Of a stretch of DNA of 44,144 nucleotides, positions 1 through 44,144 are shown piece by piece; within the stretch, counting starts at the first letter, position 1, and the number at the start of each line of letters is the position of its first letter. The DNA is from an uncultured Pseudomonadota bacterium. GTDB taxonomy: Bacteria > Myxococcota_A > Bradymonadia > Bradymonadales > Bradymonadaceae. The stretch is from positions 1 to 44,144 of the forward strand of contig CATLTV010000020.1 in NCBI GenBank assembly GCA_950059285.1. Direction: 5' to 3'. A program made the position numbers and the translations under genes. The notes under the pieces are model-generated. The model had not been told where the DNA came from, made no database searches, and saw only the letters and a list, made by a program, of their open reading frames with translations.

Positions 1-258
1 TCCCTCCCTCGTATGAGCGTCATCGACATGAGCTGGGACATCCAGGGCAAGCGCGTCCGCTTCTGGAACCAGTCTGCCAAAACATGCGAACTCTTCCAGG
101 GCCTGTTTGAAGACACCTTTGGCCTCAAGCTCCTGCCTGCAAACCCCTACATTACAGCACTTCAGCTTGACCTCAGCCCCGAATTTGTCGGCGATCTCGC
201 TCTTGTTGACCCCTCCGACTTCGTCGGCGCGGAATCGGTCACAAAAGACGCCAACTAA
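1..258 (+). CDS. RdgC-family protein, C-terminal fragment (5' end outside window)
   Basis: The frame is open to the first base of the window, so only the last 85 codons are present; the ATG at 13 is probably internal. The segment reads ELFQGLFEDTFGLKLLPANPY after a WDI..KRVRFWNQSAK strand. That resembles the part of deltaproteobacterial RdgC-type proteins where 'elFeelFkrtFGLkL.P..Py' follows a short beta-strand. RdgC proteins are nucleoid/recombination-associated DNA-binding proteins (established for E. coli RdgC). A 49-nt gap separates it from the next ORF, which looks like the remaining part of the same protein type, so the two are probably one operon. The assignment comes from remembered family patterns, not a search. 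Confidence 0.5.
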   Translation, partial: SLPRMSVIDMSWDIQGKRVRFWNQSAKTCELFQGLFEDTFGLKLLPANPYITALQLDLSPEFVGDLALVDPSDFVGAESVTKDAN

Positions 259-307
259 GCAACAAAAATACAAATACAAATCAACACATTAGCATAGAAG
301 AAACAAT

Positions 308-976
308 ATGGATCTGATCGACTTAATTGAATCAAAACGCTTCCTCGGTGCCGAGTTTATGATGTGGCTCTGGTTTAAAAGCGAGTGCTACGAAAGCCTC
401 TTTGAAAACCGTGACCATGGCACGCTTGAATTCTGGTACGACGACAAGATGACCCTTGAGGCATACCTCGCCGAAACAGAACGCAACGACTTCAAAGGCG
501 GCGCTCCCGCGCACTCCCCCGAAGCCAAAACAGCTCTTCGTCAGGGCAAACGCGTCTCCAAGGCCAAACTCGGACTCATCAAGGAAGGCCGCGAGTGGAC
601 CTTCATGCTCAAGTCCGACTCCCTTGATGTCAGCGGCGTCAAGCTCCCTGCTCTCCTCTCCCGCGAAGAAGATGAGCAGTTCTACGAGCGCATGTACCTC
701 CTTGAGGAACTTGAAGACATCATTGGCAGCCTCTACAAGGAATTCCTCATCCTCCGACTCTCCGCAGTCTGGTCTGATCACCTCCTCAAGGCCATGCGCA
801 CCTGGGTTCACTCCGATGAACCCCTCAAGCCCGAGGACTACCCCGAGGCCGCTTGCGAAAAGGCACTCACGGCGGCTCTCGGTGCTGCACCAGAGCGCTC
901 CGAAGAGATCGACCCCGAGGTCGCCGCTGCGCTCACCTCAAAGCAGGTCCAGCCCAACAAGGAAGCCCAGCCCTGA
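308..976 (+). CDS. RdgC-associated protein (FLGxEFMxWLWFKSE type)
   Basis: A 222-residue soluble protein with no signal peptide. Its N-terminus has the pattern FLGAEFMMWLWFKSE (about residues 12-26), then DDKMTLEAY, an EAKTALRQGKRVSKAKLGL segment, a REWTFMLKSDSLDVSGVKLP segment, and a C-terminal helical region. I associate this order with the C-terminal part of deltaproteobacterial RdgC-like proteins ('FLGREFLTWLWFRSE ... VLE ... ALRxGKKV ... L..KLP'). Here it is a separate ORF 49 nt after the RdgC-like fragment, so a split or two-subunit form is possible. The last 40 residues are Ala/Glu/Pro-rich and probably disordered. The molecular function is not known from the sequence; a DNA-related role is inferred from the partner. 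Confidence 0.5.
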   Translation: MDLIDLIESKRFLGAEFMMWLWFKSECYESLFENRDHGTLEFWYDDKMTLEAYLAETERNDFKGGAPAHSPEAKTALRQGKRVSKAKLGLIKEGREWTFMLKSDSLDVSGVKLPALLSREEDEQFYERMYLLEELEDIIGSLYKEFLILRLSAVWSDHLLKAMRTWVHSDEPLKPEDYPEAACEKALTAALGAAPERSEEIDPEVAAALTSKQVQPNKEAQP

Positions 977-989
977 GCTCATGATGATA

Positions 990-1042
990 AGCGCTGCACC
1001 AAAGACAAAGGAGGTGACTCACACCTCCTCCAGCGCAGCGCT
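990..1042 (+). other. Nested stem-loop in the 977-1147 intergenic region
   Basis: Two stems nest. The outer arms are AGCGCTGC (990-997) and GCAGCGCT (1035-1042). The inner hairpin is GGAGGTG (1010-1016) with CACCTCC (1022-1028) around a 5-nt loop. No T-run follows. It lies directly after the stop of the preceding CDS and just before the long palindrome at 1065-1126. It could be an mRNA 3' structure. Confidence 0.35.
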
Positions 1043-1064
1043 TTCACACTCTCCACACTCCACA

Positions 1065-1126
1065 TAAAAAGGTGAGAGGTTGCGAGAAGTGCTCATGAGC
1101 ACTTCTCGCAACCTCTCACCTTTTTA
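1065..1126. terminator. Loop-less 62-bp perfect palindrome, probable bidirectional terminator
   Basis: The arms meet at the centre TGCTCA|TGAGCA with no unpaired base. The stem continues outward through GAGGTTGCGAG and ends in AAAAA on the left and TTTTT on the right, so either strand would give a strong hairpin followed by U residues. It separates the RdgC-like pair from uppP. Its right edge is only 21 nt before the uppP ATG. Confidence 0.75.
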
Positions 1127-1147
1127 ACAAAAAAGACCAGTATTATC

Positions 1148-2026
1148 ATGGACTTGCTTCGTGCCATTATTCTGGGTGCCGTCCAGGGCGCCACTGAATT
1201 CCTACCTGTCAGCTCCTCGGGACACCTCAAACTTGGTCAGAGCCTCCTTGGACTCTCTGAACCACAGCTCCTCTTTGATATCGTCCTTCACGTGGGCACG
1301 CTGCTCAGCGTCATGCTCTTCTATCGCAACGATGTCATGCTCGCGATTCGTGGCCTGTTCAAGGGAATCCACCAGGGCATCATTCAACAACGCTCCACAC
1401 AAAAACTACTTGAGCCCGAAGGCATGCGCCTCTCACTGCTCATTGTGCTGAGCACCATCCCCACGGGCATCCTTGGTATCTTGCTGAAAAAAGTCCTCGA
1501 TCCCGAGTCAGGTCAAAGTATCTTCACCACAAAAATGGTGTGTGCACTCCTGATCCTCAACGGCATCATCCTCATGAGTAATGCGTTCTTCCTCAAGCGA
1601 GAGGAATCCTTACCCGAGGACGAAAAACCAAAAAGAACCAGCACCTTATCACTCTGGAACATATCCCCCTGGATCGCCCTTATCATTGGCATCGCGCAAG
1701 GTTGCGCCGTCCTCCCTGGCATCTCCCGCTCGGGCATGACCATCACCGTCGCACTCGCTCTGATGGTGCAGCGCCTCCACGCTGCGCGCTACTCCTTCTT
1801 GCTCTCCATTCCCGCCATCCTTGGCGCGCTTGTCCTCAAACTCAAGGACATGGAAAGTATCCCCCAATCCCAGGATCTCATGATCTTTGGCGCGGGCGCG
1901 CTCTGTGCAGCGCTCGTGGGCTACGTGTGCCTCATCCTCCTCACACGTATGCTGCGCAACGCCCACTTCCATCACTTCGCATGGTACTGCTGGCTTGTCG
2001 GCATCATCGGCCTGTTCATGCTATAA
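1148..2026 (+). CDS. uppP: Undecaprenyl-diphosphatase UppP (BacA)
   Basis: Integral membrane enzyme of 292 residues that dephosphorylates undecaprenyl diphosphate to the monophosphate, recycling the lipid carrier for peptidoglycan and other envelope polymers. The two family signatures are present: QGATEFLPVSSSGHL at residues 13-27 (catalytic Glu17 region and the Ser-rich loop) and LPGISRSGMT near residue 190 (conserved Arg/Ser loop). Hydrophobic segments alternate along the chain as expected for a polytopic protein. Length is slightly above the usual 265-285 because of a charged loop near residues 135-150. No clear Shine-Dalgarno precedes the ATG, and the palindrome at 1065-1126 leaves almost no room for a promoter. 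The 3' end overlaps rpe on the opposite strand by 6 nt. Confidence 0.95.
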   Translation: MDLLRAIILGAVQGATEFLPVSSSGHLKLGQSLLGLSEPQLLFDIVLHVGTLLSVMLFYRNDVMLAIRGLFKGIHQGIIQQRSTQKLLEPEGMRLSLLIVLSTIPTGILGILLKKVLDPESGQSIFTTKMVCALLILNGIILMSNAFFLKREESLPEDEKPKRTSTLSLWNISPWIALIIGIAQGCAVLPGISRSGMTITVALALMVQRLHAARYSFLLSIPAILGALVLKLKDMESIPQSQDLMIFGAGALCAALVGYVCLILLTRMLRNAHFHHFAWYCWLVGIIGLFML

Positions 2027-2692
2027 TGTGTTATTTCGAATGCTTGTGATCGCTTCCTCATACGAAGCCTTCTTGAAGATCGCGCTGCCTGCAACAAGCA
2101 TCGTGGCGCCCGCCTCAACAAGCTCCCTGGCGTTGACGGGGGATACCCCACCATCAACCTCGATCTCCACATCATGAGCGCGGCCAGCAGATTCAAGCAT
2201 CCCTTTGACTTGCTTGATTTTTTCGATGCTCGACGTAATAAACGACTGGCCGCCAAAACCAGGGTTCACGCTCATCACCAGCACCATATCAAGCTCATCA
2301 AGTAGCCACTCAATATGTGACAGTGATGTGCCTGGATTGATCGCCAACGACGCCTTTGCTCCCGCTGCTCGAATCGACGTCAACGTCTTGTGCGGGTGCC
2401 TCGATGCCTCGGGGTGAAACGAGACGTAGTCTGCACCCGCCTCCACATACTTCACCGCAAACTCATCGGGATTATCGATCATCAGGTGCACATCAAGAAT
2501 CGCATCAGGAAACTCCTTCCTCAAGGACTCCACCACGGGCAGACCAATCGTCAGGTTTGGCACATAATGACCATCCATCACGTCCACATGCAAGGCATCT
2601 GCACCTGCATCCAACACAGCCTTACACTCCTCTGCTAACCTCACAAAATCGCTCGCCAAAATAGATGGCGCAATCTTCACGCTCGACATCAT
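2021..2692 (-). CDS. rpe: Ribulose-phosphate 3-epimerase
   Basis: A 223-residue TIM-barrel enzyme interconverting ribulose 5-phosphate and xylulose 5-phosphate in the pentose phosphate/Calvin pathways. Signatures are complete: IAPSILASDF near the N-terminus, HVDVMDGHYVPNLTIG (metal and catalytic Asp), VHLMI, MSVNPGFGGQSF (phosphate loop) and EVDGGV (second catalytic Asp). Two consecutive ATG codons start the ORF; AGAGG lies 4 nt before the first and 7 nt before the second, so the second (MSSVKI) may be the true start. It is the last gene of the def-fmt-rsmB-rpe run, 25 nt after rsmB. Its end overlaps the uppP stop, and no terminator is visible there. Confidence 0.95.
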   Translation of the reverse strand: MMSSVKIAPSILASDFVRLAEECKAVLDAGADALHVDVMDGHYVPNLTIGLPVVESLRKEFPDAILDVHLMIDNPDEFAVKYVEAGADYVSFHPEASRHPHKTLTSIRAAGAKASLAINPGTSLSHIEWLLDELDMVLVMSVNPGFGGQSFITSSIEKIKQVKGMLESAGRAHDVEIEVDGGVSPVNARELVEAGATMLVAGSAIFKKASYEEAITSIRNNTL

Positions 2693-2717
2693 TCACCTCT
2701 CTTACAAATCTTGACTA

Positions 2718-4031
2718 CTATGCCTTGTGACGCATTCTCACCGCAAAGAAGGCATCCGCGTTGTGTTCCCCTGGCCAGGTCCTCAAATAACCTGACTCAT
2801 CAATAAGTCTGGACCAGTCCTCCACATCAGCATGTGCAGGCGGCTGCTCCACCTCAAACTCGGGATGCGCCTCAAGAAAACGCTCAACCTGTCGGGAGCC
2901 CTCCTCTCGCGTAAATGAACACACCGCATACACAAGCACACCACCTGGCTTCACCAGCTGTGATGCCTCACTCAAAATACCTGCCTGAAGCTTTGCCAGA
3001 GCACCAATGTCCGCCTCACGTTTGCGCTCTTTCCCCTCGGGGTGACGACGCAACACGCCAAGGCCCGTGCAAGGTGCGTCCACCAACACAAGATCAAAAG
3101 GCTCACCCTCGTAGGACGAAGCAAACTCCTGAACCGTACCTGTAAACCTCTTATTTTCCTCATCTTTCACGAGAGCAGACAACAGGTTCAGCTTCTCACC
3201 ATGAGGCTCAACGCTTGTCACATGTGCTGCACCTGCATCAAGTAAATGCAGACTCTTTCCACCAAGCCCAGCACAGGTGTCGAGCGCGCGCATCCCATCA
3301 AGAGAGCCACACATCTTGCCCACAAGTTGACTCCCCACATCCTGCACAGCAAGCGCACCTTCCTGAAGAAAGGCGCGTGTTTCAGGAGACATGCCTTGCA
3401 ACTTGATCGCGCTCTTTAAATGCTCGGAGCGCTCGCTGGCGATGTCTTCGGGGACATCGCCCTCCTTTCTCCAGCGCGCCCACAACGGAGGCGGCTGCTC
3501 CATGGTCATGGCAAAGAGCTCCTTCTCGGCACGCTCAAACCCAAGCTGCTGTACCAGACGATTGGCAACAAATGATGGCATACCATAACGCTGAGAGAGG
3601 TAGCGCACAGGCTTCTTCTTACGGTCTGATTCGCTCCACCATGTGATGTTATCGCGGTCACGATCAATGCTGCGAAGCACACCGTTGACAAAGCCAGACG
3701 CACGGGGATTCACCTCGCGCGCAAGCTCCACGGCAGAGTTAATCGCCGCATGTGCAGGGATGCGATCAAGAAAGAGCAACTGGTACACGGCCACCCTGAG
3801 GATAGACAACATCGACGCATCAGTACGCTTGACGCCTTTTTTCAAGGACTTATCAAGAATACGATCGATAGGGCCAAGCATCGTCAGCGTGCCGTATACA
3901 AGTTGTGTGGCGAGCCCCTTGTCTCGTGTGTCTAACCCACTGTGGTCCAGTTCTGTATCAAGTGCGATATGGCTGTATGCCCCTTCATTCAGCACACGTT
4001 CCAACACGCGTACAGCAAGCTTTCTTGGCAT
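2718..4031 (-). CDS. rsmB: 16S rRNA (cytosine-C5)-methyltransferase RsmB (Sun/Fmu)
   Basis: A 437-residue protein with the RsmB arrangement. An N-terminal NusB-like RNA-binding domain (about residues 1-140; ARKLAVRVLERV-type start, AAINSAVELAR, FVNGVLR) precedes a SAM-binding methyltransferase domain. The latter has ALDTCAGLGGKSLHL (motif I), LVDAPCTGLGVLRRHPE (motif IV with one active-site Cys) and VYAVCSFTREEG (motif VI with the catalytic Cys). The family methylates C967 of 16S rRNA in E. coli. The start ATG lies 2 nt after the fmt stop with GAGGAG upstream. The fmt-rsmB order is the classical bacterial arrangement. Confidence 0.93.
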   Translation of the reverse strand: MPRKLAVRVLERVLNEGAYSHIALDTELDHSGLDTRDKGLATQLVYGTLTMLGPIDRILDKSLKKGVKRTDASMLSILRVAVYQLLFLDRIPAHAAINSAVELAREVNPRASGFVNGVLRSIDRDRDNITWWSESDRKKKPVRYLSQRYGMPSFVANRLVQQLGFERAEKELFAMTMEQPPPLWARWRKEGDVPEDIASERSEHLKSAIKLQGMSPETRAFLQEGALAVQDVGSQLVGKMCGSLDGMRALDTCAGLGGKSLHLLDAGAAHVTSVEPHGEKLNLLSALVKDEENKRFTGTVQEFASSYEGEPFDLVLVDAPCTGLGVLRRHPEGKERKREADIGALAKLQAGILSEASQLVKPGGVLVYAVCSFTREEGSRQVERFLEAHPEFEVEQPPAHADVEDWSRLIDESGYLRTWPGEHNADAFFAVRMRHKA

Positions 4032-4033
4032 GC

Positions 4034-5065
4034 TCAGGACTCCTCTTCAAGTGCTGTGCGAGACTCCATCGCGGCAAAAAAATCACCCGCATTCATATGG
4101 TAGCCATTCAAAATATCTGACGCCGACATGGCTCGCTTTCCAGGTGCTTGCAACGTGAGCAGCTCCACAAAACCATGCTGACCTGTGGCCACGATCAAAC
4201 GACCATTCTCGGCATACACAACCTCCCCTGCACGAGGTTCATCCTCCTCGGAGAGCTCAAGAAAGTCCTTATCTTCCAGAACCTTCGCAAGGTGAAGCTT
4301 GAACCTTGCTCCTTCCTCGGCATCGCCTGAAAAGAAAAATGTGTAGGTGCCAGGCCAGGGGTTAAAGCCACGAATAAGATCGGCGACCTCACGGGCAGAC
4401 TTCTGCCAATCCACCAGGCCATCCGACTTCTTGATCATCGGCGCCCAGCTCGCCAAATTATCATCCTGAGGCTCTGGCTTCAGCGTCTCCTGCTGAATAC
4501 CCTCAATGGTCTTCAACAACAGGGGCGCACCAATCTCGGAGAGTTGATCATGAAGCTCTTGCGCTGTCATCAGCTCACCAATTTCCACACTCCCCTTGAG
4601 GTACATGGGACCTGTATCAAGACCAAGCTCCATCTCCATGATCGTCACACCCGCCTCGGACTCGCCGCGCACAATGCACCAGTTAATTGGTGCCGCGCCA
4701 CGATAGCCAGGCAACAAGGAGGCGTGCACATTCAGACATCCAAGCGGAGGTACGTCCAACACCTCTTGTGGCAAGATCTGACCATAAGCGGCCACGACCA
4801 CAAGATCGGGTTTAAAATCCTTGAGCGTCTGGAGCGCCTCTTCATTCTTGCGCACACGCTTTGGCTGATACACAGGAATATCATGTGCCAACGCGACCTC
4901 TTTCACAGGAGATGGCGTGAGCTTCTTTCCTCGTCCGCTGGGTCGATCGGGGTTTGTAAACACACCGACCACCTCGTGATGGCTGTCAATCAATGCCTTG
5001 AGTGCGGGCACCGCAAAGTCGGGGGTGCCCATATAAACGATCCTCAATGGTGCAGTCTGGCTCAA
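4034..5065 (-). CDS. fmt: Methionyl-tRNA formyltransferase
   Basis: A 343-residue enzyme that formylates initiator Met-tRNA using 10-formyl-tetrahydrofolate. Motifs: MGTPDFAVPALKAL at the N-terminus, LNVHASLLPGYRGAAPINW (catalytic Asn/His region and the SLLP loop), ETGVTIMEMELGLDTGPM (catalytic Asp), then the C-terminal tRNA-binding OB-like domain. The start is a TTG overlapping the def stop (TTGA). It is supported by AAGGAG five nt upstream and by the expected distance to the GTPDF motif. It is slightly longer than the usual 310-320 residues because of an insertion near residues 235-255 and a C-terminal acidic tail. It is the second gene of the operon. Confidence 0.95.
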   Translation of the reverse strand: MSQTAPLRIVYMGTPDFAVPALKALIDSHHEVVGVFTNPDRPSGRGKKLTPSPVKEVALAHDIPVYQPKRVRKNEEALQTLKDFKPDLVVVAAYGQILPQEVLDVPPLGCLNVHASLLPGYRGAAPINWCIVRGESEAGVTIMEMELGLDTGPMYLKGSVEIGELMTAQELHDQLSEIGAPLLLKTIEGIQQETLKPEPQDDNLASWAPMIKKSDGLVDWQKSAREVADLIRGFNPWPGTYTFFFSGDAEEGARFKLHLAKVLEDKDFLELSEEDEPRAGEVVYAENGRLIVATGQHGFVELLTLQAPGKRAMSASDILNGYHMNAGDFFAAMESRTALEEES

Positions 5066-5613
5066 TCTTGCTCCTTCTTCTTGCTCTGCGCCTCCTGGCG
5101 CTTTTTCTTAATACCATCAATCACTTTCCTGTACTTCTTCACGGCCATCCTCCTCTTGAGAGGGCTCAGATGGTCAAGGAAAAGAACCCCATCAAGGTGA
5201 TCAATTTCATGTTGCAGTGCCACCGCAAGCAGCCCCTCGGCCTCAAGCTCAAACTCCTGACCTTCACGATCAAGAGCTTGCACCACGACCTTGTTGGAGC
5301 GCTCCACTTTTTCATAAATGCCAGGAATGCTCAAACACCCCTCTTCCCATACAATTGTACCTTCCGCATGCACAATCTCGGGGTTAATAAACACGCGCAG
5401 CTCATCAGGATTCTCTTCGCTCGAAATATCGATCACGGTGATCCTGTCAAGCACGCCCACCTGTGGGGCGGCGATGCCAATACCAGGCGCGTCATACATG
5501 GTCGCAACCATATCATCCACAAGTTGCTGCACCTCTGTGGTGACACTCGCAACTGAGCTCGCCTTTTGCACAAGCACATCATTAGGGTAAAGAACAATAT
5601 CTCGTAAGGACAT
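5062..5613 (-). CDS. def: Peptide deformylase
   Basis: A 183-residue metalloenzyme that removes the N-formyl group from nascent proteins. The three family motifs are intact: GIGIAAPQVG (44-53), EEGCLSIPG (90-98, metal-ligand Cys93) and QHEIDHLDG (134-142, ligands His135 and His139, catalytic Glu136). The C-terminal 30 residues are Lys/Arg/Gln-rich, as in many deformylases that bind ribosomes through a basic tail. It is the first gene of the def-fmt-rsmB-rpe operon, and its stop overlaps the fmt start. It is divergent from the first lipoprotein paralog, with a 235-bp shared region. Confidence 0.95.
   Translation of the reverse strand: MSLRDIVLYPNDVLVQKASSVASVTTEVQQLVDDMVATMYDAPGIGIAAPQVGVLDRITVIDISSEENPDELRVFINPEIVHAEGTIVWEEGCLSIPGIYEKVERSNKVVVQALDREGQEFELEAEGLLAVALQHEIDHLDGVLFLDHLSPLKRRMAVKKYRKVIDGIKKKRQEAQSKKKEQD
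5071..5076 (-). promoter_or_regulatory. Ribosome binding site deciding the TTG start of fmt
   Basis: On the minus strand AAGGAG is followed by 5 nt and then TTG, which overlaps the stop of def. The next in-frame ATG would remove the conserved start of the formyltransferase domain, so this site fixes the start. Confidence 0.7.
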
Positions 5614-5769
5614 AACTGGACCACCATCGTGTCGAAAATAAACTGAATTCTCCGAGCCTTAGAATGGGCTTCAAAAAGCTCAAACCTACACTCGCTCTCA
5701 TGTAGCGCTTTTTGCTCATCGGGTCAACGCCTCTCCCCCTCTCAAACCTAAACGCACAGGCCAAAAATA

Positions 5770-5805
5770 AACCTCTTGATGTTTATTCTCGTATTTGCAA
5801 GGATC
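5770..5805 (+). promoter_or_regulatory. Shared 36-nt upstream element, copy 1 (ECF-sigma-like promoter candidate)
   Basis: The element recurs with the same length before all three lipoprotein paralogs (also 7694-7729 and 9578-9613). It matches copy 3 at 32 of 36 positions and copy 2 at 29 of 36. It begins AACC and has CGTA 16 nt later, which fits the AAC / CGT spacing of extracytoplasmic-function sigma promoters. It ends TTGCAAGGATC. The start codon of the lipoprotein follows 43 nt downstream. The promoter reading is inference; the conservation is seen directly. Confidence 0.5.
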
Positions 5806-5848
5806 CATATCATGGCAGTTAAACACAACCCACAAAACACAAAAACCA

Positions 5849-7618
5849 ATGACAAAACAAATAGATACTACAAGAGCAGTCACCATCTTCGCCCTCAGTA
5901 CGCTCATCTCCTCGGGATGTCTCTTCACACAAGACCCCATGGGCGATGGTGTTGAAGTCACCCCATCACAGGACATGGGGATCATCCCCACACAAGACAT
6001 GCCCGCTGACCAGAGCGAGCCACAGGACCTTGGTGATACTCCTGATGAGGGCATCGCACCCGATGACCTTGGCGCCATGCCCGACATCTCCACCCCCGAT
6101 GACATGAATCAGGACATGATGCCCGACATGAACGTCCGTATTGTATGTGGGAACTCAGAGTGTCGCACTGGCGAATGGTGTGATGAACGCAACAACACCG
6201 CAATGTGCCGCTCCTGTCCAGACTCAGCACTGGATACCCCCACGTGTGGTGTAGAATCTACAGCCTTCCCCTTTGACTACCGATGTGAAGCACAGGAGAT
6301 CCCTCAGAACCTCAAGACGCAGTGCAACATGCCAACCTATCAACGCGTGTGCACATGCCCTGGCCCAAATGCCTCACTCAACCTTGAGTACTCATGCAAC
6401 ATGAACACATGGTTATGTGATGGGCTCTGTGTCACCACACAGATTGAAGCAGATGTTTGCAGTACTGACGCAAACCGTGTTCAGGCCATGTGTCCCTTTG
6501 GAATCCAAAATAAGCTGTGCGCAGGAACAGCAGACTCAGATGAGCACATTATCGGACTCAGAACAGGCGTGGAGCAAAGCACATCCATGGCCCTGTCAAG
6601 CCTTGGCTCACGCGTCCATATGGGTAACGGTTTTGCTGTCGCGAGCGCTGATCCCGAGTTCAGCACCCAAAACTTACTTCGCATCTATGAGAAGAAAGAG
6701 AAAGGAAACTGGGTAACCTTGCCCACGCCAAACATCGTGGCAGATATAGCCACACTCCTTGATGTCTCCGACGATGAAATTCATCACTTTGGTAAGTTTG
6801 CAGCCATCAACAATGATGACATCCTCATCTTTAGCGTGTCTGTCCTCAAAGAGGGGACAACATATGACGTTGTACTCTCCACCAACCTTACAGACCAGAC
6901 CAGGTCTCTTGATATGATCGGTGACTTCTACCCAGAGGACTCCATTCACGCACTTAACTATCAGGATGATTACATTACCATCCTCACTGAAAACGAGGCA
7001 CATGCATTCAATGGTTCGGAGACATACAGTTGCGACACAGACGACTTTGAAAACGTCTCTTACTTTGGTCATGCCATCGGTATTATTCAGAATCCAAACC
7101 TTGCAAACACGTCCATGATGGCATTCTCGGTCTATAACAAAGACGACCAAGAGTACCAAGTTCACCTCTGCACAAACGCAGTCCAGATTGAACCCACAAA
7201 AGCCCCAACGCTGTCAAACAGCTCCAGCATGGCAACAGATGGGGACACTGTGTTCTACCAACAACTAGGCACCACCAATCAAATTATCGCTAAAAGTATC
7301 ACCATATCTTCAGTAACCCTGAGTGATGGCATCGTTTTTGAGCTCCCTGTGGAGAGCATCTCAGATTTTTCTGCCAAGAAAAGCGGCTCAGATACTTACA
7401 TCCTGGTTGCTGGAGAAACAGAAACCAACTCAAGCGATCTCGTACTCATCAAGGTCAATGACACAAGTAAAGAGTTTACTTACTTTATCATCCCGGACAA
7501 TGTACTGACGAATGTCAGCGTGTCTTTACCTGATAAGATCGGTGACAGCTCACACTTCCTCATAGGCCAGCCCAAACAAGGAGACTCAGGTGTTGTTCAT
7601 TTTGGCACCAAGCCCTGA
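5849..7618 (+). CDS. Cys-rich lipoprotein with predicted beta-propeller, paralog 1
   Basis: Predicted lipoprotein of 589 residues, start at ATG 5849 (an upstream in-frame TTG at 5795 would lie inside the conserved promoter-like element). Signal peptide residues 1-23 end at SSG|C24, followed by CLFTQDP shared with its two neighbours. Residues 30-95 form an Asp/Met/Pro/Gln linker (repeats such as TQDMPADQ and DDLGAMPD). Residues 95-215 are Cys-rich (CG...C..GEWCDE...CRSCP, CTCPGP). The rest is beta-rich with motifs resembling FG-GAP-type propeller blades (RIYEKKEKGNW, near the end HFLIGQP...GVVHFGTKP). The C-terminal two thirds diverge from paralogs 2 and 3, but 158 bp of the linker are identical to paralog 2. 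Function unknown; probably displayed on the cell surface. Confidence 0.75.
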   Translation: MTKQIDTTRAVTIFALSTLISSGCLFTQDPMGDGVEVTPSQDMGIIPTQDMPADQSEPQDLGDTPDEGIAPDDLGAMPDISTPDDMNQDMMPDMNVRIVCGNSECRTGEWCDERNNTAMCRSCPDSALDTPTCGVESTAFPFDYRCEAQEIPQNLKTQCNMPTYQRVCTCPGPNASLNLEYSCNMNTWLCDGLCVTTQIEADVCSTDANRVQAMCPFGIQNKLCAGTADSDEHIIGLRTGVEQSTSMALSSLGSRVHMGNGFAVASADPEFSTQNLLRIYEKKEKGNWVTLPTPNIVADIATLLDVSDDEIHHFGKFAAINNDDILIFSVSVLKEGTTYDVVLSTNLTDQTRSLDMIGDFYPEDSIHALNYQDDYITILTENEAHAFNGSETYSCDTDDFENVSYFGHAIGIIQNPNLANTSMMAFSVYNKDDQEYQVHLCTNAVQIEPTKAPTLSNSSSMATDGDTVFYQQLGTTNQIIAKSITISSVTLSDGIVFELPVESISDFSAKKSGSDTYILVAGETETNSSDLVLIKVNDTSKEFTYFIIPDNVLTNVSVSLPDKIGDSSHFLIGQPKQGDSGVVHFGTKP

Positions 7619-7626
7619 ATTATAAC

Positions 7627-7662
7627 GAAGAAGAGGCGCACCTTAAGGTGCGCCTCTTCTTC
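7627..7662. terminator. Loop-less 36-bp perfect palindrome after lipoprotein paralog 1
   Basis: GAAGAAGAGGCGCACCTT is followed directly by its exact reverse complement. It lies 8 nt after the stop codon of the first lipoprotein. The right arm ends CTCTTCTTCTT, only moderately U-rich in RNA. Confidence 0.7.
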
Positions 7663-7693
7663 TTATGTATACATAAACCCACGCATTAAAATA

Positions 7694-7729
7694 AACCTTT
7701 TGTTGTTTACTCGCGCATTTGTCAGGATC
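7694..7729 (+). promoter_or_regulatory. Shared 36-nt upstream element, copy 2
   Basis: The most diverged of the three copies (29 of 36 positions shared with copy 1): AACC, 16 nt, then CGCA, and the end ...CATTTGTCAGGATC. The ATG of paralog 2 is 44 nt downstream, nearly the spacing of copy 1. Confidence 0.5.
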
Positions 7730-7773
7730 TATACTACAGCCACAACATATCACCATCGCCCCACAAGAAAGTC

Positions 7774-9480
7774 ATGACAAAACATATAGATACCACAAAA
7801 GTCACCACAGCATTTGCCCTCAGCACACTCTTCTGCTCAGGCTGTCTCTTCACACAAGATCCTTCAGGCGATGGCGTTGGAGTCACCCCATCACAGGACA
7901 TGGGGATCATCCCCACACAAGACATGCCCGCTGACCAGAGCGAGCCACAGGACCTTGGTGATACTCCTGATGAGGGCATCGCACCCGATGACCTTGGCGC
8001 CATGCCCGACATCTCCACCCCCGATGACATGAATCAGGGCATCGTATGTGGTGACAGCATATGCGAAGAAGGCCAGTGGTGTGATGAGGAAGATGAAACC
8101 AATATCACATGTAGAAATTGCCCTAATGAAGACCCCGAAGGCACATGCCCCAAACCATCCAATCAGGATGAGTTCTTGTGCGGCGAACGACCTCGATTTG
8201 AGTCCATGTACATGCAATGCGGCTTCTCAAAAACAACCTGTGAATGCCCCGAACAATACCATTGTGATGCAACCCAAAATGAATGCGCGACATCATGCAT
8301 CACAGACGAATTGATTAACCGACATTGTATTGCAAATCCAAACATCACAGCAATTCAGGCCATGTGCGAATTTGGATTTGAGACATATGAATGTGGAGAC
8401 AACACTACAATAGAAGACATACGCATCAAGCTCGCCACACAAATCACTGAGCCAGGTGTCCTGGATGTTGGTATCGGCGAAGATCTCGCCTTTGCAACAG
8501 CAAGCAATGAACTCAAAATCTACCAAAAAGAGGATGGCACAAACCGATGGATACCCTTCACAAAGCTCAACTCCATTCTTGATCAAGAGTTCCCAAACAC
8601 CTCCTACACAGTCAAACCTGTTGCAGCTATTAGCCAGAACGATATCCTGGCATTCTACCTCACACTTGATCACACTGACAAAACAGAGCACAAGATCGTC
8701 ACCATTGGACCCCCCACAAACAGCAGCACTCCTGACGTATTAAAGACCTATAGTGCTTTAAATGCCGTGAACTCCATTGACATCAAGAATGGTCACCTCG
8801 CCTACTTGACCAACACTGGAGCGACCATACAACAAATGACTGACACCAGCTCCACTATCTTCAGGTGCCTGAACAACAACCTTGAAACACTCAGAGTAGA
8901 CTCATCAAACCATATCCAGCTTATCCAAAACAAAATAGAGTCCGACCCATCCTCTGTAGGCGCGGTCTACGTCATTGGTTCTCCCAGCGGAGCCTCCACA
9001 CAATACAACGTTGTACTCTGCACCAATAACGGTCGAACCCTGCCAGAGATAAACATATTGGGCCTGTCAGATCTCAATGAAAACATCCCCATTAAAACCA
9101 AGCAAAACAAGTTGTATCTCTCGCTCAAAAACGACCCCAAAGCTGTGACTGAATATATCATGAAGGACAACACGATATCATCACCCACCAACTACAATGT
9201 AATGCATGAATTCACCCAATTCGACGCATCTTATAACGATCAAAACACCTTCATCCTCTCCAATGATCCCATCAATGAGTCTGTGTACCTCAACACCTTC
9301 ACCAAAAACAGCACAGGTGGCCAATTCGTCAGCTCCAAAATCACGTATCAGTCGGTCACGGAGGTCTCCTCCTTTGGCTCAAGCGTGGCGTTGCCACAGC
9401 ACTACCCCAACTCCCAAACCTTGATCATCGGGGAAGGCGGCCCCGCAGGTAATGTGCACTTCGCCACATCAAAGCGCTAA
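7774..9480 (+). CDS. Cys-rich lipoprotein with predicted beta-propeller, paralog 2
   Basis: Predicted lipoprotein of 568 residues. The signal peptide ends LFCSG|C24, then CLFTQDPSGDG and the Asp/Met/Pro linker. The 158 bp encoding most of that linker (7881-8038) are identical to those of paralog 1. The Cys-rich domain (about residues 90-210: CGDSICEEGQWCDEEDETN, CRNCP, FLCGERPRFES, CGFSKTTCECP) and the beta-rich region (ELKIYQKEDG..RWIPFTKLN, VKPVAAISQNDILAFY, SFGSSVALPQ, LIIGEGG..GNVHFATSKR) are instead much closer to paralog 3. The FGSSVAL...IIG...VHFA ending resembles FG-GAP-type propeller blades. It is likely exported and lipid-anchored; ligand and partners are unknown. Confidence 0.75.
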   Translation: MTKHIDTTKVTTAFALSTLFCSGCLFTQDPSGDGVGVTPSQDMGIIPTQDMPADQSEPQDLGDTPDEGIAPDDLGAMPDISTPDDMNQGIVCGDSICEEGQWCDEEDETNITCRNCPNEDPEGTCPKPSNQDEFLCGERPRFESMYMQCGFSKTTCECPEQYHCDATQNECATSCITDELINRHCIANPNITAIQAMCEFGFETYECGDNTTIEDIRIKLATQITEPGVLDVGIGEDLAFATASNELKIYQKEDGTNRWIPFTKLNSILDQEFPNTSYTVKPVAAISQNDILAFYLTLDHTDKTEHKIVTIGPPTNSSTPDVLKTYSALNAVNSIDIKNGHLAYLTNTGATIQQMTDTSSTIFRCLNNNLETLRVDSSNHIQLIQNKIESDPSSVGAVYVIGSPSGASTQYNVVLCTNNGRTLPEINILGLSDLNENIPIKTKQNKLYLSLKNDPKAVTEYIMKDNTISSPTNYNVMHEFTQFDASYNDQNTFILSNDPINESVYLNTFTKNSTGGQFVSSKITYQSVTEVSSFGSSVALPQHYPNSQTLIIGEGGPAGNVHFATSKR

Positions 9481-9497
9481 CAACCAGATATTCAAAC

Positions 9498-9543
9498 GAC
9501 AAAGAGGCGGCCCGTTGTGAGCACAACAGGCCGCCTCTTTGTC
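9498..9543. terminator. Palindromic terminator after lipoprotein paralog 2
   Basis: The outer 15-bp perfect stem GACAAAGAGGCGGCC / GGCCGCCTCTTTGTC encloses, after one mismatch, a second stem GTTGTG / CACAAC with a 2-nt centre. It lies 17 nt after the stop codon. Confidence 0.7.
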
Positions 9544-9577
9544 CTCAATGCCAATAAAGAAAGAGGTTATCAACACA

Positions 9578-9613
9578 AACCTCTTGATGTTTCTCTCCGT
9601 ATTTGCAAGGATC
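9578..9613 (+). promoter_or_regulatory. Shared 36-nt upstream element, copy 3
   Basis: Matches copy 1 at 32 of 36 positions, including AACC-N16-CGTA and the end TATTTGCAAGGATC. The ATG of paralog 3 is 34 nt downstream. The differences cluster in the middle 6 nt, as expected for a spacer between two contact boxes. Confidence 0.5.
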
Positions 9614-9647
9614 GTCTTATCCACACACACACTTCAAAACAAAAGCC

Positions 9648-11351
9648 ATGAAAAAACAAATACATACAAAAAAAGCCATCACACTCTTTGCAACCTCCGC
9701 GCTCTTCTGCTCAGGCTGTCTCTTCACGCAAGACCCATCTGGAGATGGTGATGGCACCTCACCACGTGATATGGGAACACTCCCAACCCAGGACATGCCT
9801 GCGGATCAAAATGAACCCGTGGATATGGTTGATACCCCAGATACAGACATCCCACCTGAAGATCTCGGTATGCCCGACCTCTCACCTGACGATCTTGGGA
9901 CCGACATGACCACAGACATGCCCGGAGGCACCATGTGTGGAACTCAGGTGTGTGGTGAAAATGAATGGTGTGATGAAGAAGATGAAACCAACATCACGTG
10001 CAGACAGTGTCCTACTGCAGACCCTGACGGAGCCTGTGAGTCTCCCGCAGAAGACAACCTCTTTTTATGTGGTGAGCGACCTCGGTTTGAATCGATGTTC
10101 TCACAATGTGGCTTTACGCAAACAACGTGTGAGTGTCCAACGATAGACGGTAGAATCTCCACATGTAATGAAGACACAAGTCAGTGTGAAAAATCATGTA
10201 TCACCAACGCTCTTATCACCAACCATTGCGCCGCCAATAACTACATTCAAGCCATGTGCGAACTTGGATTTGATACACACATCTGCTCAAGTTCAACCAC
10301 ATCAGAGCGCACAGTCAAGCTCTCAACAGGCATACCCGAAACAGGCGTGAAGCATGTTAGCATTGGTACAAACATTGCCCTGGCTACGACCGACAGCGCA
10401 CTTAAAATCTATCAGAAAAATGACCTGGGGCAGTGGACACCCTTTACCAAACTGAACATGATCCTCAGCACTAAATTTGGTGGCACATCTGATTATAGCG
10501 TAAAGCCCCTGGCAGCCATCAGCGCAAATGATACCATTGCCCTCTATGTTGTCCATAACTCCACAGACACGACCAAGCCACATCAGGTAGTGATCATTGG
10601 ACCAAACTCTCAAGGAGCCCCTACAGTCATTAATACAATTCCCAAGGATGACGAAATCCTCTCGCTGGACATCAACGAAACCCATATAGGCGTGCTAACC
10701 GCTCAAAGTGTAAACATTTACCTACGGGGAAGCACCAACACAAGACCCATCACCTGTGACACTTCCAGTGAAGCCCTGAATGCACTGGACACAGCACGCT
10801 ACCTTCAACTCGTTCAAACCAAGTCAGCATCAGACACGTCACCCATGGGAGCCGCGTTTATCGCATCAAGTGTGACAGAGTCTCGGGTCGTCTTGTGTGA
10901 TCAGAGCAAACTCACACGTATTTCTTCAACAGCAAGTCCCCCCAACCCTTCAATCCCCCTCCAAGCCAGCCAGAACAGGTTGTACGCAGCTTCCTCGGAA
11001 GCAAAAATCATCAATGAGTATGTGTTTGAAACAGATACCGTAATGTCTACCTTCCGTAACGCTGGCCATGAGTTCTCCAGCTTTGATGTATCGTTTAATA
11101 ATAAAACCACACATATGCTCACCAGTGACATCTCCAATAAATCCGTCAAACTTCAAGAGTTCATCTTGAACACAACGGGTGGCAACGACCTCACTGAAAC
11201 CACTACCTACAAGACGACCTATGCGATCGATGAGTTCGGTTCAAGCGTTGCTCTCCCAAAAAGTTACTCCACTGGAGACGTCATCATCATTGGTCAACAT
11301 GGCACCACGACCACAACACAAAATGTCCACTTCGCGACCTCCCCAAAGTAA
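9648..11351 (+). CDS. Cys-rich lipoprotein with predicted beta-propeller, paralog 3
   Basis: Predicted lipoprotein of 567 residues from ATG 9648; an in-frame TTG at 9603 lies inside the upstream element and is unlikely. The signal peptide ends LFCSG|C24. The linker has the same style (PTQDMPADQNEP, DDLGTDMTTDMP) but has drifted and is not part of the identical block. The Cys domain (CGTQVCGENEWCDEEDETN, CRQCP, FLCGERPRFES, CGFTQTTCECP) and beta-rich domain (ALKIYQKNDLGQWTPFTKLN, EFGSSVALPK, VIIIGQHG, VHFATSPK) align along their whole length with paralog 2. It ends 7 nt before a strong bidirectional palindrome that separates it from the convergent minus-strand operon. Confidence 0.75.
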   Translation: MKKQIHTKKAITLFATSALFCSGCLFTQDPSGDGDGTSPRDMGTLPTQDMPADQNEPVDMVDTPDTDIPPEDLGMPDLSPDDLGTDMTTDMPGGTMCGTQVCGENEWCDEEDETNITCRQCPTADPDGACESPAEDNLFLCGERPRFESMFSQCGFTQTTCECPTIDGRISTCNEDTSQCEKSCITNALITNHCAANNYIQAMCELGFDTHICSSSTTSERTVKLSTGIPETGVKHVSIGTNIALATTDSALKIYQKNDLGQWTPFTKLNMILSTKFGGTSDYSVKPLAAISANDTIALYVVHNSTDTTKPHQVVIIGPNSQGAPTVINTIPKDDEILSLDINETHIGVLTAQSVNIYLRGSTNTRPITCDTSSEALNALDTARYLQLVQTKSASDTSPMGAAFIASSVTESRVVLCDQSKLTRISSTASPPNPSIPLQASQNRLYAASSEAKIINEYVFETDTVMSTFRNAGHEFSSFDVSFNNKTTHMLTSDISNKSVKLQEFILNTTGGNDLTETTTYKTTYAIDEFGSSVALPKSYSTGDVIIIGQHGTTTTTQNVHFATSPK

Positions 11352-11357
11352 ACCGTC

Positions 11358-11416
11358 ACAAGACGTAAAAAAGGGCGCTGAAATCTGAGATTTCAGCGCC
11401 CTTTTTTACGTCTTGT
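11358..11416. terminator. Bidirectional terminator between convergent genes, 29-bp stem with 1-nt loop
   Basis: The arms ACAAGACGTAAAAAAGGGCG... and its exact complement meet around a single G at 11387. The stem contains A6/T6 runs, so a hairpin plus U-tract forms from either strand. It closes both the lipoprotein cluster (+) and the J-domain operon (-), whose stop is 7 nt away. Confidence 0.85.
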
Positions 11417-11422
11417 ACGGCT

Positions 11423-12379
11423 CTATTTCTGTGAAACTGCCGATAAATATAACCGCCGCAATTCATTATCACCAAGCACAGCCCACGCATCCTCAAGAGC
11501 ATCCCTGATCTCGGCAAGCTCCTGATAACAGTTGTGCACAATGGCAAAGTCCAGACGTGCGCTGTTGTAACGTGCAGCCAATCGCATGAATGAATCCTTG
11601 ATGACAGGCGTCTCGGCACCACGACGCACCTCAAGAATCGTATAGTAATCCTCATGACGCACCTCCTTGAGCTTGCGTCTGACCTGCTCCTCCGAAAGAT
11701 CACCCTGATGTTGAGGCTGCTCCTTGACTGGAAAAATGCTCTCTCGCTGCACCTTCGCCACCGCCGAATACGTCTCGGGAAACGGAACCTGCCCTTGCTC
11801 AAGATTCACCAACACCTCTCGTGTGGGCGCAGTCTCCTGACCAAGCAACGCTCCTGGTGGCTGCGCATCCACACGCACCTGACTTGATGGCTTACGACGC
11901 GCAATCGGAGGTTCGTTCTTTGGTGCGGGTCTCTCTGGCGGCAATGGCTCGCCCAAAAAGCTTTCAAATCCAACGATATCGGCGAGCACCTGAAGCACAT
12001 AATGTGTGGGGCTATCCAGGGGCAACCATGCGTTGACTTGCAGCTCGTCTGCGATCTCCTCGGGGCTAGCAAGGCTCTCAGGCGATGGACTCATCACCAT
12101 CATCGGAATCAACGGACCAAGTGGACGACTAATAATCGCGTGCACCAACGCACGCACTGCTGCGCCCTGCTTGTTCTTTCCAAGCAATATCAACGCATCG
12201 GGAGGAGTCTGCTCAAACGCACGAATCCCCTGTGCGGGCATCACACATGAACGCACATGGAGCTGATCCTCACTACTCTGCTTGAGAGACTGGGCCAGAC
12301 GCTCCGCACCTGGACCGATGACAAGCAGGTTCACCACGGGAGCGTCACCCTGAAATGTTGAAGAATGTTGTGTGCTCAC
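11423..12379 (-). CDS. Receiver-like / J-like domain protein (no HPD motif)
   Basis: A 318-residue cytoplasmic protein. The N-terminal 130 residues (VNLLVIGPG...PDALILLGKN...PLIPMMVMSP) look like a degenerate response-regulator receiver fold. A proline-rich linker follows. The C-terminal 75 residues are J-domain-like: EDYYTILEVRRGAETPVIKDSFMRLAARY, then AEIRDALEDAWAVLGDNELRRLYL. The HPD tripeptide needed to stimulate DnaK is absent (RYNSAR occupies its place), so it is probably a binding module rather than a co-chaperone. The start is GTG in a GTGA overlap with the upstream gene. It is the last gene of a three-gene operon. Confidence 0.6.
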   Translation of the reverse strand: MSTQHSSTFQGDAPVVNLLVIGPGAERLAQSLKQSSEDQLHVRSCVMPAQGIRAFEQTPPDALILLGKNKQGAAVRALVHAIISRPLGPLIPMMVMSPSPESLASPEEIADELQVNAWLPLDSPTHYVLQVLADIVGFESFLGEPLPPERPAPKNEPPIARRKPSSQVRVDAQPPGALLGQETAPTREVLVNLEQGQVPFPETYSAVAKVQRESIFPVKEQPQHQGDLSEEQVRRKLKEVRHEDYYTILEVRRGAETPVIKDSFMRLAARYNSARLDFAIVHNCYQELAEIRDALEDAWAVLGDNELRRLYLSAVSQK

Positions 12380-13146
12380 CCGATCCTCGTCGTGGACATG
12401 CGTTGCTCAATCAGAAACTCATGCAAGACATCATAACCTGCAGGGCGTTGAGGTAAATTATTTTGTGCTCGGGTCATTAACTCATCATACAGATGTTCAA
12501 ACCGTTGCGCCATCACCCCACAAGCCTCACCATCCACATCTGCGCCCCGAGTTACATCGAGGAGCGCTTGCGTCAATAACCTGTCTTCATGGTGTTCCAT
12601 CAATGTCGGAAAGTGTCTGCAATACAGCGACTGACGCGCGAGCGTCACGCCTGTAAGCAGCGTCCACGCCATATAAATCACACGCTCAGGGGATGCAAAA
12701 AAATCACGTATATCCTCACGCATATGCGCCATGGATAATGTACATTGCTGCGCCAACGCCACGGGAAAATCCCACGTCAACGCCTGCGATAAAATCCACC
12801 CCCCATCAAAGTCACCAGATGCCACCGAGCTGATCACATCTGCCGCAAGAACGCTTTGACGCAACGTCATGCGCAAGAGCTTCTCAAGCTCATACATCGT
12901 CCACATCCCACCTTCACGGCCACTCCCCTCCACACAATCTCGCCAGGCCTTCAAACCAAGCACTGTGCGCGCATCATGTACAGCGACACCACACATCACA
13001 GGTGCACACATCTGCGCATGTAGCGCGTCAGGAAGGCCCGTCATGGCACGGGAGAGTAACGGAGCAAAACCATACACGTGCGCAAAGTCATGCTCTGGAA
13101 CCTCCACATCATGTGCCTCTGACGGGTGGACGTGCAGAGTGATCAT
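12376..13146 (-). CDS. Degenerate nucleotidyltransferase-like protein
   Basis: A 256-residue protein. Its middle and C-terminal parts (WTMYELEKLLRMTLRQS, then VIYMAWTLLTGVTLARQ, LLTQALLDVTRGA, FEHLYDELMTRAQNNLPQRP) follow the pattern I know from predicted nucleotidyltransferases of the COG3541/RlaP type. That pattern is a helix with 'YELRKF.RLLLK', then 'H..RLL..G..LLRTG', and a final 'LPE.P'. The usual N-terminal GSxxxG...DxD catalytic signature is not visible; the N-terminus is short and His/Asp-rich. If the family call is right, it has probably lost catalysis. Its ends overlap both neighbours by 4 nt (ATGA and GTGA), so it is translationally coupled with them. Another unknown helical family is possible. 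Confidence 0.4.
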   Translation of the reverse strand: MITLHVHPSEAHDVEVPEHDFAHVYGFAPLLSRAMTGLPDALHAQMCAPVMCGVAVHDARTVLGLKAWRDCVEGSGREGGMWTMYELEKLLRMTLRQSVLAADVISSVASGDFDGGWILSQALTWDFPVALAQQCTLSMAHMREDIRDFFASPERVIYMAWTLLTGVTLARQSLYCRHFPTLMEHHEDRLLTQALLDVTRGADVDGEACGVMAQRFEHLYDELMTRAQNNLPQRPAGYDVLHEFLIEQRMSTTRIG

Positions 13147-13919
13147 CGACGACGCCTGTAAATGTAACCTTCCTTGTGAACGCCAACACCGCTATCAAGC
13201 CACTCGGAGATCTGATCCACAAGATCTTCAGGCACGGTCAGGTCACGTCGACCCACGATGTTCTCCTGGAACTTCTGCACAATGCGGTTGGAGTCCTCTT
13301 CAAGAATCTGTGAGAACATCGCCGCGCCAAGCTCGGGCGTACCATCCTGATTAAACCCTGCATCAAAGGCGAGGAAACGAATCGTCTCGTTGTCATCCTT
13401 GATGAAGCGCGCGATCTGCTCAGCGAGCGCAGGACTCTTGAGCTCTGTGGAGCGAAGCAAAAGCTCCTGCTTACGGTCCACATTGCGCTGGTACTCTGTC
13501 TCACAGCTCGCCAGCACCTCCGCGACAAACGCAACGTACTCATCTTCAGAGAGCAAGCGCTCAAGAACCTTCATGGGCCAGTTGATCTTGAACTCTTTCA
13601 TCTCAAGCTGTGCGTCCTGCACACCAAGCACGTAGCGCTTTGCCTGACCCACCACATCGGCCTCGCTGTCACGTGACATACGGATGAGGTAATCAAACAC
13701 AAGCTGCTTCTCTTCAATATCAAGCGTGGTGTTGGGGTTGTTCTCATTGTAGCGCTGCATCAAGATCCAGGCTGTCTCCGTGGTCCCCATCTGTGCAAGA
13801 TCCTGGAAAGTAAACTGACGGTCTTGCGGCTGCAAGAACATGTTCGTGACACGCTTCTCATACTTCTTGAGCTTGCGTTCATTGGATTTTTCTTTGTTAA
13901 AAAAGTCTAAGAGGCCCAC
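13143..13919 (-). CDS. HEAT-like helical repeat protein, uncharacterised
   Basis: A 258-residue soluble protein beginning MGLLDFFNKEKSNERKLKKY, a short hydrophobic start followed by a basic helix. The remainder reads as paired helices with HEAT-like spacing (AWILMQRYN, VFDYLIRMSRDSEADVVGQAKRYVLG, PMKVLERLLSEDEYVAFVAEVLAS, IARFIKDDNETIRFLAFDAGF). Such proteins usually act as scaffolds. It is the first gene of the operon 13919-11423, so the three products probably act together. The region upstream is a 392-bp divergent intergenic shared with a Ser/Thr kinase. No enzymatic motif is seen. Confidence 0.5.
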   Translation of the reverse strand: MGLLDFFNKEKSNERKLKKYEKRVTNMFLQPQDRQFTFQDLAQMGTTETAWILMQRYNENNPNTTLDIEEKQLVFDYLIRMSRDSEADVVGQAKRYVLGVQDAQLEMKEFKINWPMKVLERLLSEDEYVAFVAEVLASCETEYQRNVDRKQELLLRSTELKSPALAEQIARFIKDDNETIRFLAFDAGFNQDGTPELGAAMFSQILEEDSNRIVQKFQENIVGRRDLTVPEDLVDQISEWLDSGVGVHKEGYIYRRRR

Positions 13920-14311
13920 GACATCACACCTTTATCATTCTAAAAAGACTGAAGAGTCAACAAGTTAAACGGAGATAAAACGGCACCATTCGCGATAAAC
14001 ACTCATCGCGCGCGCCACACCCCAGGGACTTACTATGTAGGCAAGCTTTGGGGAGAAGGCAAGTTTGCAAGTCGTAATTCTATGAAGAAAAGGCGTTGGT
14101 AAGCTTGCCTACACACCAATCTACAGGTTAACCTCGACGCAGTGCATCATCAAACTTCTGATAGTGGGTGTTCACTCTGTTTTTTTTGGTGATATGGTGT
14201 AAAGAATGACACCTCAAATACACGCAAAAATCGAACTGTTTTTTGCTCTGATGAATCTAGATTGATGTATTGACGTAGCGCTCACCCCTTTTTGATGGCA
14301 ACATAGACCAC
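13920..14311. other. 392-bp divergent intergenic region with a 13-bp inverted repeat
   Basis: No ORF of convincing length is present. Arms TGTAGGCAAGCTT (14036-14048) and AAGCTTGCCTACA (14101-14113) are exact inverted copies 52 bp apart. A further small inverted repeat, CGCGAT...ATCGCG, is near 13990-14015. A TTGACG at 14270-14275 may be part of a kinase promoter, but no good -10 box is seen. The 13-bp arms could be the ends of a miniature mobile element or the stem of a small RNA. Confidence 0.4.
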
Positions 14312-16060
14312 ATGTCACAACAAATCACCATACCAGGACCAGGAGATACGCTCGCTGAGCGCTATGTCATTCTGGAAGAGCTTGGGCGAGGATCTTATGG
14401 TGTCGTCTTCAAGGCGCATGAGGTTGCCAACCCGCAGAGACTGGTCGCGATCAAGACACTGTTGCCACAGTCTGTCCTGGATCAAGAGGTGATCGACCGC
14501 TTTGAGCGTGAAGCTCAGCTTGTGACCATGTTGGATCACCCCAACATCATTGGCATCCATGACTACGGTCAGCGTGATAACCTCTTCTACATGGTCATGG
14601 AATTCATCGAAGGCCCATCACTTGATGACCTCCTTGAACATGAGGCACCTGTCTCCACCGAACGCGCTCGCCATATCATGGCACAGGTCATGGAAGCGCT
14701 CGCACACGCACATCAAAAAGGGATCGTCCATCGCGACCTCAAGCCAGACAACATCCTGATTCAAAAGGACAATCAGGGCAGGGAACTCGTCAAAATCCTC
14801 GACTTTGGTATCGCCAAAGCAATGCGCGATGAAAACCAGGACATGAAGACCCTCACGCAAGCAGGTCACGTCCTTGGCACCCCCCACTACATGAGCCCTG
14901 AACAGATCTCGGGCGATGACATCGATCACCGCGCTGATATCTACGCCACAGGCGTGATCCTCTATGAACTGCTCGTCGGTGAACACCCCTTTGAAGGCAC
15001 TAGCCCCACCGCCGTGATGGTCGCACACCTTCGTGATGATCCCCCTGCGCTACCCGCACCTCTGGAAAACTCCAAGTGGGGCCTCCTCGTGCGTGAGTCC
15101 CTGCGTAAACAACCTGACGATCGCCTGAGCAGCGCTTCACAATTCCTCGCTCTGCTTAACAGCGAACATGATCGCATCGATGCCGATGAGAGCAACGAGG
15201 TCACCGCCCTCTTCCCCTCCAGCCAACCCCCTCAGGATGGGCTCGCTGAAACACGCGAGTACAGACCACTCTCCACACATAGCCTCCATAACCTGACCCC
15301 AAAACATCAGAGCGATGAGCTCTCCGCCGATGCCACCATTCAATGGACTCGTGTGGAACCAAACCCCGCTGGCTCAAACTTTGGCGCAGAACCTGTCTCC
15401 ACTCGCTCACCTCGCTTGACCGCACCCACCGTCCCCCCCATCGCAGATCCTGCTCACACCTGGGACACACAACAACCTGCCCCAACACAAGCTCAGTCAT
15501 CATCCAACGCGCTGAAAGTCGGAGTGGTGGCCATACTGTTGCTTGGGCTCCTCGGTGCTGTATTTGTCGTCCTCTCCACACAGGAACAGGACGACACTAC
15601 ACACGAACAAAAAACATCCACATCACTCACCACATCCTCACAGGATACACAGAACACATCTGTACTCCCTGCCACAAAAGATCTTGGTTCGCCCCAGGAT
15701 CTTGGCGCTCCCACGGACAGCACACCTGACCTCAATCAAGACGTCGCCGATCTCAGTGAACCTGACATGCCTCCTGATATGAACGAACCGTCCGCCACTC
15801 AGGAAAGCAAGACCACCACCAAAAAACAGCCGCCCGCTCACGTCACGCTACGACTCAAGAGCGTGCCCAATGGCGCAACAATAAAAATAAATCACAAGTA
15901 TATTGGTGAGACAGACTTGACGCACAAGCTCAAACAAGGCGATAAGACGGTGCTTATCGAAGTTTCCCGTTTGGGCTACAAAAGCGAATCCAGACGCGTC
16001 AAGTTAGACAAGAGTAGAACGATCACTTTCAAACTTGAAAGTGGTCTCATTACTCCCTAA
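14312..16060 (+). CDS. Transmembrane Ser/Thr protein kinase with C-terminal PEGA domain
   Basis: A 582-residue eukaryote-like kinase. The kinase domain (about 18-285) has a glycine loop GRGSYGVV (25-32), VAIK (Lys48), HRDLKPDN (catalytic Asp142), DFG (164-166), GTPHYMSPEQ and the RADIYATGVILYELL helix, so it should be active. A juxtamembrane segment to residue 400 is Pro/Thr-rich, followed by one membrane helix (about 402-422). Outside are an Asp/Pro/Thr linker (425-505) with DLGSPQDLG and SEPDMPPDM motifs, and a PEGA-type beta domain (510-577; VTLRLKSVPNGATIKI, GYKSESRRVKL). PEGA domains occur on surface or periplasmic proteins, so this looks like a receptor kinase. The next gene, a TPR membrane protein, may be a partner. 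Confidence 0.9.
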   Translation: MSQQITIPGPGDTLAERYVILEELGRGSYGVVFKAHEVANPQRLVAIKTLLPQSVLDQEVIDRFEREAQLVTMLDHPNIIGIHDYGQRDNLFYMVMEFIEGPSLDDLLEHEAPVSTERARHIMAQVMEALAHAHQKGIVHRDLKPDNILIQKDNQGRELVKILDFGIAKAMRDENQDMKTLTQAGHVLGTPHYMSPEQISGDDIDHRADIYATGVILYELLVGEHPFEGTSPTAVMVAHLRDDPPALPAPLENSKWGLLVRESLRKQPDDRLSSASQFLALLNSEHDRIDADESNEVTALFPSSQPPQDGLAETREYRPLSTHSLHNLTPKHQSDELSADATIQWTRVEPNPAGSNFGAEPVSTRSPRLTAPTVPPIADPAHTWDTQQPAPTQAQSSSNALKVGVVAILLLGLLGAVFVVLSTQEQDDTTHEQKTSTSLTTSSQDTQNTSVLPATKDLGSPQDLGAPTDSTPDLNQDVADLSEPDMPPDMNEPSATQESKTTTKKQPPAHVTLRLKSVPNGATIKINHKYIGETDLTHKLKQGDKTVLIEVSRLGYKSESRRVKLDKSRTITFKLESGLITP

Positions 16061-16194
16061 AAAGATCACGTCAGCGCCTCAACAGGTAACACGCTTGACA
16101 TGTTCTCTGCGCCTTGATTAGCCTGTCGCCCAACATACACGTATTGCCCTCCCTTCTCACATTGACTTGCTCCTCCTACCAACTCCATCGCACA

Positions 16195-17037
16195 ATGGCC
16201 TCATTACGACTCCATATGTCTGGTGTGTTTCTGCTGCTCTCACTCCTGAGCTCCACCGCACTCGCTCAAGATGAACCGCAAACACCACCCACAGCCGAGC
16301 AGGACTACGCTCGCGCCATTAGACTTTATAGCGAAGGCAAAAATAGGGAATCCCTTCAAGCATTTAACGATGCCATCAGCAAATCAAGTGACCCCGTCTA
16401 TCGCTGCAACCGTGCCGCCGTGCTTCGTGTCCTTGGTGAACACCCACTCGCCATTGAAGACCTCACCATATGCCGTGACACCTATCAAATGTCCGAGCTC
16501 GAAAAGGGCATGATCGACGCACAACTTCAGGCGCTCTCCATCGTGGAATACCACTTCTCACCACGCTCCGAGCAGATCGCCAAACAGATCGCCAATCCTC
16601 CCGAAGTCATCGTCAAAAAAGACACCGACACCTCAAAACCTGTGCCTCCTCCTGTCATCGCCAAACCCAAACCATCTTCTCCACTACGATCACTTGCCTG
16701 GGTCTCACTGGGTACAGGCGTCGGCGCGCTCATCGGTGCTGGCGCACTCGAAATCGCTAACCGCGATGATGTGAACTCCTTTCGCTCCACATGCCTTGAA
16801 CAACGTGATGGTGGCTCCTACGACGCCTCTTGCTCTCAACTACAGTCCTCACTGAAAATTCAGCAACGACTCTCACGCTCACTCTTTATCGCAGGTGGCG
16901 CGCTCTCCATCACAAGCGTCATCCTCATGCTTGTATCACAACCACGCTCTCCTCAAGACTCGCCCAAACAAGGTCTGAGCATCACTCCTGATGCCTCCCC
17001 TGAGAGCGTGAAGCTGAAATTAAAATACACTTTCTAA
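16195..17037 (+). CDS. Secreted TPR-like protein with two C-terminal membrane helices
   Basis: A 280-residue protein from ATG 16195; an upstream in-frame TTG at 16114 would precede a poor leader. The signal peptide ends near TALA|QDE. Residues 35-130 contain TPR-like helices (DYARAIRLYSEGKNRESLQAFNDAI, YRCNRAAVLRVLGEHPLAIEDL). A Pro/Lys linker follows, then two hydrophobic helices (LAWVSLGTGVGALIGAGAL and LFIAGGALSITSVILMLV) separated by a loop with two Cys. This TPR-plus-two-helix layout is common in Myxococcota next to Ser/Thr kinases, and here it follows one by about 130 bp. A role in the same signalling or envelope complex is inferred from that. A good terminator follows. Confidence 0.7.
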   Translation: MASLRLHMSGVFLLLSLLSSTALAQDEPQTPPTAEQDYARAIRLYSEGKNRESLQAFNDAISKSSDPVYRCNRAAVLRVLGEHPLAIEDLTICRDTYQMSELEKGMIDAQLQALSIVEYHFSPRSEQIAKQIANPPEVIVKKDTDTSKPVPPPVIAKPKPSSPLRSLAWVSLGTGVGALIGAGALEIANRDDVNSFRSTCLEQRDGGSYDASCSQLQSSLKIQQRLSRSLFIAGGALSITSVILMLVSQPRSPQDSPKQGLSITPDASPESVKLKLKYTF

Positions 17038-17080
17038 TCAGAAACTTAGAACAACAAACACGTACTCTATAGACATCTTT

Positions 17081-17118
17081 AATCGATCACGATCATCTTT
17101 TTCGTGATCGATTTTTTT
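17081..17118 (+). terminator. Rho-independent terminator after the TPR protein
   Basis: The 12-bp stem AATCGATCACGA / TCGTGATCGATT has a 9-nt loop and is followed by a T-run. It starts 43 nt after the stop codon. Confidence 0.85.
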
Positions 17119-17298
17119 ATGTCACACGTAACTCACTACACACACAATGTGGGTGTGCTGAGCAGCTCCTTCTTTATGAGGCGCTGAAACTCAGCAACCT
17201 CCTTGATAAGCAAGGTATACGGGGTGCTGTGCCTACAACGTCACGCATCTTTAAGACCTTACTTTAAAAGTAAATAAATGTATTACATGGAGTCTACA

Positions 17299-17958
17299 AT
17301 GACACACAAAACCTGGGCTAGCTTCGGCGTTCTGGCCCTCATCACGCTCTCTCTGGCAGGTCTCTCCTACAATCTGCTCTCTACCCCCGAGGCTCAGGCG
17401 GCTGACCACACCGATCCTCCCCCTCGCGCAGGTGGTCCTGGAGATAGCGGCGATATCGGCGACCTCTACGCCTGGCACACAGGACAGGGCGCTGATCAAA
17501 AACTCATCACCGTACTCACCTTTGGTGGACCCGCCATGCCCGCCGCTGATCAGGCTGGCCTCTACGATGAAAACACCCTCTACACCATTCATATTGATAA
17601 TACTGGCGACCACCAACCCAACATCACCGTCTATGCACGCTATGGCAAAAACGTGAACGATGAATGGGGCATTCAGGTCATTGGCCTGCCTGGTGAACCT
17701 GGTCCCGTGATCGGCCCTGTCAGTCAAACCATCAGCGGTCAATCAAGCCGCGTATGGACTGGTCTTCGTGATGACCCATTCTTCTTTGATCTTCAAGGAT
17801 TTAGCGACACCTTAAACACAGGCACACTCAGCTTTGATAACTCACGCGATAGCTTCGCGGGTGCAAACATCACAGCCATTGTCCTTGAAATGCCCATGGC
17901 CGCTGCGCTTGGCGCTGGCTCCAGCGTAAACGTCTGGGCAACCACAGCAAAGAAGTAA
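17299..17958 (+). CDS. DUF4331 family exported protein
   Basis: A 219-residue protein. ATG 17299 has GGAG eight nt upstream, whereas an upstream ATG at 17278 has none. An N-terminal hydrophobic segment (WASFGVLALITLSLAGLSY) acts as signal or anchor. The mature part begins AADHTDPP....GDIGDLYAW, the DUF4331 opening motif (usually 'ADHxDxP...DITDLYAF'). It then has NITVYARYG and the typical RVWTGLRDDPFFFDLQGF. The C-terminus ends NITAIVLEMP.....NVWATT, again DUF4331. The family has no assigned biochemical role. It is followed 36 nt later by a second DUF4331 protein, so the two form a pair that together carry the complete domain pattern. Confidence 0.85.
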   Translation: MTHKTWASFGVLALITLSLAGLSYNLLSTPEAQAADHTDPPPRAGGPGDSGDIGDLYAWHTGQGADQKLITVLTFGGPAMPAADQAGLYDENTLYTIHIDNTGDHQPNITVYARYGKNVNDEWGIQVIGLPGEPGPVIGPVSQTISGQSSRVWTGLRDDPFFFDLQGFSDTLNTGTLSFDNSRDSFAGANITAIVLEMPMAAALGAGSSVNVWATTAKK

Positions 17959-17994
17959 ACACACTCCTCACGATATTTAAAAAGGTAACATCCT

Positions 17995-19437
17995 ATGAAT
18001 AGCTATACACGCAAGGCCAATGTCCTCGCAGCACTCCTCGCAAGCAGCATGTGTGTCACCGCATGTGGACCAAGCAACAACGAAACCGTCGACCCACAGC
18101 CTGCTCAGGATATAAGCAGCACCGATCAGGGCATGGACATGACCACGCCCGATATGCCCGCAGATATGACCATGCCTGTGGATATGCCCGCAGACATGAC
18201 TGAAGATCTTTGCGCTGATGTGGATTGCTCCACACCACCTGCGCCTCGCTGCGATGGCGACACCGCCATCACATCTTCTGCGGGCACATGTGACACCGCC
18301 ACGGGCATGTGCACCTACACAGAAACTCCGACAGAATGCACAGGTGACACCCCTGTTTGTCAGGCTGGCACATGTGTCGCGTCTGAGGTCAATGATCCTG
18401 ACCCCACATGCGAAAACTACTGCGATGTCATCACCACAAACTGCACAGGTGATAACGCACAGTATGGCAGCCGCGAAGAATGCATCTCATACTGTGAAGG
18501 CGTTGGCGGTTGGGACACTGGCGCTGCTGGCGACGACAGCGGCAACAGCATCGCCTGTCGTATCTACCATGGCAACGCTCCCGCTGCTGCCGATCCCGCC
18601 ATGCACTGCAATCACGCAGGCCCCTCGGGTGGCAACGTCTGTGGCTCATGGTGCGATGTCTACTGTAACCTCGGCTTTGAACACTGTGCAGGCCCCAATA
18701 AACTCTACGATGATGAAGCCGCATGCCAGACAGCTTGCGCCGACATCAGCGCTGATGGCTCACCTGGCGACATCGAATATGACACTGTACAGTGTCGCAT
18801 CTATCACCTCGGCGCGCCCGCTGCCAGCATGCCTGACGCACACTGCTCACATGGCGCTGAAGTAGCCTCGGACTTCTGTGTAGGCTCCCCTGATGACTTC
18901 ATCTTCAGCACAGACCCTCCCAGCGCATACACTCGCCATGACCGCATGGGTATGCCCGCCGTCTCCACCGCGCTGATCTCCGACAAGGAAGGCTACAACG
19001 ATCAGGACCCCATCAATGACGCTGACCCCGCCAACCCTTATGTGGGCGAGATGGTGAATAACCTGACTGCACTCCATACAGCGCTGGATGATGATCTTAT
19101 TGGCGCGGGACTTGTCCCTTGCTCAATGATCACCTCCACCAATGGGCTCCCCTCATGTGTGGGACAACGTGTCTCGCAGGGTGGTCCCACTGTCGCAAGC
19201 CTTGTGATCCCCGATCACATCACCATCGATCCCACTCTGGCATCAGGCTTCCCCAACGGTCGCCTCCTCTCTGATCCTGTGATCGATGTCACACTCGCCA
19301 TTATCCTCCTCGATATGAATGCGCACACGCCCACCACGCTGGCGGAGCTGCCGCTCAACCCTGGAAGCAATGATCTTGGCGTCGAAGGTGCGTTCCTGAC
19401 CACCTTCCCATTCCTTCATCCTCCACATACTCCCTGA
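17995..19437 (+). CDS. DUF4331-like lipoprotein with two tandem Cys-rich modules
   Basis: A 480-residue lipoprotein with the signal ending VTA|C24. Residues 25-75 form an Asp/Met/Pro linker (DMTTPDMPADM, DMPADMTED). A short Cys segment follows (CADVDCSTPPAPRC...). Then come two tandem modules of about 75 residues, each with the order C..YC or WC, CTG/CAG, EEC or AAC, a GD..GN or GD..EY segment, CR.YH, HC.H and a final C. The C-terminal 160 residues carry the DUF4331 end pattern: HDRMGMPAVSTALI, GYNDQDP, VIPDHITIDP, SGFPNGR.LSDPVIDVTLAIIL and a FPFLHPPH end. It is coupled to the preceding DUF4331 gene. The CR.YH...HC.H pattern could bind a metal, which is inference. Confidence 0.8.
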   Translation: MNSYTRKANVLAALLASSMCVTACGPSNNETVDPQPAQDISSTDQGMDMTTPDMPADMTMPVDMPADMTEDLCADVDCSTPPAPRCDGDTAITSSAGTCDTATGMCTYTETPTECTGDTPVCQAGTCVASEVNDPDPTCENYCDVITTNCTGDNAQYGSREECISYCEGVGGWDTGAAGDDSGNSIACRIYHGNAPAAADPAMHCNHAGPSGGNVCGSWCDVYCNLGFEHCAGPNKLYDDEAACQTACADISADGSPGDIEYDTVQCRIYHLGAPAASMPDAHCSHGAEVASDFCVGSPDDFIFSTDPPSAYTRHDRMGMPAVSTALISDKEGYNDQDPINDADPANPYVGEMVNNLTALHTALDDDLIGAGLVPCSMITSTNGLPSCVGQRVSQGGPTVASLVIPDHITIDPTLASGFPNGRLLSDPVIDVTLAIILLDMNAHTPTTLAELPLNPGSNDLGVEGAFLTTFPFLHPPHTP

Positions 19438-19453
19438 TGTGAACAGGACGTCA

Positions 19454-19506
19454 GCCCGAGGAGGGGGCGGCCATTTGCTGCGCAAATGGCCGCCCCCTCC
19501 TCGGGC
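19454..19506. terminator. 25-bp perfect stem with 3-nt loop after the DUF4331 pair
   Basis: GCCCGAGGAGGGGGCGGCC... and its exact complement enclose only TGC (19479-19481). It is very GC-rich, with no T-run after the right arm. It lies 16 nt after the stop and 35 nt before the next ATG. Confidence 0.7.
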
Positions 19507-19541
19507 ACAAAACCATTTAACCTCAACAACATAGACCCACA

Positions 19542-20924
19542 ATGCAACACATCACAACATACCATAACCTCATTATTTCACTGGCATTCACCCTCCTCTC
19601 CTCATGTGTTGCAGACTCCTCAGAGCCCCTGCCAGGCCGCGATGTAGAGCCCACACACACGCACATGGAGAACACAACCCCAGGCACACAAGAGGAGCCA
19701 CCCTACCCACTCTCACACGTCGGCCCCACAGACACGGGTTTGCTCATTGATGTGCTTGATGCTCAGATCCAGAGCCACCAGCAACGCCTACAGTCTCAGG
19801 GTGACAACCCAAGCTGGCTAGAACACCAGAGCATCGCCACCGCCTACATCCACCGCGCGCGCTACACCCAAAACTGGCAAGACTGGGACACCGCAAATCA
19901 CCACATCGAACAAGCGTTCACACTCGCCATTGAAGGAAGCGGCCCCTTCCTCACACGCGCCACCCTCAACTTCTCACTCCACAAATTCCCCGAAGCTGAA
20001 ACTGACCTCGACAGAGCGCTCAACAAGATCATCATTCAAAACCAGGAAAAATCCGACATCCTCTCGCGTAAAGCAGAGCTCGCATTCCAGCGCGGAGAAC
20101 TCCAACGCACACACGACCTCCTCACCCAGGCAGAGCAGCTCCACACATCCGCTACCATCAAGGTCCAACAAGGCAACCTCGCCTTCAAAACAGGCGACCT
20201 TGAACGTGCCCGCACACTTATCGATGAAGCGATCTCACTGGTTGATCCCGACGATACCTCACTCCTCGCATGGGTCACGTTACAGCGTGGCGTGCTTGAG
20301 CTTGAGAGCGGTCACATCAAGGAAGCAAACGCCTTCTTCCTCAAGGCAAACATACACTTCACGGGCTGGTTCCTCATTGAAGAACACCTCGCAGAAACCT
20401 TTGCCATCCTTGGCCACCACCACACCGCACGCACCATGTACGAGGACATCATCAGCCGCGTCCCCGCAGCAACATTCATCGAAGCGCTCGCTGAATCCTG
20501 TGAAGCACTCCACGACGATACGTGCGCCAACACACAACGCCAGCTCGCCAAAAATACCTACTTCAAGGATCTCAACGATCACCCACAGTCCGCCTACGGG
20601 CACGCCATGGACTTCTTCCTTCAACAGGAAGACACCACGCTCATGCTTGATATCGCACAAAAGAACTACGACCTGAGACCTGGCTTTGACCCCGCCACAA
20701 AACTCGCGCAAGCACACATACGCGCAGGTCAACTCGCACAGGCACAACCTCTTATTGAGTCCGCTCTTGACGCAGGCTGGAGCACTGCTGAACTCCATGC
20801 CACAGCAGCAACACTCTACACACTGCTCAAAAACAAAGAAAAAGCAGAGCAACAACAATCACTTGCACAATCACGAAACCCAGAAAGTATGGCCGACATC
20901 TCCTGGCTCGTTCCAGTGCAATAA
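19542..20924 (+). CDS. TPR lipoprotein
   Basis: A 460-residue lipoprotein: signal residues 1-21 with LLSS|C22, then a Thr/Pro/His-rich linker to about residue 70. From there on are TPR helices (EHQSIATAYIHRARYTQNWQDW, ILSRKAELAFQRGELQRTHDLL, KVQQGNLAFKTGDLERARTLIDEA, LAEAHIRAG-type pairs, ELHATAATLYTLLKNKEKAEQQ). At least six repeats are visible. In other genomes DUF4331 genes are often found beside TPR proteins (recalled, not checked), so it likely works with the two preceding genes on the periplasmic or outer face of a membrane. The stop is followed by a strong stem-loop. Confidence 0.75.
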   Translation: MQHITTYHNLIISLAFTLLSSCVADSSEPLPGRDVEPTHTHMENTTPGTQEEPPYPLSHVGPTDTGLLIDVLDAQIQSHQQRLQSQGDNPSWLEHQSIATAYIHRARYTQNWQDWDTANHHIEQAFTLAIEGSGPFLTRATLNFSLHKFPEAETDLDRALNKIIIQNQEKSDILSRKAELAFQRGELQRTHDLLTQAEQLHTSATIKVQQGNLAFKTGDLERARTLIDEAISLVDPDDTSLLAWVTLQRGVLELESGHIKEANAFFLKANIHFTGWFLIEEHLAETFAILGHHHTARTMYEDIISRVPAATFIEALAESCEALHDDTCANTQRQLAKNTYFKDLNDHPQSAYGHAMDFFLQQEDTTLMLDIAQKNYDLRPGFDPATKLAQAHIRAGQLAQAQPLIESALDAGWSTAELHATAATLYTLLKNKEKAEQQQSLAQSRNPESMADISWLVPVQ

Positions 20925-20926
20925 CA

Positions 20927-20992
20927 GATAAAAAACGCGACAGGGATGTCATGGCCAATGACAGCAATGACATCCCTGTCGCGTTTTTTATC
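20927..20992. terminator. 26-bp perfect stem with 14-nt loop and A6/T6 flanks
   Basis: GATAAAAAACGCGACAGGGA... pairs exactly with ...GTCGCGTTTTTTATC around a 14-nt loop. It starts 3 nt after the TPR lipoprotein stop. The T6 run lies within the distal stem, so it could end transcription from both sides. Confidence 0.85.
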
Positions 20993-21075
20993 TTTATCAC
21001 AACACCTCACCCCAACAACAAAAAGCCAATAAAAAAAGGCAACTTAAACCAAAAACAACATCACAAGCACAAGTG

Positions 21076-21091
21076 TGGCACGCAACCTGCT
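21076..21091 (+). promoter_or_regulatory. Candidate sigma-54 promoter
   Basis: TGGCACG (21076-21082), four nt, then CTGCT (21087-21091) matches the -24/-12 consensus TGGCACG-N4-TTGCW except for the first base of the -12 box. The expected transcription start is about 12 nt downstream, leaving a leader of roughly 65 nt before the GTG at 21169. Confidence 0.55.
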
Positions 21092-21156
21092 GTAAAGATG
21101 TCATGTTCATGACAACTCTCTTTAACTCAATGCAAAACAACATCTTTCTTTCCCTC

Positions 21157-21163
21157 AAGGAGG
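21157..21163 (+). promoter_or_regulatory. Ribosome binding site fixing a GTG start
   Basis: AAGGAGG is followed 5 nt later by GTG at 21169, which opens directly into a signal peptide. Upstream in-frame starts lack such a site. Confidence 0.75.
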
Positions 21164-21168
21164 TTCCC

Positions 21169-21864
21169 GTGCAGCACTCGACCAAAGCATCCAAAACATC
21201 ACTCTTCTTCCTCACACTCTTCAGCGTCTCCTTTTTCAACATTGGCCTCGGATGGAGCGAAATGTACTACTATGATGGGTGTGACTACGAAGACATGGGC
21301 TATGATGGATGTGATGCAGGTTTTGTCCATGAGCCTGAATGTTATGAGGATAGCGACTGTAGAGGCTCGGATATCTGCGAGTTCAACTACTGTGTTTCCA
21401 ACCCCAACCGCGCAGATGATGGGCATGAAGACGATCCTGACTTCGGCTACAATTATCCTGATGCAGACTTCGGTCACAACGATCCTGACGCAGACTTTGG
21501 TTACAACGATCCTGACGCAGACTTCGGTTATAACGATCCCGACGCTGATTTTGGGCACCCAATCTCCAAATGCACAAACCTCAGAAACTCACAGTATCTT
21601 TCACAAGACTTCGGTCTTTATGATGACCCGGATTGCGACATGGGAATCTACGAGGAAGACAGCGCTCCAGATCAGGGACAGGCTCATGTAGATGATTCCT
21701 CCGAAGCAGAACAAGCCACACAGGACTGGTCCATGGGCGCAGAGCAAGATGAAGAGTTCGGCGGCTGCTCAACCTCGGGCGCCTCACTGAACACCACACT
21801 TGGCACACCACTCCTCCTGCTTGGCACACTCTTCTTTGGACTCTTCAGAAGACGCAGAGACTAA
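21169..21864 (+). CDS. MYXO-CTERM-type surface protein with acidic 9-residue repeats
   Basis: A 231-residue exported protein, GTG start. Signal peptide: basic TKASK, hydrophobic SLFFLTLFSVSFFNIGLG. The mature part is very acidic and Tyr/Cys-containing (YYYDGCDYEDMGYDGCD, CYEDSDCRGSDICEFNYC). It is followed by tandem 9-residue repeats PDADFG(H/Y)ND (27 bp each, from 21457 to 21558) and a second acidic stretch. The C-terminus is GGCSTSGASL, then a hydrophobic helix TPLLLLGTLFFGLF and RRRRD. That Cys + helix + Arg layout is the MYXO-CTERM sorting signal of Myxococcota, which is cleaved by a rhombosortase/myxosortase-type protease. It is probably surface-exposed; function is unknown. The Asp repeats could bind calcium (inference). 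Confidence 0.7.
   Translation: MQHSTKASKTSLFFLTLFSVSFFNIGLGWSEMYYYDGCDYEDMGYDGCDAGFVHEPECYEDSDCRGSDICEFNYCVSNPNRADDGHEDDPDFGYNYPDADFGHNDPDADFGYNDPDADFGYNDPDADFGHPISKCTNLRNSQYLSQDFGLYDDPDCDMGIYEEDSAPDQGQAHVDDSSEAEQATQDWSMGAEQDEEFGGCSTSGASLNTTLGTPLLLLGTLFFGLFRRRRD
21457..21558 (+). repeat. 27-bp tandem coding repeat (PDADFGxND)
   Basis: Three full 27-bp units (21457-21483, 21484-21510, 21511-21537) and a 21-bp partial unit. They encode nearly identical 9-residue repeats inside the MYXO-CTERM protein. Third-position differences between units show they are not a very recent expansion. Confidence 0.8.
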
Positions 21865-21887
21865 CACCTACATACCAAAACAAAACA

Positions 21888-21922
21888 CAAGAGCACAAAT
21901 TATGCAATGATTTGTGCTCTTG
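21888..21922. terminator. 13-bp stem-loop terminator after the MYXO-CTERM gene
   Basis: CAAGAGCACAAAT and ATTTGTGCTCTTG pair exactly around a 9-nt loop, 23 nt after the stop codon. The following CGTTTAAA is only weakly T-rich. Confidence 0.7.
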
Positions 21923-22128
21923 CGTTTAAACACAAAGCCAAATAAACACAAAACAACCACAAACATGTACACAAAAAGCACAAATCATACATAAACACAC
22001 CTGAACAAAGTTCTGGTAACATGCTGTAATAATTATCAAATTGATCTCACGCTCAGGTTTTGGCAAGATGTGTCGTTCATGAATCGGTCATTAAGGACTG
22101 ATTCAACTCTCAAGCCACATGATAAGCC

Positions 22129-23235
22129 ATGCCTACTTCACGATTTGCTCAACGTTTGTTCATCGCCATAACACTTCTGTTCTGCGTCGGACTCCCCGCA
22201 AACCTCTCAGCGCACACAACCCCCAAAAATCTCATCGCCCCCTCGCTCGTCTTGAAGAATACGCTACAGCTTTCTTTGAGCCACGCGCATCCAAGCCAGC
22301 TTGTGCAGCAATGTATCAACGCACTCTTCCTCTCTGAAATCGCAACGCTTGATACATTCTTTCCCTCCCTCAAGGACGACCCACATGCCATGCAATTTGC
22401 CTCGCCATGGGTCATACCTCACAGGAGCCCCTGGCCCACCAACGATGCAGGTATCCCCCTTGTCACCACTGAACCCACCCAGGCGCTCTGGCACACCATC
22501 ACACGTCGTCGAGATTTACGCTGGGTCAAACAACGCTACAGAACAAACCTCACCACACTCCAAAAACTCAATCCTGACATAGACTTACTAAGCCTCTCGG
22601 AAGGCGACGAAATCAAGACATGGCAGCGCGACAATGATACAATCTCTTATGGCAGAGGCACCCCTAACCGAGGCCGCCTCGTCGATGGAGAACCACTTCC
22701 CACCGCAGACAAATATGTCATCATGCACCAACACCGCGCCTTTGGAACATACTACATCACAAGCCATCTCAAGGAGCTCTTCGACACCTATGCCCTTGCC
22801 TTCCCTGAAGCTCAACCTGTCGTCATCGGCGATCTGAGCCACCGCACAGGTCGCAGAATCAAACCACACCTGTCTCACCAGAGCGGACGTGATGTGGACA
22901 TCACCTACCCACGCCACGACGAACCCAAAAGCTTTACCAAGTTCCACTACATCCGCAGATCAAACCTCGACGCCACACGCACGCTCTGGCTCGTCAAACA
23001 GATGGCACAAAGCGGCTACGTTGAAAAAATATTCATGGACTACTGGGTTCAGCGCAAACTCTACCACGAGGCACAGGAACGCGGCGCACCACAGGAATGG
23101 CTTGATGCTGTGTTCCAGTACCCCAAATGGGGCGGGCAGGCATTTATCGAACGTGCCAAAGGACATGACGACCACATGCACATCCGCTATTACTGCCAAC
23201 ATACAGATATGCACTGCAAACTATCCGCCCCATAA
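22129..23235 (+). CDS. mepA: Penicillin-insensitive murein endopeptidase (MepA-like, peptidase M74)
   Basis: A 368-residue exported zinc peptidase predicted to cut the D-Ala-mDAP cross-link of peptidoglycan in the periplasm. The signal peptide ends near LSA|HTT. The M74 metal motifs are present: SHQSGRDVDI (249-258; His250, Asp257) and GHDDHMHIRY (345-354; His349/His351). The downstream Cys pair (YYCQHTDMHC) resembles the disulfide-rich end of MepA. An N-terminal extension of about 160 residues contains a LysM-like stretch (WVKQRYRTNLTTLQKLNPD...LSEGDEIKTW), which would bind glycan. The gene is convergent with aroBA, with only 8 bp between the two stops. Confidence 0.85.
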   Translation: MPTSRFAQRLFIAITLLFCVGLPANLSAHTTPKNLIAPSLVLKNTLQLSLSHAHPSQLVQQCINALFLSEIATLDTFFPSLKDDPHAMQFASPWVIPHRSPWPTNDAGIPLVTTEPTQALWHTITRRRDLRWVKQRYRTNLTTLQKLNPDIDLLSLSEGDEIKTWQRDNDTISYGRGTPNRGRLVDGEPLPTADKYVIMHQHRAFGTYYITSHLKELFDTYALAFPEAQPVVIGDLSHRTGRRIKPHLSHQSGRDVDITYPRHDEPKSFTKFHYIRRSNLDATRTLWLVKQMAQSGYVEKIFMDYWVQRKLYHEAQERGAPQEWLDAVFQYPKWGGQAFIERAKGHDDHMHIRYYCQHTDMHCKLSAP

Positions 23236-23243
23236 AAAACATT

Positions 23244-25538
23244 TTATTTCAGGAACTTAAACCGCACACCAACAGCCCTCAAATCCGTCATCAAACCAGG
23301 ATAACTCTTTGCAGAAACCCAGGGTGATACAAGCTTGACCGAACCTCCAAATGCAGCGATCAAACCTGCCATTGCAAGCCTGTGATCATGAAGCGTTGGC
23401 CAGATACCATCCCCAACAACCTGACGTCCCACGGGCACATACAATCCATCATCACGTGCCTCTACCTTCACGCCAACCTGCGCATACGCCCCCACGAGAT
23501 CTTCAATACGATTGCTCTCCTTGAGCCTCAAATGCGCAGCGTTCACAATTTCAAGACCCGCCTCACAATGGATCGCCACGGCGCTCAACACAGGCGCCAG
23601 ATCAGGCGCGTCATTCAAATCCACGGTGTACACGCTGGCGCTATCCTTGACCTCCTGAAAACCTGCAAGAATATCAACCAGGCGCCGATCAACCTGCCGA
23701 CTTGACGCTGGCATCTGGCTCAAACGCACATCCGCACCAAGAAAGTTTGCCGCTCTCCAGAACGCCGCAGAGCTCTCATCGGGCCAGACCACAAGCTCAC
23801 TCACATCAGAACATTCCCCTTGTTTTAGAGTCACTTTGCCGCGTTCAAAATCAGCATCAACAACCACACCAACATCTTCCAACATGCCAAGTGTCATGTG
23901 CAAATAATCCACTGACACCATCTTTGCAGGATCAAATGAACCATCCTCCGAGGTGACAAGATCAAGCCTCACATCGTGACCTGACACCGCCAACATCGCC
24001 AACGCAGAGGCATACTGCGAGCTTGTGGCAATATCCACGCTGAACTGCAACACATCAGGAAGCTCAACAGGTGGTGTCACACGCATGCACCCTGGCACGG
24101 TGACATCTACCAGAGCCCCCACGCTCTCCAACGCCTTGACCAGCGCATCATGAGGTCGCTCCAAAAGACGCTGCTCCGCCACAATCTCGACGGGAGCAGC
24201 ATGCACAAGCGCAGCAACCATCAGAAAACGAAGCGTAGTACCGCCAAGGCCAGCCTCCACAACGCACGCACAACCACGACTTTTCTCAAGCTTTTCCAGT
24301 GACTTCGCAAGATAAAACACATCATCAGGAAGATGACTTGTACTCACACCCGACGAAAGCTCAACCTGCACATGCCCCTGACCTAACGCTGCCATCATCA
24401 GCGCACGATTGTACTCGGACTTACTGACAGGCAGACGCACAAATCCTGTGTTTCTGGCCTGCGACCAGTCCACCTCATACACGCCCTGCTGATACTCATC
24501 ATACACGTCACACAACGTGTCATACCACATCTCACCCGACACAGAGGTCACAACCTCGGGCTGTGCAGCCCCCTGGAGAAGCACGCTCCTCAACTGATTA
24601 TTGATACGCTTTTTATCCTTACGAACCAGTGAGATAAACCGCTCTCGATCGATTTTCGAAGGACTAAACTGGAGCGGTTCTAGCAAGGGCTCAAGATGTG
24701 CTAACCAGCGCGTGCTCTCTGCCACAGACATGCCAGACAGGGTTACGGATAACTTTGCAGCAGCGGCCATTCCCCATGCCACGGCGAGCCCATGTGGAGC
24801 GCCCATCTCAAGCTCAAGCGCATGTGCTGCGGTGTGCCCAAGGTTGAGGATCGTACGTATCCCCCTGGTCTCAAAAGGATCTTCTTGCACCACACGCTTC
24901 TTGACCCGGATCGCCTGCTCAAGCAACGTCATCAATGTATCACCCACCTGGTCAAATGGGGCAAAGGCGAGCGCCTCGACGCTGATGTCATCGAGAAGAA
25001 GGAGCGCGTTGGCGTCGCCAAGCCAGAGCCCTTTGATTAACTCGGTCAGCCCATGGCGACGTTGCTCAAGCGGAAGCGCACCAAGAATATCTTTTACAAT
25101 CAATACCTTATCGGCAGGATAAAATGTACCAAGTTGATTCTTCGCACTGTGCAAATTCACTGCCGTTTTACCGCCATGAGCCGAATCCACCATCGCCAGC
25201 AATGTGGTCGGCACATGCCATAAATCCACACCTCGCCAGAGCGTGCTGGCAAGAAAACCCACAGCATCTCCCACAGAGCCACCACCCACAGCGACCAGCG
25301 TCAGTGGACGACTTGATTGAATCTCAAGCACACCCGAGGCAAGCATCTCCAGACCAGTCAGCTTCTTGAGCTGCTCACCAGCCTTCACAAAAAGTGTGCG
25401 CTGTTTGGGGAACACACCTGTGATGGAAGAGGGCAAGTCTTCGTCCACAATAAACACCGCGTGCTCGGGCCAGACGACCTCATCAAGCCGTCCACACATC
25501 ACCAACTCTTCCTGCCCACGCGCCTCTGATCCTGCCAT
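23244..25538 (-). CDS. aroBA: Bifunctional 3-dehydroquinate synthase / EPSP synthase (AroB-AroA fusion)
   Basis: A 764-residue two-domain shikimate-pathway protein. Residues 1-340 are AroB: GGGSVGD (85-91), HVPTTLLAMVDSAHGGKTAVN (108-128), metal ligands Glu166 (TELIKG), His235 (NLGHTAAHALE) and His249 (APHGLAVAWGM), and the KDKK segment. Residues 355-764 are AroA: LPVSKSEYNRAL (Lys373, substrate binding), GGTTLRFL, LLERPHDALVKALESVGA, DIATSSQYASALAM, DLNDAPDLAPVLSAVAI (catalytic Asp), LRLKESNRI (catalytic Glu), LHDHRLAMAG and SAKSYPGL. Both active sites look intact. The two steps are not consecutive in the pathway. The AroB-AroA order is that of the first two domains of the fungal AROM polypeptide. 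No other aro gene is nearby. Confidence 0.9.
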   Translation of the reverse strand: MAGSEARGQEELVMCGRLDEVVWPEHAVFIVDEDLPSSITGVFPKQRTLFVKAGEQLKKLTGLEMLASGVLEIQSSRPLTLVAVGGGSVGDAVGFLASTLWRGVDLWHVPTTLLAMVDSAHGGKTAVNLHSAKNQLGTFYPADKVLIVKDILGALPLEQRRHGLTELIKGLWLGDANALLLLDDISVEALAFAPFDQVGDTLMTLLEQAIRVKKRVVQEDPFETRGIRTILNLGHTAAHALELEMGAPHGLAVAWGMAAAAKLSVTLSGMSVAESTRWLAHLEPLLEPLQFSPSKIDRERFISLVRKDKKRINNQLRSVLLQGAAQPEVVTSVSGEMWYDTLCDVYDEYQQGVYEVDWSQARNTGFVRLPVSKSEYNRALMMAALGQGHVQVELSSGVSTSHLPDDVFYLAKSLEKLEKSRGCACVVEAGLGGTTLRFLMVAALVHAAPVEIVAEQRLLERPHDALVKALESVGALVDVTVPGCMRVTPPVELPDVLQFSVDIATSSQYASALAMLAVSGHDVRLDLVTSEDGSFDPAKMVSVDYLHMTLGMLEDVGVVVDADFERGKVTLKQGECSDVSELVVWPDESSAAFWRAANFLGADVRLSQMPASSRQVDRRLVDILAGFQEVKDSASVYTVDLNDAPDLAPVLSAVAIHCEAGLEIVNAAHLRLKESNRIEDLVGAYAQVGVKVEARDDGLYVPVGRQVVGDGIWPTLHDHRLAMAGLIAAFGGSVKLVSPWVSAKSYPGLMTDLRAVGVRFKFLK

Positions 25539-25715
25539 GTTGTACTCTCTTTATGTTGAGCTAATAAATCACGCTACAGCGGTCAAATATCGCCATCAGC
25601 ACGGATTGACAAGGATATTTAAAAGCCGAGCAACGCTCGCAGAGAACTATTTTTTGTCTGCCCCCTACTGGGTGCTATATTGTTGCACATGACAACGTCA
25701 AAGGGTCTGTTTCCC

Positions 25716-25722
25716 AAGGAGG
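25716..25722 (+). promoter_or_regulatory. Perfect ribosome binding site for the micro-ORF
   Basis: AAGGAGG is followed by TTC-ATG-GTG. The in-frame ATG is 3 nt away and the GTG is 6 nt away, so the GTG at 25729 may be the used start. It is one of the best Shine-Dalgarno matches in the window and has no other ORF to serve. Confidence 0.65.
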
Positions 25723-25725
25723 TTC

Positions 25726-25830
25726 ATGGTGTGGCGTCTCATAAAGTTGATACACAAGCTCTGGAGAGCCGTACTCTGGGCCTATCGCATTCTAAAGTGG
25801 ATCTGGCGTCGCATTGGCAGGAGCGCATAA
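25726..25830 (+). CDS. 34-codon cationic Trp-rich amphipathic peptide, coupled to cardiolipin synthase
   Basis: A short ORF (34 residues from ATG 25726, or 33 from GTG 25729) with stop TAA at 25828. Composition is striking: five Trp, nine Arg/Lys, one His and no acidic residue. The basic residues fall at 4, 7, 11, 14, 21, 24, 28 and 32 and the Trp/Leu/Ile residues between them, so a helix would be sharply amphipathic. Sample: RLIKLIHKLWRAV. The cls start codon is 3 nt after its stop, and the cls Shine-Dalgarno (AGGAG at 25819-25823) lies inside it, so translation is probably coupled. Likely roles are a membrane-surface microprotein acting with cardiolipin synthase, or a leader peptide. Function unproven. 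Confidence 0.6.
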   Translation: MVWRLIKLIHKLWRAVLWAYRILKWIWRRIGRSA

Positions 25831-25833
25831 ATC

Positions 25834-27381
25834 ATGCTCCATGAACTGACAGTCCACCTTCCATTTTTGCAGGGCCTCTCTCTTCTCACCGTATTGAACT
25901 GGGCAGGCTTTTTCTTTGCGCTTGCGTTCATCCCGAGCATCTTGCTGCAACGCAGTGATCGCCCCATGTCCGCGCTGGCCTGGATTCTCTGCCTGATCGA
26001 ACTTCCTTTTGTGGGGATTTTGTTCTGGTGGATCTTTGGCTTACGTCATCTCAGGAGACGACGCAGAAAACGCCGCAAGGCAATGAGTGAGATCGACATC
26101 AGGCTACGACAACAACGTGAACAGCTTGACTCACTGGTGCTCCCCGCAGAAGAGAGCGAACGCCTTACACTTGGCCCAATACAGGCAGATACATCAACGC
26201 AAACCTCCGATGAATTTGCCCTCCAAGTTGTCAACTTCTTCGACATCGACGCAGGTATTTTCCCAAGCTCATCCAACAACCACATCAAGGCGTACACCAA
26301 TGGTGTGGATGCGTTCAAAGCGTTTGAGGATGCCATCAAGGAAGCCAAGGATCATGTCCACTTTGAGTTCTACATCTGGGAGGACGACGAGACAGGGCAT
26401 CGTTTTCGCGACCTGTTGATCGAATGCGCACAACGTGGCGTGGAAGTACGCGCGCTATACGACGCAATTGGAGGTTCGCGCGTCAACGGCAAATTCATGA
26501 AAAAGCTCAAGAAAGCAGGTGGACAAGCTGCCCCCTTCTTGCCCGTCACACTGCTTGAGCGAAGACTTCGTATCAACTTCAGAAACCACCGTAAAATCAT
26601 TGTTATCGATGGCAAGGTCGCCTTCACTGGTGGGATTAATATCGCCGATGAATACACCAACTGGCACGACACAGCCTTTCGTTTTGAAGGCCCCGTGGTC
26701 TATCAGTTTCAGGAGGTCTTTGCCGAGGACTGGTACTTTGCCACAAACCAGGACATCGTCGACTCCAGATACTTTCCACCCATCTCGTCGGACACGCTCC
26801 CACAACACCGAGACACCACCGAACAGGGCGCGCATACACGCGTGCTTGCCAGTGGACCAGACATGCGCGCCCAGGCCATTCACAAGGCATTCTTCATTGC
26901 CATGACGCAGGCCACATCAAGGGTCTGGTTCCTGACACCCTACTTCATCCCCGATGAGGCAATCTTGATGGCGATCGAGACCGCCGCCATGCGTGGCGTC
27001 GATGTGCGCATCATCCTCCCTGGAAAGGGAGCCACCGATGTCTTCGTCACCTACTGGGCAGGACGCTCCTTCTACGAGCGCCTCCTTGATGCTGGCGTAC
27101 ACATTTATGAGTTCAAGGGACGCATCCTGCACGCCAAGAACCTCATCCTTGATGATAAATGGTCCTTTGTAGGTAGCTCAAACATGGATATTCGTAGCTT
27201 CCGCCTGAACTTTGAAACCAACTGCATCATTGAGGATGAAAAACTCAACGAACGCTTAAGCCAGTTCTTTGAGGACTCACTTGAGGAATGCGAAAAGGTC
27301 AGCCTTGAGCCGTTTGTCAACAGACCCAACTCGGAGCGCCTCCTGGAATCCACCGTTCGACTCTTTAGTCCACTGATGTAA
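25834..27381 (+). CDS. cls: Cardiolipin synthase (phospholipase D family)
   Basis: A 515-residue membrane enzyme that makes cardiolipin from phosphatidylglycerol. Two N-terminal membrane helices (about 20-38 and 48-70) are followed by a very basic juxtamembrane stretch (RHLRRRRRKRRK). Two PLD catalytic motifs then occur: HRKIIVIDGKVAFTGG (His252, Lys254, Asp259) and HAKNLILDDKWSFVGSSN (His433, Lys435, Asp440). TPYFIPDE and the SFRLNFETN segment are typical of bacterial Cls. Length is about 30 residues above the usual 480. It is translated directly after the micro-ORF. Neighbours on both sides are envelope genes. Confidence 0.93.
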   Translation: MLHELTVHLPFLQGLSLLTVLNWAGFFFALAFIPSILLQRSDRPMSALAWILCLIELPFVGILFWWIFGLRHLRRRRRKRRKAMSEIDIRLRQQREQLDSLVLPAEESERLTLGPIQADTSTQTSDEFALQVVNFFDIDAGIFPSSSNNHIKAYTNGVDAFKAFEDAIKEAKDHVHFEFYIWEDDETGHRFRDLLIECAQRGVEVRALYDAIGGSRVNGKFMKKLKKAGGQAAPFLPVTLLERRLRINFRNHRKIIVIDGKVAFTGGINIADEYTNWHDTAFRFEGPVVYQFQEVFAEDWYFATNQDIVDSRYFPPISSDTLPQHRDTTEQGAHTRVLASGPDMRAQAIHKAFFIAMTQATSRVWFLTPYFIPDEAILMAIETAAMRGVDVRIILPGKGATDVFVTYWAGRSFYERLLDAGVHIYEFKGRILHAKNLILDDKWSFVGSSNMDIRSFRLNFETNCIIEDEKLNERLSQFFEDSLEECEKVSLEPFVNRPNSERLLESTVRLFSPLM

Positions 27382-27497
27382 CGGGCTGATAGCCTCCTGA
27401 TAACAGCGGTAGCCAATACCAAGAAATCCTTGCATAATGCCCCATCTGGCTAGCCCTCATTTTACGCGAGAGCATTGAGCGAGACTCAACACACCAC

Positions 27498-28862
27498 ATG
27501 GAGCAAACCTTGAAACAAAAACTCTATATACTCGTTATTGTTAGTATAATTGCAATCATACACACAGGTTGTGCACAGCAGTGCGCACAACTCAACCAGA
27601 ACTACGAGCAGGCGCTCACCCAGGAAAGCCAGCTTGCCGAAGGCCAGACATTGGGCGCTGGAATGCCCACACACATGGGAGTCGCGCTGCGCTTTGACCT
27701 CGTACGTGATGTGGCAAGAACACTACTGGTCAAGACCCTGAGCCAGAAGCTTGACCTCTCAAGCAACATCAACATTGGCTCGGGCAAAAACATCCCCGTG
27801 GAGCTCTCCAGCGACGCACTCAACATCGGCTTTGAACCCGACACCGCCTGTGAAACCTGCTTCAGAATCACAGGTGATCTTGGCGGTGATGCATCGGTCA
27901 AAATCCCACTCATTGGCACCAAGAAAATCCCCCTCAAGGGCGCGTTCAAGATGATCGCCCCCATTCAGTTTGAGTCCAGCGAGGACAACACCGTCAAGGT
28001 GCGCCTCGACCCGAGCAAAATCTCGGAATACAGCCAGTCCTTCCTTGATCTTGAACTGCCTGGCCTCCCCGAAGCGATTGGCCGCGCGCTCAAGCAGCCC
28101 CTCACCAACCAGCTCTTTGCCAAGCTCACCTCGCGGCTCAAGCCCATCGATTTGTTTGCATTCAAAGCCCCCGAGTTTGGTATCAAGGGCATCAAGCTCT
28201 TCCCTTCACAGCTGACGTTGATGCCCAAGCAAAAAGCCATCTTCCTTGGCTTCACCAGTAATATCCCTGGCGTGGCCGCTGGACAGGGCTTAAACGCCGA
28301 GAAAGCGATTGCATTTGGCGAGAACGAGAATATGGCTGTAGCAATCCAGCCAAGGCTGATTAAAGGGCTTGTGACGATCCTGATGCAACAAGACGTCATC
28401 CCAAGGCGCTACTCCATGCAAGGCCAGTCCAACCCACAGGGGCCAGCACACGTGACCCTGAATCAGGTCATGTTTGCCTCTGCCTCGGACGCACCCGTGG
28501 CAGGCGATCCGCTCAACATCGGCTTCCGAGCATGGAATCTGTTTGGAGAAAGCGGCGGCCCATGCTTCTGGTTTGATGCGCTGGTCAAGGGCGTGGTCTC
28601 ACTCAAGGACAGAAAGCTTCTTGTCAACTTTGAACAGGTCGAGCTCGTCAACGCCTCTATCGCCCCACAGCTCGTTCAAGGCCTGGCAAACTGGAAGGGC
28701 GCCGAGTTCTTGAACAAGACTCGCACCCTGATTGAAACCACGCTCTCCGAGCCCCAGATCACGGTCCCAGGCGGTGGTAAGCTCACGCTCGCGCCAAGCA
28801 CGCTTGACCGCGACAACACCACCATCGCGCTCCGCAGCCTTGTGACCTTCAAGGCAAACTAA
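27498..28862 (+). CDS. Large uncharacterised lipoprotein, possibly a lipid-binding (TULIP-like) fold
   Basis: A 454-residue protein with a lipoprotein signal (hydrophobic ILVIVSIIAIIHTG|C25). The mature sequence is dominated by beta strands with amphipathic alternation and a few helices. It includes IPVELSSDALNIGFEP, a CETC pair, KKIPLKGAFKMIAPIQFE, QSFLDLELPGLPEAIGRALKQ and a second half with similar long strands. A long alternating beta-barrel with Leu/Pro-rich helices suggests a BPI/TULIP-type lipid-binding fold, but I do not recognise the family and this is only inference. It follows the cardiolipin synthase gene by 116 bp, which fits a role in lipid handling. It ends 16 nt before a strong palindrome. 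Confidence 0.55.
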   Translation: MEQTLKQKLYILVIVSIIAIIHTGCAQQCAQLNQNYEQALTQESQLAEGQTLGAGMPTHMGVALRFDLVRDVARTLLVKTLSQKLDLSSNINIGSGKNIPVELSSDALNIGFEPDTACETCFRITGDLGGDASVKIPLIGTKKIPLKGAFKMIAPIQFESSEDNTVKVRLDPSKISEYSQSFLDLELPGLPEAIGRALKQPLTNQLFAKLTSRLKPIDLFAFKAPEFGIKGIKLFPSQLTLMPKQKAIFLGFTSNIPGVAAGQGLNAEKAIAFGENENMAVAIQPRLIKGLVTILMQQDVIPRRYSMQGQSNPQGPAHVTLNQVMFASASDAPVAGDPLNIGFRAWNLFGESGGPCFWFDALVKGVVSLKDRKLLVNFEQVELVNASIAPQLVQGLANWKGAEFLNKTRTLIETTLSEPQITVPGGGKLTLAPSTLDRDNTTIALRSLVTFKAN

Positions 28863-28878
28863 CAGAACGTATTTGACC

Positions 28879-28938
28879 ACCAAAGAAAGAGGGTGATAGG
28901 TTGATTTTGAAATCAACCTATCACCCTCTTTCTTTGGT
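28879..28938. terminator. 29-bp perfect stem with a 2-nt loop, ending 9 nt before the next start codon
   Basis: ACCAAAGAAAGAGGGTGATA... pairs exactly with its complement around TG at 28908-28909. It follows the lipoprotein stop by 16 nt. Its right edge is 9 nt before the ATG of the co-directional citrate synthase-like gene. Confidence 0.75.
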
Positions 28939-28947
28939 TTTCACATC

Positions 28948-30186
28948 ATGTCCGAGACATACACTGCCCAACAAGCCGCCAACCTGCTCGGTATTCATCG
29001 AAAGAGCCTCTATGCCTACGTCAGCCGAGGATTAATCAAGGCCTACGACACGCCAGGCCGAAGTAAGCTGTATGATGCCGATGATATCAAGCGGCTCCAA
29101 CAGGCAAAACAAGGCAAGAACCAGCCACACAAGGTCGCAAAGCAGGCGCTCTCATGGCATGGCTACCCCGTGTTGCACACCGAAGTCAGCCGAATTGACT
29201 CACAACAACTGTACTATCGCACACACGCCATTGATGAGTTGACCTCACGACTTGATACCTCATTTGAACATGTCACGGCGCTGTTATGGCACCCCCACAA
29301 CCCAGATTATTGTGTGCAATTCCAGGGCGAAAAACTGGAAAATTTGCACACTCTGAAGGACGCTCTCCCCAAAGATTTACCACCCCTCAAGCGCGCCCAG
29401 ATCTACTGGAGTTTGGCCGAGCATGAGGATATGATCGCCTATAACCTCGATCCCGAACATGTTGCACATACAGGTGAATTCATCATTCATCTCGGGCTAT
29501 CTGCCGTGGAGCACAGCCTCTCGCCTGATGAGTTTCAAATCCCTGCATCCTCCATCACACACCACAACATGAGCTCTGCATCCTCCAGACTTGCACGAAG
29601 CCTCTCCATGGAGTCGCACAGCCACCTGCTCGACCTCGCCATGATCCTGTGCGCTGAACATGAGCTCAACGCCTCGACCTTTGCCGCGCGAGTCGCAGCA
29701 TCCACACGCGCATCGCCCTATTCGGTCTGCCTCGCAGGGCTCTCCACTGTGCTTGGACAGCACCACGCAGGCACCACATTGCGCATTGGTGTCTGGCTTG
29801 ATGAACTGCTACGCGCACGCAGCATCAAACAGGGCATCGCACAACGCATGCGCCGAGGAGAATCATGGCCTGGCCTTGGGCACAAGCTCTACTCGCAGGG
29901 CGATCCCCGCGCCAAGATCCTCTGGGAAGCCATTCAAAAAGGGCTCCCAAACGATCTCTGGGAACCCTACAGAAACATACTTCAAGAGATTGAAAAAATT
30001 AAGGAACTCGGAAAACCATCCATCGACCTCATGCTGGTCATCATGATCCGAGCACTTGATGGTTGCGACGAAGACGCACTGACCATCTTTGCGCTCTCAA
30101 GGTGCGTGGGCTGGATCGCACACGCCATGGAACAATACAATGAACCTGGTATTATTCGACCTCGCGCAGCGTTCAAACACGGATAA
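28948..30186 (+). CDS. Citrate synthase family protein with N-terminal HTH domain
   Basis: A 412-residue protein. Residues 1-55 are an excisionase/MerR-like winged helix-turn-helix (YTAQQAANLLGIHRKSLYAYVSRGLIKAY...SKLYDADDIKRL). The remainder is a citrate synthase fold: HELNASTFAARVAAST (catalytic His238), the HHAGTT loop (His273, usually HGGA), GLGHKLYSQGDPRAK (catalytic His312), SIDLML (catalytic Asp360) and RCVGWIAHAMEQ. The three catalytic residues are therefore kept, so it may still condense acetyl-CoA (or another acyl-CoA) with an oxoacid. HTH-citrate synthases form a known bacterial subfamily without a fixed role. There is no Shine-Dalgarno, and the palindrome upstream leaves a 9-nt leader. 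It is convergent with the methyltransferase. Confidence 0.85.
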   Translation: MSETYTAQQAANLLGIHRKSLYAYVSRGLIKAYDTPGRSKLYDADDIKRLQQAKQGKNQPHKVAKQALSWHGYPVLHTEVSRIDSQQLYYRTHAIDELTSRLDTSFEHVTALLWHPHNPDYCVQFQGEKLENLHTLKDALPKDLPPLKRAQIYWSLAEHEDMIAYNLDPEHVAHTGEFIIHLGLSAVEHSLSPDEFQIPASSITHHNMSSASSRLARSLSMESHSHLLDLAMILCAEHELNASTFAARVAASTRASPYSVCLAGLSTVLGQHHAGTTLRIGVWLDELLRARSIKQGIAQRMRRGESWPGLGHKLYSQGDPRAKILWEAIQKGLPNDLWEPYRNILQEIEKIKELGKPSIDLMLVIMIRALDGCDEDALTIFALSRCVGWIAHAMEQYNEPGIIRPRAAFKHG

Positions 30187-30200
30187 CAACCACGTGTTAA

Positions 30201-31004
30201 TCACCTGAGAAAAGCACGACCAAACAAGGGCCACCTCACATGTGCCCGAGCCTGCACATCACCAAAGTCACGCACCCAACTTTGCTCAAGCGCCTCACGA
30301 TGTAGCTCAACAGGGTCATCACCATTAACCTCCGCAAATCGCTGTGATGCTGACCAGGAGCGAAGATACGCCGCGTAGGCATCAAGCCCAACCTCCTGCT
30401 CAGCGTGCAATTTTGGCAGGAAGATCGCATCGCTCACCTCTCTGGCATCAGGTGCAGGCCTACCTGCCAGCCTGTACTCATCACGCATCAAGGCATGATT
30501 CTGAGGTTGCCAGAATGTGTGCAAAATGGTGTGCACAAAGTGTGTGGTCCAGGCATTGACAGCCTCCCCCTGCTCCACATGATGCATCGCATAACTCCAC
30601 ACCCCGAGCACACCACCTGGACGCAACACTCGCCAGGCCTCCTGATAAAACGCATCCTCATCAAACCAGTGAAACGCAGTCGCCGCGCACACAAGCTCCA
30701 CGCTCGCATCGTCAAGCCACGCAGAGACGTCCTCTGCCCCCGCCTGATGATACGATACACGCGCATGAGGGCTCGCTGCCTTGATCTGCGCGCCACTCAC
30801 ATCCGTCGCCACCACACGTGGCACATGACGAGCGAGGTCATGCGCAGCCTGACCACTACCGCATCCACAGTCCCATGCAGTGTTTACCTCCACCTGTGCC
30901 GCTGCCATTAACCTTTGATACAACTCCTCGGGATAGGTTGGCCTCGCCATTTTATACACACTGTGCTGCTCCTCAAATAACTGCTTCACATCCACACTCG
31001 ACAT
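30201..31004 (-). CDS. Class I SAM-dependent methyltransferase
   Basis: A 267-residue soluble enzyme. The start MSSVDVKQLFEEQHSVYKMARPTYPEELY is the 'Y...RPTYP' opening of the methyltransferase type 11/25 group that includes yeast Tmt1-like proteins. Motif I is WDCGCGSGQAAHDLA (about 44-58), motif II VVATDVSGAQI, then ELVCAATAFHWFD and WRVLRPGGVLGVWSY, all standard. The substrate is not predictable. Tmt1-type relatives methylate trans-aconitate, and a citrate synthase-like gene is the convergent neighbour, but that is only suggestive. It is divergent from the di-heme peroxidase with a hairpin in the shared region. Confidence 0.85.
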   Translation of the reverse strand: MSSVDVKQLFEEQHSVYKMARPTYPEELYQRLMAAAQVEVNTAWDCGCGSGQAAHDLARHVPRVVATDVSGAQIKAASPHARVSYHQAGAEDVSAWLDDASVELVCAATAFHWFDEDAFYQEAWRVLRPGGVLGVWSYAMHHVEQGEAVNAWTTHFVHTILHTFWQPQNHALMRDEYRLAGRPAPDAREVSDAIFLPKLHAEQEVGLDAYAAYLRSWSASQRFAEVNGDDPVELHREALEQSWVRDFGDVQARAHVRWPLFGRAFLR

Positions 31005-31071
31005 ACTCTACTCCTGATAAAAAAGTTTTTTGCACACATCTCATTCACCTGAGGTGTGCCTTTATCCTGAG

Positions 31072-31133
31072 AGAAGCAACAAGGGTTGAATAGGTTGATT
31101 ATACAATCAACTTATTCAATCTTTATTGCTTCT
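31072..31133 (+). other. Long imperfect hairpin in a divergent promoter region
   Basis: Two 29-nt arms (31072-31100 and 31105-31133) pair around a 4-nt loop ATAC with one mismatch. Three further positions are G-U pairs when the plus strand is read as RNA and would be C-A mismatches on the minus strand. It lies between the methyltransferase (-) and the di-heme peroxidase (+) starts. No T-run follows. It could be a leader structure or small RNA rather than a terminator. Confidence 0.5.
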
Positions 31134-31239
31134 TATAACTTTAGCGATGCTAGAAATGGACAGGAGGAATCATTATGATGTATGGCCCATCATGTCAGGT
31201 CATATTCTGGCATGATATTCCAGCACCACAGAGGTCATC

Positions 31240-32439
31240 ATGACACGCGTATTCCTCCGATTTTCAAGTTTGCTCCTCCCTCTTTTGACGTTGGTCGTGA
31301 CAGGTTGTGCCGACGAAACCCCAGACGTTGAGCAGGAGCCGCTTCAGGGAGCGTATGCATTTGATGAGCTTCCAGGCACAATTCCAATGCCCGAAACGCC
31401 CGAGGATCGCCCTGTGATGGAGTCACGCGTCAAGCTTGGCCGTTACCTGTTTTATGACAACAGGCTTTCGGGCAATCAAACCCAGTCCTGCTCATCGTGC
31501 CATGCACAGGAGAAGGCGTTTACGGATGGTCGTAAAGTGGGGCTTGGCTCAACCGAGGAGGAGCATGTCAGAAACCCCATGAGCCTGACCAACGTGGCGT
31601 ACAACAACACCTATGGGTGGGTGTCGCCTTCGGTCACTAGCCTTGAGGATCAGGCAGGCATCCCGCTCTTTGGTGAGTCTCCCGTGGAGCTTGGCCTTGC
31701 TCATATGGACCAGGATGTGGTCCTGGAGAGGTTTCGTAAAGAGCCCCTGTATCAGGAGCTTTTTGCTGATGCTTATCCCGAGTTACCCAGGGAAGAGCGC
31801 ATCACCATGAATCATATCATCAGCGCCATCGCGGACTTTGAGCGCACATTGCTCTCCTTTGATTCACCCTACGATCGTTATGTATATGGAGGCGACGCAG
31901 ATGCGCTCAACGATAGTGAAAAGCGCGGCATGGAGCTGTTCTTCTCGGAGCGCCTGGAGTGCTTCCACTGCCATGGTGGGTTTAACTTCTCGGATGCTGT
32001 GAGCCACGAAGGTCTTGCCTTTGTGACACAACCTTTCCATAACACAGGGCTGTACAATGTGGACTTTGAGGGAGGCTTCCCTGCGCGCGACCGTGGCCTG
32101 TTTGACCTGACAGGAAACCCCGATGATATGGGTCGATTCAAGGCCCCCACGCTGCGTAATATCGAGGTCACAGCTCCTTACTTTCATGATGGCAGCGCTG
32201 CTACACTTGAGGATGTCATCGCCCATTATGAGCGTGGAGGTCGTGCCATTGTGGAAGGCGAAGATCTTGGCGATGGCGCAAAAAACCCACACAAAAGCGA
32301 ACTCATTCAAGGCTTTATCCTGACAGAAAGTGAGCGCACCGATCTCCTCGCATTTTTGAAAAGTTTGACAGATGAAACGTTCCTGACAGACCCAAGACAT
32401 GCAAAGCCTGATGATCTGCCTGCGATCACACAGGACTGA
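31240..32439 (+). CDS. Di-heme cytochrome c peroxidase / MbnH-like lipoprotein
   Basis: A 399-residue protein with lipoprotein signal (TLVVTG|C23). It has two c-type haem sites, CSSCH (84-88) and CFHCH (241-245). It carries the bacterial di-haem peroxidase (BCCP/MauG) framework: LGRYLFYDNRLSGNQTQSC, NPMSLTNVAYNN, IADFERTLLSFDSPYDRY, then HNTGLYNVD, DRGLFDLTGNPDDMGRFKAPTLRN and TAPYFHDGSAATLEDVIAHYERGG. The end pattern is the one I associate with the MXAN_0977/MbnH subfamily. It acts in the periplasm or at the outer membrane, reducing peroxide or oxidising a partner protein. The usual MbnP partner is not adjacent. GAGG precedes the ATG by 6 nt. Confidence 0.9.
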   Translation: MTRVFLRFSSLLLPLLTLVVTGCADETPDVEQEPLQGAYAFDELPGTIPMPETPEDRPVMESRVKLGRYLFYDNRLSGNQTQSCSSCHAQEKAFTDGRKVGLGSTEEEHVRNPMSLTNVAYNNTYGWVSPSVTSLEDQAGIPLFGESPVELGLAHMDQDVVLERFRKEPLYQELFADAYPELPREERITMNHIISAIADFERTLLSFDSPYDRYVYGGDADALNDSEKRGMELFFSERLECFHCHGGFNFSDAVSHEGLAFVTQPFHNTGLYNVDFEGGFPARDRGLFDLTGNPDDMGRFKAPTLRNIEVTAPYFHDGSAATLEDVIAHYERGGRAIVEGEDLGDGAKNPHKSELIQGFILTESERTDLLAFLKSLTDETFLTDPRHAKPDDLPAITQD

Positions 32440-32479
32440 AAGAGCACACGAATGTGATACAGGTGACCACCCACACGAT

Positions 32480-32485
32480 TATAAT
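32480..32485 (+). promoter_or_regulatory. Candidate -10 box (TATAAT) before the pectate-lyase-like gene
   Basis: A perfect TATAAT in an otherwise GC-balanced stretch, 75 nt before the ATG. A weak -35 (GATACA, 18-nt spacer) precedes it. It sits in the gap between the peroxidase stop and the next gene, suggesting separate transcription. Confidence 0.35.
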
Positions 32486-32560
32486 CTTGTGGCTGAACTC
32501 AAGAGTAACTAAGGTAGGAGGCATAGACTTAAGGTCACTGGATTCAAGGTAGCATTCACC

Positions 32561-34552
32561 ATGTTCAACCATCGTCACACTGTTATCCGTTTGCTTCTGA
32601 CACTAGGCGTCATGCTCTCTGGCGGGTGTATTGCAGACACATCGTCTTCAACACTGGCGAGCACGTGTTTTCTGAGTGAGAACGCCACATGCACATGTCC
32701 CAAAGGGCGAGGCACGGCAGCGCTAAGATGCCTGCCAGATGGTAGCCTGTATTGTGATTGTGGTTCAAGCGCTCCTGTGATGCAGTCTGAACTGGACATG
32801 AGCATCGACATGGCTCTCGACGCTGCCCCTGATGATATGGATATCACGCAGGACATGTGCCTGGATGATATGTGCAGTGCAGTGGCCGACGCCACACCAG
32901 ATATGCCTGTTATTACCAATTGCGACGCGATCCTTGAGGTTGCTCCTGGAACACCTCAGGGGTTTCAAGCCACCTCCATTGATACAGCCAACAGTGATAA
33001 TGATCGCGTAGGGTTTATCAATGGACGCCTCTGTATGCGCGCACAGAGCGGCGATATCTGGGGCGAGGAAGACGAGTTTTATTTTGTACACCAGACGATG
33101 GAGGATGACTTTGACTTCACCATCAACCTTGCACAATTCATCAGCACGCGGGATTACTCCAAGGTTGGGGTCATGGCACGCGAAGAGTTGACGGGCGAAT
33201 CGAGAATGGTGTTTGTGCAATTATCACGCACAAAAGGGGCTGCGATGCTTGGGCGCGACACGCCTGGAAGGTTTGCCACCATGTCTGTTCCTCATCGTGA
33301 ACCCATTGCACCTGTCTGGCTCAGACTGATTCGCAACAAGCAGACATTTATAAGCTACACCTCACCAGATGGCATCTTATGGCGTCCACATGCCACCTTT
33401 GAGATGTCCAACTTCCCACCACAAGCTTATGTGGGGATCGCGCTTGCAAGCAATGACTCCAACTACCATGCGACAGCAGCGATCGAGGACATCTCCCTGG
33501 TGAGCCTCGATCCAGGTAACCCATCACCATGTGTCACAGGTGTAAATTGTGATGAGGTCACAACCTATGCCCATATCGATGAGGCAGCCGAAGGTGGCCT
33601 TGATCCCACACTCTTTGAGGAGGATAATGTCCTCACGATCCCTGTCTACCAAGATGAGGGCAACAATGAAGGATCGCTTCATTTTGCGCTTAGTGAAGCA
33701 AGTCGACGTGCTAATGATGGTCAGTACACCATCGTGGATGTAGATACAGACAAGGTGCCATTCATCACGATCCCACCCTATGGCCACAGGGTGTCAAACA
33801 CATGGATCAAGGGAAACGGTGTCAAAGTCACCAGTGAGGCTACTCCCGCGCAGTCCGTGTTCATTGTGGACCAACACGCCATCATTGAAGGCGTCATCTT
33901 TGAGAACGTCAAGCACGCTATTCAATTCAACACAGAAGGTGGCGCATCATCTCGTAAACGTTCAGGTATCTGGATTCATCACAACTCCTTTGAGCGCTGC
34001 GATGAGGAGTGCATCAGACTTTCTCCCACACTTGCAGATGAGTCGCGTCACATCACCATCGACCACAATGTCTTTGGTACAGAGAGTTCAGGTAAGATGC
34101 GCGCCATTGATGCATCAAACCAGTGCGCAGACGCAGATGCAAACTGCTTTCACGCCGAGGCCAACCTCAACCTCTCTGTCCATCACAACCACTACAAGCC
34201 CTCCGTCACATCGTACTACCTGTATGGTGGTGCCCAGAGCCTGTTCTACAACAACTGGATAGAGAACGCACAGGACACTGTCATTGACCTCCTTCGCGAA
34301 GGACAGGTCGTCAGTCGCCGCAACATCTTTCAAGCCGAGCAGGGCCTCACCATGCGCCCCGAGGTGTTTGGTGAAGATACATCCACGGGGCTTGATACAC
34401 AGGTCGAGATTTACGAGGGCAACATCGGCGCACTCAACCGCTCTTCAAACGTCTCGCTTGCAACCTACCCAGAGTACATGACCTACTTCATCGTCTCGGA
34501 TACCGCGCTCAAGAGCTATCTCACAGAACACAGCGGCGCACCGAGCAAGTAA
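32561..34552 (+). CDS. Lipoprotein with lectin-like domain and pectate-lyase-like beta-helix
   Basis: A 663-residue protein with signal ending LSGG|C23. Residues 35-70 form a Cys module (CTCPKGRGTAALRC...YCDC) also seen in the next gene. Residues 72-115 are an Asp/Met linker (SELDMSIDMALD, DDMDITQDM). Residues 120-315 resemble a DUF1349/LamG-type concanavalin fold (GFQATSIDTANSDNDR, WLRLIRNKQTFISYTSPDG, YVGIALASNDSN). Residues 330-663 look like a parallel beta-helix of polysaccharide lyase family 1: SNTWIKGNGVKV, IIEGVIFENVKHAIQF, SGIWIHHNSFERCDEECIRLSP, ITIDHNVFG, SVHHNHYKPS, FYNNWIENAQD. The metal-binding Asp pattern is altered, so lyase activity is uncertain. It is probably a surface polysaccharide-binding protein. 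Confidence 0.75.
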   Translation: MFNHRHTVIRLLLTLGVMLSGGCIADTSSSTLASTCFLSENATCTCPKGRGTAALRCLPDGSLYCDCGSSAPVMQSELDMSIDMALDAAPDDMDITQDMCLDDMCSAVADATPDMPVITNCDAILEVAPGTPQGFQATSIDTANSDNDRVGFINGRLCMRAQSGDIWGEEDEFYFVHQTMEDDFDFTINLAQFISTRDYSKVGVMAREELTGESRMVFVQLSRTKGAAMLGRDTPGRFATMSVPHREPIAPVWLRLIRNKQTFISYTSPDGILWRPHATFEMSNFPPQAYVGIALASNDSNYHATAAIEDISLVSLDPGNPSPCVTGVNCDEVTTYAHIDEAAEGGLDPTLFEEDNVLTIPVYQDEGNNEGSLHFALSEASRRANDGQYTIVDVDTDKVPFITIPPYGHRVSNTWIKGNGVKVTSEATPAQSVFIVDQHAIIEGVIFENVKHAIQFNTEGGASSRKRSGIWIHHNSFERCDEECIRLSPTLADESRHITIDHNVFGTESSGKMRAIDASNQCADADANCFHAEANLNLSVHHNHYKPSVTSYYLYGGAQSLFYNNWIENAQDTVIDLLREGQVVSRRNIFQAEQGLTMRPEVFGEDTSTGLDTQVEIYEGNIGALNRSSNVSLATYPEYMTYFIVSDTALKSYLTEHSGAPSK

Positions 34553-34561
34553 CCCACGACC

Positions 34562-35584
34562 ATGAACGCACAGCCCATCATGAACATGAAGACAATCCCT
34601 GTACTTTTATACACATTTGCACTGCTCTCCATCACAGGCTGTCACGTCCTACAGAGCGTGGAGACGCTCTCCTGTGAGGACTACGAGCAAACGTGCGTGT
34701 GTCCAGGAGGTAGCCTCGGCACGACCTCTTGCGATGACTCGGCAGAGGGGTTAATTACAAGCTGTGATTGCTCCACAAGCACACAATGTCAGGAGAGTTC
34801 ACGTGAGCTGTGTCGCTGTGATTCAAACACTTCCTCCACACAATCCCCCATTGGTTTGACTGCCTGTGAAAGCACACAAAATCAAACCACAACCTGTGTA
34901 TGCGAAGAGTTCAGCACTACCAAAAACACGAGCAATACCAGTAACTTTCAAATCAAAGAAGCCGACAGTGCGCAGCAGATGGATGGCTCATGCTCGGAAT
35001 TTCAGGGTATCGCGACACTACCCAGCGCAGGTTTTCAAAGCGACCCAGACACAGCTCGTATGAGCTGCCGAATGATGTGGGGAACACACTCAGATCACCC
35101 CAACAGACTCACTCTCCAGGGCTGTTGCCTCATCCCCGACAACAACCTCTCTCATGCCACACGCTCCCTTGATGACCTCGCCATTTCCGCCCTCGACACT
35201 GACAACAGCAACCTTGGTGATGACCGCCTCGAAATCACAGTAGCTAAAACACTTGGCCCAAGTGAACTCTATTACACGGCGATTCAGGCAGCACCTTCGC
35301 CGGAGTATATTGATGCCATCGTCGACTCCCCTGCTCTGCTCTCCATTAACACAGATGCAGACTTCGAGGTGCTCACAGCAGCCACGCTCTCGGAGGACAC
35401 AGGATACATCCTGGAGTGGTCCTTGCTCTTGCCCGAGAACATCCAGAAAGGGAGCGCGTTTGCTTGCCAGTTTAGCCGCTATGATATTGATGCCACAATG
35501 AACACATCAACCCAGGAACATGCCTTTGGACAGGACCCACTCACCCCTCCACTTGAACAGATGGGGACCTGCATTTTAAACTAG
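34562..35584 (+). CDS. Cys-rich lipoprotein, uncharacterised
   Basis: A 340-residue lipoprotein with signal LLSITG|C27 (starts at 34562, 34580 or 34586 are all possible; none has a good ribosome site). Residues 35-115 hold repeated CxC...C...CxC modules (CVCPGGSLGTTSC...CDCS, LCRCDSNTSS...CVCEEF) like the single module of the preceding lipoprotein. The remainder is Ser/Thr/Asp-rich with a few Cys (GCCLIPDN) and contains beta strands. It starts 9 nt after the pectate-lyase-like gene, so the two are one operon and probably act in the same surface complex. No known domain recognised. Confidence 0.6.
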   Translation: MNAQPIMNMKTIPVLLYTFALLSITGCHVLQSVETLSCEDYEQTCVCPGGSLGTTSCDDSAEGLITSCDCSTSTQCQESSRELCRCDSNTSSTQSPIGLTACESTQNQTTTCVCEEFSTTKNTSNTSNFQIKEADSAQQMDGSCSEFQGIATLPSAGFQSDPDTARMSCRMMWGTHSDHPNRLTLQGCCLIPDNNLSHATRSLDDLAISALDTDNSNLGDDRLEITVAKTLGPSELYYTAIQAAPSPEYIDAIVDSPALLSINTDADFEVLTAATLSEDTGYILEWSLLLPENIQKGSAFACQFSRYDIDATMNTSTQEHAFGQDPLTPPLEQMGTCILN

Positions 35585-35768
35585 AGCGTAATAAAGAAGG
35601 ATCTGTTGGGAAAAGCTCGTAGAAACCGCGTATTTTGGTGTCGCAAAAACAGAATGTAACACGGCTACTATTCTTGGTTTTTGCTCCTTAAACTCCACGC
35701 CTTCTACTTCGCTTTTCTTCCAACAGCTCCTTCTCCATCACGCTCTAAACTCAAAGGTCTATTCATAA

Positions 35769-35814
35769 GAGAAGGGGTCATTTTTGCACAATTGTGCAAA
35801 AATGACCCCTTCTC
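35769..35814. terminator. Loop-less 46-bp perfect palindrome (first of a tandem pair)
   Basis: GAGAAGGGGTCATTTTTGCA... meets its exact complement at GCACAA|TTGTGC. It is 185 bp after the lipoprotein stop and 7 bp before a second palindrome. It lies in the 314-bp gap between convergent genes, where I see no ORF worth calling. Confidence 0.75.
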
Positions 35815-35820
35815 CTGGAC

Positions 35821-35870
35821 ACGAAAGGGGGCGGCATTTGCACATACGTGCAAATGCCGCCCCCTTTCGT
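35821..35870. terminator. 23-bp perfect stem with 4-nt loop (second of a tandem pair)
   Basis: ACGAAAGGGGGCGGCATTTG... pairs exactly with its complement around ATAC. It lies 28 bp from the PutA stop on the minus strand and probably ends that gene; the palindrome at 35769-35814 would serve the plus-strand genes. The inner part, CATTTGCAC / GTGCAAATG, resembles the inner part of its neighbour. Confidence 0.75.
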
Positions 35871-35898
35871 TTGCCTGCCAAAAAGGCTTGGCTTCAAC

Positions 35899-38862
35899 TC
35901 AATCTTCTGGAGCGAAGCCACGACGCATGGTGTTCTCGCTGACGACGCGAGGCACCATGAAGTGTTGCAGGTATCCAGGGCCACCAGCTTTGGTGCCCAC
36001 ACCTGAAAGTTTATATCCACCGAAAGGTTGTCTGTAGACGAGCGCGCCAGTACTTCCACGGTTGATGTACAGGTTCCCCACGTCAAAGCCTTCATAGGAC
36101 TTCTTGATGTTCACAGGACTACGGCTGTAGACCGCACCTGTGAGCGCAAAACGTGTGGAGTTTGCAAGCTGCAAGGCATGATCAAAATCTGTCGCCTTGA
36201 TGATCGCCAACACAGGTCCAAAGATTTCTTCCTGAGCAAGACGAGACTGAGGATTTACATCATCAAAGATAACAGGGCTCACATAGAAACCACCTGAAGG
36301 CACACCCTGTGAGACGAGGAGTTTTGCACCCTCTTGCTGACCAATCTCAATGTACTGCTGAATGCGCTGCCTGCTCTGCGCATCAATCACAGGACCCATG
36401 GCAAAGGCGGGATCATCAGCAGGTCCGATCATGATGCTTCGTGTCGCCTCCACGAGGCGTTCCTTGAGCGCTTCATAGGCGGACTCATGCACGATCACGC
36501 GGCTACAGGCCGAACACTTTTGCCCCTGGAAACCAAACGCCGAGTGAATGATGCCATGCACGGCCTCATCAAGGTCAGCATCCGCATCGACGATGATGGC
36601 ATTCTTGCCGCCCATCTCACAGATGACCTTCTTGACCTCGGGTTGAAGTGGATTGGTGACACCAGCCGTGGCGAGTATTTGAAGACCAACCTGCATACTC
36701 CCAGTGAAGGCAACAATCTGTGTTTTGGGGCTTTGCACAAGGTGTGCGCCCACATCTTCGCCAAAACCAGGGATGAAGTTAATGACACCAGGGGGAAACC
36801 CTGCCTCAAGAATAATTTCCATCAACTTGGCAGCAATCACGCTGCTTTGTTCGGCAGGCTTCATGATCACGGTGTTCCCCGTGACCGCAGCCGCCATGGT
36901 CATGCCGCACAAGATCGCGAGCGGGAAGTTCCATGGAGCAATGACCACAGCCACACCGCGTGGGCGATGGAAGAGTTGACCAAGTTCACCAGGCACACGA
37001 CCCAGGCGCTGAGGCTTACCAAGCGTGAGCATCTCGCGGGCGTAATAGTCACAAAAATCAATCGCTTCGCAGACATCAGCATCAGCCTCTCGCCAGCTCT
37101 TACCGACCTCAAAGACCATCCATGCAGCAAGTTCATCGCGGCGAGCACGCATGAGGTCTGCAACCTTGAAGAGAAGACCCGCGCGAGGCTTTGCGCCAAG
37201 CTTTGCCCAGCGAGGCTGGACCGCTCTGGCAGCATCAAGCGCCTCTTCAGCCTGAGCCACGCTGGCGATGCCCACCTCGCCGACGATGTTGTCGGTATTG
37301 CTTGGGTCGAGGCTCTTGATGGCGCGCTCATATGAGAGTGACTTGTTGTTGATGACAGGAGCAAATGTTTGACCCAGCTGCCCACGGACCGCATCCATGG
37401 CCGACTTGAACGAACCGCGGACCGAGGATCGTGAGAAGTCGCGCAAGGATTCATTGCGGAAACCATGCTCTGTGAATGCTGTGATACGAGGTTGTGCCGA
37501 GGATGGTTCACCCGTTGGTGCAGCGAGCAGTTTATCCATGCTCGCCCCTTCAGCGTAGGATGCACGCAACCAGGACTCATTGCTGGTGTTTTCAAGCAAG
37601 CGACGCACAAGGTAGGCCATACCAGGAACAAGCTCACCGATGGGCACGTAATCCCTGACGCGATATCCCATTTTTTGAGCAGCGGCTTTCATGGGCTCGG
37701 CCATGCCATAAAGCATCTGAAGCTCAAAGCCCAGCTTGTCAACACCATTGGCCTCGGCAAACGCCATGGCGTAGGCGATGCTTCGTACGTTGTGAGAGGC
37801 GATCGCGGTGCGAATGTACTGGTGATTTGACAGCAGGATCTCGGCGCAGCGCTCATATGAAGCGTCAGTTTCCCATTTTTTGAGGAACACAGGGATGGGC
37901 CAGCCTTCTTGCTCACTGTGGATGGTTTCATAATCCCAGTAAGCGCCCTTGACGAGTCGAACGGTGATGGGTGCCTTGCGGTTATTCTTGACCCATTCAC
38001 AGAGTTCCCTGGCGTCTTGCTCTGCATCGCGCAGGTAGGCCTGAATGACCATCCCCACATGAGGATAGGCGGTGAACTCGTCTTCAGAGAGGAGGCTCTT
38101 GAAGAGATCGATAGTGAGGTCCTTGTAGGCGTAATGTTCCATGTCCATGTTGATGAACGCGCCAGCCTGCATTGCTTTGCGGTAGAGAGGACGCAAGCGA
38201 TCTTTGAGCGCACGGATGCTCCCCTCGGGATCGATAGGATCGATCTGGCTATAAAGAGAGGAGATCTTGATGGAGACGTTGACCCTGGGGACCTTGCCAT
38301 AGGGAGAATCTTCAAGAGCAGCATTGTCGGGGAACTTCTTCACTTCAGCGATGAGCGTATCAAGGATCTCATTGTAACGACTGAAGTATTCCTCGGCTTC
38401 TTTTTCGGAGACAGTAGATTCGCCAAGGAGGTCGAGTGTAAAGGCGAGCCCCTGTTTCCACATTTTTTTGAGCGTGGGGAGGGCTTCCTTGGCATCCTTG
38501 CCTGCGATGAACTTGGAGGCCATACCCATGATTTGTTTTTCAATTTGACCGCTTGCCACGCGTGCGATCATCCCCTCGGGCTTGACCTTATTCAGGCCCC
38601 ACTGGAAGGAGGCGGGAAAGTCTTGTTCAGGTCGACAGAAGTATTCCTGAAGGTGAACTGCGACCTGGACAGGTTCGCGAAGCGTGGGGAAGACGTCCAC
38701 AAAGCGGAACATTTCAACTTTGAAGGCTTCATCCTGCATGGAGAAGTCCATCATCTTGCCGCTCCACCAATCCTTCTTGAAGACGGAAGGCTTCTGGCCT
38801 TGCATTAGATCAAACATTTGCGCGCCGCGGCGCTTGACATCAGACTCTGAGGGCTTGTGCAT
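35899..38862 (-). CDS. putA: Bifunctional proline dehydrogenase / P5C dehydrogenase PutA
   Basis: A 987-residue enzyme that oxidises proline to glutamate in two steps at the membrane. The start at ATG 38862 is supported by GGAAGG with an 8-nt spacer; a longer frame to 39081 exists but gives an implausible Cys-rich leader. The N-terminal FAD-dependent proline dehydrogenase barrel includes AFINMDMEHYAYKDLT, VRLVKGAYWDYE, SHNVRSIAYA, FELQMLYGM and the DYVPIGELVPGMAYLVRRLLENT end. The C-terminal aldehyde dehydrogenase has APWNFPLAI, KPAEQSS, FTGSMQVG, EMGGKNAIIVD, the catalytic GQKCSACSR (Cys783) and EEIFGPVLA. No ribbon-helix-helix DNA-binding domain is present, so it is the enzymatic type. The upstream 290 bp are non-coding. 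Confidence 0.95.
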   Translation of the reverse strand: MHKPSESDVKRRGAQMFDLMQGQKPSVFKKDWWSGKMMDFSMQDEAFKVEMFRFVDVFPTLREPVQVAVHLQEYFCRPEQDFPASFQWGLNKVKPEGMIARVASGQIEKQIMGMASKFIAGKDAKEALPTLKKMWKQGLAFTLDLLGESTVSEKEAEEYFSRYNEILDTLIAEVKKFPDNAALEDSPYGKVPRVNVSIKISSLYSQIDPIDPEGSIRALKDRLRPLYRKAMQAGAFINMDMEHYAYKDLTIDLFKSLLSEDEFTAYPHVGMVIQAYLRDAEQDARELCEWVKNNRKAPITVRLVKGAYWDYETIHSEQEGWPIPVFLKKWETDASYERCAEILLSNHQYIRTAIASHNVRSIAYAMAFAEANGVDKLGFELQMLYGMAEPMKAAAQKMGYRVRDYVPIGELVPGMAYLVRRLLENTSNESWLRASYAEGASMDKLLAAPTGEPSSAQPRITAFTEHGFRNESLRDFSRSSVRGSFKSAMDAVRGQLGQTFAPVINNKSLSYERAIKSLDPSNTDNIVGEVGIASVAQAEEALDAARAVQPRWAKLGAKPRAGLLFKVADLMRARRDELAAWMVFEVGKSWREADADVCEAIDFCDYYAREMLTLGKPQRLGRVPGELGQLFHRPRGVAVVIAPWNFPLAILCGMTMAAAVTGNTVIMKPAEQSSVIAAKLMEIILEAGFPPGVINFIPGFGEDVGAHLVQSPKTQIVAFTGSMQVGLQILATAGVTNPLQPEVKKVICEMGGKNAIIVDADADLDEAVHGIIHSAFGFQGQKCSACSRVIVHESAYEALKERLVEATRSIMIGPADDPAFAMGPVIDAQSRQRIQQYIEIGQQEGAKLLVSQGVPSGGFYVSPVIFDDVNPQSRLAQEEIFGPVLAIIKATDFDHALQLANSTRFALTGAVYSRSPVNIKKSYEGFDVGNLYINRGSTGALVYRQPFGGYKLSGVGTKAGGPGYLQHFMVPRVVSENTMRRGFAPED

Positions 38863-39094
38863 GTGAACATCCTTCCAACAATATAAAGCAGCAGTGGCGG
38901 CCATTGCGCACTGTGAGAACAAACCAGTAAGAGGCATGCAACCAGAGAGAAGTTCTTCCATGGGTGATGCGCACAGACTCTTGCAGCAAGAGATATGACA
39001 AGTAAAGACGCAGCGCGTCATGAAATGCACCCAATCTCTATAGAACGGATCAAATCGAGAAAAATTAAGCAATAAAAGCAATCACTTAAACAAA
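38863..39094 (-). other. PutA leader region, no gene seen
   Basis: About 230 bp upstream of putA on the minus strand. Open in the putA frame up to 39081, but the translation is Cys-rich and unlike PutA. It probably holds the putA promoter and leader; I see no clear box. Confidence 0.4.
38871..38876 (-). promoter_or_regulatory. Ribosome binding site fixing the PutA start
   Basis: GGAAGG on the minus strand lies 8 nt before the ATG at 38862. No comparable site precedes the longer in-frame starts. Confidence 0.65.
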
Positions 39095-39120
39095 AACACA
39101 AACTGTAAAGTTTGTGTTTC
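39095..39120 (-). terminator. Stem-loop terminator of the minus-strand operon 41577-39153
   Basis: An 11-bp perfect stem AAACACAAACT / AGTTTGTGTTT with a 4-nt loop. Read on the minus strand it is followed by TTGTTT. It lies 32 bp after the stop of the pseudokinase gene and upstream of putA. Confidence 0.7.
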
Positions 39121-39152
39121 ATGGGAGCAATTCTGGACTGTAGGAAAAGGGA

Positions 39153-40133
39153 TCAACCAAGAGGATTGATGGAAGGTCCGGCGAGCTTGATGAGCGTATC
39201 AGAGGAGAGGTTCACCTGATGGTCGCGAGGTGACAGGAGGACATCAAACGCAGCGAGTCTGCGGTAGAAGCGTTCACGACGCTGCACATCCATGGTGTGA
39301 GCCGCGCCATAGCCTCTGTAGAAGGCGCGAATGAGGGTGTCATCGAGTGTGGCAAGCCCTTCAATCCAGAAGAGTTTTGCAAGATCGGCCTCGGCAGGGA
39401 GGAAACATGCCTGATCAAAGCCCGTCATGGCGATGACTTCGATATCACCAGCGGACTGGCTGACCCAGAGGTTTTCAAGCTTGAGGAAGCCATGAGAGAA
39501 CACGGCAGGATGGCGAGGATGGAATGAAGAGAGTTCATGACGAAGATCACCGAGGTACTTCAAGCATGACAGGCGCTGATCCTGATCCAGGTTTGACGCA
39601 TGGTTAAGCGTTTCGGTGAACTGCTCCAATTTGGAGGCGACCCAACCATTAAAGGTGTGAAAGCATCCAGTGGGGAGCTGGTTTCCGCGCTCCTGCGAGA
39701 TGGCGCAAATATCGCCCACGACACCACCCGCATCAATGCTGTGGAGCTTACGCAGGAGCACACCAAGGGAATCAAGCAGCGAGAGTGACTGAGACAGGGG
39801 CAAGTCAGCGATGGTCTTTGTGCCCTGCTCCTCAAGCCAGGTGTTGAGTCTGACGCCATCGGGATGTTCAAGCAAAAGCCAGCGGTCCTGTTTGGAGAAC
39901 TGGACAGGCTCAGGGATGGCGAAGATGTGCATGCCAAGGGCCTCGTGAGCCACGGCGTCAATTGCGCGCGCAGCGTCTTCCTGCGTGTCCCAGAGGTAGA
40001 GGAGCGCGCGCCCCTGCCCTTCATGTTCACGACGCACTACAACACATCGAGCTTGCCCTTCATGGAGAGGACCATGCACATGTTCAAGCTGAAGTTCAGT
40101 GAGAAGTGGAAGGATATCTTCTTGGGGCATCAT
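39153..40133 (-). CDS. APH-fold (aminoglycoside phosphotransferase-like) predicted pseudokinase
   Basis: A 326-residue cytoplasmic protein, start at ATG 40133 (a TTG at 40175 would overlap the preceding gene). The fold is that of APH/choline-kinase-type enzymes: a beta-rich N-lobe (CVVVRREHEGQGRALLYLWD, DRWLLLEHPDGVRLNTWL) and a C-lobe with LGVLLRKLHSID. The Brenner-type loop reads SHGFLKLENLWV instead of HGDLHxxN, and the metal site reads MTGFDQACFLPAEADLAKL. The catalytic Asp of HGD is therefore replaced by Phe, while Asn and the later Asp remain. It is probably a non-catalytic or altered kinase. It is the last gene of an operon with a small lipoprotein and a metallophosphoesterase. Confidence 0.65.
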   Translation of the reverse strand: MMPQEDILPLLTELQLEHVHGPLHEGQARCVVVRREHEGQGRALLYLWDTQEDAARAIDAVAHEALGMHIFAIPEPVQFSKQDRWLLLEHPDGVRLNTWLEEQGTKTIADLPLSQSLSLLDSLGVLLRKLHSIDAGGVVGDICAISQERGNQLPTGCFHTFNGWVASKLEQFTETLNHASNLDQDQRLSCLKYLGDLRHELSSFHPRHPAVFSHGFLKLENLWVSQSAGDIEVIAMTGFDQACFLPAEADLAKLFWIEGLATLDDTLIRAFYRGYGAAHTMDVQRRERFYRRLAAFDVLLSPRDHQVNLSSDTLIKLAGPSINPLG

Positions 40134-40165
40134 AGGTTGACCTGACGAGGGAGAGAGGGGGTGGA

Positions 40166-40414
40166 TTACTGGCAAGCCAGAGGGATGTCTTGTTTACGAT
40201 CCTTGAGCATGTAACGCACCGTCTTTGTGACGGAGCGACAGGAGTCGGGGTTTGTGGTCTGGTCCGCAAGGGGTCCGCAAGCCTGGCCGATGCCATCGAC
40301 ATCTTTGACCTGAGCACAGCACTGCAACATTTTTGTACACTCTGAATCCTTGCAACCCAACGAAAACACGCTCAAAAAAATAGCGAATACAGCGACATAG
40401 AAACGGTATAACAT
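40166..40414 (-). CDS. Small Cys-rich lipoprotein
   Basis: An 82-residue protein with a clear lipoprotein signal (YVAVFAIFLSVFSLG|C21). The mature part has eight further Cys or Cys pairs spread over 60 residues (CTKMLQCC, ACGPLAD, SCRSVTK, terminal ACQ) and would be disulfide-rich in the periplasm. AGGAG precedes the ATG at about 9 nt. It lies 35 nt after the metallophosphoesterase stop and 32 nt before the pseudokinase start, so the three are an operon. No known family recognised. Confidence 0.7.
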   Translation of the reverse strand: MLYRFYVAVFAIFLSVFSLGCKDSECTKMLQCCAQVKDVDGIGQACGPLADQTTNPDSCRSVTKTVRYMLKDRKQDIPLACQ

Positions 40415-40449
40415 GAGGTCAGCTCCTGGTAAAATAAATGGTTAACATG

Positions 40450-41577
40450 TTACTCAATGGTGAGCAGAGTCAGCTCGGGTCTACAGTTAAAGCGGATCAA
40501 AGGCACCATGTGTTGCACACCGCCAAGACCACGGCTGATGTACACCGAGCCAGAGTCCAGATGATGGAGCCCACCCGCAGCGACCTCTCTGGGGAGAGGG
40601 GAAAGGGTCACAGGAGGACCGAACAGGGGGATGTTAATCTGTCCACCATGAGTATGACCAGAGACGACGAGATCGATCTGGTCCTCTGGCTTGAGATTCA
40701 ACACGTAACGAGGACGATGCACAAGCGCAATGCGCACATCGACATGATTTTCAGGAGGAGGTGGGCTCTGTTGCATGGCAAGCTGGTAAGATGAGCGGTC
40801 AGACGAGGAGAGACCGATAACTTCAACGGTCTTGCCTTGAGTATTAATGTAAGCTCTTGTATTATCAAGAACATGCACATCAGTACCCTGAGTCATTGTA
40901 CGCAGGACAGGGAGGCGGTCATGATCACCCACGACCATAAACACGCCAAGAGGAGCATGGAGTTGGGAGAGGAATCTCTGGAACTCTGCGATGCGTTGTT
41001 CGGCCTGTTCAGTGTCATAGAGATCGCCTGGAATGAGGATCATATCAGGTTGTTGCTCACGTACTTCCTGGAGGATTTCCTGCTGAAAGCTCCCCACAGA
41101 GTCATTTTGAAGATCGGCCAGGATGGCGACCGTCAAAGGGCGAGCAAACGTGGTTTTGTTTTTGTGCAAAGAATGTGAGGCATGGACGACATCGAGCCAG
41201 TAAGGCTCAATACGTGTGGACCACAGGCCAAGAATGGACACCGCTGTAACCATCACACAGGGCACGAGCGCACGCCAGGACGCCTGCTTCAGGAGGGTTC
41301 GCCGCGTCACAAAGAGCACACCCAATACAGAGAACACCATCAGGGGCTGGACCCACATCATGTGTACAACCAACAGGTTAATACTTTGAAGTATCCCGTA
41401 AAAGATGTTCTGTGAGAAGGTCGCGAAACATGCAACTGCGCAGAGCCCCATCATGATCAGCAGTGCGCGCCAAATCACATGCTCAAGGTGTGTGCGCTCT
41501 GACTCAAGGGATGTGACTTGTGTGTAAAAATAACCCAGACCAGAGAGGTAAATAATTGTACAAACCAGGAAGATCAT
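40450..41577 (-). CDS. Membrane-anchored metallophosphoesterase (YkuE/YaeI-like)
   Basis: A 375-residue protein from ATG 41577, which has GAGAGG five nt upstream; a longer GTG start at 41658 is possible. Four hydrophobic segments (about 1-140) precede a calcineurin-like phosphoesterase domain. The motifs are present in modified form: ILADLQND (usually SDxH), ILIPGDLYD (GDxxD), VVGDHD (usually GNH[DE]), SGHTHGGQINIP and SRGLGG. The first ligand motif has Gln in place of His, so metal binding may differ. The hydrophobic N-terminus places the catalytic domain at the membrane. It is divergent from the receptor kinase gene with a 130-bp shared region. Confidence 0.75.
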   Translation of the reverse strand: MIFLVCTIIYLSGLGYFYTQVTSLESERTHLEHVIWRALLIMMGLCAVACFATFSQNIFYGILQSINLLVVHMMWVQPLMVFSVLGVLFVTRRTLLKQASWRALVPCVMVTAVSILGLWSTRIEPYWLDVVHASHSLHKNKTTFARPLTVAILADLQNDSVGSFQQEILQEVREQQPDMILIPGDLYDTEQAEQRIAEFQRFLSQLHAPLGVFMVVGDHDRLPVLRTMTQGTDVHVLDNTRAYINTQGKTVEVIGLSSSDRSSYQLAMQQSPPPPENHVDVRIALVHRPRYVLNLKPEDQIDLVVSGHTHGGQINIPLFGPPVTLSPLPREVAAGGLHHLDSGSVYISRGLGGVQHMVPLIRFNCRPELTLLTIE

Positions 41578-41709
41578 GCAACCTCTCAAATGTTCATTCA
41601 ATGCGTGTGTTGTGCGTGTAAATATGGCAGCATAAAAGCTGTCAGGTGAGTACAACACAAACTTGTGTTATTATCATGCGTCTTCACTCTTCCCGTAAAG
41701 CCCATTTGC

Positions 41710-43818
41710 ATGGACCCATCGTCACATCATACAGGCTCACAGCTTGGTAAGTATGAGCTCCTGGAGAAACTCGCTACAGGAGGAATGGCCGAGGTGTATC
41801 TGGCCCGAGAGCATGGCATTGCGGGTATGGAGAGGCTTGTTGTCATCAAGCGCATCCTCCCCCATCTTGCAGAAATACAGGACTTTGTGGATATGTTCCT
41901 GCGAGAAGGCAGGATCATCGCTCGCCTGAACCACCCCAACATTGTGCAAATTTATGAGCTGGGCTCCACTCCCGATAAACAATACTTCCTCGCGCTGGAG
42001 TATATTCCTGGAGTGACCTTGAGGGAGTTGCAGGTGCTTGCGAGCAAGCACGACCTCGAATTCCCCGAGGAAGTTGTGCTTGAGATCGGGATGCAAACAG
42101 CAGCAGGACTTGAAGCAGCCCACAAACTTGAGGACCTGGACACAGGGCATCCGCTCGGCCTTGTCCACAGAGATGTCACGCCCCACAACCTGATGTGCAT
42201 GAGCTCAGGTCTGGTCAAGCTGCTTGACTTTGGCATCGCCAAGGCCACACAAGGCGGCAGCGAAGCAACATTCTCAGGCGATCTAAAAGGTAAGTTTAGC
42301 TACATGAGCCCTGAGCAGGCACTTCAAAAACCACTGGATGCCCGCAGCGATATCTTCTCGCTGGGCATTGTCCTGTGGGAAAGCCTCACAGGACGCAGAC
42401 TATTCAAGCGTGACTCGCAGCTTGAAATGCTTCAGGCCATTTCAAAAGGCGACGTGCCCTCCCCTGCCCTGTGGCGCAAGGATCTTCACCCCAAGACGGT
42501 GGAAGCCATCATGAAGTCGCTCGCCAAGGAGCCAGCAGACAGATACCAAAGCGCAAGTGAGTTTCATCAGGCGCTCAAACAGGCGGCAGAAGCAAAGAGC
42601 CATTATACACTGGCTGATGCCACATCTTCGCTGGTCGATCAGATCGCCAAGAAGCGACTCAGTGAACAATCGCGCGCCATCAATGCAGCAAAAGCCAAAA
42701 AAAGCCTGAGCCCATCACAGCGCCACAGGCTGCTTCATGAGACAAGCTCAGCAAGCTATGCGGGGCTCGACGAGGAAGCAGCCACCATCGTAGACAGACC
42801 CGAACCCACAAACCCTTCCTTTGGCGCTCGCCCCTACACACCACCCGAAACTGACACAGACGCGCTGCTCCCAGATATGGAGGAAGCCCCCACAGTCATC
42901 CCGTCTGGAACAACCGAAAAACCTTCAAAGATCAAACCAATAGCAATCATATCCATGGCACTAGCGTTGGCAGCAATCATCGCATTCGTGGCATTTCAGG
43001 ACAAACTCACACACAAGACCTACTCACGCCCTGCTGTCACGTTAGGATGGGCCCCTATTGTGAATCCAGATGTCCTGCGTAAAGAGATGGAACCACTGCA
43101 CACGCACCTGTCGGACACGCTGGATCGCGAGGTTAAATTTGAGGTTTCAGACTCCTACGAGCAGCTTGCCAACCAGCTTCGCTCAGGAGAGATCGAGTTT
43201 GCCATGCTTCCCCCACTACTTTATGTGCAGACCTCCGAAAAGGACCCACGCATCAAGGCACTGGCGGTCAAAGAGTTTGATGGCGCGATGACAAGTGATG
43301 GATTGCTCCTCACACGCAGTGGCATCAAACCTGGAGATCTTGAAGCCATCAAGGGAAAGAAGTTCTGCCTGACAGATCGCAACTCCACGACGGGCAACTT
43401 TCTACCTCGCGCTTATCTGAGAGATCAGGGCGTGGACCCCAACGAATGGATGGGAGAGATCATCTGGAGCGGCGATCACTTGCAGCTACTCAAAGATCTG
43501 GGCGATGGCGTATGCGACGTTGGCGCAACACACTCTGGCGCGTTCATCTCGGCTGACAAGCAGGGCATTTCGGTCAGTAAGCTGAGGACATTTGCCATCA
43601 CAGGACAGGTCCCACAAGATGTGTTGTGCGCATCCCCTGATGTGCCTGTACAAGAGAGCCAGGAGATCATGAAAGCTCTCACGGACTTAAAACCCAAAGA
43701 GGCATTCGGGCAGGACTATCTTGGTAACACGCAACGTATCACAGGGTTTGTGCCCGCGAGCGAAGACATGTATCAGCAGCTACGCAAGGCGTTCAAAACA
43801 GAGGTTGCTACGAAGTAA
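41710..43818 (+). CDS. Ser/Thr receptor kinase with extracytoplasmic PhnD-like ligand-binding domain
   Basis: A 702-residue protein from ATG 41710; an in-frame GTG at 41665 lacks a good context. The kinase domain (15-290) has LATGGMAEVYLA (21-32), VVIK (Lys47), HRDVTPHN (Asp155; Thr in place of the usual Lys, a common myxobacterial form), DFGIAKA (173) and YMSPEQAL. A regulatory linker to about residue 405 follows, then one membrane helix (409-429). The C-terminal 255 residues outside form a PhnD/TctC-type substrate-binding domain: VTLGWAPIVNPDVL, LSDTLDREVKFEVSDSYEQLANQLRSGEIEFAMLPPLLYV, LTDRNSTTGNFLPRAYLRDQGVDP, GDHLQLLKDLGDGVCDVGATHSGAF. Such domains bind phosphonate or phosphate-like ligands, so this should be a ligand-sensing receptor kinase. 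Confidence 0.9.
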   Translation: MDPSSHHTGSQLGKYELLEKLATGGMAEVYLAREHGIAGMERLVVIKRILPHLAEIQDFVDMFLREGRIIARLNHPNIVQIYELGSTPDKQYFLALEYIPGVTLRELQVLASKHDLEFPEEVVLEIGMQTAAGLEAAHKLEDLDTGHPLGLVHRDVTPHNLMCMSSGLVKLLDFGIAKATQGGSEATFSGDLKGKFSYMSPEQALQKPLDARSDIFSLGIVLWESLTGRRLFKRDSQLEMLQAISKGDVPSPALWRKDLHPKTVEAIMKSLAKEPADRYQSASEFHQALKQAAEAKSHYTLADATSSLVDQIAKKRLSEQSRAINAAKAKKSLSPSQRHRLLHETSSASYAGLDEEAATIVDRPEPTNPSFGARPYTPPETDTDALLPDMEEAPTVIPSGTTEKPSKIKPIAIISMALALAAIIAFVAFQDKLTHKTYSRPAVTLGWAPIVNPDVLRKEMEPLHTHLSDTLDREVKFEVSDSYEQLANQLRSGEIEFAMLPPLLYVQTSEKDPRIKALAVKEFDGAMTSDGLLLTRSGIKPGDLEAIKGKKFCLTDRNSTTGNFLPRAYLRDQGVDPNEWMGEIIWSGDHLQLLKDLGDGVCDVGATHSGAFISADKQGISVSKLRTFAITGQVPQDVLCASPDVPVQESQEIMKALTDLKPKEAFGQDYLGNTQRITGFVPASEDMYQQLRKAFKTEVATK

Positions 43819-43834
43819 TTAAGGGGCTTTTATG

Positions 43835-44144
43835 CACTTTGCTCGAGATCAGCAGAGCTCAATACATTGTGTTCAAGCTCTGCGAGCCGTCACAACCTCA
43901 CAAGTTCGGTTATGATAGCCTCGCATCCTTTCACACCTTCGGAATCTCGTAAACTCGCTTCCAAGCGCTCTGCTTCCTCTCACTTTTATACACTTTGCTC
44001 GAGATCAGCAGAGCCAAGGAATCTCGTAAACTCGCTTCCAAGCGCTCTGCTTCCTCTCACTTTTATACACTTTGCTCGAGATCAGCAGAGCTCAATACAT
44101 TGTGTTCAAGCTCTGCGAGCCGTCACAACCTCACAAGTTCGGTT
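43835..44144. repeat. Non-coding direct-repeat block at the window edge (77-bp and 74-bp units)
   Basis: A 77-bp unit (43835-43911) recurs exactly at 44068-44144. A 74-bp unit (43941-44014) recurs exactly at 44018-44091, 77 bp later, and shares CACTTTGCTCGAGATCAGC with the first unit. Each 77-bp unit contains GCAGAGCT and AGCTCTGC as a stem around a 16-nt loop (43852-43883). The block follows the receptor kinase stop and continues out of the window. No ORF of useful length lies in it. Its nature is unknown. Confidence 0.75.

Follow-up and report, generated by a model that had tools for sequence, protein, structure and literature searches.

The window, that is, the whole 44,144-nt stretch of DNA analyzed here, carries a short open reading frame (the microORF) immediately 5′ of the cardiolipin synthase gene cls. 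The features around it are as follows.

23244 to 25538, − strand: aroB-aroA fusion (aroBA), divergent from the microORF/cls unit
25654 to 25681, + strand: promoter-like site TTGTCT-16-TATATT with TG before the −10 element (extended −10), a consensus match only
25716 to 25723, + strand: Shine-Dalgarno (SD) sequence AAGGAGGT, 8-nt class
25726 to 25830, + strand: microORF, 34 codons from ATG or 33 from GTG 25729, net charge about +9
25731 to 25844, + strand: rival ORF of 37 codons in another frame, sharing the same SD, from GTG 25731, with the product MASHKVDTQALESRTLGLSHSKVDLASHWQERINHAP
25819 to 25840, + strand: ribosome-binding site AGGAG and start codon of cls in a predicted hairpin (GGAGCG/UGCUCC, about −8 kcal/mol)
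25834 to 27381, + strand: cls, cardiolipin synthase of 515 aa (TIGR04265, PLDc_N, two HKD motifs)
27498 to 28862, + strand: p454, probable lipoprotein of 454 aa, 3′ of cls and on the same strand here

The cls product matches TIGR04265 with 394 bits (cut-off, 290) and contains PLDc_N and two PLDc/HKD regions, as a regular cardiolipin synthase does. It is the only Cls match in the genome, which is represented by an assembly of 441 contigs with 95% completeness. The product of p454 has no match in Pfam or NCBIfam. In the aroBA fusion, AroB (dehydroquinate synthase) and AroA (EPSP synthase) are joined in one 764-aa protein. The product of the gene at 28948 to 30186 (+ strand) joins a MerR/HTH_17 DNA-binding domain, at its N-terminus, to a citrate synthase domain.

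The microORF extends from ATG 25726 to the TAA codon at 25828–25830, and its translation is MVWRLIKLIHKLWRAVLWAYRILKWIWRRIGRSA. The initial annotation had described a 34-codon ORF with five Trp, nine Arg or Lys and no acidic residue behind a perfect AAGGAGG. The sequence and the translation agree with this composition, and AAGGAGG(T) is found at 25716–25723. The 8-nt SD class is the rarest and best one in the organism's own genome, being found at only 9 of 9765 small ORFs and 1 of 472 long ORFs in 844 kb, and it is stronger than the 5-nt SD of cls. The position of the start codon should be noted. The aligned SD spacing to ATG 25726 is 2 nt, which is poor and too close given the usual spacing of 3–8 nt in this genome, whereas the spacing to GTG 25729, codon 2 in the same frame, is 5 nt. 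GTG 25729 is thus the better-spaced start, giving a 33-residue peptide. The out-of-frame GTG 25731 is 7 nt from the same SD. The rival ORF starting there has a stop overlapping the cls start and lacks amphipathicity. Its codon score is slightly better than that of the microORF (−0.065 and −0.121 per codon, respectively). Ranked by synonymous codon score, the microORF stands at the 9th percentile among 34-codon pieces of genes and at the 63rd among intergenic small ORFs; its codon usage is non-coding-like, and neither of the overlapping frames is favored by codon usage.

The promoter-like site, which is about 45 nt 5′ of the microORF, shows 9 of 12 consensus matches, where 0.4 such sites are expected in shuffled sequences. 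This candidate promoter, a weak prediction, would place the transcript start near 25688, with the microORF as the first ORF and cls as the second.

The arrangement at the cls start is as the initial annotation had it. The cls ATG (25834) lies 3 nt past the microORF stop (TAA-ATC-ATG), and the cls ribosome site, AGGAG at 25819–25823, is located inside the microORF, the two genes sharing one reading frame. This layout, in which the stop codon is as near the downstream start as in a coupled leader, suits the claimed translational coupling, and so would the predicted hairpin. In the hairpin, the cls SD pairs with GCUCC in codons 2–3 of cls, so that the start codon is enclosed. The hairpin is weakly predicted, since 22 of 200 shuffled sequences are as stable and the z values are −1.3 and −0.4 in two frames of reference, and its stability is not significant. 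Apart from this local element, a structured leader RNA was rejected (the 211-nt fold is no stabler than shuffled sequences; z, 0.31), and the leader matches no Rfam family. A tryptophan-attenuation leader was ruled out by reasoning, as the microORF contains no consecutive Trp codons and there is no link to cls.

To evaluate the composition and amphipathicity of the peptide, 844 kb of its own genome served as the background for small ORFs. Acid-free small ORFs with at least four Trp and at least seven Arg or Lys number 19 of 9765 (about 0.2%); such a composition arises by accident and proves little alone. The hydrophobic moment was calculated as the mean Eisenberg moment of the best 27 residues at 97–106 degrees for ORFs of 27–60 codons. 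The microORF gives 0.79, ranking first among 6704 small ORFs, and among the 32 ORFs of this length with an SD of at least 7 nt, the next value is 0.50. None of 12,739 ORFs simulated with a third-order Markov model reaches the moment of the microORF, and permutations of its own residues give p values of 0.0012–0.0025. The amphipathicity and the SD are more than chance, though the ranks overstate the significance somewhat because the microORF had been picked for exactly these traits and the comparison is partly post hoc. The second highest 27-residue moment in the 844 kb belongs to a 54-codon basic amphipathic small ORF with a weak SD, found on L072 from 17106 onward (+ strand; MMKTAKGSTRVLAARLKRLVGRLAPRS...).

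The peptide was proposed to have one basic helix face and one aromatic/aliphatic face. The helical wheel is good in this respect, but Trp3, Trp18, and Trp25 fall on the basic side at 100 degrees. The best-fit helical period is about 103–105 degrees, which is heptad-like. Lys or Arg occupies residues 7, 14, 21, and 28, and the peptide contains four heptads, RLIKLIH KLWRAVL WAYRILK WIWRRIG, with Lys or Arg at every fourth position and Ile, Val, or Leu at every sixth (heptad-lag property match, p = 0.005). An origin of the heptads from tandem 21-nt units is unsupported, the units matching at only 6–10 of 21 bases. The threshold of Heliquest-type discriminants for lipid binding is about 1.3. The peptide scores 1.6–2.1 in each 18-residue window, within the range for lipid-binding helices. 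AlphaFold2, run with the single sequence, predicts one helix over residues 3–33 with a mean pLDDT of 79.5. By prediction and statistics only, the peptide forms one amphipathic helix with too much charge for a membrane-spanning segment.

A six-frame search of 26 genomes from the order, 57 from the class, and 379 from the phylum found no homologue of the peptide. The same search of its own genome and of plasmids gave chance matches only, and the peptide has no match in PDB, Pfam, or NCBIfam; judging from these databases, it belongs to no described family. GTDB contigs queried with cls yielded one distant Cls only. The initial annotation had itself named the lack of a similar ORF upstream of cls in relatives as the observation that would speak against it. 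Upstream of 12 Cls genes of the family, 7 family paralogues, and 15 Cls genes from elsewhere in the class, about 34 in all, no ORF is found that is comparable in being short, in having a strong SD, and in coding for a basic amphipathic peptide. On this comparative evidence, the microORF does not appear as a conserved Cls partner; the searches leave a lineage-specific gene or an accident, and if it is a gene, it appears to be young or fast-evolving.

This negative result is weaker than it looks, because cls is inverted here and its 5′ region is probably not the DNA found in relatives. In nine relatives (L005, L006, L007, L009, L010, L013, L014, L015, and L017), aroBA lies directly 3′ of cls on the same strand, with a gap within tens of bases in several of them (2 nt in L007). 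The aroBA genes 3′ of the relatives' cls are either a fusion or two parts in tandem. The p454 gene adjoins cls in at least seven relatives, and in seven it is divergent and 5′ of cls. In the window, the order is aroBA(−) cls(+) p454(+), in which the outer genes keep their relative order and cls alone is reversed. The gene order suggests that cls was inverted in place in this lineage. Since cls alone is flipped between the same neighbors, the microORF would lie in a lineage-specific 5′ region, and its absence from relatives is not enough to call it meaningless. Neither at the DNA level nor in translation does this region resemble the intergenic DNA of the relatives, and its origin as a remnant of a relative's gene was rejected, again for want of similarity at either level. 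Inverted repeats flanking cls, which could explain either a flip or a mis-assembly, were not found outside cls. The reversed order may result from mis-assembly, but both joints are in intergenic DNA within one 44-kb contig.

Known systems resemble the microORF in separate respects. SpoVM of Bacillus subtilis is a 26-residue amphipathic helix that senses curvature in sporulation (PMC4307972). The microORF peptide is likewise predicted to be a very short single amphipathic helix with no transmembrane segment, expected from the model to lie flat on an anionic membrane, but it is richer in Trp and Arg, and SpoVM is not encoded beside cls; the likeness proposed concerns the kind of helix. In Escherichia coli, clsC clones with the adjacent ymdB yield more ClsC by an unknown mechanism (PMC8027125). 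This is the nearest precedent for a neighbor raising the output of a PLD-type cardiolipin synthase, though YmdB is a macrodomain protein and not a helical peptide, with no homology to the microORF product. In Salmonella, the small ORF mgtQ, located between mgtC and mgtB, uses RNA structure to promote translation of mgtB (PMC8092293). The microORF, too, is short and directly precedes the gene of a membrane protein, whose start is predicted to sit in RNA structure, whereas mgtQ works via acidic, ribosome-destabilizing residues, which the microORF lacks. No known small protein partnering Cls and no leader ORF of cls came up in the literature that was searched. Functional orphan membrane peptides are plausible, because selections from random sequence in E. 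coli yield them, as in the cases of Arp1–3 (PMC6550523) and Dcr (PMC7790251), short orphan peptides that are functional at the membrane at once. These are laboratory selections, and the Arp peptides are hydrophobic and membrane-inserted, whereas the microORF peptide is modeled as a cationic surface helix.

The microORF is probably a real gene. The explanation that we favor, at slightly under an even chance, is that it is translated into an amphipathic microprotein that is specific to this lineage and coupled to cls. The inversion of cls between aroBA and p454 would have produced a new aroBA-cls region; the order is observed and the event is deduced from it. The promoter-like site of this region and the strong SD would start translation of a peptide of 33–34 residues, which is predicted to fold as one cationic amphipathic helix and would bind the anionic lipids PG and CL, lying on the cytoplasmic side of the inner membrane. 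Ribosomes ending the microORF would open the hairpinned cls start and reinitiate there, because the microORF stop is 3 nt away and the cls SD lies inside the microORF in a weak hairpin. The peptide and Cls would be made together through this reinitiation. The top rank in moment, the SD of at least 7 nt, the absence of an equal among the simulated ORFs, the permutation and heptad p values, the discriminant, and the single predicted helix argue for this explanation. The well-placed promoter-like site and SD, the operon layout with a good cls gene, the hairpinned cls SD, and the inverted cls order are also consistent with it. It has to be set against the non-coding-like codon usage, the lack of homologues and of anything similar upstream of the other cls genes, and an SD that is 2 nt from the ATG and serves the out-of-frame GTG as well as the in-frame one. 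The hairpin and promoter predictions are weak, and the ORF was pre-selected by its reader.

The same layout may be read without any role for the peptide. If the microORF is a translated leader ORF only, it opens the cls start and sets cls expression, and its peptide sequence is irrelevant. The stronger SD of the microORF (8 nt, against 5 nt for cls), the cls SD and start within the predicted hairpin, the stop 3 nt ahead of the cls start codon, and the precedent of mgtQ (PMC8092293) all agree with such a leader, yet it leaves unexplained why the most amphipathic small ORF in 844 kb, with zero acidic residues, should be found at this place; we regard it as somewhat unlikely, if a serious alternative. 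Accident, which we hold to be unlikely, goes a step further: the frame is untranslated, or the SD serves the ORF from GTG 25731, and the Trp/Arg-rich frame is a by-product of the local sequence. The non-coding-like codon score, the slightly better score of the rival frame, an SD spacing that suits GTG 25731 as much as GTG 25729, the missing homologues, and the chance occurrence of acid-free, Trp/Arg-rich products in about 0.2% of small ORFs speak for this. The joint extremity of amphipathicity and SD, the moment that no simulated ORF reaches, and the promoter-like site together with the gene layout speak against it.

The remaining alternatives concern what the product would do. A net charge of about +9 and a Trp/Arg-rich amphipathic helix resemble many antimicrobial peptides, and random-sequence peptides insert in bacterial membranes and lower their potential (PMC6550523). 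The product could accordingly be a membrane-active peptide of the cell's own making, akin to a type I toxin or an antimicrobial peptide and kept under control by cls co-expression or low translation. No signal peptide, antisense RNA, or antitoxin feature is seen, however, no toxin family in Pfam or NCBIfam is matched, and constant expression from a strong SD would do harm; this alternative is very unlikely. The microORF and cls are in one frame with a single stop between them, and hence read-through of the TAA, or a stop that is an assembly error, would give Cls a basic N-terminal extension. Adjacent ORFs share a frame by chance in one of three cases, cls has its own SD, and in relatives Cls begins at the corresponding position and lacks the extension, which makes this the least credible case, hardly to be expected.

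Returning to the coupled microprotein, the initial annotation holds up in the short ORF, the strong SD, the amphipathicity, and the coupling layout, but not in the functional link to Cls. Its proposal of a peptide that senses or presents lipid, or of an assembly partner of Cls, was drawn from position and finds no direct support here. That the peptide would alter how active Cls is, or where it is placed, is guesswork based on their co-expression. The fuller scenario, in which a gene born de novo with the cls inversion encodes a co-translated microprotein that binds the lipid that Cls makes or uses and adjusts or positions the enzyme, is improbable.

If the microORF is translated, it would encode a microprotein that annotation has missed and whose helical character can be detected by statistics on a single genome. 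Its young neighborhood, with the inverted cls, would then make it a case for the birth of membrane-peptide genes beside lipid-synthesis genes. Should the scenario of a de novo partner prove true, it would be, to our knowledge, the first case of a PLD-type cardiolipin synthase with a helical microprotein as its dedicated partner. If the peptide affects Cls, the finding would bear on how neighboring genes raise cardiolipin-synthase output, as in the ymdB-clsC case (PMC8027125).
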